Shown in pieces: positions 1 to 64,000 of a DNA stretch of 64,000 nucleotides. The position numbers and the translations under genes are program-made. The stretch's first letter is position 1, and the number at the start of each line of letters is the position of its first letter. Where the stretch lies: positions 1-64,000 of the forward strand of contig JAHCGZ010000003.1 in the NCBI GenBank assembly GCA_022117465.1, written 5' to 3'. A model generated the notes under the pieces. The model searched no databases. It was not told where the DNA came from and worked only from the letters and a program-made list of their open reading frames with translations. The stretch is from Candidatus Nitrosopumilus limneticus. Lineage in GTDB: Archaea; Thermoproteota; Nitrososphaeria; Nitrososphaerales; Nitrosopumilaceae.

Positions 1-127
1 AACTGAATTTGCTTTACTTGTTCTTAAAGAGACATTTGATAAAGAATCTACAGACACACAAGAATCTACAGACACACAAGAATCTACAGACACACAAGAA
101 TCTACAGACACACAAGAAACATCTCAA
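1..127. repeat. Left arm of a 127-bp perfect inverted repeat
   Basis: Bases 1-127 are identical to the reverse complement of 5572-5698, and the identity may extend beyond the window edge. Just after base 127 the two coding copies diverge with many synonymous and some non-synonymous differences. That pattern suggests recent gene conversion or partial duplication. Confidence 0.9.
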
Positions 128-496
128 GAAGGTGGTGGTTGTCTAATTGCAACAGCCACCTATGGAACAGAACTAGCACCACAAGTTCAACTACTTAGAG
201 AAATTAGAGATAATTCATTATTGCAAACAGAATCAGGTTCTGCATTTATGGGAACCTTCAATCACATTTACTATACATTTTCACCAACAATAGCTGATTA
301 CGAAAGAGAAAATCCTGTATTCAAAGAAGCAGTAAAATTTGCAATTACACCAATGATTACTACATTATCTTTAATGGAAAATGCAAATTCAGAATCTGAA
401 GTTTTAGGAATTGGAATTTCATTAATTGCACTAAATCTTGGAATGTATATTGGAATTCCAGCAATAGTCATAATTGGTATTAAGAAAAGAAATTAA
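1..496 (+). CDS. C-terminal part of a secreted/anchored CFI-box protein (5' end outside window)
   Basis: The frame is open from base 2 to the stop at 496, so only about 164 C-terminal residues are present. It begins with a linker holding four exact copies of the hexapeptide ESTDTQ. A GGGCLIATATYG motif follows, which matches the CFI-box type C-terminal module of many secreted archaeal and bacterial proteins. After a helical region it ends with a hydrophobic segment and a short basic tail, consistent with a membrane anchor. It is a close paralog of the C-terminus of the gene at 5197-6951, which lies on the opposite strand. The internal TTG at 221 is not a likely start, because homology continues upstream of it. 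Function is unknown; a cell-surface role is inferred. Confidence 0.8.
   Translation, partial: TEFALLVLKETFDKESTDTQESTDTQESTDTQESTDTQETSQEGGGCLIATATYGTELAPQVQLLREIRDNSLLQTESGSAFMGTFNHIYYTFSPTIADYERENPVFKEAVKFAITPMITTLSLMENANSESEVLGIGISLIALNLGMYIGIPAIVIIGIKKRN
44..115 (+). repeat. Four tandem 18-bp units encoding ESTDTQ
   Basis: Four perfect tandem copies of GAATCTACAGACACACAA lie in frame. They code for a Ser/Thr-rich linker just before the CFI box. The same four units occur on the minus strand at 5584-5655. Confidence 0.95.
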
Positions 497-659
497 TTTT
501 TATTTTAAAGTGCATACTGATTCTAAAAATCTAGAACAACATACTGTAATCTTTGTACATATTATATTCTCTTTATTGCATGATTTCTTATTCTATGATA
601 ATAGAATATGATTTGATAATTACTACATAGTATTAATAAAAAGTGTCACTAATTCTTGT

Positions 660-740
660 AACTAAAATCACTACGACTTTTTTTGGAAAACGTACGGGTC
701 AAGCGTGGTCACGAACGAAAGATGTAATCGGATGTATCCA
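660..740. other. Locally GC-rich intergenic island, possible regulatory site or RNA
   Basis: The 282-bp gap between two convergent genes is otherwise very AT-rich. It contains a GC-rich patch around 690-722 with the palindrome CGTACG, two GGTCA copies ten bases apart and a GGAT-GT-ATCC inverted pair. No tRNA fold, C/D-box motif or convincing reading frame was found. Its role is unknown. Confidence 0.25.
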
Positions 741-778
741 TAAATGATAATTTTATCAACATAAAGTTTGATTGTTAT

Positions 779-3562
779 CTAAGAATTAATTAAAGAATTT
801 AATCTTCGTTTATCGTAAATAGCTTTTACATAAAATAATGATGTTGCAATAATTCCTAATGCAATTAATGGAGATACAATTTCAGAATACTTGATTTTAT
901 TACTTTCAATTGTTTTTATTTGTGAGACATCTACTGGAATTTCTATTACATTTACTGTACCAATTTTATTTCCTTCTTGTTCAACAAACCATATTTTTCC
1001 ATTTTTATCTGATGTCATAAATTGAATAAAAGATCCTTCAGTTGAAATCGTAACTTCTTTCAAATCATTGTTGTCTGGATCATAAACTCCAATACTGTCT
1101 ACTACATGCTGTGCAAACCAAATATTTCCATATCTATCAAATGTCATACCAAATGGCAATGCTTCTTTATTTGAGACTGGAATACTTTCAAATGTCTCTA
1201 AAACTGGATTGAATTTTGTAATTGCTGTGCCTGTATGCTCAGCAATCCATACATCCTCATTTTTATCAAATAGTAAAAACTCTGGGCCATCAAGTGGAAT
1301 TTCTTTTGAATATTGAGTAATTTTACTATCATTTGGATCTATGTAACCAATTTTACCTATACCTGTTGCACTATACCATATTTTTCCATCACTATCTATT
1401 GATAATGCAAATGGAAGTGAATCCTTTTCAGGTAATTCTATAATTTTAAAAATATCCTCATCTGGTACATATTTCAAAATTTTATTTTTATTTACAATTG
1501 TAATCCAAATATTATCATCAAAATCAGCTTGAATGAATATTGGTTTGTTATCTAGTATCACTGGATCTAGATCTGGGATTGTTTTTGTTGTGATTTCTTT
1601 TGTTTCTAAATTAATATAACCAATTTGATTTCTTGGAGAATCTGTAAACCATATTTTTCCTGTATTATCCATAGTTAGAAACATTGTAGATAGACCATTA
1701 AATGAATAAGATGAAAATTCTTGTGTCTCAAGTGAGAATTCCCATAATCTTGGTGCCGATGGATCACTAATCCAAATAGAATTTTTTCCATCATACAATG
1801 GATAAAGCGGTTTTGCATTTTCTGGGAATTCATATTCCATTATTTGAGTTTGAATGTTTTCTAATCTAGGTTTCACTAATACATTAAGGATTTTTGATTC
1901 GTTTGCATTTTCAGTTCTTTGAGCTTCAATTTCTAATTGCCATTCTCCAGAAAATCCAAATGTTACTTCTCCTTGAAATTCTACTGGAATATCATTGTCT
2001 TCTTTAATTATTTGCATTGGAATTTCAATTGGAGGGATATTTTTTGATGGATTTGCTATTTTCACTTTGACTTGACTTGAATCATAAATTGGATTATTGT
2101 CAAAATCGCTTAATTTAACTAAAATTGTATTTACTCCGCTTGAAAATGGTAATATTTCAATCTCAAATTTTACATTATCAGTAAATTCTGTAGTCTTAAA
2201 TCCATAGATAGTTTCTTGCGCATCAGCATTTTGAATTTGACCAGCAGGTAAAGTACTATTTGTCAGCAATGCAACTACTCCTAGTAATATTATTCCTAAT
2301 GCTGCATCAACTTTGAGTGATCTCTTAAGTTTTTTATGAACATTAATTTTTCCAGATTGGAAATCTTTTTCAGCACTTTTTTGTACTCTGAATTGGAAAA
2401 ATCCTCCTAAACTAATCATAATTGTTGCAATTGTAATTTTTAATATAATTAATTGCCCGTAAACTGAATCTGTAATTAATCCCACATCACTTTCTAAAAA
2501 CCACAACAAAGTTGGACCTGTAATAATTACAACTCCAATACATATTACAAATGTAATTGAAAATCTTGGAATTAATACAAGACTCATTTTTTCTTTGTTT
2601 ATTTCTTTTAATTGTGATAACACAGGCAATAATGTGAAAACAAAATAAAATATTCCACCAATCCAAATTGCTGCAACTAAATTATGGATATAATCTAGAA
2701 TTAATGCTGGTGTTTCACCACTTGCTGCACCGTGACCAATTAAACTTGAAGTTCCAATTAATGCCAACATTGCAATTAACATTGGAATTTGAGTTTTCTT
2801 TGTTAGATTTTTCTTTCTGTCTAATCCAAACCAAATTGCAAGTAAAATTATTGTAATTATCATTCGAATTAACCAAATAGTTCCAAAATTAGTTTGAATT
2901 GCTTCTATGGGTGTTGTTTCTAATCTAATAGTTTGTACAGCAATCATCAAAATATTTGAAATAAAGACTAACACCAATCCTATTCCAGTAATAGACATGA
3001 ACTTTTGATGATGTGTAATTTCAATTTGTTCTAGCTCTTCTTTGATAAATCGTTTATTTTGAGTTCCCCAAATAATTAATGATCCAATAATAACTCCCAA
3101 AACAATTGTTTGACCTACAATTCCTGGATATCTTGCTCCAGCTTCTGGTAAAAATATTATTTCTGCTGAACTTTGATTATGTAATAATTTTGGATCAATT
3201 ACAACATCTCCCACTGCAAACAAAAATGCACCTGGAACTAAATGACCATCGACTTTTGATAGTACTTTTGTAGTAACTGTGTAAACTCCATCCTCTAATG
3301 GACTAGTTGTAACAATTAGTGATTTTTCATCTTGATAATAATCCGTATCCTTGTTATCTATTTGATTTCCATTATTATCTAAAACTTTGAGTGTACTGAA
3401 ATTCAATTCAACTGGTTCTGAAAAAAATACTATTACTTCTGAAGTTCCTGTTTGTGCATTTGATGATAAATTAGGAATAGTTTGTTCCGTAAATGGATGT
3501 GCTGATACAAATGGAATTGAAGTTAATGATAATACTAGTAAAATTATGAGAATTTTCTTCAT
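779..3562 (-). CDS. CopC-CopD fusion with C-terminal Vgb/NHL-like beta-propeller (copper uptake)
   Basis: This 927-aa protein has three parts. A signal peptide (1-21) ends at VSA, leaving His22 as mature N-terminus, as expected for the Cu-binding N-terminal His of CopC. A CopC domain follows to about residue 118. A CopD-like membrane domain of about eight helices spans about 150-440. Residues about 580-890 contain repeated G-K/N-I-W-F/Y motifs, the blade pattern of Vgb/NHL beta-propellers. A final helix lies near 896-915. CopC/CopD proteins bind and import copper, which ammonia-oxidising archaea need for AMO and cupredoxins. The propeller fusion is unusual, and its ligand is unknown. The gene lies near the cupredoxin at 4306-5148. 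Confidence 0.85.
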   Translation of the reverse strand: MKKILIILLVLSLTSIPFVSAHPFTEQTIPNLSSNAQTGTSEVIVFFSEPVELNFSTLKVLDNNGNQIDNKDTDYYQDEKSLIVTTSPLEDGVYTVTTKVLSKVDGHLVPGAFLFAVGDVVIDPKLLHNQSSAEIIFLPEAGARYPGIVGQTIVLGVIIGSLIIWGTQNKRFIKEELEQIEITHHQKFMSITGIGLVLVFISNILMIAVQTIRLETTPIEAIQTNFGTIWLIRMIITIILLAIWFGLDRKKNLTKKTQIPMLIAMLALIGTSSLIGHGAASGETPALILDYIHNLVAAIWIGGIFYFVFTLLPVLSQLKEINKEKMSLVLIPRFSITFVICIGVVIITGPTLLWFLESDVGLITDSVYGQLIILKITIATIMISLGGFFQFRVQKSAEKDFQSGKINVHKKLKRSLKVDAALGIILLGVVALLTNSTLPAGQIQNADAQETIYGFKTTEFTDNVKFEIEILPFSSGVNTILVKLSDFDNNPIYDSSQVKVKIANPSKNIPPIEIPMQIIKEDNDIPVEFQGEVTFGFSGEWQLEIEAQRTENANESKILNVLVKPRLENIQTQIMEYEFPENAKPLYPLYDGKNSIWISDPSAPRLWEFSLETQEFSSYSFNGLSTMFLTMDNTGKIWFTDSPRNQIGYINLETKEITTKTIPDLDPVILDNKPIFIQADFDDNIWITIVNKNKILKYVPDEDIFKIIELPEKDSLPFALSIDSDGKIWYSATGIGKIGYIDPNDSKITQYSKEIPLDGPEFLLFDKNEDVWIAEHTGTAITKFNPVLETFESIPVSNKEALPFGMTFDRYGNIWFAQHVVDSIGVYDPDNNDLKEVTISTEGSFIQFMTSDKNGKIWFVEQEGNKIGTVNVIEIPVDVSQIKTIESNKIKYSEIVSPLIALGIIATSLFYVKAIYDKRRLNSLINS

Positions 3563-3641
3563 TTACTAGTTTAGTCTTATTTGATAATTTAAACAGTTTT
3601 CAATCTGTTTAAAATTTGTACCAGTTCACGTAAAGATAATA

Positions 3642-4292
3642 ATGTCTATTTACCATAAGGTAGTCGTGAAGATAGTAATTTTTGGTTTTATTGCATTATT
3701 AATTTCAGTTGGGATGTTAACTCCTTCTTATGCTCATACAACTGTTGAAGTTGAACAATACAAAATTGAAGTAGGTTGGAGTATAGAACCCCCTGTAGTA
3801 GGAATTAGAAACGATATTGTTTTTAAAATTACAGAACCTGGTGAAACTGAAGGGACTTATCGAGGAATTACCAGTGCATTTGAAAATTTAGAAGCTACTG
3901 TCATGTATGGTGGTGCCAGTAAAAATATTGATATTAACTCAGATCCAAAACCTGGATATTATTTTTCATCAATAATTCCAACTAAAACTGGAAGTTATCT
4001 TGCAGATTTACAAGGTGAAATTCGTGGTGTTATTATTGATATCCAAGTTCCTATTGAGGATGTAGAAAATACATCTGTTCTTGATTTTCCTCCTACATCT
4101 ATTGAAGGCAATACTGATGTCTCTGCTTTAAAAAATACAATTTCTTCTCTTCAACAAGATGTTTCTAAATTAAAATCAGGTGAAACTAGTACTTCTAATG
4201 GTGGTGCAGCATATGACTTTGCAATATTTGGATTGTCAATTGCAGCAGCAGCAATTATCTTAGCGATAATTGCTTTAATAAAAAGAAAATAA
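3642..4292 (+). CDS. Secreted, C-terminally anchored protein of copper locus (YtkA/FixH-like beta-sandwich suspected)
   Basis: The 216-aa protein has a signal peptide (about 1-30), an extracytoplasmic domain of about 120 residues with beta-sandwich-like character, a Ser-rich coiled linker and a C-terminal helix (about 192-213) followed by KRK. The motif EVGWSIEPPVVGIRNDIVF resembles thaumarchaeal secreted domains sitting beside CopC/CopD genes. It is transcribed away from copCD and converges on the cupredoxin gene with only 13 bp between them. A role in copper handling is inferred from context; no catalytic residues are apparent. Confidence 0.6.
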   Translation: MSIYHKVVVKIVIFGFIALLISVGMLTPSYAHTTVEVEQYKIEVGWSIEPPVVGIRNDIVFKITEPGETEGTYRGITSAFENLEATVMYGGASKNIDINSDPKPGYYFSSIIPTKTGSYLADLQGEIRGVIIDIQVPIEDVENTSVLDFPPTSIEGNTDVSALKNTISSLQQDVSKLKSGETSTSNGGAAYDFAIFGLSIAAAAIILAIIALIKRK

Positions 4293-4305
4293 AAAAGAGA
4301 AATTC

Positions 4306-5148
4306 CTAAAATCTTGGAACGACTCTAGATTTTGCAGTTACTGCTACGATGCTGATAATTGCTACAGCTAGTACCATCATGGCAATTGTACCAAATTCTG
4401 GAACTACTTGTGCTGTTGCAACTGAACCTACTGGTCCAGTCCATGTATCTTCTGCACCTGGTGCACCAATTCCTAAAGATATAACTTCAACATCTATTGG
4501 ATTTTCATCAGAACCAACTGCATCTATTTGATGAGTTGCACTGAGTTCCATAGCGTGTTGTCCTTTTCCTTCAAAAATTATTTCACCATTTTGTGTTGCA
4601 GTCAAATCATAGTTAACATGTAATGTATTGAATTCTAGATCAATTTGTGTTCCGCCCATTACTTGTGAGTCGGAAATCATTACCATTAACTCGACTTCTT
4701 CTGTCATCATAACTTCTGCTTCTTCTGCAACTTCTTCAGCTGCATGTGCTTGTACTACAATTGTACCTGTCATCCAAGTGTGTAACATACAATAGTATGG
4801 TTGTTCACCTTCAGTTTCTGCAGTCCATGTAAATGAATCTCCAGACATTAGTACACCTGAATCAAATACGGCGTCTGGTGATGGAGTAAATCCATCAACT
4901 GTTCCGGATGTAAATGTGTGAACTCCTGTTGTGTCTGTGTTTGTCATGGTTACTACACCACCTACTTCAACTGTTGCACTAACTGGAGTGTAACATCCTG
5001 ATTCAACACAACCTTGTGAGAATCCAGATTCTTCTACAGTAGTAATTGCAACTTCTGGATGGTCTGCAAAAGCAGCTGGTGCCATTGAGGCAATACCTGC
5101 TGCTATAGCAAATAGTACAAAGATAGAGCTTATTGCTTTAGTCTTCAT
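4306..5148 (-). CDS. Plastocyanin/amicyanin-like blue copper protein with PEFG-CTERM
   Basis: The 280-aa precursor has a signal peptide (1-28) and a cupredoxin domain of about 30-135. Type 1 copper ligands can be placed at His77, Cys120, His123 and Met126. The C-x2-H-x2-M spacing is that of amicyanin. A Glu/Met-rich linker leads to a second beta-rich segment. The C-terminus carries PEFG, a hydrophobic helix and a basic tail, the PEFG-CTERM sorting signal of thaumarchaea, so the protein is probably processed and held at the cell surface. Such cupredoxins are taken to replace c-type cytochromes as electron carriers in these archaea. Confidence 0.9.
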   Translation of the reverse strand: MKTKAISSIFVLFAIAAGIASMAPAAFADHPEVAITTVEESGFSQGCVESGCYTPVSATVEVGGVVTMTNTDTTGVHTFTSGTVDGFTPSPDAVFDSGVLMSGDSFTWTAETEGEQPYYCMLHTWMTGTIVVQAHAAEEVAEEAEVMMTEEVELMVMISDSQVMGGTQIDLEFNTLHVNYDLTATQNGEIIFEGKGQHAMELSATHQIDAVGSDENPIDVEVISLGIGAPGAEDTWTGPVGSVATAQVVPEFGTIAMMVLAVAIISIVAVTAKSRVVPRF

Positions 5149-5196
5149 TATTGATTTTTAGAGTGTGTTTAATAAAAATGTCACTAGAATTACTAT

Positions 5197-6951
5197 CTAA
5201 TTTTTTCTAAATTGAATGACTTTAACAATTCCAATTGCTGGAATTCCAATATACATTGCCAAGTTTAATGCAATAATTGAAAGTCCTAATCCTAAAACTT
5301 CAGACTCTGAATTTGCATTTTCCATAATTGATAGAGTGGAAAGCATTGGAGTTAAACCAGCTTTTACAATTTCTTTAAAGATTGGAGATTCTCTTTCCCA
5401 ATCTGCAATTGTTGGACTAAATGTATAATACATGTCATTGAATGTTTTCATAAATGCAGAACCTGATTCTGTGTTTAGTAATTGGTTATCTCTAATTTCT
5501 CTAAGCAATTGTACTTGTGGTGCTAATTCAGAACCATAGGTGGCTGTTGCAATTAGACATCCACCACCTTGTTGAGATGTTTCTTGTGTGTCTGTAGATT
5601 CTTGTGTGTCTGTAGATTCTTGTGTGTCTGTAGATTCTTGTGTGTCTGTAGATTCTTTATCAAATGTCTCTTTAAGAACAAGTAAAGCAAATTCAGTTTC
5701 CTGTCCAGTATTTCTAATATTTTCAAATTTAATTACTGTAGGTCCTGTTTGATCTTTTCCAAATGTAAATTTCTCAAAATCCCCTCCAACTTCTGCATTA
5801 CCAGAAACACGATGAATTTCTTTATTATTTTGAACAATTACAAATGTATAATCAGATAATCTGACTGGTGAATCTGTATAACTATCTCTAATTGTAAAAA
5901 CAAAATTAGTAGGAACACCAGATTCTATATCCATTGGATCCCATGCAAGATTTACTTTGAATTCCTCACTTTCAGTATATGCAATTAAAGGAAATTTAGC
6001 TTCTTGACTTGCTAATAGTTTAAACATAATATTATCTGGCAGTGGTTGTTCTGATTCTTGTAATTGATTTTTCAAATGTCGTAAATGATCCTGTAGTAAA
6101 ACAAAATGAACTGTACGTTCACCATCATAGGTATAATCATCAACAGTTACTGAAGATTTGAATAATTTGATATCATTTACATAACCAGAATAACTAGGAC
6201 TCAAAAATTCAGCAAAATCTTTTGGAAAATGAGTTTCAACATGTACAACAGATACATGATTCATTTTACTTTCATTCCAATCAAATGGCATCTCAAATGT
6301 TACTTCTTTAGTATCAGGATCATATTTGAAATTTGAAATTGAATCAAAATATGATTTTGTACTAAATTCTACATCATTGTCATTTTGATCTTTTTGTGGA
6401 AAAAACGTAGAATCAATTATAGTCAAATCAGCATTATACACACCAGAATTTTCAATGATATTTGTAGGCTCATCAATAGTTCTTATTTCAATTTCAAAGG
6501 TATACAATCCACCTGAAGTAAACAAAGGACCTGTTATTTCTACAGGATTAGATTCAGTTCCACTCCATGCCCCAAGTAAGGAATCTTGTTTGCCATTAAT
6601 TGTGATATCTGTATCATCTGTTGGGGTTACAACAATTGGTAAAATTCCATTCTCACTAAAAAAATAATTTTTTAAAATCATTTCATCTTTGTAAAATATT
6701 CCAATTAGATATGTTACATTTTTTGCATTTTCTTTAGTTTCATTATCTGTTGCAGTAATTGTAATTTTTTCTTGAGTATTTTCAAAATACATAGGCATTT
6801 CAACTGAAACAGAAATTTGTTTGTCTTGAACACCAATTGATGAAATTGTATCAATTCCTAAACCATGTCCAAAAACACTACTTGCTGGAAAAAGCAAACA
6901 AGAAATAATTGAAAAAATTAAAATTTTTTTTATTGACAACGTTATTCTCAA
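5197..6951 (-). CDS. Secreted CFI-box surface protein (paralog of the gene at 1-496)
   Basis: The 584-aa protein has a signal peptide (about 1-28) and a large extracytoplasmic region of repeated beta-rich segments (30-425). Four ESTDTQ repeats follow (about 433-456), then GGGCLIATATYG, an amphipathic helical stretch and a C-terminal hydrophobic helix ending in FRKN. The CFI-box Cys suggests lipidation, processing or anchoring, but this is unproven. Its last 165 residues closely match the gene at the left window edge. The TAA is about 48 bp from the cupredoxin start, so co-transcription with the genes upstream (LON) and downstream is possible. Specific function is unknown. Confidence 0.75.
   Translation of the reverse strand: MRITLSIKKILIFSIISCLLFPASSVFGHGLGIDTISSIGVQDKQISVSVEMPMYFENTQEKITITATDNETKENAKNVTYLIGIFYKDEMILKNYFFSENGILPIVVTPTDDTDITINGKQDSLLGAWSGTESNPVEITGPLFTSGGLYTFEIEIRTIDEPTNIIENSGVYNADLTIIDSTFFPQKDQNDNDVEFSTKSYFDSISNFKYDPDTKEVTFEMPFDWNESKMNHVSVVHVETHFPKDFAEFLSPSYSGYVNDIKLFKSSVTVDDYTYDGERTVHFVLLQDHLRHLKNQLQESEQPLPDNIMFKLLASQEAKFPLIAYTESEEFKVNLAWDPMDIESGVPTNFVFTIRDSYTDSPVRLSDYTFVIVQNNKEIHRVSGNAEVGGDFEKFTFGKDQTGPTVIKFENIRNTGQETEFALLVLKETFDKESTDTQESTDTQESTDTQESTDTQETSQQGGGCLIATATYGSELAPQVQLLREIRDNQLLNTESGSAFMKTFNDMYYTFSPTIADWERESPIFKEIVKAGLTPMLSTLSIMENANSESEVLGLGLSIIALNLAMYIGIPAIGIVKVIQFRKN
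5572..5698. repeat. Right arm of the 127-bp perfect inverted repeat
   Basis: This is the reverse complement of bases 1-127, including the four 18-bp ESTDTQ units at 5584-5655. About 4.7 kb containing copCD, a secreted protein gene and the cupredoxin gene lies between the two paralogs, so the arms could mediate inversion of this segment. Confidence 0.9.
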
Positions 6952-6960
6952 TATACAGGC

Positions 6961-7671
6961 CTATTTTATTGTCAGTAATTCCTTAGCTTTTTGGATTAGT
7001 TCATCAATTGTAGGTGCTTCTAAAAGTGGTTGAAGTTCATTAGGATCCTTTGCACCAAGTGCTGCAAGAGAATAAATATAATCAATTGTAGGAGTATCGC
7101 TGTCCAGATAATATTGTTCTAAAACATGATCAAGTGCATGAGAATCTACAATTTGTGGTAATGCTTGATAAATGATTTTCTTTTTCCACAATTCAATTAA
7201 TGATTTCCATCTAACTAGAGAAATATTTTCATCTATTTCTGGAATCATTTCAACTTCAGCTTGTATGTACATTTTTTCCTGTATACCAATTTCCTCATGA
7301 ATTTTTGAAACTTCTTGATGACCTTCAACAGTAAGTGGGTCATAATTTCTAGGCTGAGAAATTGCTGGAGGTATTATTCTTTTAATTCTAAATGAATTTC
7401 TACCCATTGTTTCAATATGGAGTTGTAATCCATCAAGTTCAATATCTTGACATTTACTAATTTTAGCAATAGTTCCAACTAGTTTTGGCGAATTCCATCC
7501 ATTTATGGAATTTTGGTCATCTATCAAACAAACTCCAAATTGACCATCACCAAGCATACAATCATCAACTAGTTGTTTGTAACGGGGTTCAAAGATTCTA
7601 AGTGGAAGCTCTTGTCTTGGAAATAAGACCAAGTCTAAAGGAAATATTGGAATAATTTTTGTCTCAGTCAT
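6961..7671 (-). CDS. LON substrate-binding (N-terminal) domain protein
   Basis: The 236-aa protein starts with IIPIFPLDLVLFPRQELPLR followed by FEPRYKQL, the typical opening of the LON_substr_bdg (Lon N-terminal/PUA-like) fold, which spans about 5-200. There is no AAA+ or Ser-Lys protease domain, so it is a stand-alone LON-domain protein. In bacteria such proteins are implicated in substrate recognition, but no activity is established. Its stop lies only 9 bp before the start of the CFI-box gene, suggesting one transcript. It starts 51 bp from the pyrB stop. Confidence 0.8.
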   Translation of the reverse strand: MTETKIIPIFPLDLVLFPRQELPLRIFEPRYKQLVDDCMLGDGQFGVCLIDDQNSINGWNSPKLVGTIAKISKCQDIELDGLQLHIETMGRNSFRIKRIIPPAISQPRNYDPLTVEGHQEVSKIHEEIGIQEKMYIQAEVEMIPEIDENISLVRWKSLIELWKKKIIYQALPQIVDSHALDHVLEQYYLDSDTPTIDYIYSLAALGAKDPNELQPLLEAPTIDELIQKAKELLTIK

Positions 7672-7722
7672 TTAATCATCATTTATCGTTTCTAAATATA
7701 TGGAATACGGAAATTTTAAAGA

Positions 7723-8652
7723 TTAAAACCCATTTTCATTTAATGTCAAACCCAATAAAGTAGCACGAATATGTTTTCCATATTCAGCTTGCTCAAAATA
7801 TCTAGCAGTTTTTGTTTTATCAACTTCAGGTGAAATTTCATCAATTCTAGGCAATGGATGTAAAATTATTGAATCATCTTTCATTTGCTTGACAATATCT
7901 AATCCAACAACATAACTACCCTTTACTTTGAGATATTCTTCTTCATCAGGAAATCGTTCTTTTTGAATTCTTGTGACATAAAGAACATCAAGTTCATCAA
8001 GATGATCTTCTAGTTTTGTGGACTCGGTAAAATTCAAATTCTTTTTGATTTCATAAGTGGAATCAGATCTAATTCGTAATGATTCTGGTGAGATCAAACG
8101 TACATCAACATCATAATTACCTAAACCATACAATAATGAGTAAACAGTTCTTCCATATTTCAGGTCACCAATAATACCAATTTTTAATCCATCAATCTTT
8201 TTCTTTTCTTTTTTTATTGTAAACAAATCTTGAATTGCTTGAGTAGGATGTTCTTCAGTACCACTACCTCCATTAATTACAGGTTTATCTGAAATTTCTG
8301 CTGCAAATCTACTTGAACCATCTAAAGTGTGTCTTAAAACAAGAATATCAGAATAGATAGACATTATTTTTACTGTATCAGCAAGACTTTCACCTTTCTG
8401 AATTGATGCTGATGCAATATTTGAAATTCCTAAAGAGTTGCCACCAATGGATGCCATTGCAGAATCAAAACTAAGACGAGTTCTAGTACTTGGTTCATAA
8501 AATAAGTATCCTAAAGTTTTACCTTTACAAATTTCTTGTCTTTGAATAGGATCTAATTTCATAATCTTTTCAGTAGAAGTAAAGATTTTTTCTAGTTGTT
8601 CTTTAGTATAATCCTTAATTGAAATAATGTCTTTTTGATAGAACTCGTTCAT
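7723..8652 (-). CDS. pyrB: Aspartate carbamoyltransferase catalytic subunit
   Basis: PyrB condenses carbamoyl phosphate with aspartate in the second step of pyrimidine synthesis. At 309 aa it has the usual length. The carbamoyl-phosphate loop S55-T-R-T-R59 is intact, as are HPTQAIQDLFTI (carbamoyl phosphate/aspartate binding) and HPLPR near the C-terminus. The regulatory subunit is encoded divergently next door rather than downstream. The two start codons are separated by 41 bp, so the pair probably shares a bidirectional promoter. Confidence 0.96.
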   Translation of the reverse strand: MNEFYQKDIISIKDYTKEQLEKIFTSTEKIMKLDPIQRQEICKGKTLGYLFYEPSTRTRLSFDSAMASIGGNSLGISNIASASIQKGESLADTVKIMSIYSDILVLRHTLDGSSRFAAEISDKPVINGGSGTEEHPTQAIQDLFTIKKEKKKIDGLKIGIIGDLKYGRTVYSLLYGLGNYDVDVRLISPESLRIRSDSTYEIKKNLNFTESTKLEDHLDELDVLYVTRIQKERFPDEEEYLKVKGSYVVGLDIVKQMKDDSIILHPLPRIDEISPEVDKTKTARYFEQAEYGKHIRATLLGLTLNENGF

Positions 8653-8693
8653 TCTTTCAATAATATATACAGGTCACTATACAAACTATTCTG
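8653..8693. promoter_or_regulatory. Bidirectional promoter between pyrB and pyrI
   Basis: Only 41 bp separate the two ATGs. On the plus strand a TATATA-type box at about 8661-8670 is centred 27-28 nt before the pyrI ATG. On the minus strand a TTGTATAG-like stretch lies about 30 nt before the pyrB ATG. Both spacings fit leaderless archaeal transcripts. Confidence 0.5.
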
Positions 8694-9155
8694 ATGGAAC
8701 AGTCAGAACTAATGGTTCGACGAATCAAGGAAGGCACAGTCATTGATCATATTGATGAAGGCAAAGGCATACAGGTACTAGATGCCTTAAGAATTGATGG
8801 TAAAGATGGAAGTTTAATCACAATAGCCATGAATGTTCCAAGTGGAAAATCAAAGAAGAAAGATATCATTAAAGTTGAAAATAAATTTCTAAAAGATGAT
8901 GATACAAACAAGATTGCAGTCATCGCACCAAAAGCAACTATCAATATTATCAAAGATTATAAATTAATTGAAAAACGACGAGTTGCACTTCCAAATGAAA
9001 TAGATAGAATATTTCGTTGTTCAAATCCTGATTGTATTACAAATAGTACAGAATACATTGAATCAGTGATGGATTTAATTGATAAAGAAGCAATGATACT
9101 CAAGTGTAGATATTGTGCAAGAATTTTAGATGTAAATCAAATAAAATATAATTAA
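8694..9155 (+). CDS. pyrI: Aspartate carbamoyltransferase regulatory subunit
   Basis: The 153-aa protein has an N-terminal allosteric domain (about 1-95), with the nucleotide-site region VIDHIDEGKG, and a C-terminal zinc domain. The four zinc Cys are C109, C114, C138 and C141, the standard PyrI arrangement that bridges to PyrB. It would confer CTP/ATP control on the PyrB trimers. The gene is divergent from pyrB, unlike the common pyrBI order. Confidence 0.96.
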   Translation: MEQSELMVRRIKEGTVIDHIDEGKGIQVLDALRIDGKDGSLITIAMNVPSGKSKKKDIIKVENKFLKDDDTNKIAVIAPKATINIIKDYKLIEKRRVALPNEIDRIFRCSNPDCITNSTEYIESVMDLIDKEAMILKCRYCARILDVNQIKYN

Positions 9156-9184
9156 ATAATAAAACTAAAAATTTGTAGAAACGA

Positions 9185-9487
9185 TTATTGTCCTAAGATG
9201 ATAAACATCATGACAATTCCGTAGATTGCGATTGATTCGACCATACCTACGAAGATGAATACTTTTGATTGTAATGCTGGGTTCTCACTAATTACTGCAA
9301 GACCTGCTGCACCTACTTGACCTAGACCTATTCCTGCTCCACCTGCTGCAATACCAAATGCTAAACCTGCACCAAGGAGTTTCATAGAGTCACCACTTGA
9401 TGCACCTTCTTGAGCAAATGCAACACCAGTAGAACCGGTAATTGAAATTGCTGCTGCAGCCAAAAGTAACAAGACTATAGTTTTCAT
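9185..9487 (-). CDS. atpK: A-type ATP synthase subunit K (proteolipid c ring)
   Basis: The 100-aa protein has a cleavable-looking N-terminal helix (1-26) followed by a two-helix proteolipid hairpin (about 37-98). It has the glycine-rich first helix and the ion-carrying carboxylate Glu84 in GMVESIAIYG. It forms the membrane rotor ring. The gene lies 3' of the other minus-strand atp genes but has its own TATA-like promoter, fitting the high copy number needed for the ring. GC and codon use look like those of a highly expressed gene. Confidence 0.92.
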   Translation of the reverse strand: MKTIVLLLLAAAAISITGSTGVAFAQEGASSGDSMKLLGAGLAFGIAAGGAGIGLGQVGAAGLAVISENPALQSKVFIFVGMVESIAIYGIVMMFIILGQ

Positions 9488-9511
9488 TGTAATTTCGACT
9501 CGAATAAATCC

Positions 9512-9520
9512 TTATTTAAA
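9512..9520 (-). promoter_or_regulatory. TATA box of atpK
   Basis: The minus strand reads TTTAAATAA centred about 29 nt before the atpK ATG, in a 57-bp gap after the 43-aa ORF. This supports separate transcription of the ring subunit. Confidence 0.5.
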
Positions 9521-9544
9521 TCATGATAAGATTTTAGAATTAAA

Positions 9545-9676
9545 TTAAATTTTATCGAGTGTTTTCTTTTTAAAAGATTTTAGATCAGCTTCAATGGATT
9601 TAACAAAACCATCATAACTTCCATCTAATTCCTTTTTAGATTTTTCAATTAATTTTTTTATTTCTTCTTTTGCCAT
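9545..9676 (-). CDS. 43-aa Lys/Glu-rich micro-protein in the ATP synthase operon
   Basis: A short frame starts with ATG at 9676 and ends with TAA at 9545. The atpD stop and this start overlap as TAATG, sharing one base, which is a strong sign of translational coupling and of a real gene. The product begins MAKEEIKKLIEK and is charged and helical throughout, with coiled-coil character and no membrane segment. It may be a reduced peripheral-stalk (H/G-like) subunit or an assembly factor; this is inference from position and composition. Confidence 0.6.
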   Translation of the reverse strand: MAKEEIKKLIEKSKKELDGSYDGFVKSIEADLKSFKKKTLDKI

Positions 9677-10308
9677 TATTTTCTACTTTCCATCTTTGCC
9701 TTCACTTTTTTTAACTTTGCGAATTCTTCTCTTTCTCTTTCTTCAAGAGTAGCAAGAATAAATCTAATTTTTTGTTGATATTGAGGAATAATTACATTTT
9801 CTAGTGCATTTAGCAATTTTTGTGTCTTTTCTAGTGCTTTTGCAAGGCTAAAAATTGAATTTTCATACTCTGCGGCTTTACAAATTTTTGGCATTAATTC
9901 TTTGATTTGTTTTGATGCTCTATCAATTGAAGAATTAGTATCAGCAAATCCATAAGGCATTGATTTTGTATCTTTTTCAGTAACTGTCAATGCAGGAATT
10001 TTGACATCAACAACTCTTCTTACACTAACTTCTACTTCCATTACTGGTGGTGTAGATTCAGCAACTGAATCAACAGTGTTGGTACCTAATGCCAAATAAG
10101 CTTCATTAACAGATTTGTAAATATCTTGTAATGGTTCCCAAATTCCACCTCTTGCTTTTGATGCTTCTTCAATCATTTCTTCAATATTTTTTAACAAAAC
10201 TTTACGTTTATCATCTAAAATTCCTTGTACCATAGTGGCAACTTGACGTGATTTTTTGTATTTGAAAAGTTCAATTTTTGTTGCAGCTACATTTTGTCCA
10301 AATGACAT
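9676..10308 (-). CDS. atpD: A-type ATP synthase subunit D (central stalk)
   Basis: The 210-aa protein is almost wholly alpha-helical. It opens with a long helix (ATKIELFKYKKSRQVA) and ends with a second long helix, giving the coiled-coil rotor shaft of V/A-type subunit D, a family normally of about 200-215 aa. It lies 4 bp downstream of atpB and overlaps the 43-aa ORF by one base, so it is in the same operon. Confidence 0.93.
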   Translation of the reverse strand: MSFGQNVAATKIELFKYKKSRQVATMVQGILDDKRKVLLKNIEEMIEEASKARGGIWEPLQDIYKSVNEAYLALGTNTVDSVAESTPPVMEVEVSVRRVVDVKIPALTVTEKDTKSMPYGFADTNSSIDRASKQIKELMPKICKAAEYENSIFSLAKALEKTQKLLNALENVIIPQYQQKIRFILATLEEREREEFAKLKKVKAKMESRK

Positions 10309-10312
10309 TTTG

Positions 10313-11698
10313 TTATTTGCCCTGATAGTATTGTTCTACGTACTTGTCTTTAATTTTTGTAAGCTCATTTTTTGGTAATTTTGAAACAATCTTCCATAAG
10401 ATATTAAGTGTCTCTTCAATTGTTCTATTTTCATCTGTTGCTTGTGTAAGGAATTCTTTTTCAAAGACATCTCCAACATCCATGTATTTTAAATCAATAT
10501 CAGTTAGTCCTGCTTTACCTACAATTCCTGCTAAGGCTCTAACTTCTTGTGATCTAGAATATGCATCATAAACTTGGTTAGCAATTTCAGCATGATCTTC
10601 TCTGGTACTTCCTTTACCGATTCCGTCTTTCATTAATCTACTAAGACTCATCAAAATATTGATTGGTGGATAAACTCCTTGTCTGAATAAATCTCTTCCA
10701 ACTACTATTTGACCCTCTGTAATGTAGCCAGTAAGGTCAGGAATTGGGTGAGTAATATCATCAGATGGCATTGATAAAATTGGAACTTGAGTTACACTTC
10801 CATTTCTTCCATTAAGTTTACCTGCTCTTTCATAAAGTGTTGAAAGATCGGTGTAAAGATAACCTGGATATCCTTTTCTTCCGGGAACTTCTTCCCTTGC
10901 TGCACTAATTTCTCTTAATGCTTCTGCGTAATTTGTCATATCAGTAAGAATAACTAAAACGTGCATTCCTAATTCAAATGCCAAATACTCTGCAACTGTT
11001 AATGCTACACGTGGGGTAATAATTCTCTCAATTGCAGGATCGTCTGCTGTATTCAAAAATAGAACACTTCTTTTTAGTGCACCAGATTCTTCAAGACTTC
11101 TTCTGAAATATTCTGCTTCACTGTATTGCACACCAATTGCTGCAAATACTACTGCAAACTCATCATTTGTACCAACTACTGTTGCTTGTCTTGCGATTTG
11201 TGCTGCTAGTAAATTGTGTGACATACCAGAACCTGAAAAGATTGGAAGTTTTTGTCCTCTTACAAGAGTAATCAATCCATCAATTACAGATACACCAGTT
11301 TGAATGAAATCTTTTGGATATTCACGTTGCTCTGGATTCATTGGTTCACCGTTAATATCAATAAATTTATCAGCAATAGGATCAGGTAATCCATCTTTTG
11401 GTCTTCCTAATCCATCAAAGACTCTACCAAGTACTTCTTTAGATACTGGCATTTCCATAACTTTACCAACAAATTTAGCATTAGTACCAGAGATAGATAA
11501 TCCAGTTGTACCTTCAAAGACTTGAACGATAGCTTTACCGTTACCTACTTCAAGAACTTTACCTAATCTTCTTTCACCTTCATTAGTTTCAATTTCTACT
11601 AGTTCATCAAATGCTGCATTATCTACACCATCAACAACAACTAGTGGTCCCTTAATTTCAGAAATCTTACTGTATTGTACTCCGCCTGCAGTGGTCAA
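10313..11698 (-). CDS. atpB: A-type ATP synthase subunit B (regulatory nucleotide-binding)
   Basis: The 461-aa protein has the beta-barrel N-domain (about 8-75) and the RecA-like core. FSGSGMSHN replaces a canonical P-loop, as expected for the non-catalytic B subunit. Typical elements include [19 protein letters not shown] and [15 protein letters not shown]. It alternates with AtpA in the A3B3 head. Its ATG overlaps the end of atpA by 4 bp (ATGA), suggesting coupled translation. Confidence 0.96.
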
Positions 11699-13473
11699 TT
11701 TGTTACTTTTACTCCTGAAATGTTTTTGAATTGTTCTTTCATATCGTTTTCTAATTTATCGAGTTTTGGCATTTCATTATCTTTGATATCCATTCTTGCC
11801 TTTAGTAATAATGTTACAACAGGTAATTGACGAATTGAAGATAATGATGTTCCTTCTTTTAGTGATTGTTGACCTAGTTTATAGAAATCTACAATTAATT
11901 TTAATAATTTGAATTGTTTCTCCGGACTACAGTATGTATCAACATCATCAAATGAGTTTTGTTGTAGCAAACCAATTTTTACCATTCTTGCAATTTCTAA
12001 AATAAGTTTTTCTTCATCAGGTAATGCATCAGGACCTAAGAGTTTTACAATTTCTTTTAGAGTATCTTCTCTTTGTAAAATTCCATAAGCTTCATTTCTA
12101 ATTGTAAACCATTCTGGACTAATATTTTCACTCCACCATTTTGCAATATCACCAAGATAACCAGAATAACTGTTCATCCAATTAATTGATGGGTAGTGTC
12201 TAGAGTATGCAAGTTTTGCATCCAATGCCCAGAAAGTTTTGATAAATCTCATTGTGTGTGTTGTAACTGGTTCTGTAAAGTCACCACCTGATGGAGATAC
12301 AGCACCAATCAAAGTAACTGAACCATCACGGTCTGGACTTCCAGCTGCTCTAACACGACCTGCTCTTTCATAAAATTCTGCTAATCTTGATGCAAGATAT
12401 GATGGATAGCCTTCTTCTGCTGGCATCTCTTCTAATCTACCACTCATTTCTCTTAGTGCTTCAGCCCATCTACTTGTAGAATCTGCTACAAGAACAACGT
12501 CCTTACCCATGTCTCTATAATATTCTGCAATTGTTACTCCAGTGTAGATACTTGCCTCTCTTGCTGCTACTGGCATGTTACTAGTATTTGCAACAAGTAC
12601 AGTTCTATCCATAAGTGGCTTTCCACTACGTGGATCTTTAAGATGTGGAAATTCTACTAATACTTCAGTCATTTCATTTCCTCTTTCACCACAACCAATG
12701 TAAACAACAACTTGTGAATCAGCCCATTTTGCAATTTGGTGTAATGTAACAGTTTTTCCTGTACCAAATGCACCAGGAATTGAACCAGTTCCTCCTTTTG
12801 CAATTGGGAAGAATGTATCAATAACTCGTTGTCCAGTAAGTAATGGAACTGTTGCGTCATATCTCTTAAGATATGGACGTGGTTTTCTTACAGGCCATTT
12901 ATGATACATTTTGAGTGGAACGTTTTGTCCATCTTTTTGAACTGTTGCCAGTTCGGTTTCTAAATTATAATCTCCTTCTGAAACAAGGTTTGAAATTTTT
13001 CCACCTGGATGATTTGGCGGAACCATGATAGAGTGTTCTATAAGATCTGTTTCTTGAACAGTACCAATAACATTACCAGGTAAAACTTCATCTCCATTTT
13101 TTGCTGTTGGAATAAAATGATATTTCTTTATCATATCAACTGGAGTAGTTGTAATACCTCTACCAATAAAAGAACCAGATGCTTTTGATAATTCTTTTAG
13201 CGGTCTTTGAATTCCATCATAAAGTTGTCCAATAATTCCTGGACCTAATACTACACTAAGTGGGTTTCCAGTTCCAATTACAGGCTCACCTGGTTTTAAT
13301 CCACTTGTTGACTCGTAAACTTGAATAAATGCAACGTCTCCAGTTAATCTAATTACTTCACCTACTAATTTTGAATTTCCAACAGTCACAGTTTCATACA
13401 TTTTTGCATCAGACATTCCATCAGCTCTTACAGCTGGACCGCTTACCCATACAATTCTGCCTTGTGCTGTCAT
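11695..13473 (-). CDS. atpA: A-type ATP synthase subunit A (catalytic)
   Basis: The 592-aa protein is a full-length V/A-type catalytic subunit. The P-loop is G234-AFGTGK-T241, slightly altered from the common GPFGSGKT. The non-homologous bulge domain (about 110-200) and [11 protein letters not shown], containing the catalytic Glu region, are present. [12 protein letters not shown] and the SGGDFTEPV loop are also seen. It synthesises or hydrolyses ATP at the A/B interface. The gene lies 1 bp after atpE and overlaps atpB by 4 bp. Confidence 0.97.
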
Positions 13474-13474
13474 C

Positions 13475-14074
13475 TTATTGTTTTACTCCGAATTTTGAAG
13501 CAATTTCTTTCCTAATTAAAGGCTTTAATCGATCTATCTTTGCGTCGATGGTATTATCAAATTTCATAGCTCCATCTTTTGATTCAATTTTAACGCCACC
13601 AATACAATCAATAGTTTTAGAAGATAATTCAGATCCTGCAAAATTAGATAGAGATGATTTAACTACATCTTTGTCTTTAGCGTTTGTAAATACTTTAACT
13701 TGAGTAGTTCCTAAAATTTTAGTTGATTCTTCTAAAAGACTTTTAATTAAATTTGCATACTCACTGTTGCGAGCAGAATTTGTAATTTGTTCTAATGCTG
13801 TTGTAAATACTCTATTAACTGCTGCTTCTAAAGCTAAAAGTTGTTTATTTCGGGCTTCAATATCAGAGCCACCAACTATCTGTTTCTCAAGTTTATCTGC
13901 TTCCTTCTTACCATCAGAAATAATTTTATCATATTCACTTTCTAATTTGGTAACAGAGTCATCAAGATTATGCTTTGAATCATCTAGTGATATTTTTAGA
14001 CTAGATAAAATACTATTTTCAGTATTTTTTAAAATTTTATCAATTGTACCTTCTAAAGCCAAATTAGTAGTCAA
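13475..14074 (-). CDS. atpE: A-type ATP synthase subunit E (peripheral stalk)
   Basis: The 199-aa protein has a long N-terminal helical part (about 1-95, charged, coiled coil) and a compact C-terminal domain, as in V/A-type subunit E. It is the first gene of the minus-strand operon E-A-B-D-(43 aa). It is divergent from atpI, with 91 bp between starts. Sequence similarity in this family is weak, so the call rests also on gene order. Confidence 0.85.
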
Positions 14075-14165
14075 TACAGGTCGTCGAGTAATAATACATT
14101 TGAATGTTTTCGAAAAAAAGATATCAGAAAGATATTAAACTAAATGGCTACATGCAAAAATTGTC
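14075..14165. promoter_or_regulatory. Divergent promoter region between atpE and atpI
   Basis: The 91-bp gap contains an ATATTAAAC box at about 14132-14140, roughly 29 nt before the TTG start of atpI. AT-rich sequence near 14090-14100 can serve atpE on the other strand. It probably drives both halves of the ATP synthase cluster. Confidence 0.45.
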
Positions 14166-16265
14166 TTGGGAATCGCAGATCTTAAAATTGGAACCGTTAT
14201 TCTACCCAGAACCCAATCACCCAAATTAATATCAAGATTAACTGAGTTTGAATGGTATCATAAAATTGATTCAGATAATGATTTAGTTACGCCTGAAATT
14301 GATGATCTTTTACTAAAAGCACAACAAACTTACCAATCAATTGATGAGGTTCTAAAAGGAATTGGAATTCCACAAACTGTGGGAATAATGGAGATATTAT
14401 TCAAAGGAACTGTCATCAAGAAAAAAGATTATGAAATTAGTGAAATCGAAGATATGGTTGAAGGAATTACCAAAGAAGCACCATCCATTATTGATAAACC
14501 TGCAAAATTACTAGAAGAAGCAGCAAATACTAGAACATCAATTGAAGAATACAGTTCATTCAAAGATACACTTGAAGTAATTAAGAAAATGAAAATAGAT
14601 CTTTCAGGATTTGGATTAATGAAATACTTTTACACAAATCTTTTTGTGATAAATTCTGCAGACTATCCTGAAATTAGTAGATCTCTTGAAAACGTTACAG
14701 TCTACAAATATGACTTGGATAATAAACAGAAATCAGCAATTTTAGTAATTTCAGATAATGTAGATTATGAAAAAGTTCTCAAAACACTTAGAAGTTTTAA
14801 TTCAAATTCATTTAAAATTCCAGAAGGATTTCCTCAAATTCCTAGTGAAGCATATGCTTTAGCAGAAGCAAAAATTAAAGAACTAACAACAAAACAAACC
14901 TCAATTAAAAAAGAATTAGCAATAATAACCAAAAAAATTAGACGAGATATTTTATCAATTCATGAAAAAGCACTAGTTGCAAAAGATGTTTTAGAAACTT
15001 TGAGAAAACCAGGAGGAACTAAAAATTTTGCAGTGATTCAAGGTTTCATACCAAAAAAAATGGAATCAAAATTTACTGATTCAACAAAACAATGGATGTC
15101 TATTGTAGAGGATGTTACGGATCCTAAATTAAAACAAGAGATTCCAACATTATTTGATAACCCAAAATTTGTTAAAACTTTTGAAGTAATTACCCATAGT
15201 CAAGGTATACCAAAATCAGGAGAACCAGATCCAACTCCAATGATTGCTCTAATGTGGCCAATTTTCTACGGATTAATGTTTGCAGATATGGGTCACGGAT
15301 TATTACTCATGGCATTAGGCTTGTTGTTCAAGTTTAAGGGACAAGGCAATCTTTCAAGATGGGGTATGTTGATTGCAATCTCTGGTGCATCAGCTGCGAT
15401 AGCGGGTGTAGGTGCAGGAGAAGCATTTGGATTCCACCTTGATCATATGGGACCATTTGAAGGATTATTAGAAGAAGGTGGAGCCTTGCATTCAGTTAGT
15501 TGGATTGTAGGAATTCTAAGTGTTGCTGAATTAACATTTGAACAAGTTATCAATATTTTGAAAGTTTCATTATTCATAGGAATTGTTCATTTAGTTTGGG
15601 CGATGGTTTTGCGAGTTATTAGAGGACTAAAAGAAGGACACAAAATGGTAGTGTTAACAGAATCAATTCCAAACATTGCACTTTATGGTGGAATTGTGGT
15701 AATTATGATGTGTGCAATTGGTTCACAATATGATGTAATGAACATGTATTCCAAAGTACACACTGAAACAGTTCCTTGGGTTACAATGTTCCTTGGAGAT
15801 TGGGCTCAAGTTTGGATCATTACAAGAATTGCAGTTGTTATTGTAATTGCATCAATGGTCATAATGATGGTTGGTGGTGTAATGCATGCAAAGAAACATC
15901 CTGCAGATGGAGCAGATCCAGCTAGTGTAATAATGGAAGTTCTTTTAGGAAAAACAGTAGAAGCTTTAGCTCACACAATTAGTTATGCAAGACTTGGAAT
16001 TATGTTACTTGTCCATGCAGCATTACTTATGACAGTAAATAATGCATTTACTTCTCTAGGTGGTGCAGAGTCAACTACTGCAATAATTATGATTATTGGA
16101 GGAAACTTGGGAATTATGATGATTGAAGGATTAATTGTATACATTCAGTCTCTCAGATTGCACTTGTATGAATTCTTTACAAAATGGTATGTAGGTGGTG
16201 CACAACCATTTAAACAAATTAGACCAGAATTAATTTACAATCAATTCATTTGGAAGAAAAAATAA
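14166..16265 (+). CDS. atpI: A-type ATP synthase subunit I (membrane stator, subunit a)
   Basis: The 699-aa protein has a cytoplasmic N-terminal half (about 1-350) with long coiled-coil helices and a C-terminal half with about eight membrane helices. The conserved SYARLG segment carries the stator Arg that faces the rotor glutamate. The start is TTG at 14166: an in-frame stop (TAA at 14136) lies upstream and no ATG or GTG is in frame between. The gene is divergent from atpE and separated from atpC by about 3.3 kb. Confidence 0.94.
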   Translation: MGIADLKIGTVILPRTQSPKLISRLTEFEWYHKIDSDNDLVTPEIDDLLLKAQQTYQSIDEVLKGIGIPQTVGIMEILFKGTVIKKKDYEISEIEDMVEGITKEAPSIIDKPAKLLEEAANTRTSIEEYSSFKDTLEVIKKMKIDLSGFGLMKYFYTNLFVINSADYPEISRSLENVTVYKYDLDNKQKSAILVISDNVDYEKVLKTLRSFNSNSFKIPEGFPQIPSEAYALAEAKIKELTTKQTSIKKELAIITKKIRRDILSIHEKALVAKDVLETLRKPGGTKNFAVIQGFIPKKMESKFTDSTKQWMSIVEDVTDPKLKQEIPTLFDNPKFVKTFEVITHSQGIPKSGEPDPTPMIALMWPIFYGLMFADMGHGLLLMALGLLFKFKGQGNLSRWGMLIAISGASAAIAGVGAGEAFGFHLDHMGPFEGLLEEGGALHSVSWIVGILSVAELTFEQVINILKVSLFIGIVHLVWAMVLRVIRGLKEGHKMVVLTESIPNIALYGGIVVIMMCAIGSQYDVMNMYSKVHTETVPWVTMFLGDWAQVWIITRIAVVIVIASMVIMMVGGVMHAKKHPADGADPASVIMEVLLGKTVEALAHTISYARLGIMLLVHAALLMTVNNAFTSLGGAESTTAIIMIIGGNLGIMMIEGLIVYIQSLRLHLYEFFTKWYVGGAQPFKQIRPELIYNQFIWKKK

Positions 16266-16297
16266 ACTTTATAATTATTAGAAAGTTAAACTTGAAT

Positions 16298-17071
16298 TCA
16301 TTCTATAGGAAGTCGTGTATTATTTCCCCATTCACCCCATGAACCCAAATAGACTTTCACATTTTTGAATCCTAGTTTTTTTAAAACTAAAAATGAATTG
16401 GCTGCCCTATATGCTCCCTGACAATAAGTTACAATTTCAGAGTCTTTTGAAATATTATATATTTTAGATAATTCTTCATCAGTTTTGAAAGTTCCGTCAT
16501 CAGAAATATTTTGATTCATATCAATATTGATAGAGTTTGGAATATGACCAGTTTGAGCAGCTCTAACTACACTTCCCTCATATTCGCCAGTTGAGCGAGC
16601 ATCAATAATTTTCAAATTATCCAAATTATCTCTAATGTATTCAAATCCGGTTATTATTTCAGAATTAATTTTTCCTAAAAATTCTGATGGTTTGAAATTA
16701 TTTGCTTTTATTTGTATTGAGAGATTTTCTTTTTTCCATTTTGAGATTCCGCCATCTAATATGAAGACATTTTGATGTGAAAAATACATTAGCATCCAAA
16801 CACCTCTTGCTGCAATCATTCCAGATACAGAATCATAAAAGATGACTTTCTTTTCTGAAGTAACTCCAAGAAATGAAAGTAATTTTCTTGCTTGATCGTT
16901 AAAATTGTTAATTCCTTGTTTTGTTGTATCAATCCAATGAAATGCAAATAAATCTAAATTAACAGAACCTGGAATATGTCCTTCAGAATATTCTTTGAAA
17001 GAGCGAGTATCAGCTATAATGACATCAGGGTTATTTAAAATTGAATTTAATTCAAATGTAGAAATTAACAT
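16298..17071 (-). CDS. Two-domain rhodanese sulfurtransferase
   Basis: The 257-aa protein is made of two rhodanese domains. The inactive N-domain (about 1-125) has Asp80 at the Cys position. The active C-domain (about 135-257) has Cys217 in YCQGAYRAAN and the motif IIDARSTGEYEG. Length and order match thiosulfate or 3-mercaptopyruvate sulfurtransferases. The CQGAYR loop does not clearly tell which donor is used. It converges on atpI with a 32-bp gap and shows no obvious functional link to its neighbours. Confidence 0.9.
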   Translation of the reverse strand: MLISTFELNSILNNPDVIIADTRSFKEYSEGHIPGSVNLDLFAFHWIDTTKQGINNFNDQARKLLSFLGVTSEKKVIFYDSVSGMIAARGVWMLMYFSHQNVFILDGGISKWKKENLSIQIKANNFKPSEFLGKINSEIITGFEYIRDNLDNLKIIDARSTGEYEGSVVRAAQTGHIPNSINIDMNQNISDDGTFKTDEELSKIYNISKDSEIVTYCQGAYRAANSFLVLKKLGFKNVKVYLGSWGEWGNNTRLPIE

Positions 17072-17156
17072 GCATTTCTTAAAAAATTCAAGAGTAAATA
17101 CATTTGGTTCAGTTAAAAATAATTTTATGAAAATCCATTACACATAGTGTAGGGGA

Positions 17157-17188
17157 TAATAAAATAAAAAAGAAAAAATAGTATTTTT
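17157..17188 (-). terminator. T-rich terminator after amt
   Basis: Directly after the amt stop, the minus-strand transcript runs through two T6 tracts and a further T-rich stretch. Archaeal termination is driven by such T-tracts, with FttA (encoded at 42040-43980) as a likely helper. A small TACAC-ATA-GTGTA hairpin follows at 17139-17151. Confidence 0.45.
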
Positions 17189-17190
17189 TT

Positions 17191-18753
17191 CTATTCGTTT
17201 ACGTATGCTCTTTCGCCATGCTGTGCTAAATCGAGACCAATCTCCTCTTCTTTTGGAGTGACTCTGATTCCGCCCGGCCAAACGGCATCCATTACTTTTA
17301 GGATTACAATCGTAACACCAAATGCATATCCAAGTGATATTAGTGCACCCATGATGTTGATTGCTTGCTGTTCCATTCCTTCTGCAGTTCCAGTCCATGC
17401 ACCGATACCTAAACCGGTATCCCAAATGTGTGGACTAGCTAATGTACCAGTCAAAATTGCACCTGTAAGACCACCCATTCCGTGTACTCCCCATACATCT
17501 AATGCGTCATCCCACTTGCGTTTATTTTTGAATGCTACTGCTGCATAACAAACTGTTCCAGCTGCAATGCCGATTATAATTGAAGCCATTGGACCAACAA
17601 AACCTGAAGCTGGAGTGATTGCGACCAAACCTGCTATTGCACCTGATGCAGCTCCTACAATACTTGGTTTTCCTGTATGTGCCCATGACATGAGCACCCA
17701 AGTTATTGCTGCCATACCAGTTGCGGTATTTGTAACTGTCCATGCGCTTACTGTAACGCCGTCTACCATTACTTGACTTCCTGCATTGAAACCAAACCAT
17801 CCAAACCAGAGTATTCCTGTTCCAAGGACTACCATTGGGATATTGTGTGGTTCCATTGGCACTTTGCCATATCCAAGTCTTCTGCCAAGGACCATGGCTC
17901 CTGCCAATGCAGAGAATCCAGAAGTAATGTGTACTACAGTACCACCAGCAAAGTCTAATGCGAATGATGGAGCTAAGTCTGGATTAATATCTAACGCTCC
18001 TGCGTAAATGTAACCACCGCCCCAAACCCAGTGTGCAACTGGATCATAAACGAAGGTAGCCCATAGGAGTATGAAGATTATTAATGCACTGAACTTAATT
18101 CTGTCAATTAATCCACCAATAATTAGAACTGGTGTAATAATTGCGAATGTTGCTTGGAACATTGCAAACAATTGATGAGGTATTGTATTTGGCCAACCTT
18201 GACCACAAACGTCGCCTTCGACCATTGCATTCATCTGGTAAGCTGCTGACCATGTGTCTCCACACGGACCTGGCGAACCTAATGGTGCATAGTGAGAGAC
18301 ATCGTTGAAGCCAACATATTGAAGTGATCCCATGTATAGATTTGCATCACTGTCAACTGGACCAAATGCTAGAGAGTATCCCCATAAAACCCATTGTACT
18401 GACATTAGACCCATAACAATTAGGGTCATACCAAGTACATTGATGACGTTCTTTGATCTGGCTAATCCGCCATAAAAGAAGCCGACACCAGGTGACATGA
18501 GAAGTACCATTGATGTAGCTGAAAGCATCCATGCTGTATCACCTGTATCTATTTTACAAGGTAACCAGCCGCCTTCGCCATCATCGTACCAACATTCATT
18601 TGTATTACCAGTGTAAATTCCACTGGTTCCTGCAACGTATCCGTCCATACCATCATTTGCACTTTGTGCATATGCTTGTGACATTGCACCAAATGCTGTG
18701 ATAGATACTGCGGCTACAAGTAATAGAGCATACTTGTAGTTTCTAGAATTCAT
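17191..18753 (-). CDS. amt: Ammonium transporter Amt
   Basis: The 520-aa protein has a signal-like first helix (1-29), an extracytoplasmic N-terminal loop with Cys54 and Cys66 (possible disulfide), and eleven membrane helices. It has FFYGGLARSKN and the family signature DFAGGTVVHITSG, whose His is one of the twin pore histidines. It would import ammonium for oxidation or assimilation. The C-terminal tail is short. The gene is richer in GC than its surroundings, in keeping with strong expression. No glnK/PII gene is adjacent. Confidence 0.95.
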   Translation of the reverse strand: MNSRNYKYALLLVAAVSITAFGAMSQAYAQSANDGMDGYVAGTSGIYTGNTNECWYDDGEGGWLPCKIDTGDTAWMLSATSMVLLMSPGVGFFYGGLARSKNVINVLGMTLIVMGLMSVQWVLWGYSLAFGPVDSDANLYMGSLQYVGFNDVSHYAPLGSPGPCGDTWSAAYQMNAMVEGDVCGQGWPNTIPHQLFAMFQATFAIITPVLIIGGLIDRIKFSALIIFILLWATFVYDPVAHWVWGGGYIYAGALDINPDLAPSFALDFAGGTVVHITSGFSALAGAMVLGRRLGYGKVPMEPHNIPMVVLGTGILWFGWFGFNAGSQVMVDGVTVSAWTVTNTATGMAAITWVLMSWAHTGKPSIVGAASGAIAGLVAITPASGFVGPMASIIIGIAAGTVCYAAVAFKNKRKWDDALDVWGVHGMGGLTGAILTGTLASPHIWDTGLGIGAWTGTAEGMEQQAINIMGALISLGYAFGVTIVILKVMDAVWPGGIRVTPKEEEIGLDLAQHGERAYVNE

Positions 18754-18774
18754 TAGATTTTATCCAAAATGAAT

Positions 18775-18783
18775 GTTATTAAA
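18775..18783 (-). promoter_or_regulatory. TATA box of amt
   Basis: The minus strand reads TTTAATAAC centred 26 nt before the amt ATG, the spacing of a leaderless archaeal transcript. Confidence 0.55.
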
Positions 18784-18882
18784 GCATTGAAGACTAAAAA
18801 AAATTTCAAAAAGTAACTTATTATATTATAGAATATTATGATAATAACATAGAATATGAAAATTATGTTGAGGAATAACTAA

Positions 18883-19551
18883 ATGAAATCTAAATTGAAG
18901 GGAAAATTAGCAATATTTGATACATTCAAGACTAAAGATAATGAGCTTACAGGAGAAGCAAAAAGACAAAGAGCAATAATTACAATTCTAGGAAGTGATG
19001 TCAATCCAATTGAACGAACACGAACTGGAATTTCTCAGAAAATAGCAAAAAACCATCAAATTGCTTGGAAAAATATCTATTCTGGAATATTTAGAGATTT
19101 AGATGAAATCTTGCTTCCAATGGAAATAGCAGAAGAAGATGGAAGATTACCACTAAAGAGAGGTCCAAAAGCATTACAAGAAAAAGGAATTCCATATTAC
19201 CATTTAACAAAAAAAGGTGTGTTGGTGGGACTAGCTATTAATGGAATTGAAAATATGCCATTGCAATTAAAAGAATTTTTTTCAAAATCAGTACCAGAAG
19301 AAGAAGAATTTGAGAAAATATTAACTAAATTTATGACTACAAGTCCAAATTTTACATATTCAATTTTTCAGAGATATGTGAAAGCATTTTGTGAAAATAA
19401 AATTAATGAATTACTTCCTTTTGATCTAGCAAAATTAAGAGATATTTCAGATGAAAACTTGATAATTCAAAAAGAGATGTTGGTAGCCTTTCAGAAATTT
19501 ACAACTCAAGAAAAAAATGAAGCAGTGACATTTCTAGAGAAAATTATATAA
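18883..19551 (+). CDS. Hypothetical protein, possibly winged-helix regulator
   Basis: The 222-aa soluble protein is rich in Lys and Glu. Residues about 20-125 are predicted helix-rich with a winged-helix feel (KRQRAIITILGSDVNPIERTRTGISQKIAKNH, quoted here only as a region, with ISQKIA resembling a recognition helix start), followed by YYHLTKKGVLVGLAI, typical of the wing end in archaeal HTH proteins. The C-terminal half is all helical. It is divergent from amt with 129 bp between starts. Regulation of amt is a guess from position only. Confidence 0.5.
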   Translation: MKSKLKGKLAIFDTFKTKDNELTGEAKRQRAIITILGSDVNPIERTRTGISQKIAKNHQIAWKNIYSGIFRDLDEILLPMEIAEEDGRLPLKRGPKALQEKGIPYYHLTKKGVLVGLAINGIENMPLQLKEFFSKSVPEEEEFEKILTKFMTTSPNFTYSIFQRYVKAFCENKINELLPFDLAKLRDISDENLIIQKEMLVAFQKFTTQEKNEAVTFLEKII

Positions 19552-19611
19552 AAATTCATTTATTTGCGATCGCCAAACATTAAAATCTGTTAATCATAGT
19601 GATTAATTAAA

Positions 19612-20649
19612 ATGGGAAATTCAAAGAATGTCTATGCTTCTGTAAAAGCATATAGTAAAAGAGGAAAATTGCTTACAAAGTCTGATTTTCAAATACTTGC
19701 TGAAGCAAGAGATTTGGAAGAATTGATGACTAGAATTAAAAACACAGTTTATGGCGATGCTGTCTCAGATGTCCAAAAACCATATACTTCTCAAAATATA
19801 GAATCTGCCTTAAGAAGTAGATTAGCAGAAATTCATTATTCTATTGCAAAAACATCAGGTAATTCTGGGGTTTTAGATGCATATTATATGAAATTCATTA
19901 TTTCAAATTTGAAATTAATTTTGAAAGGAAAAATCTTAAACAAGTCTCAAGAAGAACTTGAAACTCACATTAATCTTCATGCTGAAGAATTAATCAAACA
20001 GAGAGATGTTATTATCAAAGCAATAGTTGCAAAAGATTTTGAAGAAGCAGTTGCAAGTTTGAATTCAGTTAAGTTTGCAGAAGAAATTGCAAAGGCTTCA
20101 ACACTGTACAATGAGAAAAAGAATATTCAAATTTTTGATACATATTTTGATAAAATATTATATCAACATTTAGCTGGTGCAATGAAAAATTATGCAGACA
20201 AGGATGCAGTAAAAATAGTTGCAATGGATATTGATTTCTATAATATTTTAAGCGTAATTAGAGGAAAATTCTGGGGTTTACAAGAAGAACAAATTCAAGA
20301 TTTGATTATTAGTACCAATCCACCTGCAAGAGAATTACTTGCAAAAATGATATCAGGAGCAACAATTAGAGATGCATTTAATGAATTATCTAATACAAAA
20401 TACAAGAATTTAGTACCACAAGTTGAAAACGAATTAGATGCAATTGCTGAATTTGAAAGAGCATTTGAACTATCGATTTATCGAGCTTGTATTACATCAT
20501 TTACAAAAATGTTCAGTTTTGCAACAATTGTCGGAATTACAAAATTGACTTCATTTGAAGTTAGAAATCTAGCAGCAATTGCATTTGCGATTGAACAAAA
20601 GATACCAACAAAAATTACAATGTCAAAATTAATCCTAGAACAAGAATAG
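19612..20649 (+). CDS. atpC: A-type ATP synthase subunit C (AC39/d-type)
   Basis: The 345-aa all-helical protein starts with YASVKAYSKRGKLLTKSDF, the usual opening of V/A-type subunit C, and keeps the three-fold repeated helical plan of the vATP-synt_AC39 family. It couples the central stalk to the membrane ring. It is unlinked from the other atp genes by the sulfurtransferase, amt and a hypothetical gene, but shares the strand of atpI. Confidence 0.9.
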   Translation: MGNSKNVYASVKAYSKRGKLLTKSDFQILAEARDLEELMTRIKNTVYGDAVSDVQKPYTSQNIESALRSRLAEIHYSIAKTSGNSGVLDAYYMKFIISNLKLILKGKILNKSQEELETHINLHAEELIKQRDVIIKAIVAKDFEEAVASLNSVKFAEEIAKASTLYNEKKNIQIFDTYFDKILYQHLAGAMKNYADKDAVKIVAMDIDFYNILSVIRGKFWGLQEEQIQDLIISTNPPARELLAKMISGATIRDAFNELSNTKYKNLVPQVENELDAIAEFERAFELSIYRACITSFTKMFSFATIVGITKLTSFEVRNLAAIAFAIEQKIPTKITMSKLILEQE

Positions 20650-20659
20650 GAATTTTGAA

Positions 20660-20896
20660 ATGTTTGATTTTGGAAAGAAGAAAAATAATGTTCCTTTTGA
20701 AGTTCTAGTTAGATTAATCTGGGTAAGTTCATTTTTAGCGATGATTCTCACTTTGCCTTCCTTAGGATTATTCTTAGGAATTTATTATTTTACAGGTGAA
20801 TTAATTATTGGAGCAATTATAGGATTTGGAGTTCATTTTGTTACACTGGCATTTTCAAGTAGAATTTCTAAATTCTTAACTAAAATAATGAGCTAA
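20660..20896 (+). CDS. Small two-helix membrane protein downstream of atpC
   Basis: The 78-aa protein has a short basic N-terminus (GKKKN) and two membrane helices (about 17-42 and 46-70). It begins 10 bp after the atpC stop, so it is very likely co-transcribed. No family is recognised. An accessory or assembly role for ATP synthase is possible by context only. Confidence 0.65.
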   Translation: MFDFGKKKNNVPFEVLVRLIWVSSFLAMILTLPSLGLFLGIYYFTGELIIGAIIGFGVHFVTLAFSSRISKFLTKIMS

Positions 20897-20929
20897 TCTA
20901 TAAGAAGGTAAAATCTGAGGTAAATTATC

Positions 20930-21586
20930 ATGATGGGTGATAGAGATTTTAGAACAATTATTCAAAGTGCTCTAGGTTCTATTGGAAAAGAATTACAACT
21001 AGATATTGATCCAAAAAATATTCAAACTATTCATTTACAGGAGGTAGTTCAATGCCTTAGACGCTCATATTTTGATAGAATTGATCCTGTAGAAATTGAA
21101 AGGAGGGGATTCAATGAACTTCTTTCAGGATTATTAAGAAAATTAGAATATGGAAGTGAACCAAAAGAATTTCAAATTGACGATATTAAACTAAAAGGAC
21201 AAACGGATATGATGGTTGATGATGCTATCATGATATTTAGATCAGCACAAGGTGAATTAGAAAATCCAATTGCTAATGATGTATTATATCTTAATTCATG
21301 TTTATGGATATATGATAAAACAGAAGGAATTATTGTTTATATTACTGCAGATAAGAAAGAGACGACATTTTCATTAACACGAAATAAAAAAATGTTTGAA
21401 GAAGTAATTAGAAGAGTTAGAGTTCTAAATAATCTCCTAAAAGAACAAAAAGTACCAATTTTGGAACCATCAACAGAATGTTCTGAATGTCAATATTATG
21501 AAAAATGCTTTATGAAAAAGAAAAACAGTAAACATGTAGATATTGGAGAAATGCTAGGTTTAGGTAAACTTGGCAAGAATGATTAG
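20930..21586 (+). CDS. Cas4-like iron-sulfur PD-(D/E)XK-fold protein, catalytic motif degenerate
   Basis: The 218-aa protein has the Cas4 layout. Cys42 lies in QCLRRSYFDR and three clustered C-terminal Cys are C184, C187 and C193, together able to bind a 4Fe-4S cluster. Asp93 in KGQTDMMV matches the nuclease metal Asp. The expected E-x-K strand (about 100-105) reads IMIFRS and lacks both Glu and Lys, so nuclease activity is doubtful. No CRISPR array or cas gene is nearby. It follows the atpC/78-aa gene pair by 33 bp. A DNA-repair or RNA-related role is possible but unsupported. Confidence 0.65.
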   Translation: MMGDRDFRTIIQSALGSIGKELQLDIDPKNIQTIHLQEVVQCLRRSYFDRIDPVEIERRGFNELLSGLLRKLEYGSEPKEFQIDDIKLKGQTDMMVDDAIMIFRSAQGELENPIANDVLYLNSCLWIYDKTEGIIVYITADKKETTFSLTRNKKMFEEVIRRVRVLNNLLKEQKVPILEPSTECSECQYYEKCFMKKKNSKHVDIGEMLGLGKLGKND

Positions 21587-21607
21587 TTTAAGAATTTAAA
21601 AATATTT

Positions 21608-21625
21608 CAAAGGAAAAATCCTTTG
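21608..21625. terminator. Palindromic hairpin between convergent genes
   Basis: CAAAGGA-AAAA-TCCTTTG forms a perfect 7-bp stem with a 4-nt loop in the 44 bp between two convergent stop codons. A bidirectional terminator or RNA 3'-end stabiliser is plausible. Confidence 0.5.
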
Positions 21626-21630
21626 ATGGA

Positions 21631-21741
21631 TTAATCTAGTGGTTCTGGGTGTCCTTTACCACGAAGTGCGAAAGTTACTACTGCCAATGCAATTGCAACT
21701 CCAGCTGCTGCGCCATATGCGGCCATTCCTGCTTCTGCCAT
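21631..21741 (-). CDS. 36-aa single-helix membrane micro-protein
   Basis: The frame runs from ATG at 21741 to TAA at 21631. The product starts MAEAGMAAYGAAAGVAIALA and has one Ala/Gly-rich membrane helix, then RGKGHPEPLD. GC content is clearly above the local background and codon choice is regular, as in strongly expressed genes. It resembles small one-helix subunits of membrane complexes, but no family is assigned. It is followed by the hairpin at 21608-21625. Confidence 0.6.
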   Translation of the reverse strand: MAEAGMAAYGAAAGVAIALAVVTFALRGKGHPEPLD

Positions 21742-21841
21742 TTGAAAGAAAATAATCTAACGAGCTTTTATAAGATGTGTCCATAATTTTTTTCTAAAAA
21801 CATACTATCATAATTTTAATATTTTATGATACCAATTAGAT

Positions 21842-22417
21842 TTATCTAAAGAATTCAAAAGGAACAGTATTTTCTTGACCACTTGTCATGGAACTCAAAT
21901 TAAAGTATACAGTACCAGTTACTCGCCAACTTGCACTACCTGATTCACCATTATCATATTCAGATTGTAATGCTTTCCATAATTCTCCAGAAGCAACAGT
22001 ATTTTGAACAGTCATTTTCTTTTTTAGATTAATTGAATTTTCACCTAATAGTGTATAGTAATCTGAACCAAATTCCAGCATTCCTTCAGGTCTATTTCCA
22101 ATAGTTCCACCAGCAAGCTGCTCATAACTAGAAAAGCCAGTTTCAAATAAATTGAAATCCATAGTTTGTACAATTACAGAACGTGGATTTGGATTAAATA
22201 TTTCAAATTCAATTTCAATTGTTGCTGAACGTTCTGATATTTTTGAAACAGAAATGTCCTTTAATTCAACTGTAAGTAATTCTATAGTTGGAGTATTTTC
22301 AACAGTATTTTTATTCTCAGGAGTTGTAACTTCCATTGTTGGACCCATTAGGAGAATTCCACCTAATACTCCAGCAAGTGCTAAAACTGCAATGAAAACA
22401 AAAATTCTAGGATTCAA
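21842..22417 (-). CDS. Membrane-anchored LEA-2-like (WHy-type) domain protein
   Basis: The 191-aa protein has an N-terminal signal-anchor (about 4-24), then a beta-sandwich domain with the phrase IEIEFEIFNPNPRSVIVQTMDFNLF. That matches LEA-2/WHy domains, where strands alternate with an N-P-N turn. It is extracytoplasmic by topology. Two other anchored beta-domain proteins in this window (49877-50365 and 55565-56002) have a similar plan. Function is unknown; such domains are linked to stress tolerance in other organisms. Confidence 0.65.
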   Translation of the reverse strand: MNPRIFVFIAVLALAGVLGGILLMGPTMEVTTPENKNTVENTPTIELLTVELKDISVSKISERSATIEIEFEIFNPNPRSVIVQTMDFNLFETGFSSYEQLAGGTIGNRPEGMLEFGSDYYTLLGENSINLKKKMTVQNTVASGELWKALQSEYDNGESGSASWRVTGTVYFNLSSMTSGQENTVPFEFFR

Positions 22418-22483
22418 ACTAACTTAGCCTCAAGTATACCAAATATTAGTTAGTTATTATACCATTCCAGAAGGGTAAAAATT

Positions 22484-22768
22484 ATGCAATATTTTCAAGC
22501 TGTTCAACAAGGAAAACAAAGAGCAAGTAAATCACAAATGAAAATGTTTGAAGTTGCTGGATTTGCAATGCTAACTTTAACAACTAAAAAAATTGATGGA
22601 AAGTTCTTTCCAGTTGGAGAAGAAGAATTTACAGCGGTAATTGATTCTGAAGATGGACATGTAGCAGTGATTGTAGATAAGGATGGATTTACAAAGGCTC
22701 AGTCAAAAGTAGTAAAAAAAGAGGAAGCAATTTCAATTTTAAAAAACTTAGAGATTCAGGAATTTTAG
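22484..22768 (+). CDS. Conserved-looking 94-aa hypothetical protein
   Basis: The small soluble protein has an N-terminal Lys/Gln-rich helix (QAVQQGKQRASKSQMKMFEV) and alternating strands after it, including DGHVAVIVDKDGF, and a final helix. No Cys or catalytic motif is seen. It is divergent from the LEA-like gene with 66 bp between starts and converges on pyrH. I do not recognise the family. Confidence 0.55.
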   Translation: MQYFQAVQQGKQRASKSQMKMFEVAGFAMLTLTTKKIDGKFFPVGEEEFTAVIDSEDGHVAVIVDKDGFTKAQSKVVKKEEAISILKNLEIQEF

Positions 22769-22833
22769 AATATCAAGAAAACGAAATACAGATCTGGTCT
22801 CAAACTAGACGTACAATTCAAAACGAAATTTAA

Positions 22834-23520
22834 TTATTTTTTAGAAGTTAGTATTATTTCTGTACCCACACTAGCTCCTTTAATTGCTGCTTCAATGATT
22901 TTTGGATCTGCTTTTAAAATTCTAGTTTTAATTTTAGAACGTTCTATAATTTTTAGGGCAACAATATCCATCAAATCATAACCACCTGCAACAGAGTCCT
23001 CATGAACTAAAATATTCTTCAAATTTTTAAGTTCTATACTTTTGAATTTTTTTGCTTTTTTAAATTTATTTGGATCCATATCATAAACGCCGTCAACATC
23101 AGTTGCATTAAGAAATTGTTCGGCTTGGATTTTTTCAGCAATTAATGCAGCTGTTCCGTTAGTACTTTGACCAGGATGTAAACCACCTGCAACAACTATC
23201 AATCCACCATCAACTGCATGTTTAACTTCCTGTAAAGTAATTGGCGGATTGGAATATGCTTTATTTTTTAAAGCATAAATCAATAATTTTGCATTAAGTC
23301 TTGAAATTTCAATTCCTAATTCATCTAAAGTTGATTCGTCAGCATTAAAATTCCTAGCATGTGAAATGTAATGTCTAGCAATAACTCCGCCCCCAGTAAT
23401 TACAATTGGTTGGCAAATCTTACTAATTTTTATTAAAAAATCAGCGTAATTTTGTATAATTTTGGCATTATCCATACCAAATACTTTTCCAGATAGTTTA
23501 ATCACAATTTTTTTCTTCAT
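22834..23520 (-). CDS. pyrH: Archaeal UMP kinase
   Basis: The 228-aa amino-acid-kinase-fold protein phosphorylates UMP to UDP. It has KLSGKVFG at the N-terminus, [12 protein letters not shown] for phosphate binding, [20 protein letters not shown] for UMP binding and [10 protein letters not shown] near the ATP site. The length matches the archaeal, hexameric type. It overlaps the HD-family gene by 4 bp (23517-23520), so it is probably in one operon with it and with tmk. Confidence 0.94.
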
Positions 23521-24750
23521 TTGAGATTACCTAGTATCGATTTAGCAGCAATTTCAACTTTTTTCCTATATTTTTCATGAGTATAGATTCTAAGTATGTT
23601 CATAAAACCTGAAATTGCTGAAACAACTGGTATTTCAGAAATTGGCATTTCTTTTGCAAAAGATTTTCCATCCTCATTAAAAATTAAAACTATTGATTTT
23701 GATTCATTTTTTGATGGAGCAAGAGGTATTGATGGAGTAACAGAACTATCTACAAATATTTCATTTTCTTTAATTTTAGATTTTTTAGAAATCTCAAGTC
23801 GGAGTTCGTCCGTTCGAGTTTTTTGCAAATTTGTTTGGCTGGTAAGTATTCTTTCAAATACACATTTGAGTAATTTTCTATTTTGATAATCTTCAGCTAA
23901 TTGTTTGGCTTGTCTTAGTTTAGAAGATGTTGAAGAAATTAGAGAAGATAAAATAAATTCGTCTGTTAATTTTACATATTCATCAAGGTTAAAAGATGTG
24001 AAACCAAATTCTTCATCAGATAATTTTAATGCTTGAATAAGCATTACTTCTGCAGCACGTACAGTTTTATGAAAATATACAGCTTTAAACATTTGGTATC
24101 TTGAATGCATCATTGATTCAAAAGAATATAATGCTGAACGTTCCAATGCAATTTTTTTCTTATGTACACTAAGTGATTGAGTTATTCGTTTGTGATCCAC
24201 TTTTGCATGTTCAGATCCTGTAAAATAACCATCTCTAAGTAAATAATCCATCATATCTGCACTCAAAGCCCCCGAAACAATTTCGTTTAGATATTGAAAT
24301 TTTGAATCTCCAAATGCAATTTGTGCAATAAATTTTTTATCAAATCCAGTTTTTGATAATATATCCCCAATTTCAGAATTTAGAATTATTTTTTTTCCAT
24401 AATCCTCATGAGAAATTTTTTTTCTTGAATTACTTCTTCAAATAAATGTGAAAAAGGTCCATGACCAATATCATGCAATAAAGCTGCAAGACGTAAATCT
24501 GAACATCATCAGAATTTAGAAATCCTTTTTCATTTAATGCAAAACCAGCTTCAGTGGCAATATGCATTACTCCCAGTGAGTGTTCAAATCTACTATGTTG
24601 TGCTGAAGGATAAGTCAAATGTGCACCAGAAAGTTGTTTGATACGTCTTAATCTTTGAAAAAGTGGACTATCGATAATTGGAAGTTCATAATCATATACA
24701 CGAATAAAATCATGAATTGGATCTATAATATCTAAATAATTTTTTTTCAT
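23517..24750 (-). pseudogene. HD-domain phosphohydrolase (SAMHD/dNTPase-like), interrupted by two frameshifts
   Basis: Two out-of-frame pieces form one gene of about 411 codons. The first (24750 to about 24500) has DPIHDFIRV, FQRLRRIKQL and HSRFEHSLGVMH. The frame then shifts by -1 near 24500 and continues as [22 protein letters not shown], giving the metal-binding H...HD motif. A second -1 shift falls in an A8 run at about 24416-24423, and the frame then runs through SHEDYG to the stop at 23517. Each break equals one missing base. Ends overlap tmk and pyrH by 4 bp, so the operon is intact. Sequencing error and true decay are both possible. An intact protein would hydrolyse (d)NTPs or related phosphates. 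Confidence 0.85.
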
Positions 24751-25349
24751 ATCCCTAATTTTTTTGAAAATGTCTTAAGAATTTCTTCATGAACTTCAAG
24801 TTTAGGTTTTGATGCATCAATAATTTTCCAATGTTTTTTCTTTGCAGTGATACGATAAATGTTAGATATTTTTCTTGAAAATTCTTCATTTTTTTCAAAC
24901 TCGTCTCTTTTCATAATTTTTCCCTTCACATTTCTTGGAGATCTTGAAAAAGATTCTTTTTGTGTTACATCAAGTAATATTACAAGATCCGCCTTAGGTA
25001 ATCCATCATCAAGACCTTCAAGCCATTTTTGTTTCAAACCATTTGCTAATCCATAAACTAAGTTTGAATGATAATATCTATTCATAATTGAAACAGAATT
25101 TTTTTCTTCAGATACTAAAATTTCATTTAGTTTTTCCCATCTATTGGCTGCTAAAAGACAATGAATAACTTGAGGAGAGAATTTACGTTTTCCATCTAAA
25201 TATTTTCTAATTTCTTTACCAATCGGTGTATCATAATCAGGAAAATGAAAAAGTTTAGTTTTGATTTTTTGTTTTTTTAGATATTTTTCTAAGAGAACAG
25301 ATTGAGTTAATTTACCTGCTTGATCTCCTCCTTCAATTACAATTAACAT
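24747..25349 (-). CDS. tmk: Thymidylate kinase
   Basis: The protein converts dTMP to dTDP. The P-loop reads EGGDQAGKLTQ, a slight variant of the family EGxDGxGKTTQ. LFHFPDYDTPIGKEI is the substrate segment, NRYYHSNLVYG matches the DRY-like region and VILLDV leads to the LID. The frame is open to an ATG at 25370, but the ATG at 25349 puts VIEGGD at the usual distance from the start and is preferred. It is first in the operon tmk-HD-pyrH. Confidence 0.92.
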   Translation of the reverse strand: MLIVIEGGDQAGKLTQSVLLEKYLKKQKIKTKLFHFPDYDTPIGKEIRKYLDGKRKFSPQVIHCLLAANRWEKLNEILVSEEKNSVSIMNRYYHSNLVYGLANGLKQKWLEGLDDGLPKADLVILLDVTQKESFSRSPRNVKGKIMKRDEFEKNEEFSRKISNIYRITAKKKHWKIIDASKPKLEVHEEILKTFSKKLGI

Positions 25350-25387
25350 AATCCAAGATTTAATACACATATGTAAAAATTGTATCT

Positions 25388-25564
25388 ATGGTTTGTACGC
25401 ACACCTTTAAAGGACAAGAAGATTACATGATTTGTTCAAAATGTGGGTATAAACGTGAATTTACTAAACCGTCAGTAAAACCAAAAATACTCATAATTGG
25501 ATTAATTATTTCAGTAATGATAGTTGGAGTCATTTTCACATTTTCATATTTCCCAAAAATTTAG
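25388..25564 (+). CDS. 58-aa zinc-ribbon protein with C-terminal membrane helix
   Basis: The frame runs from ATG at 25388 to TAG at 25564. The N-terminal half has Cys3, His5 and a CSKCGY pair, enough for one zinc site, then a basic linker and one hydrophobic helix (about 33-55). It starts 38 bp from the tmk start on the other strand. It is one of several tiny zinc-ribbon proteins in the window. Function is unknown. Confidence 0.6.
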   Translation: MVCTHTFKGQEDYMICSKCGYKREFTKPSVKPKILIIGLIISVMIVGVIFTFSYFPKI

Positions 25565-25587
25565 TTTTAATTAATAATCAGTCAAGG

Positions 25588-25594
25588 TTTATAT
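25588..25594 (+). promoter_or_regulatory. TATA box of the Hsp20 gene
   Basis: TTTATAT is centred about 29 nt before the ATG at 25620, as expected for a leaderless archaeal promoter. Confidence 0.5.
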
Positions 25595-25619
25595 CTAAAA
25601 ATTAATCACTTAACACAAA

Positions 25620-26000
25620 ATGGGATTAATGAAAGAAATGATAAAAGAAATTGGAAACAAATCAAGAGAATTTTATGAATTTGTATTACCTGCAATAGAT
25701 ATGCATCTAGATGACAAACATCTCACAGTAATTATTGATATTCCAGGATTTGAAAAAAAAGATATTGAATTGAATTTACGTGGAGATATACTTTCAATTA
25801 AAGCTAAAAAAATTATAGATGAAGCAAATTCAAAAACATTAATTTCTAATCAAAGACCAAATATGATTAATAAAAAAATTAGATTACCAATTGAAATTAA
25901 AGAGGGTGAAGAAAAAATTGAATCTGCAAAGTATGAAAATGGAGTTCTCGTATTAATTATTCCTGTAATTAAAAAATCAAAAAATATTAAAATTGAATGA
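25620..26000 (+). CDS. Small heat shock protein, Hsp20 family
   Basis: The 126-aa protein is an ATP-independent chaperone that binds unfolding proteins. It has a short N-terminal arm, an alpha-crystallin domain (about 25-115) with VIIDIPGFEKKDIELN and the diagnostic ENGVLVLIIP strand, and a C-terminal IKI motif for oligomer contacts. At its 3' end it converges with the UbiB-type gene, with 1 bp between stops. Confidence 0.92.
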   Translation: MGLMKEMIKEIGNKSREFYEFVLPAIDMHLDDKHLTVIIDIPGFEKKDIELNLRGDILSIKAKKIIDEANSKTLISNQRPNMINKKIRLPIEIKEGEEKIESAKYENGVLVLIIPVIKKSKNIKIE

Positions 26001-26001
26001 T

Positions 26002-27546
26002 CTAATACTTTCTCAGTAATGCTGAAATTCCCATAATTATACCAGAGCTGATCATTCCAATTGAACCCAAATATTCATTCATTTGAAATAGAAATACTGA
26101 ACCAATAAAAATTGCAGAAGAAAAAATACTACCACTAATCAAAACTACTGGTTTACGTTTTTTCATATAAACTTGAACTTCATCCATTAATTTTTCCATA
26201 TCAGATCCAACTCTTAAAGTAGAATTTATTGATTTTAGAAAAGTATCAAAAGAAATTTTTAATTCTTCGATATATGCTCCTGTGATTAAATTTTCTTGCT
26301 GTAAAATATTTTTTAAAACTTGTAAAAATTTGAAATCAACATTATGTGTCTTGTAAATACCTTCAATTATTGAGGCCATTCTCAAATATAATGCCAAATT
26401 TTTTGGTAAAATAAATGGAAATTTACTCATAGTTCTATTTGCTAATTCCATTAAACTTTGAACTTCCATTTCATCAGGTTTATCACCATGCATAGAACGA
26501 ATCGATAATTCTATTCCTTTTTCAATTACGGATCTATTGTATTCAGGAGTTAACATTTTGAGGTCATCCATTGCAGAAACAACACGTGAAGGACTTTTTT
26601 CTACAAGAGCAAGATACAATCGAATTAAATTAATTCTAGTTTTATTATTAATTCGTCCAACCATTCCAAAATCATATAGAATTAATTTCCCTTCATCAGT
26701 TACAGAAATATTTCCTGGGTGTGGGTCTGCATGAAAAATTGAATTTTTGAGTAACATTGTAAAAAATATCTGATGTACATCAATGACTAATTGTTCACGA
26801 TCTATCTTTTTTTCTTCTAATGCTTGTATATTTGTGACTTTAATACCAGGCAAATATTCCATTGTAAGGACATTTTTTGAAGAAAATTCATCAAAAACAG
26901 ATGGTATAATCACTTTAGGATTATTTGCCAAATCATTTTTGATTTCTTTGAGATTTCTAGATTCATTGGTATAATCCATTTCTTCATGAATTGTTTCAAT
27001 AAATTGTGAAAGCATAGTTTTTGCAGAATATCTTAGATTTGGATCAACAAATCTTAATGCCAGTGGTAAAATTTTTTTTAAAATTTTTAGATCCTGTTCA
27101 ACTACTTTTTCAATTCCAGGTCTTTTTACTTTAATTACAATTTGTTGACCAGAAATTGAGCCTCGATAAACCTGCCCTAATGATGCACCAGAAATAGAAA
27201 TAGGATCAATACTATCAAATTTTTCATTTATCAAACCAATGTCTCTTTCAATTATTGGTTTTACTTGATCAAATGGAGCAGAAGGTACACTGTCTTGAAG
27301 TTTTGATAATTCCTGTAAATATGGTTGTGGTAAAATATCAGCTCTAGAAGAAAGCCATTGACCAAGTTTAATGTAAACTGGACCTAGTGAAATAAAGGTT
27401 TCAAGAACTTTATTAGCATTTTTTTTAAATTGATTTGAATTAATTTCATTTTTATTTTGATTAATCCATTTTTTTCTATCTTTACGTAATGCCAAAATAG
27501 ATGGTAAAAGTTTAATTAAAATTTTTACAGTTCTAATAGTATACAT
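26002..27546 (-). CDS. UbiB/ABC1/AarF-family atypical kinase
   Basis: The 514-aa protein has KLGQWLSSR (KxGQ motif), ASLGQVYRG (Ala-rich loop), catalytic HADPHPGNI and YDFGMVG, all hallmarks of the ABC1/UbiB family, then two C-terminal membrane helices (about 465-510). The family acts as ATPase/kinase-like factors in quinone or isoprenoid lipid metabolism. A quinone role is plausible because these archaea use menaquinone, but it is not shown here. It follows the 127-aa gene by 4 bp. Confidence 0.9.
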   Translation of the reverse strand: MYTIRTVKILIKLLPSILALRKDRKKWINQNKNEINSNQFKKNANKVLETFISLGPVYIKLGQWLSSRADILPQPYLQELSKLQDSVPSAPFDQVKPIIERDIGLINEKFDSIDPISISGASLGQVYRGSISGQQIVIKVKRPGIEKVVEQDLKILKKILPLALRFVDPNLRYSAKTMLSQFIETIHEEMDYTNESRNLKEIKNDLANNPKVIIPSVFDEFSSKNVLTMEYLPGIKVTNIQALEEKKIDREQLVIDVHQIFFTMLLKNSIFHADPHPGNISVTDEGKLILYDFGMVGRINNKTRINLIRLYLALVEKSPSRVVSAMDDLKMLTPEYNRSVIEKGIELSIRSMHGDKPDEMEVQSLMELANRTMSKFPFILPKNLALYLRMASIIEGIYKTHNVDFKFLQVLKNILQQENLITGAYIEELKISFDTFLKSINSTLRVGSDMEKLMDEVQVYMKKRKPVVLISGSIFSSAIFIGSVFLFQMNEYLGSIGMISSGIIMGISALLRKY

Positions 27547-27550
27547 CAGT

Positions 27551-27934
27551 TCACTCTAGATATTTTTTAATTTGTTTAGTTGTTGTATATGCTAAATATC
27601 CAGACATTATAGAAGAGGCTAAAATACTAGCTAAAGATATTTTATTAGAATTATTATTAGAAAAAGATTTTACACTATGTATACCAGAAAATATTCCGCA
27701 AGCAATTCCAATTAAAATTTCAGGGGCATCATGAACTAAATGACCAAGAGGATTAACTCTAGGATCAATTTTATCAGTATGAACTAGAAATTTATCATCA
27801 TATTCTCTAATATGCAAATTACCATAACGATATTGTTTTTGGGCACCATTTTTTTGTCCAAGAAAAGTTTCTTCAGCTTCCTCTAGCATAAATTCACGTA
27901 ATTCTTTTGGAACTTCAATTTCATCTCCAGTCAT
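27551..27934 (-). CDS. Hypothetical 127-aa membrane-associated protein upstream of the UbiB-type kinase
   Basis: The N-terminal half is soluble and charged (EVPKELREFMLEEAEETFLG) with several Tyr and His. The C-terminal half contains two moderately hydrophobic helices (about 68-85 and 99-118). It ends 4 bp before the UbiB-type gene, so the two are very probably co-expressed. I do not recognise the family. Confidence 0.55.
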   Translation of the reverse strand: MTGDEIEVPKELREFMLEEAEETFLGQKNGAQKQYRYGNLHIREYDDKFLVHTDKIDPRVNPLGHLVHDAPEILIGIACGIFSGIHSVKSFSNNNSNKISLASILASSIMSGYLAYTTTKQIKKYLE

Positions 27935-28024
27935 AATATCATAATCTAATAATCGCTTATAATCCTAGATCTAAATTTAATTTGAGCGTAATTTCAATTT
28001 GATAGTGAATTAATTAAAAGTGAA

Positions 28025-28213
28025 TTAATTTTTTAAGTTATCCTTAGTAAATAATAAAAAACTAGCAGCAAATGAAATTAACATTATACCTCCAGAGATA
28101 TATGCATAATTAAATTCCATATCAGGGTGATTTTGTTGATGATAATGGTTAATCAAAAAAGTTATGATTAAAAAAATAACTCCAATAAAAGTTAATTTTC
28201 TATGATTTAACAA
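28025..28213 (-). CDS. 62-aa two-helix membrane protein
   Basis: A short basic N-terminus precedes helix one (about 8-24), a His/Gln-rich loop (NHYHQQNHPD) and helix two (about 33-53). The loop could bind metal, but that is speculation. It lies between the ABC-type cluster and the UbiB group, with its own AT-rich upstream region. Confidence 0.5.
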   Translation of the reverse strand: MLNHRKLTFIGVIFLIITFLINHYHQQNHPDMEFNYAYISGGIMLISFAASFLLFTKDNLKN

Positions 28214-28273
28214 TAATTATTAAATAATTAATTAGTATATGAATTAAGAAAAAAATAAAAATATTTTTGATAA

Positions 28274-28612
28274 TTAAGGAGTTGATTCAATCTTAGATAA
28301 TTTATTAATTATTTGCTCTAGTTCTGATTTATTTTCATTAATTACACGATTAATTACATCAATTTCTTCATTGATTTGAGAAATATTGACATCATCAGAA
28401 TTTTTAATTTGGTATTCTAAATCTTGTAAAATTTCTTGATTATATTGATTAATTTTCTCCAATTCATTTTTGTATTTTAATAAATTCTCATATTGATTAG
28501 AAATATTGGTAATGTCTTCAGATTTTGAATTTGAAATAAAACCAGTAACAATAATTACACTACCTATACTTATGGCAATAATTAAAATTACAATAGTTAA
28601 TTTTAATTTCAT
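28274..28612 (-). CDS. Signal-anchored coiled-coil protein of the ABC cluster
   Basis: The 112-aa protein has one N-terminal membrane helix (about 5-26) and then almost entirely coiled coil, rich in Asn, Glu, Ile and Lys. It starts 1 bp after the stop of the 451-aa anchored protein, so it belongs to the same transcript. It may extend the extracytoplasmic part of the ABC system; this is inferred from linkage and topology. Confidence 0.65.
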   Translation of the reverse strand: MKLKLTIVILIIAISIGSVIIVTGFISNSKSEDITNISNQYENLLKYKNELEKINQYNQEILQDLEYQIKNSDDVNISQINEEIDVINRVINENKSELEQIINKLSKIESTP

Positions 28613-28613
28613 T

Positions 28614-29969
28614 TTATTTAATTCGATTTTTTAGATCAAAAATTAATCTCCAATTTACTGGTAATCCTGATTTTTTACGCCTAAGAATTATAAAAATGGC
28701 AAAACCTATGACTAAAATTATTGGGATAATTACAATTGCTGGATTAAAATTATCTCCATCAAGAATTGCTGGTTGATTAACTATAATTGTAGTTTGATAG
28801 GGTAGAAAAATTTCATCTCTAACACTGTCTTTGTATCTTAAGGTAAATGTAACATCATGCTCACCATATTTTGGTTCTCCATCAAATTCAATTGGAATGT
28901 TAAAGGGAATAGGAGCGTCAATTTCAATTTCATCAATAAATTGTGTATTTGATTTAATATTGGAATCTCCATTAGCCTCAATAGTTACAAAACCAAATAG
29001 TGCATCTTCATTTCCCTCATTAATTATTTCACCAATTACCATTTGTGTACCAGATAATTCAATTACTTTAACATTAAAAATAGTGAGATCAATTAAACCT
29101 CTAATGTAAAAATCAAGTATTTTTGAAATAGTTTCTTTATCACCTTGTGTATTATAATATGAAATAGACAAAGGAATTCGTAAAGTATCACCCTTTAAAG
29201 ATTCAGGAACGTATACATCCATAATAAAAGAACTAGATGATTTTTCAGGAATATTTCCAAGATCCCAACTTGTTTCTAAAATTAAAACATTTTCAATATT
29301 TGTAATTGATGCAGTGTTTGCAGATAATGATGTCTGTACATTATTTATGGTTACATCAACTCCAGATATTGATGCTGTACCATCATTTATGATATTAACA
29401 ACAAAATTATTTGATTTTAATGATGTAAGAAATGATTCTGAAGCCCTGACATTAATTGTACTATCCCCAGTAACTTTAAAATCAAAATTAGAATATGATG
29501 ATCTAATACCAGATTCTCGTAATCTTGAGTAATCTAATTCCACAGTTCCAGAATATTGTCGAATTTGAAGTTTCTTATCTAAATTTACATAGAAAGTTAA
29601 AGAGAAATTTTCACCAGCTTCTGAATTTGCATTTGTATTTGAATTAATTGCATTGCCTGGTCCATCAGAACCTGAAAATCCTAAAGGTAATGCCAATCTT
29701 CCTTGAATTCCTGTAATATCTTGAGTTCCAACATTTGCAAATTCTATTGTAAATGGAACATTTTTGTCTCCGGCTTCAACTTCAATTTTATTATTTAATG
29801 TACCAAAATATGCATCTAATAATTTTACATCACCAAATTCTCTATTAAATGGTGAATTACCAAAGTTTCCAGATGTTATTGAATCATCATCATATGCAGC
29901 ATATGAATTTGTAAAAATAAATGGGACTAATCCAATTAAAAATAATACTAGTAAAAATTTAGAATTCAT
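28614..29969 (-). CDS. Large anchored extracytoplasmic subunit (COG1361/NEW1-like) of a MacB-type ABC system
   Basis: The 451-aa protein has a signal peptide (1-24) and several Ig-like beta domains with VPFTIEFANVGTQDITGIQG and NNFVVNIINDGTASISGVDV, typical of archaeal COG1361 S-layer-like proteins. One membrane helix (about 412-432) and a short cytoplasmic amphipathic tail follow. Its ATG shares a base with the ATPase stop (TAATG), so it is translationally coupled to the transporter. It probably stands where MacA-like adaptors stand in bacteria. Confidence 0.75.
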   Translation of the reverse strand: MNSKFLLVLFLIGLVPFIFTNSYAAYDDDSITSGNFGNSPFNREFGDVKLLDAYFGTLNNKIEVEAGDKNVPFTIEFANVGTQDITGIQGRLALPLGFSGSDGPGNAINSNTNANSEAGENFSLTFYVNLDKKLQIRQYSGTVELDYSRLRESGIRSSYSNFDFKVTGDSTINVRASESFLTSLKSNNFVVNIINDGTASISGVDVTINNVQTSLSANTASITNIENVLILETSWDLGNIPEKSSSSFIMDVYVPESLKGDTLRIPLSISYYNTQGDKETISKILDFYIRGLIDLTIFNVKVIELSGTQMVIGEIINEGNEDALFGFVTIEANGDSNIKSNTQFIDEIEIDAPIPFNIPIEFDGEPKYGEHDVTFTLRYKDSVRDEIFLPYQTTIIVNQPAILDGDNFNPAIVIIPIILVIGFAIFIILRRKKSGLPVNWRLIFDLKNRIK

Positions 29970-30673
29970 TATACGGTGATCTCCATTGTTGAAAATTCTT
30001 CTACTTGAAATGCTTTACCGTCTTTTATTGTAATAACTTTATCAACATTTCCAAAATGTTGTCTATCGTGGGTAACAATAACAAAAGTTTGATTAAGTTT
30101 TTTTGCCATTGATTTCATTAAATCTACTATTAGTTGAGAAGTAACGGAATCAAGATTACCAGTTGGTTCGTCTGCTAAAACAATTGAAGGTTTATTGATC
30201 AATCCCCTAGCAATAGCAACTCTCTGAGCTTGTCCACCTGAAATTTTATTTGCACGCTTGTGTAATTGATCTTCTAATCCAACTGCTTTTAGTAAATCTA
30301 TAGCGTCCTCTTCAGAAGTAAGATCATTGCCAGCAATTTGTAATGGTAATAATACATTTTCTAAAACTGAAAGATCTGATAAAAGATTAGAAAATTGAAA
30401 AATGAATCCTAATTTTTTATTTCTAAATGATGAGATTTCATTATCATTAAGAGTTGTAGTATTAATATCATCTATGAAAATATTTCCATTTGTGGGACTA
30501 TCTAAAAGTCCAATCATATTTAGTAATGTAGATTTTCCTGAACCTGAACTTCCAACAATTAAAACAACTTGACCTTTTTCAATTGAAAAAGATACATCAT
30601 CAAGAGCTTTCACTTTGTTATCCCCATCTCCATAAATTTTGCTTAAATGATTAACCTCTAGTACTTTAGCCAG
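29969..30673 (-). CDS. ABC transporter ATPase, LolD/MacB type, probable CTG start
   Basis: Walker A is GSSGSGKST, the signature is SGGQAQRVAIARG and Walker B is IVLADEPTGNLDS, all as in MacB/LolD/FtsE ATPases. The first standard start codon in frame (GTG at 30613) would cut off the conserved N-terminal strand and A-loop Tyr. The frame extends to a CTG at 30673, giving xAKVLEVNHLSKIYGDGDNK, the expected N-terminus. A GGAGG sits 9 nt before this CTG, and the start overlaps the permease stop by 8 bp. Hence 234 aa from CTG is preferred. The partner is the permease upstream. Confidence 0.85.
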   Translation of the reverse strand: MAKVLEVNHLSKIYGDGDNKVKALDDVSFSIEKGQVVLIVGSSGSGKSTLLNMIGLLDSPTNGNIFIDDINTTTLNDNEISSFRNKKLGFIFQFSNLLSDLSVLENVLLPLQIAGNDLTSEEDAIDLLKAVGLEDQLHKRANKISGGQAQRVAIARGLINKPSIVLADEPTGNLDSVTSQLIVDLMKSMAKKLNQTFVIVTHDRQHFGNVDKVITIKDGKAFQVEEFSTMEITV

Positions 30674-31853
30674 TTCTCATTGCCTCCACAGGTAGTAATT
30701 TTGTAGCTCTATACGATGGATATAATGATGCAATGATTGCCAAAATAAATGAAGCCAAAGCTGTTTGAATAATTTTTTCCCAATTATAAGTTACTTCGAG
30801 TGGTAAACTGTTATTGAAAGACATTTTTGTTTCCTTTGCATAAATTGTATAACCTAATCCAGTTGCAGTTCCAACTCCAGCACCGATTGCTCCAATTAGC
30901 ATACCTTGAAAAATAAAAATTACCAAAATATCTTTTCTTTTTGCACCGATTGCTCTCATTACACCAATTTCTTTAGTTTTTCCATTTACTAACATCATTT
31001 GAATTGTAACAATTGCAAATGCAGATGACATCATTCCAAAATAACCAATCATGTTAATCATTGCAATGCCAGATCTAAAACCAGCAAGTTGCTGTTCTGC
31101 AGATTCTTCTATTGTTTCTGCCATGAAATCATCATTTGGAAAAGATAATAAGAAAAATTCTTTTACTTCATATGCCTTAGTTGGATCATTTAATTTTACC
31201 ATAATTGAACCTGTTTGATCTTGTCTATTTGTCATATCACGTAATGTATCAATATGTATAACTGCACTATAATCAAATCCCTGACCACCAGGTGATTTTG
31301 CAATTCCAGATACTGTAAATCTTTTTGTTTGCTCTTCTCCCCATCTATCAACAATCATAACTTTGACAATATCTCCAACTGTAGCTCCTCCAAGATCCTT
31401 TGCTACAGTATTTCCTAATACAATGGAATTTCTTGAGAAAACATAAGTTCCTTCAGTAACAGTTTCATGAACAGTAGATGCTCTAATATCATTAAATGGA
31501 TCTACACCAACTACAGGGATCCTAGTTTTTTCAATTAGTTTTCCATTTTTTGTTATTTCCATTTCTGCAGTCGATGAAAGCCGCGGTGTCGCCGCTTCAA
31601 CATATGAAATTCTTTCAAACCAACTAACAATTGTTGAATCAGATTTATCGATGTAGTCATCTTCATTTGTTACAAGAATATCGCCATTTCGATATTCACT
31701 GATATCTCTTACAATAGCATCGAAAAGTCCCTGAAATATTACAAAATTAACATGAATAACTAAAATTCCGACGGTAACAGCCAAAACGGCACCAATCAAA
31801 CTACCTCTTTTATTGAAAAGCATTCTTTTTGCTAATTTCATTCGGTAATCCAT
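30666..31853 (-). CDS. ABC transporter permease, MacB/FtsX family
   Basis: The 395-aa protein has one N-terminal membrane helix (about 18-42), a large extracytoplasmic domain (about 45-265) and three C-terminal helices forming the FtsX domain, ending in the basic SYRATKLLPVEAMRTG. GKTKEIGVMRAIGAKRKDI is the coupling-helix region that contacts the ATPase. Such systems export lipoproteins or peptides, or act as mechanotransmitters. It is the first gene of a four-gene operon. Confidence 0.9.
   Translation of the reverse strand: MDYRMKLAKRMLFNKRGSLIGAVLAVTVGILVIHVNFVIFQGLFDAIVRDISEYRNGDILVTNEDDYIDKSDSTIVSWFERISYVEAATPRLSSTAEMEITKNGKLIEKTRIPVVGVDPFNDIRASTVHETVTEGTYVFSRNSIVLGNTVAKDLGGATVGDIVKVMIVDRWGEEQTKRFTVSGIAKSPGGQGFDYSAVIHIDTLRDMTNRQDQTGSIMVKLNDPTKAYEVKEFFLLSFPNDDFMAETIEESAEQQLAGFRSGIAMINMIGYFGMMSSAFAIVTIQMMLVNGKTKEIGVMRAIGAKRKDILVIFIFQGMLIGAIGAGVGTATGLGYTIYAKETKMSFNNSLPLEVTYNWEKIIQTALASFILAIIASLYPSYRATKLLPVEAMRTG
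30683..30687 (-). promoter_or_regulatory. Shine-Dalgarno GGAGG for the CTG-initiated ABC ATPase
   Basis: GGAGG on the minus strand is followed by 9 nt and then CTG at 30673-30671. The spacing is ideal for that CTG and far too long for the GTG at 30613, so it decides the start. Confidence 0.6.
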
Positions 31854-31968
31854 AAAATAACAAAAAAAGTCTAATATTTAACTTATATTATTCCTAGTGG
31901 TAAATTATAGACAATTTTATATCATATTAGTTAATTCTATATTTTATGGGGACTCGAAAAATCACATA

Positions 31969-32871
31969 ATGGACAATTTTGATATTAAAATTCTAAGTAA
32001 ATTATTAAACAACTGTAGAGAATCAGACAGACAAATAGGAATCGATTTAGGAATGTCTGGCGGAGCAGTTAATGCAAGAATACGTAAGATGCAAAAACTT
32101 GAGATTATTGAAGAATTTTTTATTAAAGTTGAACCTCCAGTATTAGGTTACGGTATTTTGTATTTTGTAATCTCTGGAGAAAATATGAAAGAGGTGTTAG
32201 AACAAGTTAGTTTAGTAGGAGAACCACATATTGTAGCAGCATGTGTTGGTGGAATTACAGTTTGTAGTATTATTGTAAAAGAGAACTTAGAACAAAAAAT
32301 TGAACTTGCAAAAAAACTAATGAAAGATTTTAAAGTTTTATCAATTTTTGAAGCCGAAAATCCAGGATTTAATGCAGATCTGACAAAAACAGATTTAGAA
32401 ATTTTAGAAGAACTAATGAAAGATCCAAGACAAAAAATTGAAACAATTGCAAAGAATACAAAAATGTCAACAAAAACAATCACAAGATGCATTGAAAAGC
32501 TATACAAAAATGAAGGAATCCAATTTACAACGATTTATGATCCTAAAAAAATCAAAAAATTTATTCCATATGCAATAATTACATGGATAGACAGCAATCT
32601 AAAAGAAACATTAGAAAAAATGAATGAAGAATTTTCAAATACATATTTACAAATTCCATTTATTTCAAAAAATCAAATTGTTTTATTTATGTATAGTAAT
32701 AATATATACAAAATAGATGAAGTAACACAAAAAGTTAGAAATCTAAAAAATGTTAAATCTGCAGATTTATTTATTCCTAAAAAAATTTCATTTTATGATA
32801 ATTGGTTAAAAAAAGCAATTATTGATTTAAAAAAATCTTCTAAACTACATTTGATATACCAAACAAATTAA
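31969..32871 (+). CDS. Lrp/AsnC-family transcriptional regulator with two HTH domains
   Basis: The protein begins MDNFDIKILSKLLNNCRESDRQ (region given by its start), a Lrp-type HTH with GMSGGAVNARIRKMQ as recognition helix, then a ligand-binding-like alpha/beta segment. A second HTH follows at about residues 135-180 of the 300-aa product (MSTKTITRCIEKLY). The frame is open to a GTG at 31897, but the ATG at 31969 fits the family N-terminus and is preferred. It is divergent from the ABC operon, which it might control. Confidence 0.8.
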   Translation: MDNFDIKILSKLLNNCRESDRQIGIDLGMSGGAVNARIRKMQKLEIIEEFFIKVEPPVLGYGILYFVISGENMKEVLEQVSLVGEPHIVAACVGGITVCSIIVKENLEQKIELAKKLMKDFKVLSIFEAENPGFNADLTKTDLEILEELMKDPRQKIETIAKNTKMSTKTITRCIEKLYKNEGIQFTTIYDPKKIKKFIPYAIITWIDSNLKETLEKMNEEFSNTYLQIPFISKNQIVLFMYSNNIYKIDEVTQKVRNLKNVKSADLFIPKKISFYDNWLKKAIIDLKKSSKLHLIYQTN

Positions 32872-32895
32872 ATAATAATACATCTAAAAAATAAT

Positions 32896-33411
32896 ATGAA
32901 AAAAGATACACTATACAAAGGAAAATTATTTGAAATAAATGCATATCATTTAGAAATTAAACATAGAAAAATTAGAAGAGAAGTTATTGAACATCCAGGT
33001 GCAGCTGCAATGCTTGCATTTGACGAAAAAGGTAAAGTATTGTTAGTGAAACAACATAGATTTCCACATGGATATATTTTAGAAATTCCAGCTGGCACTT
33101 TAGAAAAAGGTGAAAAAGCAATTGATTGTGCATACAGAGAAATAATAGAAGAAACTGGTTATGAGGCTAAAAAAATGACTAAATTAATTTCATATTTTCC
33201 TTCTGTAGGATATAACAAAGAAGAAATTAGCATTTTTGTAGCATCAGGAACAAAAAAGAAATTTGATTTAAAATTAGATAATGATGAATTTATTACGGTT
33301 GTAAAAATGGATATTAAAAAATTAATTAAAATGATTAAATCTGGAAAAATTATAGATTCAAAAACAATTTGTGCAGTAATGATTTATGCGGCAAAGAAAA
33401 AGTTATTGTAA
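32896..33411 (+). CDS. NUDIX hydrolase, ADP-ribose pyrophosphatase-like
   Basis: The 171-aa protein carries a complete Nudix box, G-x5-E-x7-REIIEETGY (GTLEKGE then REIIEETG), with EHPGAAAMLAFDEKGKVLLV before it, typical of ADP-ribose/NDP-sugar hydrolases. It cleaves nucleoside diphosphate derivatives with divalent metal. It lies 24 bp after the Lrp gene on the same strand. The exact substrate cannot be read from sequence. Confidence 0.88.
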   Translation: MKKDTLYKGKLFEINAYHLEIKHRKIRREVIEHPGAAAMLAFDEKGKVLLVKQHRFPHGYILEIPAGTLEKGEKAIDCAYREIIEETGYEAKKMTKLISYFPSVGYNKEEISIFVASGTKKKFDLKLDNDEFITVVKMDIKKLIKMIKSGKIIDSKTICAVMIYAAKKKLL

Positions 33412-33447
33412 TATTTTTTTATTACTATCTAAAAAACATCAAAAACA

Positions 33448-34425
33448 TTATTGATAACTTGGTTTAACTAGATCGGTAATATCTGACCACGATTGTAAAA
33501 TTTTTTCAAACATATAAATAATATCAAATAATGCAAGAGAAATCTGTTTTTCACTTTCTAAAGATGAACGTATTTTAGAAATTTTTGCTGAATTAATTTT
33601 TTGTAGTTTAATTGCATTAATTGCAAGCATTCTATTATTAGAAATAAAAGAATCTACAGATTTAATTTGTATTCCGTCTATGTCTTTTGCAAGATCATAT
33701 AATTTAGTTAACTCTGCTTTAGATAAATTTGATTTAATTAATGATTTAGATAATTCTACAACAGTATCACCTGCAATTTCAACTGTATTTGCAGCAATTC
33801 TGTAATCAAGAATATCAATATTTTCTAGATTAAAAATATTAGCTAATCTTGTATCCATTATTGTACTTCTAATTAATCTAACAAGAAGAAAATATTGTCT
33901 ATTAATTTCAGCATCACGATTTGCTATTGTTTCAAGATTTGTTTTATCTCCATTTTTTATAGATAATACAACATCATTAAACATTCCAAGTGCAATTGAA
34001 CTCATTCTTTTTAAAATATTTTGTGGATTAATTGATGTTTCATTAAGTAAAAATTGAATAGAAATATTTGTTGCATCCTCATCAATAATTTCTAGTCCAA
34101 CTAATTTTCTCATAGAACCACGAACACTCTCTCTATCATTAATTGAGATAGATGATCTTCCAACAATTCTGATAATATCAAATCCTAAGAGATATGCACC
34201 AGTAATTGTTGGAACAATTCCCTCACCTTCTGATAAAGGGTATGAAATTTCAACTTCTTTAGAAGGTTTTTTATTTTGTTGTGTTCTAATTGATAGATTA
34301 TTTTGATTTGTTTCAATTTCAACTTGATTGCTCTTGTTTAGATTATTAGCATCAATCCATTCTTTTGGAAGTGAAACAAGCATACTACTTCCAATCTTCT
34401 GTAGGCGTCGTGTGAATGTAGTCAA
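33448..34425 (-). CDS. AbrB-PhoU domain protein (phosphate-uptake regulator type)
   Basis: The 325-aa protein starts with a SpoVT/AbrB DNA-binding domain (about 1-50: RRLQKIGSSMLVSLPKEWI) and continues with PhoU-like helical bundles (about 110-320) with E/DxxxD-type repeats. Archaeal proteins of this plan are taken to sense phosphate status and regulate Pst/Pit uptake. No phosphate transporter gene is near. It is divergent from the CoA operon with 66 bp between starts. Confidence 0.85.
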   Translation of the reverse strand: MTTFTRRLQKIGSSMLVSLPKEWIDANNLNKSNQVEIETNQNNLSIRTQQNKKPSKEVEISYPLSEGEGIVPTITGAYLLGFDIIRIVGRSSISINDRESVRGSMRKLVGLEIIDEDATNISIQFLLNETSINPQNILKRMSSIALGMFNDVVLSIKNGDKTNLETIANRDAEINRQYFLLVRLIRSTIMDTRLANIFNLENIDILDYRIAANTVEIAGDTVVELSKSLIKSNLSKAELTKLYDLAKDIDGIQIKSVDSFISNNRMLAINAIKLQKINSAKISKIRSSLESEKQISLALFDIIYMFEKILQSWSDITDLVKPSYQ

Positions 34426-34491
34426 TTTATACTAATTTATATTATTTAAGCCAAGTATTAATATTTTACAAATATCTCAAGTTTAATCATA

Positions 34492-35385
34492 ATGGTAACA
34501 GCATTTTGTCCAGCACACATTACAGGTTTTTTTAAAGCTGAACTAAACAAAGAAGACTCAAAACAATTAGGTTCGTTGGGTGCAGGATTTTCCATTCAAA
34601 AAGGTGTTAAGACTACAGTTACAATTAGAAACAAAACAAAACATGATATTTCAAATTTTACGATTAAGGTAAATGGTTTTGAATCAGGAGATATGAAAGT
34701 CTCCGAATTAGTTCTCAGTAAATTTTCTGCAGAAGGAAAATATGTAGATGTTATACATGAAATTGGTGTTCCAGTAGGATATGGATTAGGTTCTAGTGCA
34801 GCTATTGCATTATCATTATCTATGGCATTAAACGATGCATTAGAGTGTAAATTATCTAAAATTAAAGTTGCACAAATAGCACATGATGTTGAAATAGAAT
34901 GTAAAACAGGATTAGGAGATGTCTTAGCATCATATCATGGTGGATTTGAAATTAGAGATAAACCAGGAGCACCAGGAATTGGACATGTTCAAAAAATTCC
35001 TTTAAATAAAATTTCTATAATTATGATATGTTTTTCTCCAATTTCAACAAGTAAATTCATCAAAGAAAGACTACCACAAATTAATGGTCTTGGAGGAAAA
35101 ATGGTTAATAAATTATTAGAATCAAAAAATTATGAACATTTTCAAGAAATGTCTTTAGAATTTGCAAAATATGTAAATATTATGACACCAAGAATGCAGA
35201 AAGTAGTAAATGAATTATCTAAAAATAATATTAAATGTGGAATTGCATTATTTGGTGAAACAATTTTTTCAATGATTCCAAAAGCAAATGAAAATAAAGT
35301 TTTAGAAATTTTAGAGAAATATTCTGATGGAATAATTATAAAATCAGAATTAGATAATTTAGGTGCAAGAGTTCTTCATAATTAA
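34492..35385 (+). CDS. Pantoate kinase (archaeal GHMP family)
   Basis: The 297-aa GHMP kinase has FCPAHITGFF at the N-terminus and VPVGYGLGSSAAIALSLSMA as ATP-binding motif 2. It phosphorylates pantoate to 4-phosphopantoate, the first step of the archaeal route replacing PanC/PanK. The next three genes complete that route, making the assignment strong. It is followed by the phosphopantothenate synthetase gene after 9 bp. Confidence 0.93.
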   Translation: MVTAFCPAHITGFFKAELNKEDSKQLGSLGAGFSIQKGVKTTVTIRNKTKHDISNFTIKVNGFESGDMKVSELVLSKFSAEGKYVDVIHEIGVPVGYGLGSSAAIALSLSMALNDALECKLSKIKVAQIAHDVEIECKTGLGDVLASYHGGFEIRDKPGAPGIGHVQKIPLNKISIIMICFSPISTSKFIKERLPQINGLGGKMVNKLLESKNYEHFQEMSLEFAKYVNIMTPRMQKVVNELSKNNIKCGIALFGETIFSMIPKANENKVLEILEKYSDGIIIKSELDNLGARVLHN

Positions 35386-35394
35386 TTAAAAAAC

Positions 35395-36135
35395 ATGACT
35401 ATAATTCCTAAATCACACCCAAGATTAAATTCACTTCTAATTCGTGAAAAATTAGTCAAAGGATTTGAAGATAATTTAGTTGCTAAAGAAGGACTTTTGG
35501 CTCATGGAAGAGGAGAAGCTTTTGATTATCTTATTGGTGAAAAAACTTCAAAATCTGCTAAGGATGCAATAAAAGCAGCAGCATTTATGCTCAAAAATGC
35601 AGAAAATTCTGTTATTTCAGTTAACGGTAATTTTGCGGCTTTATGTCCTAAAGAAATAATTCAATTAGCAAAAAATACAAATTCAAAAATTGAAGTAAAT
35701 TTATTTTATTCTAGTGAAAAACGTAAAAAAGCAATTACTAAAATTTTAAAAAAATCAGGCGCAACAGAAATTTATGGATTAAATAAAAAGTCATCTACAA
35801 AATTATTAGGAATTGATAGTGCAAGAAGAATTGTTGATAAAAATGGAATATTTTCAGCAAATGTTGTTTTAGTTCCATTAGAAGATGGTGATAGGACAAT
35901 TGCATTAAAAAAAGCAAAAAAGAAAATTATAACATTTGATTTGAATCCACTTTCCAGAACGGCTCAAACTGCAGATATTACAATAGTTGATAATGTAACA
36001 CGTGCAATGAAATTACTTGTTATTGAATCCCAAAAGAAAAGAAAAGAATCTTTAACATATAACAATAAAAAAAATCTTAAATTAGCAATTTTAGAAATTA
36101 GAAAAAATTTAGAAAGGAGAGCAAAAAATGCATAA
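35395..36135 (+). CDS. 4-phosphopantoate--beta-alanine ligase (phosphopantothenate synthetase)
   Basis: The 246-aa protein has IPKSHPRLNSLLIREKLV at the N-terminus and GLLAHGRGEAFDYLIGE, characteristic of archaeal phosphopantothenate synthetase, and the later VPLEDGDRTIALKKA and TFDLNPLSRTA segments. It joins 4-phosphopantoate with beta-alanine using ATP. It overlaps panB by 8 bp, indicating coupled translation within the CoA operon. Confidence 0.94.
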   Translation: MTIIPKSHPRLNSLLIREKLVKGFEDNLVAKEGLLAHGRGEAFDYLIGEKTSKSAKDAIKAAAFMLKNAENSVISVNGNFAALCPKEIIQLAKNTNSKIEVNLFYSSEKRKKAITKILKKSGATEIYGLNKKSSTKLLGIDSARRIVDKNGIFSANVVLVPLEDGDRTIALKKAKKKIITFDLNPLSRTAQTADITIVDNVTRAMKLLVIESQKKRKESLTYNNKKNLKLAILEIRKNLERRAKNA

Positions 36136-36943
36136 AACTATCAAAGATATTGAAGAAATGAAAGGAAAAGAGAAAATAACTGTTTTAACAGGATATGATT
36201 CCACAATGGCAGCATTATGTGAACAAGTGGATGTAATTCTTGTAGGAGATAGTGCAGGCATGGTTATGCTTGGATATGAGGATACAACCTCAGTAACTAT
36301 GGATGATATGATTAGATTTACAACTGCTGTAAAAAATGCAAGAAAAAATTCATTAATTGTTTCAGATTTACCAATTAATTCCTATAATACTAAGGAAGAT
36401 GCAATTACAAATTCATTAAAACTAATTGAAGCTGGTGCTGATGCAGTCAAATTAGAAGGTGGAAAAGAAATTGCTCAAATAATAAAAGCAATTACAGAAT
36501 TAAAAATACCGGTCATGGGACATTTAGGATTGTTACCACAAACAGCTAAGAAATACACTGTACAAGGAAAAACAAAAGAGGATGCAATTGAATTAATTAA
36601 AGATGCGAAAATAATAACAGAATCAGGCGTATTTAGTATAGTTTTAGAGATGATTTCTAGTCAGGTTGCAAAAATAATAACAGAAAAAATTCCTGTACCA
36701 ACAATAGGAATAGGTTCAGGAAAAGATTGTGATGGACAAGTTTTAGTTGTTCATGATATGTTAGGTTTATTTGAAAAAATAAAACCAAAATTTGCAAAAA
36801 GATATCTATCATTATCTGAAGAAATTAGAAATGCAGTAAAATCATATGTAATGGAAGTTAAGGAAAAAAAATTTCCAGCAATAGAAAATGAATTCCAAAT
36901 GGATGAGTCTGAATATAATAAAATGAGGAAAGAAATTGTCTAA
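36128..36943 (+). CDS. panB: 3-methyl-2-oxobutanoate hydroxymethyltransferase
   Basis: The 271-aa TIM-barrel enzyme makes ketopantoate from 2-oxoisovalerate using a C1-folate or pterin donor. VILVGDSAGMVMLGYEDT holds the Mg ligand Asp, DLPINSY and AVKLEGG are active-site strands, and GHLGLLPQ and GIGSGKDCDGQVLVVHDMLG (family signature) follow. It overlaps the flanking genes by 8 bp on both sides. Confidence 0.96.
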   Translation: MHKTIKDIEEMKGKEKITVLTGYDSTMAALCEQVDVILVGDSAGMVMLGYEDTTSVTMDDMIRFTTAVKNARKNSLIVSDLPINSYNTKEDAITNSLKLIEAGADAVKLEGGKEIAQIIKAITELKIPVMGHLGLLPQTAKKYTVQGKTKEDAIELIKDAKIITESGVFSIVLEMISSQVAKIITEKIPVPTIGIGSGKDCDGQVLVVHDMLGLFEKIKPKFAKRYLSLSEEIRNAVKSYVMEVKEKKFPAIENEFQMDESEYNKMRKEIV

Positions 36944-38177
36944 AATAAAATTAGAGCATCCGTCATTAGATATTGTAGAATCAAAAGGAACTGAACTTTC
37001 TGGTAAAAAAATTGTATTGTGTGTTGCTGGAAGTGTTGCAGCGTACAAATCAATTGAACTTGCACGATTACTAATGAGACATGGAGCAAAAGTTACTTGT
37101 GTAATGAGTAGTGCTTCAACAAAAATGATTCAGCCAGATTATATGAAATGGGCAACAGGAAACGATGTTATTACAAAATTAACTGGTAAATTAGAACATA
37201 TCAATATAGCAGATTATAAAAAATCAGATCTTATTATTGTATACCCAGCTACTGCAAATACATTAGGAAAACTTGCAAATGGAATTGATGATACTCCGAT
37301 TTCAACAGTACTCACTGTTGGATTTGGTTCAAAAACACCAATTGTTATGGCTTTAGCAATGCATGCATCAATGTATGATAATATTGCAGTTAAAAAAAAT
37401 ATTTCATTTCTAAAAAATGAAATAGATTTTATGACACCAAATATAATAGAAGGGAAAGCAAAAGTGTCAGAACCAGAAGAAGTGCTTGATTTTGTTTTGA
37501 ATAAGTTTGGATTATCATCTAAATTATATGGAAAAAAAATATTGATAACTGCAGGACCAACAATTGAGCAGATTGATCCTGTAAGAGCAATTACAAATCA
37601 AAGCTCTGGTAAAACAGGAGTAAGTTTAGTAAAAGAATTAGTTTCTGCTGGTGCAAAAGTTACGTTTGTTTATGGACCAGGTAATGAAATTCCACCAAAG
37701 GGTGCAAAAATAATTAATGTTGTAACAAGTAATCAAATGTTTAATGCAGTCAAAAAAGAATTGAAAAATAAATTTGATATTGTAATAATGGCTGCCGCAG
37801 TAGCAGATTATATTCCTAAAAATCCAAGTAAGAAAAAAATTAAAAGTTCAAAAACAAATATTTCAATTACGCTCAAAAAAGCTCCTAAAATTATAGATCA
37901 AATAAAGAAAATTCAAAAGAATGTTTTACTAGTTGGATTTAAAGCAGAAACAAATGTCACAAATATTGAATTAATTAAATCTGCTAAAAAGAAATTGAAA
38001 GAATCATCATCAGATATGATAATAGCAAATGATATCGGAACATCTAGATATATAAAAAATTCTCAATATAATCAAATTATAATTGTAGATAAAAAAAGAA
38101 GTATTGTATCAGGTTGGATGAAAAAAGAAAAAATTGCAAAAATTATAAAAAAACAAATTGAACTAAAAATACAATGA
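36936..38177 (+). CDS. coaBC: Bifunctional phosphopantothenoylcysteine decarboxylase/phosphopantothenate--cysteine ligase
   Basis: The 413-aa protein joins two activities. CoaC occupies about 22-195, with FMN flavoprotein motif VAGSVAAYKSIELARLL and YPATANTLGKLANGIDD (PXMNxxMW-like region less obvious, as in archaeal members). CoaB is about 200-410, with LITAGPTIEQIDPVRAITNQ, then SSGKTG and VIMAAAVADYIP. It converts 4'-phosphopantothenate to 4'-phosphopantetheine. It overlaps the methyltransferase gene by 4 bp (ATGA). Confidence 0.95.
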   Translation: MSKIKLEHPSLDIVESKGTELSGKKIVLCVAGSVAAYKSIELARLLMRHGAKVTCVMSSASTKMIQPDYMKWATGNDVITKLTGKLEHINIADYKKSDLIIVYPATANTLGKLANGIDDTPISTVLTVGFGSKTPIVMALAMHASMYDNIAVKKNISFLKNEIDFMTPNIIEGKAKVSEPEEVLDFVLNKFGLSSKLYGKKILITAGPTIEQIDPVRAITNQSSGKTGVSLVKELVSAGAKVTFVYGPGNEIPPKGAKIINVVTSNQMFNAVKKELKNKFDIVIMAAAVADYIPKNPSKKKIKSSKTNISITLKKAPKIIDQIKKIQKNVLLVGFKAETNVTNIELIKSAKKKLKESSSDMIIANDIGTSRYIKNSQYNQIIIVDKKRSIVSGWMKKEKIAKIIKKQIELKIQ

Positions 38178-39019
38178 ATTCGATTCATTCAGAATACAAA
38201 CAAAGAAATATGAAAATTTGGAATGAAGTTGCTCCAAGATATCATAAAAGATGGACCAGTGTAAATAAAGGACCGTTTCAAAGTACAAAAAAATTAATCG
38301 AATTAGTAAAAATAAATAAAAATTATCATGTTTTGGATGTTGCATGTGGAACAGGAGCAGTAACAAAATATATTCAAAAAAAACTTGGCAAATCAGGATA
38401 TGTACTAGGAATTGACACGTCAACAACTGCAATTAAAATTGCTAAAAAATGGAATGAAAAAAATAAAAATTTAGATTTTTTAAATATTGATGCTGAAAAT
38501 TTTGCTTTTTCAAAAAAATTTGATATAGTAACTTGTCAGTATGCATTATTTTTTTTTCCTAATGCTCAAAAAGCATTAAAAAATATGAAAAATAGTCTCA
38601 AAAAATCTGGATTGATAGGAATATCTGTACATGGAAGTAAAGATAATGTTCCATTTTTTAGTAGTATTCTGGATTCTGCTACAAAGTACATACCAGATTA
38701 TGTTCCACCTAGTACACCAAATTTAGATAGATTTGGCACAAAATCTGCATTAAAAACAGAAGTTAGAAAAGCAGGATTCTCAAATATTATCATTAAAGAA
38801 TTTATTTTTAATTATAATCCAGGAAAATTTGAAGACTATTGGAATAATTATATTAAATATATTGCAAAGCCTCTAAAAGAAAAATTTAATGCTTTAGAAT
38901 ATTCAAAGCGGAACGAATTCAAAAATGCAGTTAAAGAAAAAACTTTACAATATACAAAAAAGAATGGTGATATAATATTTCCATGGCAAGTTTTAATATT
39001 AACTGCTAAAAATTCTTAA
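38174..39019 (+). CDS. Class I SAM-dependent methyltransferase
   Basis: The 281-aa protein has motif I VLDVACGTGAVTKYI, motif II GIDTSTTAIKIAKK, DAENFAF and the motif IV-like FDIVTCQYALFFFPNAQKAL. It resembles UbiE/MenG-type and small-molecule methyltransferases, and the substrate is unknown. It is the last gene of the CoA operon by its 4-bp overlap with coaBC, but a CoA-related role is not evident. Confidence 0.85.
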   Translation: MNSIHSEYKQRNMKIWNEVAPRYHKRWTSVNKGPFQSTKKLIELVKINKNYHVLDVACGTGAVTKYIQKKLGKSGYVLGIDTSTTAIKIAKKWNEKNKNLDFLNIDAENFAFSKKFDIVTCQYALFFFPNAQKALKNMKNSLKKSGLIGISVHGSKDNVPFFSSILDSATKYIPDYVPPSTPNLDRFGTKSALKTEVRKAGFSNIIIKEFIFNYNPGKFEDYWNNYIKYIAKPLKEKFNALEYSKRNEFKNAVKEKTLQYTKKNGDIIFPWQVLILTAKNS

Positions 39020-39094
39020 AATATTTTAATTTATTTTTTGTATTAACTAGAATTAATAATAACTTTAGATTTATGATAATTTACAGGTATTAAG

Positions 39095-39576
39095 ATGGAT
39101 AAAAAAGATAAAAAAGAAGAAGAAAAACCAAAAAAGAATAATCTTAAAGCTTTTCTTAAAAAAGAGCCCCACTATATCTAGCAGGAATTGCATTAATTGT
39201 CATAAGTGCAAATGGAATTTTAACAGAAAAACATTTTGATAGTTTTTTTTCGGAAATTTCTGAAGAAGAAAAAGTTGTTTTAGGTATTTTAATGCAATAT
39301 AATGGTCCAAATGAATCAGGATACAATGTGAAAAATGCTGTTGAAGATAAAATTAATGATGAATATCCTAGCGAAAAAATATTTAATGAAAGAAATACTA
39401 AGGTAGAATTAGATATAACAAAAATAGATTTAAAAGAATATCAGGTTATTATAAATTTCAAAGCACATAAAGGAGAAATAATTTTTGATTGGAATGTAAA
39501 TATTGATTCTAAAAAAATTGAATCAAATAATCTATTATCAAGAAGCATGATAGAAAAAGTAAATTATATTGATTAG
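39095..39576 (+). CDS. Small membrane-anchored hypothetical protein, frame broken once
   Basis: From ATG 39095 a Lys/Glu-rich cytoplasmic segment reads to KKEPHYI and meets TAG at 39179-39181. Shifting by -1 there restores LAGIALIVISANGILT, a membrane helix, then an extracytoplasmic domain to the stop at 39576. The combined product would be about 160 aa. The single missing base lies near 39176. Only the 94-aa tail has a standard internal ATG. The family is not recognised. Sequencing error or mutation are both possible. Confidence 0.55.
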
Positions 39577-39578
39577 GC

Positions 39579-40643
39579 TCAAATTTGCAGTAAATCTTTT
39601 GTGAATTTATGCATAATAATTGGTTTATTTTTTACAATAAGGGAATCCTCTATTCGAATTCCAAATTTATTTTCAATATAGATTCCAGGTTCCACAGTAA
39701 TTGCCATATTTTCTTTTAATTTTGTATCACTACGATAAGATATAGTTGGCAATTCATGTACCTCTAATCCAATTCCATGACCAGTAGAATGAATAAAATA
39801 TTTACCATAATTTTTTTCTTCAATATATTTTCTACATGCATAATCAACATCTTTACAGTTGACATTTGGTTTTACAGATTTGAGACCAAGTTTTTGTGAT
39901 TCTTTAACAATTTCATATGCCTCATTAGCTTGTGAAGAAATTTTTCCTAGTGCAAATGTTCTAGTTGCATCAGATACATATCCTTTGTATCTTAATGTTA
40001 AATCAGTAACTATAAGATCACCTTTTTTAAATTTACGTTGACTTACTTGTGCATGTGGTAATGCACCATTTGGACCTCCAGCAATAATTAAGGGATTAAG
40101 TGTTGATTTGTATCCAGTATCAAACATTTCTTGTTGCATAGCATATGTCATCAAAACTGTTTGTAATTCTGATTCTTTTTGTCCAACTTTTACTTTTTTT
40201 GAACAAATATCAAACATTTCATCAATAATTTTAGAAGCTTTTTTTAAGATTTTAATTTCTTTTTCATCTTTTATAATTCGAGCATTGTAAAATGGATCTG
40301 TAGAAGACGTAATATGTGAAATTGATTTTTTTAAGCTTAGCATGGTAGAATAGTCTTTACAATCAGTGCAGACATGATTTTTCTTTATTTTATTTATAAG
40401 AGTAAAAATTAACCCAGATCCACGTTCAGCAGTTATTACATCGCAATCTTCAGACTCATTTTTTGCTCTTCCAACTTCAAGTTCAGGAGCAATGATGGTT
40501 GTTTTTCCATTTTTTTCTAATAATCCAATAGCTTCACCCCAAAAACCAGTCATGTAAAAGAGATTTTCAGGCTCAAATGTAACTAGAGTATCACAATCCA
40601 TCTTTTGAGCATATTTTAGAAGATTTTTTCTACGTTCTTTCAT
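39579..40643 (-). CDS. Xaa-Pro peptidase, M24 family
   Basis: The 354-aa protein has a creatinase-like N-domain (about 1-120) and a pita-bread catalytic domain (about 125-354). Metal ligands are visible as the Asp in IVTDLTLRYKGYVSDATRTF (two Asp), His in HSTGHGIGLEVHE, Glu in TVEPGIYI and Glu in GIRIEDS. It removes N-terminal residues before Pro or cleaves X-Pro dipeptides in the cytoplasm. Its stop is 2 bp from the convergent gene. Confidence 0.93.
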   Translation of the reverse strand: MKERRKNLLKYAQKMDCDTLVTFEPENLFYMTGFWGEAIGLLEKNGKTTIIAPELEVGRAKNESEDCDVITAERGSGLIFTLINKIKKNHVCTDCKDYSTMLSLKKSISHITSSTDPFYNARIIKDEKEIKILKKASKIIDEMFDICSKKVKVGQKESELQTVLMTYAMQQEMFDTGYKSTLNPLIIAGGPNGALPHAQVSQRKFKKGDLIVTDLTLRYKGYVSDATRTFALGKISSQANEAYEIVKESQKLGLKSVKPNVNCKDVDYACRKYIEEKNYGKYFIHSTGHGIGLEVHELPTISYRSDTKLKENMAITVEPGIYIENKFGIRIEDSLIVKNKPIIMHKFTKDLLQI

Positions 40644-40714
40644 AATAAAATATAATATTTTCTTAATTTATGTATGATGTAAGTTTGTATAATAAAATTT
40701 GAAAAATTATTATC

Positions 40715-41684
40715 GTGACTGAAGAAAAGAAAAAGTAGTTGGACTACTTTCAGGCGGTTTAGATAGTCAACTTGCAATTAAAATGATGTAGGAATAAGAG
40801 TTTGATGTTTCGGCAGTTGGAATAAAAATTCCATTTTGTGATTTTGATTGCAGAAAATGATCTGGTTTTAAAATTAGGAAAGGATCTGACGATCTTAATG
40901 TAAATCTAAAAACAATTTATTTTGGTGATGAATACATTGAAATGTTAAAACATTCAAAACATGGGATCGATACAGGATATAATCTATGTAATAATTGTAG
41001 ATCTACAATGTATGATGCTGCAAAAAAATACATGGAAGAAATTGGTAAGGAATTTAGTATTTTAGTGGAAGTGTTAGGAAAAAGACTAATGAATTAAGAT
41101 CTATCAGTATTAAAAATAATTTAAAATAAATTAAATTTAATTAGAAAAATTATAAGACTTTTACCAGCTGTATTATTACCAGTAACAGAACCTAAAAAAA
41201 TGATTTAATCACAAGGGAAAATTTTAGAATAATTAAAGAAGAAAGAAGAAAAATTCAATTAAAAATAGTAAAAAATATGAAATTAAAAATCTACTAAATT
41301 CAAGTAGGGATTCGTTTGTTAATAGAACTATAATTTGGAATTAAAGATAAGAATTTATTTTTACACATAAAAAATCTAACAATAAATAATATTGATTTAT
41401 TAAAAATTGTAATACGTTTTAAATTACATTAAGAAATAAAATTTGTTGTTGGCAGAAATGAAATGATATAAGTAATTGCATTACCTGTTGACATATTACT
41501 TGAAGCTAAAGACTTTGTAGGGTTTGTCTCAATTTTACGTGATTCTAATGCAAAAGAACATTTAAAATTTGTATCATCTGTAACTTTAAGATATTCGAAT
41601 GTATCAAGTAATGAACAAGCAATTGTTTTTATTACAAATAATGATTTAATTGAAGAAATTTCTTCTAAAAATGTAGAAGAATAA
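40715..41684 (+). pseudogene. Decayed PP-loop ATPase (tRNA 2-thiouridylase/MnmA-ThiI-like)
   Basis: The frame can be followed with gaps. After a frame break near 40733 it reads VVGLLSGGLDSQLAIKMM (PP-loop SGGLDS), then two stops, FDVSAVGIKIPFCDFDC, a TGA, FKIRKGSDDLNVNLKTIYFG, CNNCRSTMYDAAKKYMEE and further stops. A poorly conserved middle follows, then VVGRNE, LPVDILLEAKDFVGFVSILRD and a normal-looking end at 41684. More than ten nonsense codons and several frame changes make this a true pseudogene, not one error. The intact family is about 320-340 aa in thaumarchaea and would modify tRNA with sulfur. Confidence 0.85.
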
Positions 41685-41769
41685 TTCTACATTAAATTTA
41701 GAATGTAGGCATAAAAATTAGTTAAAACTAAGGAAGAGTTTTAGAAGGAGTAATCTTTTTTTAAATATA

Positions 41770-42048
41770 ATGCAAAAGCAAGAGAATCCCACATATCTAA
41801 AGGCAATAACAATTAGAGATAGTAGTGATATTCATTCTATCAAAGAAGATATCAAAAAAGGAATTATTTTGATTCTTAGAGTTACACCTTTGGCACAAAA
41901 AGATGTCGATCAATTACGTAAAGTTGTAGAAGAGTTGTATTCAATTGCTAAAACAGCAGATGCAGACATTGCAAGATTGGGAGAAGAAAGAATTATTGTT
42001 ACTCCATCAAGTATAAAGATTTGGAAACCAGAATACGATTTAAAATAA
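41770..42048 (+). CDS. sepF: SepF-like cell division protein
   Basis: The 92-aa protein is the compact archaeal SepF: AITIRDSSDIHSIKEDIKKG, then IILILRVTPLAQKD and a final beta strand IIVTPSSIKIW. In archaea with FtsZ, SepF anchors FtsZ to the membrane; in thaumarchaea it exists beside the Cdv system. The canonical amphipathic membrane helix is not obvious at this short N-terminus. Its 3' end overlaps fttA by 9 bp in convergent orientation. Confidence 0.82.
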   Translation: MQKQENPTYLKAITIRDSSDIHSIKEDIKKGIILILRVTPLAQKDVDQLRKVVEELYSIAKTADADIARLGEERIIVTPSSIKIWKPEYDLK

Positions 42049-43980
42049 TTTAATTGCTTCTTGAATTTGAGGATAATGAGCAGGTAGTTTGTATGTTCTT
42101 CTAATATCCGCAGCAAGACTTTCTGACTTTGAACGTTCACCGTGATTAACTAAAACACGACGAAGTTTTGGTCTTAATCGTTGTACAAATGACATTAATT
42201 GATTATAGTCACTATGGCCACTAAAACCATCTAGTTTTTCAACACCACAATTAACAGAAACAACTTCAACTTTACCTTCTTTACCCAACATAGAAACCTG
42301 TTTAGAACCATCAAGAACACGTCTTCCCAAAGTTCCATTAACTTGGTAAGAAACAAACACAACTTTATTTTTAGAGTCAGGTGCAATATTTTTAAAATAT
42401 TCTAAAACAGGCCCACCTTCTAACATTCCAGATGTTGCTAAAATAATGCATGGAGAATTTTCTCTCATTGGTTCTTCTCTAGCATCTGCATGTTCGATAT
42501 TTGTAAAGTATTCAGAATCAAATGGGTTATCATCAGTTTCTAAAATTTTCTGTTTTAATTCTGTTGCAAGATATTCAGGATAGGATTCATGAATGGCTGA
42601 TGCTTCAGAAATCATACCTTCAGTAAACACTGGTGCTTCAACCATTTCACCAGATTTCATATAATGATCAATTACCATCATAAGTTCTTGTGCACGTCCA
42701 ACTGCTGGAATTGGTATCAAAACTTTACCTCCGTCTGCTAAAGTATGATTGACGGCATTAATGAAGGCAGACTCTACTTGTTGTCTGGTTGGTTGAACAT
42801 CCTCTCTAAGACCATAAGTACTTTCAATTAACAATGTTTCTACTCTTGGAAAATTCCAACTTGCGGCTTCAAATAATATACTTTTTCCAAATTTAATATC
42901 TCCTGAATAAACAAAATTATGGTCACCGTTACCAATATGAAAATGACATAAAGCTGAACCAAGAATATGCCCTGCATTAGCAAGAACTAATTTGATATCA
43001 GGGGAAATATCAGTAACACTTCCATATGGTAAAGTAATTGTTTGTTTCATAACTTGTTTAACATCACGTTCTGCATAAATTGGGGTTCTACCTTGTGCTG
43101 CTGCAACCTTGATTGCATCTAATTGAATTAAATTCATCATAGGAAGTGTTGGTTCACTACAATAAATTGGACCTTTGTAACCATATTTGCATAATGCAGG
43201 TAAAAATCCCGTATGATCTAAATGAGCATGTCCAATTACTACAGCATCAAGTTCATCTAGTGTAATATCTAAAGAATCAAGTCTTGGGTATGAATCCATT
43301 GGTAAACGAGCGCCTGGATTAATTCCACAATCAATTAGTATCTTACTTTCTGGAGTTGATAATAACATTGAAGATCGACCTACTTGTCCAAAACCACCAA
43401 GAGTATGAAGAGATACTTCAGTTCTTTGAGATAATCGAGATCTAAAAATGTCATCACCAACTTGTTTCATTTGTTTTGTTCTTTCAGTGGCAGCTTGCTT
43501 TAGGGTTGCATTAATTGTTTGAATAGTTCGTGACGGTATGGTAGTGGCTTTTCGTATTTTTAGTATCCATCCAATTTTTTCAGCTAAATCAGCATGATTA
43601 AATTCTTTAACGCTTCTTTGTAGTAACCATGGTCTTTTTGCTTCAAGTGAAACTTCACCAGTAGATGTGTCAAATAATGTACCTTGTAGATTTGCTTCTT
43701 TTGGAACATGTTCAGAAATAATTTTTCTACATTCATCTTCTGGTTTTCTTATAGATTCATCAGTTCTAATCACAATTCGTTTTTTAATTATACTAACTAA
43801 TTTTGAAATTGTTTCATTATTTTCTAATAGATATCTAGGTGAATTTGTATAAAGTGCAATTCTAGGTCCTTCGTATTCTATTTTTGTAATACTTGCTTCT
43901 CTCGGCATACTTTGCAGTATGGTTGCCATCATATTTTGGCTGCTAGGAGCTAATTCTTTTGTAGGTTGTTTTTTTTGCAT
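42040..43980 (-). CDS. aCPSF1/FttA, KH-domain beta-CASP ribonuclease (transcription termination factor)
   Basis: The protein has two N-terminal KH-like domains (about 1-140), a metallo-beta-lactamase core with HAHLDHTG, a beta-CASP insert and the C-terminal motifs SGHSDY and NHGE. aCPSF1 cleaves RNA 3' ends at U-rich sites and terminates transcription in archaea. The frame is open to an ATG at 44019, which would overlap psmB by 32 bp. The ATG at 43980 leaves a 7-bp gap and keeps the KH start, so it is preferred. Confidence 0.95.
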   Translation of the reverse strand: MQKKQPTKELAPSSQNMMATILQSMPREASITKIEYEGPRIALYTNSPRYLLENNETISKLVSIIKKRIVIRTDESIRKPEDECRKIISEHVPKEANLQGTLFDTSTGEVSLEAKRPWLLQRSVKEFNHADLAEKIGWILKIRKATTIPSRTIQTINATLKQAATERTKQMKQVGDDIFRSRLSQRTEVSLHTLGGFGQVGRSSMLLSTPESKILIDCGINPGARLPMDSYPRLDSLDITLDELDAVVIGHAHLDHTGFLPALCKYGYKGPIYCSEPTLPMMNLIQLDAIKVAAAQGRTPIYAERDVKQVMKQTITLPYGSVTDISPDIKLVLANAGHILGSALCHFHIGNGDHNFVYSGDIKFGKSILFEAASWNFPRVETLLIESTYGLREDVQPTRQQVESAFINAVNHTLADGGKVLIPIPAVGRAQELMMVIDHYMKSGEMVEAPVFTEGMISEASAIHESYPEYLATELKQKILETDDNPFDSEYFTNIEHADAREEPMRENSPCIILATSGMLEGGPVLEYFKNIAPDSKNKVVFVSYQVNGTLGRRVLDGSKQVSMLGKEGKVEVVSVNCGVEKLDGFSGHSDYNQLMSFVQRLRPKLRRVLVNHGERSKSESLAADIRRTYKLPAHYPQIQEAIKLF

Positions 43981-43987
43981 TAAATCA

Positions 43988-44620
43988 CTAAAGTTGGATA
44001 ACTGCTTTCTTTTGTTCATTGGTTAATAGACGGAATCCATCTTTGTCCATTACTGCGATGTTTATTCCATCACCAGTACCAATGTTTCTAACGATTGCAG
44101 ATTTAACAGCTCGTAAAGCTATTTTTTTTGCCTCCTCAACTGTGAGGTCATTTCTATATTCTTCTTCTAATAAGCCGTAAGCTACTGGTGATCCACTACC
44201 AGTTGTAACATAAGATTTTTCTTCAACAGAACCAAACATGTCTACATTAAACAATGCAGGACCATTTGCATCATAACCACCTAGTAAAATATCAGCCATG
44301 AATGGATATCCTCTATTTTGATGAAAAATTAATGAACAAAGTCTTGCTAAAGAATGAATTGATATTGAATTTTGTTTATCGACTCGGTGTAAATTAGAAT
44401 GGTATCGTAAAATATCTACAATATTTTGTGCATCTGCAACGCCTCCTGCTAAAGTCAATCCTGCGTGGAGGTCAATTTGTTGAATTTTCATAGTATTGTT
44501 ATTTGCTATAAAATATCCTGCACTAGCCCTCATATCTGCACATAATACAACGCCATCTTTAGCCTTGATACCTACAGTGGTAGTCCCATGCAAAATTTTT
44601 TCTTCAACGTTATTTGACAT
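43988..44620 (-). CDS. psmB: 20S proteasome beta subunit
   Basis: The 210-aa precursor has a short propeptide ending in HG, followed by Thr13 of TTTVGIKAKDGVVL, the autocatalytically exposed nucleophile. The catalytic Asp and Lys regions (CADMRAS and the lysine of MKIQQID nearby) and GSGSPVAYGLLE are present. It degrades unfolded proteins in the chamber. No alpha subunit is in the window. The pairing with fttA, 7 bp away, suggests co-transcription. Confidence 0.95.
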   Translation of the reverse strand: MSNNVEEKILHGTTTVGIKAKDGVVLCADMRASAGYFIANNNTMKIQQIDLHAGLTLAGGVADAQNIVDILRYHSNLHRVDKQNSISIHSLARLCSLIFHQNRGYPFMADILLGGYDANGPALFNVDMFGSVEEKSYVTTGSGSPVAYGLLEEEYRNDLTVEEAKKIALRAVKSAIVRNIGTGDGINIAVMDKDGFRLLTNEQKKAVIQL

Positions 44621-44658
44621 AATACACCTATTAAGATAAAGTAAGTGTCATGTCACCC

Positions 44659-44667
44659 TTTTAAATA
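44659..44667 (+). promoter_or_regulatory. TATA box of egsA
   Basis: TTTTAAATA lies about 30-33 nt before the ATG at 44696 in the 75-bp gap between divergent psmB and egsA. It supports 44696 as the start of a leaderless message. Confidence 0.45.
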
Positions 44668-44695
44668 ACTTTTTGATCCTTTGAAATGATAAATA

Positions 44696-45760
44696 ATGAT
44701 AAAAAATGAGAATCGCATGGAATCACACACGATGGAATTACCAAGGCTCATTGAGATAGGTGAAAAGAATATTGGAGATTTTGGAAGATTTCTTAATTCC
44801 TTAAATAGGCCAAAAAAAGTTTCACTGATTAGCGGAACAAATGTTCAAAAAGTATTAAAGGTCAAAGTAGAAAAATCATTAAAAATTAAAAAAATTCAAT
44901 ATATTTGGCATACATCAACAGATAATCAGATTAAATCAATAAATAAAATTGAAAAAGATGTTAAAAAAGATAATTCAGATTTAATTGTAGGAATTGGAGG
45001 CGGTCGCTCTGTAGACACTGCAAAATTAATTTCATATAATTTATCAATACCATTTGTAAGTTTACCAACTGCTGCATCACACGACGGTATGGCAAGTCCA
45101 TTTGTTTCAGTTAAAAGTGACAAACCTCATTCTATTATTGCATCTGCACCTATGGGTGTGTTTGTAGATATTGATATAATTAAAAAAGCACCATCAAAAT
45201 TGTTAGCTAGTGGTTGTGGTGATCTTATTGCAAACATTATAGCTGTAAAAGATTGGCAGTTAGGACATAAAAAGAAAAAAGAATACTATGGAAGATATGC
45301 AGCAGATTTAGCAATGATGAGTGCAAAAATTGTTATGGAAAATTCTTCTCAATTTGCAATACATGGATTAGATGCACGAATAATTGTAGAAGGATTGGTT
45401 AGTTCAGGTGTTGCATCTTGTATTGCCGGGAGTAGTAGACCATGTTCTGGTGCTGAACATCTTTTTTCACATGCACTTGATAAAATTGCACCAGGTATTG
45501 GACTGCATGGAGAAAAATGTGGAATTGGTTCTATAATGATGGCAAAATTACAAGGGCAAGATTGGAAAAAAATTATTAAAACATTAAAGGATGTAGGTGC
45601 CCCAACTACAGCAAAACAAATCGGACTTAAATCAGATATGATTGTTGAAGCTTTAATGATTGCACAAGGATTAAGACCAGAACGTTACACGATTTTAAAA
45701 GAAATTAAAATGACTAAGAAAAAAGCATTGAATCTTGCAAAAATTACTAAAATAATTTAA
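44696..45760 (+). CDS. egsA: sn-glycerol-1-phosphate dehydrogenase
   Basis: This archaeal enzyme makes sn-glycerol-1-phosphate from DHAP for ether lipids. The 354-aa protein has the NAD(P) motif VGIGGGRSVDTAKL, LPTAASHDGMASPF and the zinc ligands expected in CGDLIANI (Asp) and later His residues (AEHLFSHAL and GLHGEKCGIG). The ATG at 44717 (residue 8) is an alternative start; promoter spacing favours 44696. It converges on the FKBP gene with a 1-bp gap. Confidence 0.95.
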   Translation: MIKNENRMESHTMELPRLIEIGEKNIGDFGRFLNSLNRPKKVSLISGTNVQKVLKVKVEKSLKIKKIQYIWHTSTDNQIKSINKIEKDVKKDNSDLIVGIGGGRSVDTAKLISYNLSIPFVSLPTAASHDGMASPFVSVKSDKPHSIIASAPMGVFVDIDIIKKAPSKLLASGCGDLIANIIAVKDWQLGHKKKKEYYGRYAADLAMMSAKIVMENSSQFAIHGLDARIIVEGLVSSGVASCIAGSSRPCSGAEHLFSHALDKIAPGIGLHGEKCGIGSIMMAKLQGQDWKKIIKTLKDVGAPTTAKQIGLKSDMIVEALMIAQGLRPERYTILKEIKMTKKKALNLAKITKII

Positions 45761-45761
45761 T

Positions 45762-46493
45762 TTAAGCGGTTTTCTCTTTTGTTTCAGGTTTTTTTGTAGG
45801 AGTTTGTTTGTTGACATGAGTTTCAACAAAACTAATTTTTTCTAAAGTATTAACAAATTTGAAAATATCCATTTGAATAAAATGTTTCATTATTTGTAAG
45901 CCGTCTGCACGTAAAATTTCTTCAGGAATTGTAATACTTGCTTCTTTATCCTTTAAATCAAAAGTAATTTTACCATCCTCAACAGGAAGTCTTTCTTTTA
46001 AAATTGCATCAACTTTATCGCTTGATGAATCAAGTACTTTGAGTACATTGACATCAAAAAGAATTGTTTTTCCTGCATATCTATGATTATAATCAATTTG
46101 TACTCTACCAGATCCAATAAAACGGATAATTCCTCTTTTGTTATCAACTTCAACTGTATCACCTACTGAAACTTTTTCTGCATCCTCACCTAATTTTCTA
46201 AGTGGAATCATTCTAACTTTACCGGAATCTCTTACACCAAAACCTTTGTCAGGAGCAACCTCAACGGTTAGTTTGTCGCCAACAGATGTCTTTGATAATG
46301 CTTCATCAAATCCTTTTAGAACAGGATATGATGTTTCTCCAATAGAAACTAGTTTAGGATGATATTTTGTATTTTCTTCATGAAGTGAATATTTTTTTGC
46401 ATCTGCTTCAAGAGTAGTATCAAAAACCTCATCATCATCTTTTACTTTTGCAGTGTAATCAACTAAAATTAATGAGCCTTTATCAAAAGTCAA
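45762..46493 (-). CDS. FKBP-type peptidyl-prolyl isomerase (archaeal SlyD-like, long form)
   Basis: The 243-aa protein has an FKBP domain interrupted by an insert-in-flap domain (LVDYTAKVKDDDEVFDTT, VLKGFDEALSKTSVGDKLTVEV, GFGVRD, NHRYAGKTILFDVNVL) at about 1-160. An additional alpha/beta C-terminal domain (about 165-225) and a Lys/Thr/Pro-rich tail follow. It would catalyse prolyl isomerisation and chaperone nascent proteins in the cytoplasm. The C-terminal extension is typical of archaeal long FKBPs. Confidence 0.92.
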   Translation of the reverse strand: MTFDKGSLILVDYTAKVKDDDEVFDTTLEADAKKYSLHEENTKYHPKLVSIGETSYPVLKGFDEALSKTSVGDKLTVEVAPDKGFGVRDSGKVRMIPLRKLGEDAEKVSVGDTVEVDNKRGIIRFIGSGRVQIDYNHRYAGKTILFDVNVLKVLDSSSDKVDAILKERLPVEDGKITFDLKDKEASITIPEEILRADGLQIMKHFIQMDIFKFVNTLEKISFVETHVNKQTPTKKPETKEKTA

Positions 46494-46539
46494 TGTGATC
46501 GTTTTCGAATTTCCTTATATTAGTTAAACGTTCTTAAAT

Positions 46540-47697
46540 TCAAGAAGGATTTGGAAGAGCCTTTAGTTTATCTTCTGCTATCCTTAAACCTAGTTGGGAA
46601 TCAGTATCATAACCCATCATGGATAAAGTTGATGCAATTCCAGAAATACATCTTATTACATGAGATGCATTAACCTCACCCATACATCCAACTCTGAAAA
46701 CTTTACCTTTAAGATTTCCAAATCCACCTGCAACTAAAATTCTGAATTTTTTAGCTAGAGTATCACGAAATATTTTGTCATCTAAGCCATCCAAATAATT
46801 TAATGCAATAACTACAGTTGAACGTGAATCTTCTTTTGCAAATGGTGTTAAACCAATTGCACTTAAGCCTGAATATAGTGCATCAGAACAAATTCTATGA
46901 CGTTGAATTCGTTGTTCAATTCCTTCTTCAAACATAATTCTCATTGCTTCTCTGTATGCATAAAGAATAGGTAATGCAGGAGTAAATGGAGTGTGTTTTG
47001 CTTCATCATAATAATGGAAATATCTTGGTAAATTGAAATATGTAGTATTTGGAGGATTTGCCTCCATGTATTTTCTAGTTCTTGGATTAACACAAATTGG
47101 TGAAATTCCTGGTGGACATGCAAATGTTTTTTGTGCACCAGTCATTGCAACATCAATTCCCCATTTGTCCATGTGAAGTTCTTCACCACCGACAATGGAA
47201 ACTCCGTCTAAGACATAGTAAGAATCATTTCTTGAAGTTAGATTTTTAATTCTATCAAGATAGTTAATCATGGTTCCAGTAGAAGTTTCATTCCAAACAC
47301 AATAGAATGCTTTTACATCTTTGTTATTGTCAAATGCCTCTGTAAGTTGATCATATGTAGGATTAACACCTGGTTCAGTTTCTACTCTAATTGTTATTCC
47401 TCCAGCATATTCAATTGATTGAGCTAAACGACCACTAAATTCACCATTGACAGGAACTATTACCTTATCACCTTTTTTAATTAAATTTACAACAGAACAT
47501 TCAACAGCACCAGTGCCTGATGATGATAAACATACAGCATCTCCTTGAGTATCAAAAACTTTTTTTGTGTTATTTACACATTCTTCATAAAGTTTTACAA
47601 AATCATCACTTCTATGATTAATAGATGGTTCAATCATTGCTCGAGTAACACGTTCAGGTACATTTGTAGGACCAGGTAACATTACTAAATATTCCAA
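46540..47697 (-). CDS. Class V aminotransferase (serine/alanine--glyoxylate type)
   Basis: The 385-aa PLP enzyme opens with MLPGPTNVPERV and has SSSGTGAVE for PLP phosphate binding, VLDGVSIVGGEEL, and the Schiff-base lysine in TGAQKTFACPPG. It matches serine--pyruvate/alanine--glyoxylate aminotransferases. In ammonia-oxidising archaea such enzymes may help glyoxylate/glycine/serine interconversion; the exact substrates are not fixed by sequence. It is in its own transcription unit between FKBP and NMN adenylyltransferase. Confidence 0.9.
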   Translation of the reverse strand: MEYLVMLPGPTNVPERVTRAMIEPSINHRSDDFVKLYEECVNNTKKVFDTQGDAVCLSSSGTGAVECSVVNLIKKGDKVIVPVNGEFSGRLAQSIEYAGGITIRVETEPGVNPTYDQLTEAFDNNKDVKAFYCVWNETSTGTMINYLDRIKNLTSRNDSYYVLDGVSIVGGEELHMDKWGIDVAMTGAQKTFACPPGISPICVNPRTRKYMEANPPNTTYFNLPRYFHYYDEAKHTPFTPALPILYAYREAMRIMFEEGIEQRIQRHRICSDALYSGLSAIGLTPFAKEDSRSTVVIALNYLDGLDDKIFRDTLAKKFRILVAGGFGNLKGKVFRVGCMGEVNASHVIRCISGIASTLSMMGYDTDSQLGLRIAEDKLKALPNPS

Positions 47698-47736
47698 AAT
47701 ATCTTCAAAATTATTACTGCTCAGGCTTATTTATAA

Positions 47737-48231
47737 TTAAAGAATTTTTAATCTATTTTTTGCATCTAACATTTCTAAAACAAGTTTAGATCCAAATGGG
47801 ACTAGATCATCCCATTTTTGATCGGTTTTAATTAAATCCCTAATTCTAGTGCCAGATAATTGATCTCTTTTTAAAAATGGAATTGGAATTACTTTAACTG
47901 CTTTTTTTAAATATAAACTGCCAATTAATGAATCGTTAGAAAAAACAATTTCATATTTTGGAACAATAGTATCAATTTTTTCAATCCATTTTACATGGTT
48001 ATCTAAATCAGGAATAAAATAGATTGTAATTTTATTTTTCATTGAATCATCAATTGAAGATAAAATCATTTTTTTTCTTTCTTCGGCAGAAAACGGATTA
48101 GTATTTTCAATAGGTTTGTTTGAGCTTCCTAAACCTAACCATAATTTATCAACTTTAGATAATGCAAATTGTAATGCTTCAAGATGACCTAAGTGAAATG
48201 GTTGAAATCGCCCAATTAACAAACCATTCAT
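47737..48231 (-). CDS. Nicotinamide-nucleotide adenylyltransferase (archaeal NadM type)
   Basis: The 164-aa protein has GRFQPFHLGH at 7-16, the HxGH nucleotidyltransferase motif, and LSGTRIRDLI near the C-terminus, the ISSTxxR-type motif. The size matches archaeal NadM (about 165-180 aa). It makes NAD from NMN and ATP. It is divergent from rtcA with 61 bp between starts. Confidence 0.93.
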   Translation of the reverse strand: MNGLLIGRFQPFHLGHLEALQFALSKVDKLWLGLGSSNKPIENTNPFSAEERKKMILSSIDDSMKNKITIYFIPDLDNHVKWIEKIDTIVPKYEIVFSNDSLIGSLYLKKAVKVIPIPFLKRDQLSGTRIRDLIKTDQKWDDLVPFGSKLVLEMLDAKNRLKIL

Positions 48232-48292
48232 ACAAAATATAGGAAATTTCTTTTTAAAAAACTATCATAAAGAGTCTAAATTACTAAAAAAT

Positions 48293-49318
48293 ATGGATTT
48301 CCTAAAAATTAATGGAGGACATGGGGAAGGCGGTGGACAAATAGTACGCTCAGCAATTACATTATCATGTATTACAAATCAACCAATTCATTTAGAAAAT
48401 ATTAGAAATAACAGGAAGGATAAAGGATTAAAACCACAACATCTTACCGCAATTAAAATTTTACAAAAAATTACAAGTGCAGTTGTAATTGGAGCTGAAA
48501 TAGGTTCTACAGAACTAAAATTTATTCCAGGTGAAGTAGAAAGTTTAGAGTTAATTGAAGATATCAAAACAGCAGGAAGTATTTCATTAATTCTTCAAGT
48601 TTTAATTCCTGCTGTATCAATTTCACAAAAAAAACTATCTTTAATAATTAAAGGAGGTACAGATGTTCTTTGGAGTCCATCAATGGATTATACTAGATAT
48701 GTATTGAAAGAAGCATATTCTAGAATGGGAATAGAATTTTCAATTGAAATAATTAAAAGAGGATATTATCCTAAAGGTGGTGGAGAAATAAAATTACAAG
48801 TATATCCATCAAAAATAAAATCAATAAATATTTCTAAAAGACAGACAGACAATTTAAAATTAATTTGTACATTTTCAAAAATTTCACTAAAAACAATAAA
48901 AGAAAAAGTAAATGAAATTAAAGAAAAAATATGTAAAGAAAAAATTAATCTAGAAATTGAAATCAAAGAAGAGGAAGCAATAGATTCTGGAGCTTCTTTG
49001 TTAATCTATGGTATTGATAATAATTCAATTATTGGAGTTGATTCCTTGTTTAACAAAAAAACACAAAATTTTGATTTAGATTTTAATAAAATTATTAATA
49101 ATTTAGTTGGATTAGATGAAAAATTAGCTGATATGATTATTGTACCAGCAAGTTTAGCTCAAGGTAAAACAATATTTCGAGTCAAAGAAATTACAAAGCA
49201 TTTAGAAACAAATTTGTTTGTAACATCAAAAATTACAGGCTGTAAATACGGGATTGGAAAGATTTCAGAAGGATTTGAGGTGATTATTGAAGGAAAATCA
49301 AACTCGAGCATCAAGTAA
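48293..49318 (+). CDS. rtcA: RNA 3'-terminal phosphate cyclase
   Basis: The 341-aa protein has HGEGGGQIVRSAITLS at the N-terminus and KDKGLKPQHLTAIKIL, characteristic of RtcA/Rcl1. The nucleotidyl-accepting His is likely His303 in TKHLETNL, so the catalytic form rather than Rcl1 is expected. It forms 2',3'-cyclic phosphate ends on RNA. Its 3' end overlaps the convergent CopD-like gene by 21 bp. Confidence 0.93.
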   Translation: MDFLKINGGHGEGGGQIVRSAITLSCITNQPIHLENIRNNRKDKGLKPQHLTAIKILQKITSAVVIGAEIGSTELKFIPGEVESLELIEDIKTAGSISLILQVLIPAVSISQKKLSLIIKGGTDVLWSPSMDYTRYVLKEAYSRMGIEFSIEIIKRGYYPKGGGEIKLQVYPSKIKSINISKRQTDNLKLICTFSKISLKTIKEKVNEIKEKICKEKINLEIEIKEEEAIDSGASLLIYGIDNNSIIGVDSLFNKKTQNFDLDFNKIINNLVGLDEKLADMIIVPASLAQGKTIFRVKEITKHLETNLFVTSKITGCKYGIGKISEGFEVIIEGKSNSSIK

Positions 49319-49795
49319 TGATGCGAAAAATAGAATTACCAAAGAAAGCACTACTGTTATTTCACCAAGAATGATAATTTTTTTTCTTAATTGTTTTATT
49401 TCTAGTTCAGACATCTGATTTGACATAATTTTTTCTTCAACATCCTTACGAATTACTCTAACATGTATTGCATATGTAATAATTAATGCAATAACAAGTA
49501 TAATTTTAATAATTAAAAATTGGCCATAACTTGTTTCAAAAAGTATACTTGATTTACCTAATATCAAATGTGATTGATACAAGCCTGTTGCCATCAAAAT
49601 AATTAATGCAGGTAAAGCAATTTTGTTAAATCGTTTTCCAACTCTAATCATAATTTGCATTCTTTCTTGAATAGAATTAGTCATAGTTTTTAGAAGTGGA
49701 GAAAATACAATTCCAATAAAAAGTGAACCACCCACCCATATTGAAGCTGAAATAAGATGTATCCAAGTAAGAATTGCTTGTTCTATTGCAGTCAT
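49298..49795 (-). CDS. CopD-like membrane protein
   Basis: The 165-aa protein has four membrane helices (about 8-30, 52-72, 86-108, 140-160). WIHLISASIWVGGSLF with an internal His is the CopD domain opening, as in residues of the large CopCD protein at 779-3562. Stand-alone CopD-like proteins are linked to copper or haem redox membranes, and the function here is inferred. It overlaps rtcA by 21 bp at the 3' end. Confidence 0.8.
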   Translation of the reverse strand: MTAIEQAILTWIHLISASIWVGGSLFIGIVFSPLLKTMTNSIQERMQIMIRVGKRFNKIALPALIILMATGLYQSHLILGKSSILFETSYGQFLIIKIILVIALIITYAIHVRVIRKDVEEKIMSNQMSELEIKQLRKKIIILGEITVVLSLVILFFASLLDARV

Positions 49796-49876
49796 ATTTT
49801 ACCAAATATGATATCAAATATTATGTATTTGGATCTTGACAACATTTTTTACTTGTAGATTAAGTATCAAATTATT

Positions 49877-50365
49877 ATGGGACTTCAAAGTAGACTTACT
49901 GTTTATGCAGCAATAGGTGGAGTTTTAGCTTTAATGGGAGGTATTGTTTACTATGCTAGCTTAGATAATGCATCACTTGAACAAGTTGAAGTTCAATTAG
50001 CAGACATTACATTAAGGGAAGCTGGAGAAAATGAAGCAAAATTTGTTGTTACATTTCTTGTAAAAAATAATAGTGAAAAAATATACGTAGTTCCAGTAAT
50101 TGAATATCAACTTTTTAGTGATGAAGTGCTATTAGGTTCTGGAAAATATTCTACAGAAGATGTTGCACTACCTGGACGAGCACAAATTTTTGCAGGTGGT
50201 GAAGTTCCTTTAAAAAATACATTTGTTTTAAATAAATCTGAAGTGGGATCAGAAATTTATCAATCAATGATAAATAATGAAATAGCCAAGTTTACTGCTG
50301 AGGGTATGATTGTCACTCAAAGTACATGGAGTGTGGCTGAAAATCAATTCAGAACTGAAAAATAA
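49877..50365 (+). CDS. Membrane-anchored extracytoplasmic beta-domain protein (LEA-2-like)
   Basis: The 162-aa protein has an N-terminal anchor (about 8-27) and one beta-sandwich domain with VQLADITLREAGENEAKFVV and FLVKNNSEKIYVVPVIEYQLF, the same rhythm as the LEA-2-like protein at 21842-22417. No catalytic residues are seen. It ends 7 bp before the tRNA-Val gene on the opposite strand. Confidence 0.6.
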   Translation: MGLQSRLTVYAAIGGVLALMGGIVYYASLDNASLEQVEVQLADITLREAGENEAKFVVTFLVKNNSEKIYVVPVIEYQLFSDEVLLGSGKYSTEDVALPGRAQIFAGGEVPLKNTFVLNKSEVGSEIYQSMINNEIAKFTAEGMIVTQSTWSVAENQFRTEK

Positions 50366-50372
50366 TAAAAAG

Positions 50373-50446
50373 TGGGTCTAATGAGATTCGAACTCATGAT
50401 CACCGCGATGTCGACGCGGTATCCTAACCAGCTAGACTACAGACCC
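50373..50446 (-). tRNA. tRNA-Val (anticodon GAC), unusual C33
   Basis: A full cloverleaf can be drawn on the minus strand. The acceptor is GGGTCTG/TAGACCC, the D arm GTCT-AGCTGGTTA-GGAT, the anticodon stem CCGCG/CGCGG with loop TCGACAT, the T arm ATGAG-TTCGAAT-CTCAT and the discriminator A. No CCA is encoded. The loop puts GAC at 34-36, hence valine, and the D arm matches archaeal tRNA-Val. Position 33 is C, not the near-universal U. Read on the plus strand the loop would look like GTC (Asp), but the D and T arms exclude that strand. Confidence 0.85.
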
Positions 50447-50528
50447 ATTGAAGTTAAAAGCAATGTTCAGACATTATTAACGTTTAAGAAAAGAAAGGAT
50501 GAATAAAAACAGAAAATGAGTGTAAATA

Positions 50529-51233
50529 TTGGAGAATAACTTTACTGAAGAGGAAAAAAGAGGTTTCTATAAGGCAATATATTCACGAAGGGATGTTAGA
50601 TCACATTTTATATCAAAACCAATTGAAGAAGAGAAATTATTCAAAATTCTTCATGCAGCTCATCATGCACCATCAGTGGGTTTTTCTCAACCATGGAATT
50701 TTATTTTAATTAAAGATCAAGCAACGAAAAAGAAAATTAAAGAATCATTTGATGAAGAAAAAAAACGTTCCTCACAAATTATAGAGGAACCAAAAAAATC
50801 AAAATATTTATCATTTAAGCTAGAAGGAATTCTAGAATCTCCAGTTAATCTTTGTGTAACATATGATCCAACAAAATTTGGTCCATTTGTTATAGGTAGA
50901 TCAAGTATTCCAGAAGCTGGATTATACAGTGTGTGCTGTGCAATTCAAAATTTGTGGTTATCATCAAGAACAGAAGGAGTAGGATTAGGTTGGGTCAGTA
51001 TTCTTTCAAATGATGTTCTAAAGGAAATTTTAGGATTACCAGAGCATGTAGTTCCTGTTGCATACTTGTGTCTTGGTTATGTTAATGAATTTGCCGATAA
51101 GCCGGATCTTGAAACTGCACGTTGGTTACCAAGATTAGATCTAAAAGATGTTGTATTCTATGAAAAATGGGAAGATAAAAACAATTTAGATTGGAAAGAA
51201 ATTCAGGATTTAATTCAAACGAATTTCGCTTAG
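50529..51233 (+). CDS. bluB: 5,6-dimethylbenzimidazole synthase BluB-like nitroreductase
   Basis: The 234-aa flavin enzyme has YSRRDVRSHFISKPI at the N-terminus, HHAPSVGFSQPWNFILI and EGVGLGWVSIL, the BluB subgroup of nitroreductases. It cuts FMN to DMB, the lower cobalamin ligand, fitting the cobalamin output of thaumarchaea. The TTG at 50529 is the only standard start in this frame. An ATG at 50516 in another frame gives MSVNIGE and then a stop, so a one-base error at the N-terminus is possible. Confidence 0.9.
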   Translation: MENNFTEEEKRGFYKAIYSRRDVRSHFISKPIEEEKLFKILHAAHHAPSVGFSQPWNFILIKDQATKKKIKESFDEEKKRSSQIIEEPKKSKYLSFKLEGILESPVNLCVTYDPTKFGPFVIGRSSIPEAGLYSVCCAIQNLWLSSRTEGVGLGWVSILSNDVLKEILGLPEHVVPVAYLCLGYVNEFADKPDLETARWLPRLDLKDVVFYEKWEDKNNLDWKEIQDLIQTNFA

Positions 51234-51263
51234 GCTTAAATAATTTAGAATATTTTTTCTGCT

Positions 51264-51356
51264 GGGCTTGTGGCGTAGAGTCAATTTGACACGCAATATG
51301 GATAGCGCAGTAGCCTCCTAAGTTACAGGTCGAGGGATCGAAGCCCTCCAAGCCCG
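51264..51356 (+). tRNA. tRNA-Arg (anticodon CCT) with an 18-nt insertion in the D arm
   Basis: The acceptor is GGGCTTG/CAAGCCC, the anticodon arm GTAGC-CTCCTAA-GTTAC (CCT) and the T arm GAGGG-ATCGAAG-CCCTC, with discriminator G and no CCA. As it stands the D region is too long. Removing 18 nt (51276-51293, with up to two bases of ambiguity to the left) leaves a perfect D arm GCGC-AATATGGATA-GCGC and a 75-nt tRNA. The insertion is therefore a probable non-canonical archaeal intron within the D stem. A strict bulge-helix-bulge was not found by eye. Confidence 0.85.
51276..51293 (+). other. Putative 18-nt non-canonical tRNA intron
   Basis: The insertion contains GTCA-ATT-TGAC, a small hairpin, and its removal restores all D-stem pairs. 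Boundaries are ambiguous by up to two bases because the flanking CG repeats. Confidence 0.6.
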
Positions 51357-51407
51357 TTTAATTTTAAAAATTGCAGGAATTAAATACAAAGAATAGTAGC
51401 AAAAATT

Positions 51408-51936
51408 ATGAAAATTGTAGTTATTTCAGCTAGTCCAAGAAAAAACTGCAAACACACAGATAGTTATGAAATTTGTTAATGAATATACAAAATCAAAAAA
51501 TTCAGAAACAAAATTCATCAATCTTTCAGATGGCGAAATTGAATGTTACAGAGGATTTGATGTAACGTATAATGAAGCAACTAAAAATGCTGCAAAAGAC
51601 ATTATGGAAGCAGATGTGTGGATAATTGGATCACCAATTTATAATTCATTTTTTAGTTCTGCATTAAAAAATTTATTTGAATATATTGATTATAAAAAAA
51701 CTGAAGGTAAAGTTGCAGGTATGATAATTTTAGCTGCTGGAAATATTGGTTTTGTTGATGTTCAAACAATGATCACACAGTTGTTATCATATTTTAGAGT
51801 AATTACAAATCCTAAAGCAGTGTACTTGACTACAGAAATATTTACAAATAATGAAATTTCAGATGAAGGTGCAAAAAATAGATTAAAAGAAATGGTTAAT
51901 GAAACTCTGCAAATTGCATCCAAATTACATAAATAG
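51408..51936 (+). CDS. NADPH-dependent FMN reductase/flavodoxin-fold protein, one frameshift
   Basis: ATG 51408 gives MKIVVISASPRK, the phosphate-binding loop start of this family, but then meets a stop at 51477-51479. Dropping one A from the A6 run at 51439-51444 restores SPRKTANTQIVMKFVNEY and joins the frame that runs to 51936 with DVWIIGSPIYNSFFSSALKNLFEY. The whole would be about 175 aa. Only the tail has a standard start (ATG 51466), lacking the FMN loop. A homopolymer sequencing error is the simplest explanation. Confidence 0.75.
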
Positions 51937-51994
51937 AAATCATTTATAGATAATTATGTAAAAGTAAAATAGTATTATTTTTAATATAACAATA

Positions 51995-52114
51995 TTGAGT
52001 TTAAAAAAAGATCCAACTGAATTATGTTCATGTAAATGTCATTATGGTGGTGCAGAAAGTTGCCCTGGTTGTAAAAAAAATCATGGTATAGTTACCTGTC
52101 ACTGTAAAGACTAG
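51995..52114 (+). CDS. 39-aa Cys/His-rich putative zinc micro-protein
   Basis: The frame runs from TTG at 51995 to TAG at 52114. Within 39 residues there are seven Cys and three His: CSCKCH, CPGC and CHC. That could bind one or two zinc ions or an iron-sulfur cluster. No neighbours suggest a role. The start codon is uncertain, but the regular metal-ligand pattern argues for a real gene. Confidence 0.5.
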   Translation: MSLKKDPTELCSCKCHYGGAESCPGCKKNHGIVTCHCKD

Positions 52115-52116
52115 AA

Positions 52117-52329
52117 TTATTTTCTTTTTAAATATAATATTTTCAAATCAGCTAATTCGACTTTTAATGATTCAATTTGTACTTTAGTCTTTAGATTTGA
52201 GATTTCTTGATTTAATTTATCAATTTCATTATTTTTTAGTTCAACGGATGATTTTAAGTCATTTAATTCTGAAGGTAATTGTTCTTGAATTTATTTTAAT
52301 TTTAAAATCTATTTGTTTTGGAATTTCAA
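52117..52329 (-). pseudogene. Coiled-coil ORF with two nonsense codons
   Basis: From a TTG at 52329 the minus strand reads a Lys/Gln-rich heptad-like coil to TAA at 52117 but is broken by TAG and TAA in the first fifteen codons, each one change from Gln or Glu. After the second stop the 57-residue remainder (PSELNDLKSSVELKNNEIDK and on) has a clean coiled-coil pattern and no start codon. It looks like a recently disabled small gene. It could also be a short protein with an unrecognised start. Confidence 0.4.
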
Positions 52330-52346
52330 CTTAAAGTGTTAGAATA

Positions 52347-52583
52347 TCATTCAATCTTTTTTTTTTGATGAACGTCATGTGCATGAGAATACTTACTTGT
52401 ATAATCTACACTTTTTTGAGATAACCAACAAGTAAGAACCATAAACCATGTGATTGGTACAGCCATGATAAAGATGAAATTTGTTAGCGGGGCAAAATTG
52501 TAGAATGCTGGCCACATTGCAGTTAGAACTGTTGCAAATGCGGCTGTAATGATGGTTGCCATATGATTACGCCAATATCCCAT
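52347..52583 (-). CDS. 78-aa two-helix membrane protein
   Basis: The product starts MGYWRNHMATIITAAFATVL, has two membrane helices (about 7-27 and 32-54) and a His-rich tail (SHAHDVHQKKK) that may bind metal. The frame is open to 52631, but a TATTATAAAG box at 52605-52614 is centred 26 nt before the ATG at 52583, so this start is preferred. High GC and conserved-looking Trp/Pro positions hint at a strongly expressed complex subunit. The family is unknown. Confidence 0.6.
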   Translation of the reverse strand: MGYWRNHMATIITAAFATVLTAMWPAFYNFAPLTNFIFIMAVPITWFMVLTCWLSQKSVDYTSKYSHAHDVHQKKKIE

Positions 52584-52604
52584 GATTAATTTGAAAAATT
52601 CATT

Positions 52605-52614
52605 CTTTATAATA
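52605..52614 (-). promoter_or_regulatory. TATA box deciding the start at 52583
   Basis: Minus-strand TATTATAAAG is centred 26 nt before ATG 52583, typical for a leaderless archaeal message, and lies inside the longer open frame. Confidence 0.5.
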
Positions 52615-52666
52615 GTAATGATGATACTCACAAAATAAAGAAATTAAAAAGAAAATGGAGCTTAAT

Positions 52667-52897
52667 TTATTCGTCTTCTTCAGAAGTTGTGTTAACTTTA
52701 GGCATATCTGACTGTAAGATTTGGATCTTTTGTAATAATTCGGTTCTTAGATCTCTTGCAACCCTTCTTACTGTAGGTCTTGGAACACCTAGCTGGTCAA
52801 CTACTTTTGTATAGATGTCTTGTTTGTCAGTTACTCCTTTATCTAAATAGGAATTAATTGCTTCTTTAATTATCGTGCTTTGGTTTGTACGATTCAA
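52667..52897 (-). CDS. Small HTH DNA-binding protein
   Basis: The 76-aa protein has a helix-turn-helix: IIKEAINSYLDKGVTDKQDIY, then KVVDQLGVPRPTVRRVARDLR as the recognition part, and an acidic tail ending in SEEDE. The layout is that of a minimal archaeal wHTH/HTH regulator. GC is higher than in the surroundings, which suggests strong expression. A 224-bp AT-rich region separates it from the divergent cyclophilin gene. Target genes are unknown. Confidence 0.7.
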   Translation of the reverse strand: MNRTNQSTIIKEAINSYLDKGVTDKQDIYTKVVDQLGVPRPTVRRVARDLRTELLQKIQILQSDMPKVNTTSEEDE

Positions 52898-53090
52898 TAT
52901 ATGTGAATTCTAATCGATCTATATAACACTATTACTTTGAAAATTGAAAATAATAATTTTAATACTATAATTTTTAATACTTACATTTAAAAAATCAAGT
53001 ATTTAATTAAATAATAAAAAGGGTAGACTTGTAATAATTTTATATAAATTTAACAAAGTATAAAAAAAATTCATATGATTTCATAAAAAG

Positions 53091-53100
53091 ACTTTTATGA
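53091..53100 (+). promoter_or_regulatory. TATA-like box of the cyclophilin gene
   Basis: ACTTTTATGA is centred 26 nt before the ATG at 53122, the leaderless spacing. The rest of the 52898-53121 gap is plain AT-rich sequence. Confidence 0.45.
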
Positions 53101-53121
53101 TAATTTGATATCGTCAATTTT

Positions 53122-53598
53122 ATGACTACAGTAAATATTGAAACTAATCATGGAAAAATTTCTTTTGGGCTATTACGAGAATTAGCCCCTGAAACTGTTA
53201 GAAATTTTGAAAAATTAACCAAAGATGGATTTTATGATGGGACATTATTTCATAGAATAATTCCTGGATTTATGATTCAAGGCGGAGATCCTAATACAAA
53301 AACAAATAACAAAGGTTCTTGGGGAATGGGAGGACCAGGATATAATATTAAAGCAGAATTTAGTTCCAGATCCCATTTACGAGGTATTGTTTCAATGGCC
53401 AGATCTTCAGATCCTAATAGTGCAGGCTCACAATTCTTTATAGTAACATCAGATAGTGCATTTTTAGATAGAGAATACACTGTATTTGGTCAAGTAACAG
53501 AAGGTATGGATATTGCAGATAAAATTGTCAAGGTACAAAGAGATAGAAACGATTGTCCATTAGAAAAAGTAGAAATGATAAGAGTGACTTTAGAGTAA
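53122..53598 (+). CDS. Cyclophilin-type peptidyl-prolyl isomerase
   Basis: The 158-aa protein has FEKLTKDGFYDGTLFHRIIPGFMIQGGDP, seen as TLFHRIIPGFMIQGG, with the catalytic Arg, and later SQFFIV and TVFGQVTEGMDIADKI. It is a cytoplasmic single-domain cyclophilin, without a signal peptide. Its stop codon is immediately followed by the ATG of the next gene. Confidence 0.95.
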   Translation: MTTVNIETNHGKISFGLLRELAPETVRNFEKLTKDGFYDGTLFHRIIPGFMIQGGDPNTKTNNKGSWGMGGPGYNIKAEFSSRSHLRGIVSMARSSDPNSAGSQFFIVTSDSAFLDREYTVFGQVTEGMDIADKIVKVQRDRNDCPLEKVEMIRVTLE

Positions 53599-54561
53599 AT
53601 GAATAAAAATATATTTTTAATTTTAGGATTATTTACGATAATATCAATAATTCCTGTAGCTAATGCTCAGTTTTCACTTGGAGAACCAGCATATCAAAAA
53701 TCAATTAGATTGACAATAGATCAATCTAGCAATGTGCAAGTAACGCATGAAATTGGTTCTTCAGATAATCCAATTAGTGTGGAATTATTTGAAGGTGCAA
53801 TAATAGAAAGTATTACAGTAACAAATGAGGAAGGGGAGAAAAAGGAATTTGGGATAAGTAATTTAAGTGATTATGGTGAAGTAACAATTTTTTCACCTAC
53901 TCAAGATCTGATTATTAAATATAATTTAGAAAATGTACTTAGTTTTTCTGATAATATATTCACATTAGACATTGGATATCCTAAAACTTTTGGTATTGCA
54001 TTCTTAGAAAAAGTAGAATTAATTTTTCTTAATAATAATATAATTATGTTAGGAGATCAAAAAGGTATTTCAATAAATGGTGGTGGATATGTAATTGTTC
54101 AATATTATTCTGAAATTCCAAAAACGATACAAGAAGTTATTTGGGAAGAAAATAAATTTAATGTAGAAATTATATCAGATTCTGAAATTGATAAATTTAA
54201 TTTTGATCAATCATCAAAAAGTATTAGTTTTCAAGTAAATGAAATAAATAAATTTGTAACAATATCTATCCCAGAAAAATTGTTAGGAGATGCGTATTCC
54301 ATACTATTAGATAATGAACAAATTCCTTATACTAAATACAATAATGATGGATATGTATCACTTAGCATAAAACCTCAATCAATAGGAGAAATTACAATTA
54401 CTGGAACTGAATCTTCTAATTCAGTTGATAGTGATTTCTTACCTCCTGGTGAAAAATTGGAGACATCCTCTAATGATTATTTAATTTGGATAATTGTAGT
54501 GGCAATTGTAATTATTATTGCTGTATTTGGTATAATGAAAATTCTAAAAAAAAAGAATTAA
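53599..54561 (+). CDS. Secreted, C-terminally anchored protein next to cyclophilin
   Basis: The 320-aa protein has a signal peptide (1-23, ending VANAQ), a beta-rich extracytoplasmic part (25-280) and a C-terminal membrane helix (about 293-313) followed by KILKKKN. The ATG abuts the cyclophilin TAA, so the two are one transcript. It resembles other thaumarchaeal surface proteins in composition only. No catalytic motif is seen. Confidence 0.7.
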   Translation: MNKNIFLILGLFTIISIIPVANAQFSLGEPAYQKSIRLTIDQSSNVQVTHEIGSSDNPISVELFEGAIIESITVTNEEGEKKEFGISNLSDYGEVTIFSPTQDLIIKYNLENVLSFSDNIFTLDIGYPKTFGIAFLEKVELIFLNNNIIMLGDQKGISINGGGYVIVQYYSEIPKTIQEVIWEENKFNVEIISDSEIDKFNFDQSSKSISFQVNEINKFVTISIPEKLLGDAYSILLDNEQIPYTKYNNDGYVSLSIKPQSIGEITITGTESSNSVDSDFLPPGEKLETSSNDYLIWIIVVAIVIIIAVFGIMKILKKKN

Positions 54562-54562
54562 T

Positions 54563-54718
54563 TTAATTTCCACCTGCACCACATGAACAAAAACCATACT
54601 CGTCTATTCTAACATCACATAAAGGACATTTTTCACCATATTCCACTTCCCATGGTTCTTTTCCGAAAAGTTTGAAGTGATCATCAATTTCAATTGGTAC
54701 ATCACGTTTTTTATCCAA
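54563..54718 (-). CDS. 51-aa zinc-ribbon micro-protein
   Basis: The frame runs from TTG at 54718 to TAA at 54563. The C-terminal half holds CPLC and CSCG spaced by about fifteen residues, a clear zinc ribbon, preceded by the acidic HFKLFGKEPWEVEYGEK. It converges on the 320-aa gene with 1 bp between stops, and its 5' end lies 48 bp from the next tiny zinc-ribbon gene (divergent). Function is unknown. Confidence 0.55.
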   Translation of the reverse strand: MDKKRDVPIEIDDHFKLFGKEPWEVEYGEKCPLCDVRIDEYGFCSCGAGGN

Positions 54719-54766
54719 TGATTTGTATAGATATAGAAACTATACATACATTATCTGAGAAAAATT

Positions 54767-54958
54767 ATGAAAATTGAATGTAGTTGTCATTGTATAAAAT
54801 GTAAAAGCACAAATCTTGAATCAAATAAAATTGGAGTCATAGAAAAAGATGGATATTTTGATATGCATCACACATGTCATCAATGTAATACACATTTTGA
54901 TCATTTAGATGGAGAAATTTTTTTAGATTGTTTAAAGTGTAATTATACTTTTAATTAG
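54767..54958 (+). CDS. 63-aa double zinc-ribbon protein
   Basis: Cys/His ligands are arranged as CSCHCIKC at the N-terminus, HTCHQC in the middle and CLKC near the end, enough for two zinc sites. There is no membrane segment. It overlaps the convergent hypothetical gene by 4 bp. It may be an RNA/DNA-binding or adaptor ribbon; nothing in context fixes the role. Confidence 0.6.
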   Translation: MKIECSCHCIKCKSTNLESNKIGVIEKDGYFDMHHTCHQCNTHFDHLDGEIFLDCLKCNYTFN

Positions 54959-55431
54959 ATTATTGGAAATTGTTCAATTGAATAGCGTATTTGATTTTCA
55001 GTAGAATTTTTAGTCAATTTTTTATTTAATGCCATTTTCACTAAAGCCTTTGAAACATCAAGTGTACTAGTACTCCATCCATATTCTCTAAGTTGTTGAG
55101 CAGTTTCACCAGCTGTTCTTGGTGAATCAAAGAATCTACTAGTTTCTAAAATTTTTAATTTAGGCATAATTTCATCATTGGTAATAATTTTTGGTTCATT
55201 AAATTCAGGTTCAAAAGCTTCTGCATCATCTAGATATTCTAAACCATGTTGTTTTGTATTTGAAATTGATTTTGGACTAGATTCTAATTCATATACAATT
55301 TTTGCTTGATTTTCTGGCATATATTGAGAAATATTCTGAATTATTTCGCCCAATGTTTGATTATCAATATAGAAATCTCTAGAATCCACTTCGATCTCAT
55401 TTTCACCTATTTTGAGTTTGATTCTTGCCAA
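54955..55431 (-). CDS. Hypothetical 158-aa protein
   Basis: The protein has a beta-rich N-terminal domain (ARIKLKIGENEIEVDSRDFY), an acidic middle, and a helical C-terminal domain (about 90-155) with AGETAQQLREYGWSTSTLDVSKALVKMALNKKL that looks like a winged-helix (phrase shown only to locate it: residues about 105-138). A DNA-binding role is possible. I do not recognise the family. Confidence 0.55.
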   Translation of the reverse strand: MARIKLKIGENEIEVDSRDFYIDNQTLGEIIQNISQYMPENQAKIVYELESSPKSISNTKQHGLEYLDDAEAFEPEFNEPKIITNDEIMPKLKILETSRFFDSPRTAGETAQQLREYGWSTSTLDVSKALVKMALNKKLTKNSTENQIRYSIEQFPII

Positions 55432-55564
55432 TGAAAATAATTAGTTTAATTTTGATTTATTGAGATAGCTCTAATCAGATTTAAGATTAAATCAAAAAAT
55501 TTACACAAATAATGAGGATTTTTTTCTAAGTTTATCTTAATAGAGAATATTTTAATATCTAGGC

Positions 55565-56002
55565 ATGAAATCAGTAAAGAAAAAAAGTATAATTATTCTA
55601 ATTTTATTATTACTAAGTATTTTTGGGTATTCACAATTTCAATTAGTATCACAGATATCAGTAAGTATTTCTGAAAATGCGATCAATAATGAAGATGATT
55701 CAAATAAGAAAATAGAATTAAAATTTACAAATCCATCATTGCTAACATTACCGGCAGGTGAAACGGAATTTTTTGTATTTTATGATGATGAAATAGTAGG
55801 TAAAGGAAATTTAGAATCATTCACATTATATCCAATTAGTAGTGTCTATGTTGAAGGTACTTTTACAACAAATTCAAATTCAGATGAATCCAAATCTGTA
55901 AAAATTTCAGGAATAACAAAATATGATTTACTGTTTACAACCATAGAAGTTCCATTTGATTACTACCCCACAAAAGAACAAACAAGGAAATTTATAGAAT
56001 AA
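55565..56002 (+). CDS. Anchored LEA-2-like extracytoplasmic protein
   Basis: The 145-aa protein has a signal-anchor (about 7-24) and a single beta-sandwich with KIELKFTNPSLLTLPAGETEFFVFY, similar to the two other LEA-2-like proteins in this window. It ends 17 bp before the PfkB kinase gene and may be co-transcribed. Function is unknown. Confidence 0.6.
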   Translation: MKSVKKKSIIILILLLLSIFGYSQFQLVSQISVSISENAINNEDDSNKKIELKFTNPSLLTLPAGETEFFVFYDDEIVGKGNLESFTLYPISSVYVEGTFTTNSNSDESKSVKISGITKYDLLFTTIEVPFDYYPTKEQTRKFIE

Positions 56003-56019
56003 ATTTAATATTTATTTAA

Positions 56020-56913
56020 ATGCTTACAGTTTTTGGATCAACTGCTTATGATACAATTCGAACACCTACTAAAACTCTAAAAAATGTTTTAGGAGGAGCT
56101 GCAACATATGCTGCAATTTCATCAAGTAATTTTGTAAAAACTGGATTAATTGCAGTGGTTGGAGATGATTTTTCAAAAAAGAACTACAATATTTTAGCAA
56201 AATATCTAGATTTACAAGGATTAGTAGTAAACAAAGGTAAAACATTCCGATATGACGGAAAATATGATAGTACCCTAAGCATAAGATCAACTTTAAAAAC
56301 AGAATTGAATGTACTTGAAAATTTTAAACCAGTTGTTCCAGAAGAATATAAAAAATCACAATTTGTATATCTTGCAAATAATGACCCAGAACAAAATACT
56401 AAACTACTCAAAGAATTTGATAATGTAAAATTTTCAATGTGTGATACTATAGATTTCTGGATATCAACAAAAAGAGATTCAGTAATTAAAATGATTAAAA
56501 ATGTAGATGCAGTTGTAATCAATGATGAAGAAGCTAAACTGTTAACAAAGGAATGCAATTTAATCAAATGCGCAAAAAAAATAAAACAATGGGGTGCAAA
56601 ATATATCATAATTAAAAAAGGTGAACATGGTTCGTTGATGTTTTTTGACGATGTAGTTTTTCCTACAGTAGGATTCTCATTAGAAAATGTTGTAGATCCT
56701 ACTGGTGCAGGTGATTCCTTTGCAGGTGCAATGATTGGATATCTTGCTAGTAAAAAAACAACAAAGATTTCAGAAATAAAAAAAGCTGTAATATATGGAA
56801 ATGTACTTGGTTCGTTTGCAGTTGAAAGATATGGTTTAGATGGTTTACTAAAAATAAAAAAAGGAGATATTTCAAAACGTTTAAAATTATATGAAAAAAT
56901 GATTCAATTCTAA
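56020..56913 (+). CDS. PfkB/ribokinase-family sugar or nucleoside kinase
   Basis: The 297-aa protein has LGGAATYAAISSS (substrate GG motif) and DPTGAGDSFAGAMIGYL, with the catalytic Asp in the anion hole GAGD. It phosphorylates a sugar or nucleoside; the N-terminal lid is short, as in many archaeal members. The substrate cannot be chosen from sequence. It precedes the dUTPase-like gene by 36 bp, which may favour a nucleoside. Confidence 0.9.
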   Translation: MLTVFGSTAYDTIRTPTKTLKNVLGGAATYAAISSSNFVKTGLIAVVGDDFSKKNYNILAKYLDLQGLVVNKGKTFRYDGKYDSTLSIRSTLKTELNVLENFKPVVPEEYKKSQFVYLANNDPEQNTKLLKEFDNVKFSMCDTIDFWISTKRDSVIKMIKNVDAVVINDEEAKLLTKECNLIKCAKKIKQWGAKYIIIKKGEHGSLMFFDDVVFPTVGFSLENVVDPTGAGDSFAGAMIGYLASKKTTKISEIKKAVIYGNVLGSFAVERYGLDGLLKIKKGDISKRLKLYEKMIQF

Positions 56914-56949
56914 AAAGACTTAAGTTAAATTATTTTTAGATAAATTATC

Positions 56950-57306
56950 ATGTCAGAAAAAAAAAATGAAGTGTATGATGATAGATTAGATGAAATTTTC
57001 AAACTCCAAAAAGGTCTATCTGAAGTGATGAAATTAGATAGATACCCAAAAGATTCAGAAAATAGAATTTCTGCATTATGTACTGCAATTATACATGAAG
57101 CAGTTGAATTACAAAGAACAACAAATTGGAAATGGTGGAAAACGCCTACTGAATTTGATCAAAATGAGGCTAGAGAAGAATTAATTGACATATGGCATTT
57201 TGTAGTTCAAGCATCATTGGAATTAAAATTAACACCTAATGATATTTTAGATGAATATAAAAGAAAAAACCAAATCAATCATGAAAGACAAAAAAATGGT
57301 TACTAA
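56950..57306 (+). CDS. All-alpha NTP pyrophosphatase, dimeric dUTPase-like
   Basis: The 118-aa helical protein has IIHEAVELQRTTNWKWWK and EEELIDIWHFVVQAS-type motifs (EExxD and HF), matching the dUTPase_2/MazG-like superfamily that hydrolyses dUTP/dUDP with Mg2+. It would keep dUTP low, complementing tmk. It converges on the MtrA-like gene with a 4-bp overlap. Confidence 0.82.
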   Translation: MSEKKNEVYDDRLDEIFKLQKGLSEVMKLDRYPKDSENRISALCTAIIHEAVELQRTTNWKWWKTPTEFDQNEAREELIDIWHFVVQASLELKLTPNDILDEYKRKNQINHERQKNGY

Positions 57307-57779
57307 TTTATTGAAATTTTATTAATAATTAATTTCATATTTGTTTCATTAATTAAATTGACAAGTGTAATTTCTTTTTGAAAATATTTTATTTCTAATT
57401 CAGAAACAGTTAGAAATGGATTAGGACTGGTTGAATTAATTATTCTATTATTATTATCAACTCCATTTTTATGTAATTCAAATAATGAATGTCCAGATTT
57501 ATGACCCCAAACTTCTTTACCACATACAATAATTATTTTAATTTTTTTATTTTGATTTACATATTTTATTATTGAGTCAATTCCTTTATTTTCAGTAAAT
57601 AATCTACCAACAATTGCAACTTTATCAATAATTTCTGAATTTTTAATTTCTTTTAATAATTTAATACTGGAAAGTGTACATATGCAAATTGATGAATTAG
57701 AATTGCCAATATAGAATTCTTCAGTAATCGGTAAAAGAACTTCACATATTTTACCAATAGTCTCATTTAGTTTATTCAA
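57303..57779 (-). CDS. Stand-alone MtrA-like protein (tetrahydromethanopterin S-methyltransferase subunit A family)
   Basis: The 158-aa protein has VAIVGRLFTENKGIDSII and CGKEVWGHKSGHSLFELHKNG, closely matching MtrA, whose conserved His in this region binds the corrinoid cobalt. NNRIINSTSPNPFL and a final strand follow. It lacks the C-terminal membrane helix of methanogen MtrA, and no other Mtr subunit is seen. It overlaps the DegT gene by 4 bp (ATGA), so the two are coupled. A cobamide-dependent methyl transfer or corrinoid storage role is inferred. Confidence 0.75.
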   Translation of the reverse strand: MNKLNETIGKICEVLLPITEEFYIGNSNSSICICTLSSIKLLKEIKNSEIIDKVAIVGRLFTENKGIDSIIKYVNQNKKIKIIIVCGKEVWGHKSGHSLFELHKNGVDNNNRIINSTSPNPFLTVSELEIKYFQKEITLVNLINETNMKLIINKISIN

Positions 57780-58858
57780 AGTATTTCAAAAATTGTTTTT
57801 GCAATAAATTTAATATTTTTTGTGGTAACTTTAGGATGAATTGGTAAAGAGAGCACATTTGCTGCTGCCCATTCAGTTATTGGTAATTTGGTTTTTGATT
57901 TATAAAATGGTGTTTTATGTACAGGTATTGGATAGTAGGATGCTGCACCTATTCCTTTTGCATTGAGTTTTTTCAAAAGAATATCACGTTTTGGTGTACT
58001 AACTGTATAGAGATACCAGTTAACATTTTCATTTTTTCGTTCCACTGGAAGAACAAGATTTGATTTTGAAAGTAATTTTGATAAAAGTTTTGCATTTTTT
58101 TGTCTAGTTTTTAAAAATTTTGGTAATTTTTTCATTTGTACTGTAGCAATTGCTGCATTTATTTCAGGTAATCGTAAATTAAACCCAAGTAATCTTGTAT
58201 CATATCCCTTTACCATTCCATGATTTCTAATCATTAGTAATTTGTCTCTCAGTTTTTTGTTGTTTGTAACAATAAATCCACCCTCTCCAGCAGTCATTAC
58301 TTTTGCTGGATACATGCTATAGCATCCCATTTCAAAGAAAGTTCCTGTATGTTTTTTCTTAAATGTGGAACCTAGTGATTGAGCTGCATCTTCTATAATT
58401 GGTATGTTGAATTTTTTAGCAATTTCAGAAATTCTATCTAAGTAGGCTACATTTCCATAAAGATGCACAGGAACTATAGCTTTAGTTTTTTTTGTAATTT
58501 TTTTCTGAAGATCATCTGGATCCATTGTAAAATTTTCTTTTAAAATATCAACAAAAACAGGTTTTGCCCCTGTAGAGTATACAGAATTTGCAGTTGCAAC
58601 AAAAGTAAAGGATGGAATTAAAACTTCATCGCCTTGTTTGATATCCAATGCATATACAGCTGCTTGTAATGCTGCAGTACCAGAATTTACAGCTATGGCA
58701 TATTTTGAATTTACAAATGATGAAACAGATTTTTCAAATTCTTGAACATATTTCCCACCCTGAATTGCAGAGGAAGTTAATGCTCCATTTTTAAGAATAG
58801 AAGTTACAACTGAAATTTCTTCCCTGCCTGTAGAAGGAATGTTTATGGGTATTGTCAA
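57776..58858 (-). CDS. DegT/DnrJ/EryC1/StrS aminotransferase
   Basis: The 360-aa PLP enzyme has the family's FVNSKYAIAVNSGTAALQAA, FVDILKENFTMDP, IPIIEDAAQSLGS and YPAKVMTAGEGGFIVTN with the Schiff-base Lys, and ends with YYPIPVHKTPFY. Enzymes of this family aminate keto-sugars for surface glycans. The pairing with MtrA is unusual. It is divergent from the membrane protein gene with 67 bp between starts. Confidence 0.92.
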   Translation of the reverse strand: MTIPINIPSTGREEISVVTSILKNGALTSSAIQGGKYVQEFEKSVSSFVNSKYAIAVNSGTAALQAAVYALDIKQGDEVLIPSFTFVATANSVYSTGAKPVFVDILKENFTMDPDDLQKKITKKTKAIVPVHLYGNVAYLDRISEIAKKFNIPIIEDAAQSLGSTFKKKHTGTFFEMGCYSMYPAKVMTAGEGGFIVTNNKKLRDKLLMIRNHGMVKGYDTRLLGFNLRLPEINAAIATVQMKKLPKFLKTRQKNAKLLSKLLSKSNLVLPVERKNENVNWYLYTVSTPKRDILLKKLNAKGIGAASYYPIPVHKTPFYKSKTKLPITEWAAANVLSLPIHPKVTTKNIKFIAKTIFEIL

Positions 58859-58925
58859 TAATTAGTATCATAACAACTTCTGTATAAATCTCATTTAATT
58901 ACTATGAATTTTTATATTTCAAAAA

Positions 58926-59516
58926 TTGGCAAAGGATAGAATGAAGCCAAGACATTTAGAAAAAACTGATAAAGGTTACAAAGTCTATTTGTATATTTTC
59001 TATATTTGCGGAGCTATTATGGTTTCAACATTAGTTTTTGGTGTATATGCTACAATGTTAGAGTGGTTAACAAATGGAACATATGTTATGGGTGAAGTAA
59101 TTCACAACACAACTATTCCTTTTGAAAATTTTGCTAGAATTTCAACTTGGATCTTTTTTTCTACAATAATTGGTTGGTACTGTGTATCTAGAATTGGTTG
59201 GAAAAGAACTGCAGGAAACAAAATTGTTGGAACTAAAATGGCTTTACTGCAATTAATGTTACTTGGATTTACAATAATTACCTTCTACGAAGTATTATAT
59301 AATTTCACAATTTTAAATGCACAAGTAACAGCAGGTATAGTAGATGGAATAGTTCCAGATATTGATATGCTTTCAGTAGCTTATCCAGATCCTGATCGTC
59401 CATGGAATCTGGTTTTTGCAACAAAAGTATTTCTTGCAGCATTCATTATTAGTGCACATGCATTTTATCTAAGCGTAAAACCTAGAAAAACCTTAGATAT
59501 TGATGAAGAATTATAA
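58926..59516 (+). CDS. Four-helix membrane protein of unknown function
   Basis: The 196-aa protein has a basic N-terminus and four membrane helices (about 22-46, 70-88, 104-124, 163-183), with an extracytoplasmic loop rich in Pro and Asp (IDMLSVAYPDPDRPWNL). Conserved Trp/Tyr and few charged residues in the helices suggest a complex subunit. No known family such as AmoA/B/C is matched. The start TTG is followed by AKDRMKPRH; ATG 58941 is an alternative. Confidence 0.6.
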   Translation: MAKDRMKPRHLEKTDKGYKVYLYIFYICGAIMVSTLVFGVYATMLEWLTNGTYVMGEVIHNTTIPFENFARISTWIFFSTIIGWYCVSRIGWKRTAGNKIVGTKMALLQLMLLGFTIITFYEVLYNFTILNAQVTAGIVDGIVPDIDMLSVAYPDPDRPWNLVFATKVFLAAFIISAHAFYLSVKPRKTLDIDEEL

Positions 59517-59599
59517 TAATAAAATTACAATTCATTAAAATTATTTTAAAAAAAATCTATCTAAAATTATGTTTTATACTATTAGATACATAATATGTT

Positions 59600-59788
59600 A
59601 TGGGATTAATTGGATCAGATAAGAATGATTTAAAATGTAAAAAATGTGGAACGGTATTACCAGATTCTGAAAGACTAAAAAGACATCAAGAAAAAGCTCA
59701 CAACAAAAAAAAGGAAAAATGTCGTACATGTGGCGAAGAATTTGATTCTGGTGAAGAGTTAAGAAAACATAAAAAACATTGTAAATAA
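59600..59788 (+). CDS. Two-finger C2H2-type zinc-finger protein
   Basis: The 62-aa protein has finger one CKKCGTVLPDSERLKRHQ with a following His (C2H2) and finger two CRTCGEEFDSGEELRKHKKH ending with Cys (C2HC). Linker and tails are Lys-rich. This is the classical eukaryotic-like layout, which occurs in some archaea as small DNA- or RNA-binding proteins. It has an 83-bp AT-rich upstream region. Confidence 0.8.
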   Translation: MGLIGSDKNDLKCKKCGTVLPDSERLKRHQEKAHNKKKEKCRTCGEEFDSGEELRKHKKHCK

Positions 59789-59863
59789 TTAATTCACAGA
59801 ATAATATTATTTTAAAAAATAGTATTTCTTAATATTTTGATTCTTTTTACACAACCAATAATC

Positions 59864-60007
59864 TCAATACATTGTTTTCATTTTTTTTCTTTTTCTTGAA
59901 TCTTTTTCACTGTACGATGATTTTAGTGAATAATCATAATCTGGATATAGATTCTCAAATCTTTGATCAAGTGATTCTTCAGTGTTTTCGGATTTACTAT
60001 CTGACAT
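59864..60007 (-). CDS. 47-aa charged micro-protein
   Basis: The frame runs from ATG at 60007 to TGA at 59864. The N-terminal half is acidic (SDSKSENTEESLDQRF), the middle is Tyr-rich (YPDYDYSLKSSY) and the end is basic (SRKRKKMK). GC at the third position is regular enough to suggest coding, but there is no independent support. Function is unknown. Confidence 0.4.
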   Translation of the reverse strand: MSDSKSENTEESLDQRFENLYPDYDYSLKSSYSEKDSRKRKKMKTMY

Positions 60008-60107
60008 AAAATTCATCTATTTATTTTTCTGTCTTTAGTGCATCAGGATTTTTTATAATGTAATGGAACATACAGGGCTGGTTGGATGTACATTGGCATT
60101 TCATATT

Positions 60108-60191
60108 TTAATCCTCAAAATCCGATTCTGAACTGACTTCCTCATCGTGAAGACCGTCGTAATCATCTTCAGTTTTTTGATAGTAGCTCAT
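60108..60191 (-). CDS. 27-aa acidic micro-protein
   Basis: The frame runs from ATG at 60191 to TAA at 60108, coding for a strongly acidic peptide (SYYQKTEDDYDGLHDEE, then SSESDFED). It lies in a higher-GC island within an AT-rich gap, which may mark a real small gene. Evidence is weak. Confidence 0.35.
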   Translation of the reverse strand: MSYYQKTEDDYDGLHDEEVSSESDFED

Positions 60192-60315
60192 TCGATAAAA
60201 TGTGTGTTAAAAATCTAGAATATAAACATAATGAACAATTTGATCTAAGGTGAAAACGTAAATTTTCATAAATTAAAAATAAAAAAAAGAGGTATTGATC
60301 CTCAAATTAAAAAAT

Positions 60316-60378
60316 CTATTTCTTTTTAGTTGCTTTTTTAGCTGTTGTTTTTTTAGCTGCTTTTTTAGCTGTTGCCAT
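60316..60378 (-). CDS. 20-aa Lys/Ala peptide resembling a histone H1 tail
   Basis: The frame runs from ATG at 60378 to TAG at 60316 and encodes MATAKKAAKKTTAKKATKKK. The AKKA-type repeats match H1/Hc1/HU-tail motifs that neutralise DNA. It stands alone, so it is either a tiny DNA-binding peptide or a remnant. The rest of the 59789-60745 gap holds no other frame I can support. Confidence 0.4.
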   Translation of the reverse strand: MATAKKAAKKTTAKKATKKK

Positions 60379-60745
60379 AAAGGAGCATTAGAATACTTGA
60401 ATTTCTATACAGTGAATTAAAAAAATTACACCAAATAGATCTTGGTGATGCATAATTTTAAAATCCATTTTGATAAATAAAAAATGAATTTTAAATTTAT
60501 TTACTATATTGATGAATTGAAAAAATCTTTTGATCATTTTTATCCCAAAAAGTCCACTTATTTTGTAATAAAAATTCTAAAATTATCATATTATGTTGTT
60601 TTGATTTAATTTGTAAACTTCCTGGTCTGTATTTTCTTCTTTTTCTTCCAATTTATTCACTAATTCTTTGATCCTATCATGAAATAGGTTCTTTGATATA
60701 ATTATAGATAATTTTATAGGCTTAGATTTCAAAAGTTTTTTTGAT

Positions 60746-61792
60746 CTGGATATTATTGAAAAAGTAGATTTAATTGAAAAACCTCCAACAGAAGAAGTAG
60801 TAACTCGCGAAGAATTAATTGAATTATTTAAAACAAATTCATCACCAAATCACTATATTGGTTTAGAAATTTCTGGTTTTTTACATCTCGGTAGTTTAAT
60901 CAGTACTGGTTTTAAAATAAATGATTTTGTAAAAGCAGGAATTAATTGTAAAATTTTCCTTGCAGATTGGCACACTTTAATTAATGACAAATTAGGAGGA
61001 AACTGGGAAACAATTTCTAAAGTTTCAAAATATTACCAGGATGCATTCAAATTAGTATGTCCAAATGCAGAAATTATTTTAGGTTCTAAATTATATGAAG
61101 AAAAAACAGAATATTGGTCAGATCTTGTGAAATTTACAAAACATATGTCAATTGCTAGAACAATGAGAACATTAACAATAATGGGTCGTTCAGAAGATGA
61201 CACAAAAATTGATGTAGCTAAATTACTTTATCCAGCAATGCAAGCAGTTGATATTCATTCTTTAGATGTTGATATAGCACATGCAGGAATGGATCAAAGA
61301 AAAATTCACATGTTGGTTAGAGAAATTTTCCCTAAAATGAAATGGAAAGTTCCAGTATCTGTTCACCATAAATTATTACCAGGACTTTCAAAACCAACAG
61401 ATTCTGATAATTCACAAATATTGGGGAAAATGAGTAAATCAGACCCAAATTCAGGTATATTTATTCACAATACAGATGACGAGATAAAGAAAAAAATTAG
61501 TAAATCATGGTGTGAAGAAGAAAATATTCAAAGTAATCCATTATTAGAAATTGCAAAAACAATAATTTTTCATGAATTTAATGAAATTAATATTGAACGA
61601 CCGGAAAAATATGGGGGCAATGTATCATATTATAATTATGATGAATTACAAAAAGATTTTGCAGAAAATAAATTACACCCAGGAGATTTAAAACAAACTG
61701 TCGGTAATTATCTTGTCAAAGTAATTTCCCCTATTAGGGAAAAACTAAATCTTAGTGAAGAGATATCTGAAGCGATAAAGAGAAGTTTCTAA
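60746..61792 (+). CDS. tyrS: Tyrosyl-tRNA synthetase, non-standard start (CTG suggested)
   Basis: The reading frame is unbroken from a TGA near 60675 to TAA at 61792. It has KPPTEEVVTREELIELF, YIGLEISGFLHLGSL (HIGH-like), FLADWHTLIN, GMDQRKIHML (tyrosine-site Q and D) and KMSKSDPN (KMSKS). No ATG, GTG or TTG occurs in frame before the GTG at 61127, which would remove the catalytic core. The CTG at 60746 gives LDIIEKVDLIEKPP, near the expected N-terminus; the codon before is GAT preceded by TTT where homologs would have ATG. It converges on cobJ with a 4-bp overlap. Confidence 0.88.
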   Translation: MDIIEKVDLIEKPPTEEVVTREELIELFKTNSSPNHYIGLEISGFLHLGSLISTGFKINDFVKAGINCKIFLADWHTLINDKLGGNWETISKVSKYYQDAFKLVCPNAEIILGSKLYEEKTEYWSDLVKFTKHMSIARTMRTLTIMGRSEDDTKIDVAKLLYPAMQAVDIHSLDVDIAHAGMDQRKIHMLVREIFPKMKWKVPVSVHHKLLPGLSKPTDSDNSQILGKMSKSDPNSGIFIHNTDDEIKKKISKSWCEEENIQSNPLLEIAKTIIFHEFNEINIERPEKYGGNVSYYNYDELQKDFAENKLHPGDLKQTVGNYLVKVISPIREKLNLSEEISEAIKRSF

Positions 61793-62589
61793 ACTTTAAG
61801 ATTTGGATTAGTTTGTTCTTCTAAATTATATTTTGATTTGTATCCTCGAGGATTAATCATTAAATCTTTGTAAGTATACGTTGATGAATTACCAATAATA
61901 ACAGTACTAGTCATACCTAATTCTTTATCAAAATTAAGTAAATTCTCTAAATTAGTCATAACAATTGCTTGAGATTCTCGATAAGCATTTTTAACTATTG
62001 CAACAGGTGTTGTAGGTTTTCTATATTTAATCAGAATTTTTTGTGTATCTTGTAATTGATGAATTCTTTTTTTACTTTTAGGATTATAAATTACAATTAC
62101 AAAATCACCTTGTGCAGCTGATTCAACACGTTTTTGAATTATTTCCCATGGTACCATTAAATCACTCATACTAACAACAGCAAAATCAGTCATTAGAGGT
62201 GAACCAATAATTGATGCACAAGAATTTAATGCAGATACGCCAGGAATAATTTCTACTTTAAGATCATCAGAAGGATCCCAACCGGTAGTAGCAAGTGTTT
62301 CATAGATTAATCCAGCCATTCCATAAATTCCAGGATCTCCACTAGATACTAATGAAACAATTTTTCCTGATCTTGCAAGATCAATGCATTGATGAGCTCT
62401 TTCAACTTCTTGTGTCATAGCATATCGATGAATAGTTTTACCAACAATTAGATCTTCAACTAAATTCACATAGGTTTCATAACCGACAATGGTATCACTT
62501 TCAGTAATTACTTCTTTCGCTCGAAACGTCATATGATCATGATTTCCAGGACCAACACCAACAATGTAGAGCTTACCAGTCAATTTCAT
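61789..62589 (-). CDS. cobJ: Precorrin-3B C17-methyltransferase
   Basis: The 266-aa tetrapyrrole methylase has YIVGVGPGNHDHMTFRA at the N-terminus, SSGDPGIYGMAGLIYE (SAM-binding) and VEIIPGVSALNSCASIIGSPL, then NPKSKKR and VIIGNSSTY, typical of CobJ/CbiH. It contracts the corrin ring in cobalamin synthesis. With bluB it shows cobalamin production by this organism. No other cob gene is adjacent. Confidence 0.93.
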   Translation of the reverse strand: MKLTGKLYIVGVGPGNHDHMTFRAKEVITESDTIVGYETYVNLVEDLIVGKTIHRYAMTQEVERAHQCIDLARSGKIVSLVSSGDPGIYGMAGLIYETLATTGWDPSDDLKVEIIPGVSALNSCASIIGSPLMTDFAVVSMSDLMVPWEIIQKRVESAAQGDFVIVIYNPKSKKRIHQLQDTQKILIKYRKPTTPVAIVKNAYRESQAIVMTNLENLLNFDKELGMTSTVIIGNSSTYTYKDLMINPRGYKSKYNLEEQTNPNLKV

Positions 62590-62693
62590 AATAATTTTTT
62601 TCTTAACTAATTTATCCGTTTAGTGAAATTTACATTGAAACCATGCAGTTTTTCAATAATTTTGACTAATTTTGTTATTTTAAATGATTTGTC

Positions 62694-64000
62694 TTAATTG
62701 ATTTTATCTAATTCAAATGCATCATGTATCGCACGTACTGCTAAATCTGTATCAGAATTTTTTACTACAAATGCAAGATTAAGCTCAGATGAACCTTGAG
62801 TAATCATAGATACATTCACTTTATTTTTTTCAATTGCTGCAAAAACTTTTGATGCAACACCAATTGTACCTCTCATTCCAGAACCAATTAATGCTATGAT
62901 AGATACGTCGGTAGTAACTTGTAATTCTTTAATCATTTTACCTAAAAGTTCTATCTCCAATACATTAACAGCTTTATGAAGATCGGTATTTTTTATTACA
63001 ATAGTAATACTTGACTCAGAAGGATTTTGAGAAATCATCATTACATTAATTTCAGCTTTTGCTAAAGTAGTAAAAATTTTAGCTGCTGTTCCAGGTGTTC
63101 CAATCATACTGCCACCGATTATATCTATTAATCCGTTATTACGAATACTACTTACACATTTTACAGTATTTTTTACGGAGTCTGAAGGTGAGGATGTAAC
63201 TAAAGTTCCCTCAATACTGGGGGTGGCAGAGTTTCTTATTTTCATTGGTATTTTTTTAGCCAATAAAGGTTCGAATGTTCTTGGATGAATTTGTTTAGCA
63301 CCAAACAAAGCCATCTCAATTGCTTCAATGTAAGACACTTCTTTGAGTAACTTTGCATTTTTAACAATTTTTGGATCTGCTGTCATGAGTCCGTCAACAT
63401 CACTCATTAACCAAATTTCATCTGCTTTAATACAAGATCCAATTATTGTTGCTGAGTAGTCAGAACCACCTCTACCAAAGGTTGTTGTATGCCCATACTG
63501 ATCAGCACCTGAAAATCCACCCACTACTGGAATAATTTTTTTAGAAAATAATGTATCAATATTTTTTGATACTCTTAATCTGGTTGTATCCATTAATGGT
63601 TGCGATTTACTAAAATTGGAATCAGTTACAATTCCTAGTTCTTTTCCAGTTAAAGGAATTGATTTTTTTGTTAAATCATTAATTGCTGCTGCAACGATTT
63701 TTACAGATATTCTTTCTCCAAATGAAATTAAATAATCCATTGATCTTGGTGTAACTTCGCCTAATAAGACTAAACCATCTATAAGTGCAAGAAGTTCTGT
63801 AAAATCATCATCTAGTTTCAATAATAATTTTTTTTGAATATCAGTTTTTTTGATTGTTTGTTTTGCTAATTGTTTATGTCTGTTGGTAATTTTGGATGCA
63901 AGTTGTTCTGCTTTAGATTTATTTTCTTTTTTAATCGATTCAGATATTTCAATTAGATCATCAGTTGTACTACTTGTTGCAGAACAAACTAATACAATTT
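62694..64000 (-). CDS. Aspartate kinase, C-terminal part (5' end outside window)
   Basis: The frame is open to the right edge, where IVLVCSATSSTTDDLIE gives the start of the kinase core, so only a short N-terminus is missing. GERISVKIVAAAI, GFSGADQYGHTTTFGRGGSDYSA and IWLMSDVDGLMTADP are the aspartokinase substrate and ATP segments. Two ACT domains follow (about the last 150 residues), fitting feedback control by lysine or threonine. The ATG at 63821 is internal. Confidence 0.94.
   Translation of the reverse strand, partial: IVLVCSATSSTTDDLIEISESIKKENKSKAEQLASKITNRHKQLAKQTIKKTDIQKKLLLKLDDDFTELLALIDGLVLLGEVTPRSMDYLISFGERISVKIVAAAINDLTKKSIPLTGKELGIVTDSNFSKSQPLMDTTRLRVSKNIDTLFSKKIIPVVGGFSGADQYGHTTTFGRGGSDYSATIIGSCIKADEIWLMSDVDGLMTADPKIVKNAKLLKEVSYIEAIEMALFGAKQIHPRTFEPLLAKKIPMKIRNSATPSIEGTLVTSSPSDSVKNTVKCVSSIRNNGLIDIIGGSMIGTPGTAAKIFTTLAKAEINVMMISQNPSESSITIVIKNTDLHKAVNVLEIELLGKMIKELQVTTDVSIIALIGSGMRGTIGVASKVFAAIEKNKVNVSMITQGSSELNLAFVVKNSDTDLAVRAIHDAFELDKIN

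Follow-up and report, generated by a model that had tools for sequence, protein, structure and literature searches.

Closest described systems

Canonical MtrA is a subunit of the Na+-pumping methyl-H4MPT:CoM methyltransferase MtrA-H (PF04208/TIGR01111). In the protein of M. marburgensis, His84 is the lower axial cobalt ligand, Glu54 forms a hydrogen bond to His84, and Asn55 is able to touch a propionamide side chain of the corrin; through the hydrogen-bond linkage of its ligand His, which includes Glu54, MtrA resembles MetH in kind, and a meander is thought to transmit the cobalt state within the Mtr complex (PMC4915002). Soluble MtrA homologues of non-methanogens are already known. Such cytoplasmic or “group IV” proteins are short and soluble, have His84 mostly conserved, and were reported to occur sporadically, with horizontal transfer given as their origin (Wagner 2016, PMC4915002; Wang 2015, PMC4632066), and they have been delimited as homologues outside methanogens of <215 aa that keep His84 and have no juxtamembrane or transmembrane segment (PMC4915002). 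Asgard archaea provide another case of MtrA-like proteins in non-methanogens, together with MtrH and an MtrA-MtrH fusion (PMC11291895).

The window analyzed here is a 64,000-nucleotide stretch of the genome of Candidatus Nitrosopumilus limneticus. Ammonia-oxidizing archaea (AOA) are highly abundant and are regarded as major producers of cobalamin; to our knowledge, the proteins in which they themselves use cobalamin have been poorly mapped. The original prediction, made from the letters of the window, described a stand-alone MtrA-like corrinoid protein coupled to a DegT aminotransferase. The features of this locus are as follows:

57303..57779, minus strand: mtrA-like gene, TTG start, 158 aa, predicted soluble MtrA-type corrinoid protein (PF04208, PDB matches, structure model and dN/dS)
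57776..57779, minus strand: TTGA, 4 bp shared by the end of degT (stop codon) and the TTG start of mtrA (sequence)
57776..58858, minus strand: DegT/DnrJ/EryC1/StrS aminotransferase, 360 aa (PF01041, E=4.5e-110)
56950..57306, plus strand: MazG/dUTPase_2-like pyrophosphohydrolase, convergent with mtrA with a 4-bp 3' overlap (PF08761, E=8e-18)
58926..59516, plus strand: membrane-protein ORF conserved in AOA, oriented divergently to degT and syntenic in Nitrosopumilaceae

Identity and fold of the MtrA-like protein

The 158-aa ORF matched the Pfam MtrA family (PF04208) with 94 bits (gathering cut-off: 25 bits; E=1e-26) and is the only PF04208 copy in the window's genome. Searching the PDB with phmmer returned solved MtrA structures (E-values of 4e-18 to 3e-13) and two other, insignificant matches. 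An AlphaFold2 model was computed with 34 AOA sequences as input (mean pLDDT: 85) and searched with Foldseek, which gave seven matches below 1e-3 (E-values of 1.6e-13 to 6e-12; TM about 0.75-0.80); all were MtrA, from Methanothermus fervidus (with cobalamin), Methanocaldococcus jannaschii and Methanosarcina mazei, the cobalamin complex 5laa among them, and no non-MtrA fold was matched at E <1e-3. By this model, the window protein is of the MtrA-type Rossmann fold, with ~30% identity to canonical MtrA in the structural alignment.

The protein differs from canonical MtrA in being 158 rather than about 240 aa long and in having no C-terminal membrane helix (peak 19-residue hydropathy of 0.97 versus 2.3-2.8 in canonical Thermoproteota MtrA). 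It scored 83.1 bits against the TIGR01111 equivalog (cut-off: 249.15) and 154 bits against the MtrA subfamily model NF002126 of NCBIfam (other AOA: 98-122; curated cut-off: 161), below the cut-off in both cases. Since its genome encodes an archaeal AmoA, the organism is an ammonia oxidizer and not a methanogen. A stand-alone MtrA-like protein in a non-methanogen, with the membrane helix missing, is thus what the original prediction had claimed and what the searches returned. In length, solubility, ligand His and host the protein falls among the cytoplasmic MtrA homologues, and in helix, meander, TIGR01111 score and MtrH it departs from canonical MtrA; the family name “tetrahydromethanopterin S-methyltransferase subunit A” should not be read as a methanogenesis trait in nitrifiers.

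The predicted cobalt-ligand site

Two stretches of the gene encode the equivalents of ligand-side residues, as assigned by alignment with M. marburgensis MtrA (roles from PMC4915002):

57501..57503, minus strand: codon of His93, equivalent to His84, the lower axial cobalt ligand
57588..57593, minus strand: codons of Glu63-Asn64, equivalent to Glu54-Asn55

The protein contains a GHKSGH motif, the first His of which (His93) aligns with His84 of methanogen MtrA. Loss of this His from the alignment had been named beforehand as a possible refutation of the original prediction; the position is His in all 160 distinct AOA sequences. The equivalents of Glu54, Asn55 and Gly57 and of Gly83 are invariant in the same 160, and the Thr53 position is always Ser or Thr. 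Two residues of methanogen MtrA that touch the nucleotide tail, Lys52 (a backbone contact) and Asn64 (methanogen numbering), are not conserved in the AOA sequences, so affinity or cobamide type may differ. The meander is replaced: where canonical MtrA has GAIPF/Y-x-EN, the window protein has TSPNPFLT and the AOA clade roughly SxSPxPxL. Judged from the sequence, binding of cobalamin by the window protein is likely.

Distribution, phylogeny and selection

A class-wide search recovered the AOA-type mtrA in four families: f1, f2 and f3, which we read from the named genomes matched as Nitrosopumilaceae, Nitrosocaldaceae and Nitrososphaeraceae, and a fourth, f5. Archaeal AmoA was found in these same four families and in no other family of the class sample. 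Named genomes with a match belong to Nitrosopumilus, Nitrosarchaeum, Nitrosotalea, Nitrosotenuis, Nitrososphaera, Nitrosocaldus and Nitrosothermus and include a SAT137 genome; within Nitrosopumilaceae 186 of 250 genomes have the gene (115 of 131 if near-complete genomes alone are counted). When an AOA-only alignment was used for scanning, all 80 of the matches listed were thaumarchaeal/Nitrososphaerota records. PF04208 proteins of the class and phylum other than the AOA type were of canonical length or were fusions. The phylogeny against methanogen-type MtrA that the original prediction had proposed as a check placed the AOA-type sequences in one clade (39/39; FastTree support: 0.74), apart from canonical MtrA and from MtrA fusions. 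The gene is not an oddity of this genome, as it is near-core in ammonia-oxidizing archaea across four AmoA-bearing families; AOA-wide presence and monophyly also rule out recent acquisition by this single genome. Unlike the sporadic group IV proteins, the AOA clade is widespread in four families and has its own motif and recurrent neighbors.

Pairwise dN/dS values of 0.13-0.25 indicate that mtrA of the window is under purifying selection, although constraint is about half as tight, and evolution about twice as fast, as in its neighbors. A pseudogene or chance ORF was considered and is ruled out by the PF04208 E-value, the fold match and dN/dS <=0.25. No mtrA match was found in the AmoA-positive genera g7, g8, g12, g14, g21 and g22. 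In the Nitrosopumilus group, genomes G122, G126 and G156 carry a frame-broken mtrA remnant and G114 and G124 show a clean absence, and loss in this group has apparently been repeated. Given these absences and this decay, mtrA is dispensable. At the level of loci, the decayed remnants (L164-L166) and the sites from which mtrA is gone (L161-L162) lie between an intact degT and the MazG-like gene.

Gene neighborhood

The DegT ORF matched PF01041 over its full length (368.7 bits, residues 11-356, above the gathering cut-off); its best NCBIfam match is PseC/LegC-like, and it scored below the cut-offs of all named equivalogs (PseC, LegC, ArnB and WecE). It is a full-length, sugar-type aminotransferase of the DegT/DnrJ/EryC1/StrS family. 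Both this identity and the 4-bp overlap with mtrA agree with the original prediction. The survey of gene neighbors that it had suggested found DegT upstream of mtrA in 114 of 160 distinct AOA loci, all of them from Nitrosopumilaceae, and no DegT adjoining mtrA in the loci of the other three AOA families. Among the 108 Nitrosopumilaceae loci measured, 78 have an overlap of -4 bp and 18 one of -8 bp, from which we infer that degT and mtrA are probably co-translated in this family.

The adjacency is not special evidence of a shared function, because the whole block is syntenic in the Nitrosopumilaceae genera sampled (cyclophilin - ORFs - PfkB - MazG-like - mtrA - degT - ORF 58926 - TyrRS - cobJ - aspartate kinase). 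The MazG-like gene is the convergent downstream neighbor of mtrA in 137 of the 160 distinct AOA loci. DegT is intact in five Nitrosopumilus-group genomes with mtrA deleted or decayed (G114, G124, G122, G126 and G156), and MtrA is kept without a close DegT in G005 and G287. Nitrososphaeraceae and f5 genomes have DegT homologues (~51-55% identity) that do not lie near mtrA, and in f5 (L170) and f3 (L175) a homologue of ORF 58926-59516(+), which matches no Pfam or NCBIfam family, lies beside the DegT homologue; the wider-spread partner of DegT is therefore this membrane ORF and not MtrA. Of the proposed coupling, adjacency and overlap stand for most Nitrosopumilaceae, whereas the pair is missing from the other families and each gene survives loss of the other. 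The best explanation is a Nitrosopumilaceae-specific arrangement without functional dependence.

Outside Nitrosopumilaceae, a PPOX/PNPOx-type gene lies directly upstream of mtrA in 30 loci (among the 160 distinct), and mtrA usually sits behind it in Nitrososphaeraceae, Nitrosocaldaceae and f5. The product matches PF01243, and its nearest NCBIfam models are F420-dependent PPOX classes, below their cut-offs. In Nitrosopumilaceae loci the PPOX gene is not physically linked to mtrA. Across 28 genomes, presence of a PPOX ortholog and of MtrA co-varied weakly (17/3/3/5; Fisher's exact test, p=0.02, phylogeny not corrected); some MtrA-bearing genomes, that of the window included, have no close PPOX ortholog, and some MtrA-less genomes keep one. 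Production of F420 by Nitrososphaera is indicated by fluorescence and genome data and is not biochemically confirmed (PMC8498797).

Cobalamin synthesis, MtrH and methionine synthases

The original prediction that the genome encodes cobalamin synthesis was borne out by bluB (50529-51233) and cobJ (61789-62589), which scored above the curated cut-offs of TIGR02476 and TIGR01466. It had also seen no other Mtr subunit, and the same was found here: MtrH (PF02007) had no match in the window's genome (G000) or the other AOA tested, 25 genomes in all, while positive controls matched, and MtrB-G were not seen beside mtrA (gene neighborhood only). MtrH was accordingly rejected as a partner of the MtrA-like protein. 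The AOA gene thus differs from canonical mtrA in having neither an mtr operon nor MtrH with it, and the tested AOA differ in the latter from Asgard archaea.

Most AOA of f1 and f3 (Nitrosopumilaceae and Nitrososphaeraceae) have a pterin-binding protein of ~840 aa, probably MetH with its own corrinoid domain, and no PF01717 protein; in genomes of Nitrosocaldaceae and f5, MtrA is accompanied by MetE-type (PF01717) proteins. Three AmoA-positive genomes (G052, G041 and G244) keep the MetH-like protein and have no MtrA. One Nitrosopumilaceae genome (G183, genus g15) has, unlike its relatives, a MetE-type protein and neither a MetH-like protein nor MtrA, possibly a switch away from B12.

Proposed function and alternatives

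We propose that the protein is a cytosolic, single-domain, His-on corrinoid protein of an AOA-specific clade, most likely a methyl carrier and perhaps reactivated by PPOX, a reading in which our confidence is evenly balanced. It would bind the cobalamin made by AOA in a base-off state, with His93 as the lower ligand and Glu63 as the hydrogen-bond partner of His93 on the MtrA-type Rossmann fold. The holoprotein would carry a methyl (one-carbon) group from a pterin or other methyl donor to an acceptor, and the F420-type PPOX split-barrel protein would be a candidate reductase, returning Co(II) to Co(I); corrinoid binding, methyl carriage and the PPOX role are all inferred from the comparisons above. 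The protein is not part of a sodium pump, since it lacks the membrane helix, its GAIPxIEN meander is not conserved and MtrH is missing. Other Thermoproteota have MtrA domains fused to DUF4346 (PterinBD in Pfam) or to thymidylate-synthase-like domains, which fits one-carbon chemistry in the wider MtrA family. The dispensability of mtrA counts against the proposed role, as do its faster evolution and the two unconserved positions near the nucleotide tail.

The main rival has the protein store, traffic or sense His-on cobalamin without methyl transfer, in the way of a cobamide buffer, chaperone or sensor, and we consider it possible though doubtful. Its appeal lies in the cobalamin synthesis that AOA encode (bluB, cobJ), in a protein that keeps the ligand-side residues and has lost the putative cobalt-state transmitter, in the lack of an MT1 partner of the MtrH type, and in tolerated loss and fast evolution, which suit an accessory role. 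The invariant Glu54 equivalent, which belongs to the hydrogen-bonded linkage around the ligand His, suggests instead selection on cobalt chemistry, and no cobalamin-synthesis gene was recognized beside mtrA outside Nitrosopumilaceae. If the bound cobalamin were a redox centre reduced by PPOX and carried no methyl group, the F420-class gene directly upstream of mtrA in three families and the weak co-variation of the two genes would be accounted for; the PPOX ortholog is, however, missing from some MtrA-bearing genomes and kept in some MtrA-less ones, and is unlinked to mtrA in Nitrosopumilaceae, and we think such an F420-linked redox protein quite improbable.

Two further roles appear very unlikely, to much the same degree. 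DegT and MtrA could form one functional unit, for example in corrinoid-dependent methylation of a DegT-made amino sugar, which would suit genes that stay adjacent and overlap by 4 bp in most Nitrosopumilaceae loci, but this is largely refuted by the pattern of gene loss in both directions, and the equal synteny of the flanking genes, the lack of a DegT neighbor in other AOA families and the more widespread pairing of DegT with the membrane ORF also speak against it. A methyl donor to a core methionine synthase would have a precedent in MesA, which is predicted to receive methyl groups from methanogen MtrA (PMC7857596), and would suit the MetE-type proteins found alongside MtrA in Nitrosocaldaceae and f5. 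Most Nitrosopumilaceae and Nitrososphaeraceae have the probable MetH in place of a PF01717 protein, however, and the natural losses of MtrA from the three MetH-like-bearing genomes argue against the idea, as does G183 with its MetE-type protein and no MtrA. Because MtrA accompanies either type of enzyme and is missing from some genomes with a MetH-like protein, it is not a general methyl donor for methionine, and a general role as partner in methionine synthesis is ruled out.

A bolder reading is that a repurposed MtrA, detached from the membrane, serves AOA in a so far undescribed corrinoid step of methyl transfer or redox chemistry, with a reductive partner of the F420/PPOX type. Aerobic nitrifiers would in that case have retained a methanogenesis-type part and lost it in, for example, g14 and repeatedly in the Nitrosopumilus group; we offer this as a speculative proposal that is more probably wrong than right. 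The AOA-wide distinct clade, the changed meander motif and the recurrent PPOX neighbor seem to be undescribed: among open papers (without supplements) retrieved for MtrA together with Nitrosopumilus or Nitrososphaera, no title or abstract treats the gene, and the MtrA of a paper on N. evergladensis is a two-component-system table entry, an unrelated protein sharing the name. An AOA-wide corrinoid-type protein with an invariant cobalt ligand is an added candidate cobalamin user and makes the use of B12 by AOA testable in culture.

Additional observations

Three Thermoproteota proteins (L244, L250 and L257; families f84, f80 and f45) carry an MtrA domain as an N-terminal fusion to a thymidylate-synthase-like domain (PF00303). 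L244 and L250 retain the ligand His, L257 has Tyr in its place, and all three have another residue at the Glu54 position. Proteins of the MtrA-DUF4346 (PterinBD) type and their relatives were seen in L139, L149, L150, L134, L247, L254 and L255; since L134, L149, L150, L247, L254 and L255 have lost the cobalt-ligand His, binding of cobalt through this residue has probably been given up by some proteins of the MtrA fold.

The tyrosyl-tRNA ligase gene of the window (60746-61792(+); PRK08560, 414 bits) has no ATG, GTG or TTG start in its open frame before 61127, and its relatives mostly have TTG where the window's genome has CTG (60746-60748), which suggests either that translation starts at CTG or that the sequence is in error. 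ORF 59600-59788(+) (~62 aa) contains two C2H2-like zinc-finger motifs, CKKCGTVLPDSERLKRHQEKAH and CRTCGEEFDSGEELRKHKKHC. The short frame 60273-60404(-) is lysine-rich and repetitive, reading KKQLKKQQLKKQLK in one frame and alanine/lysine-rich in another.
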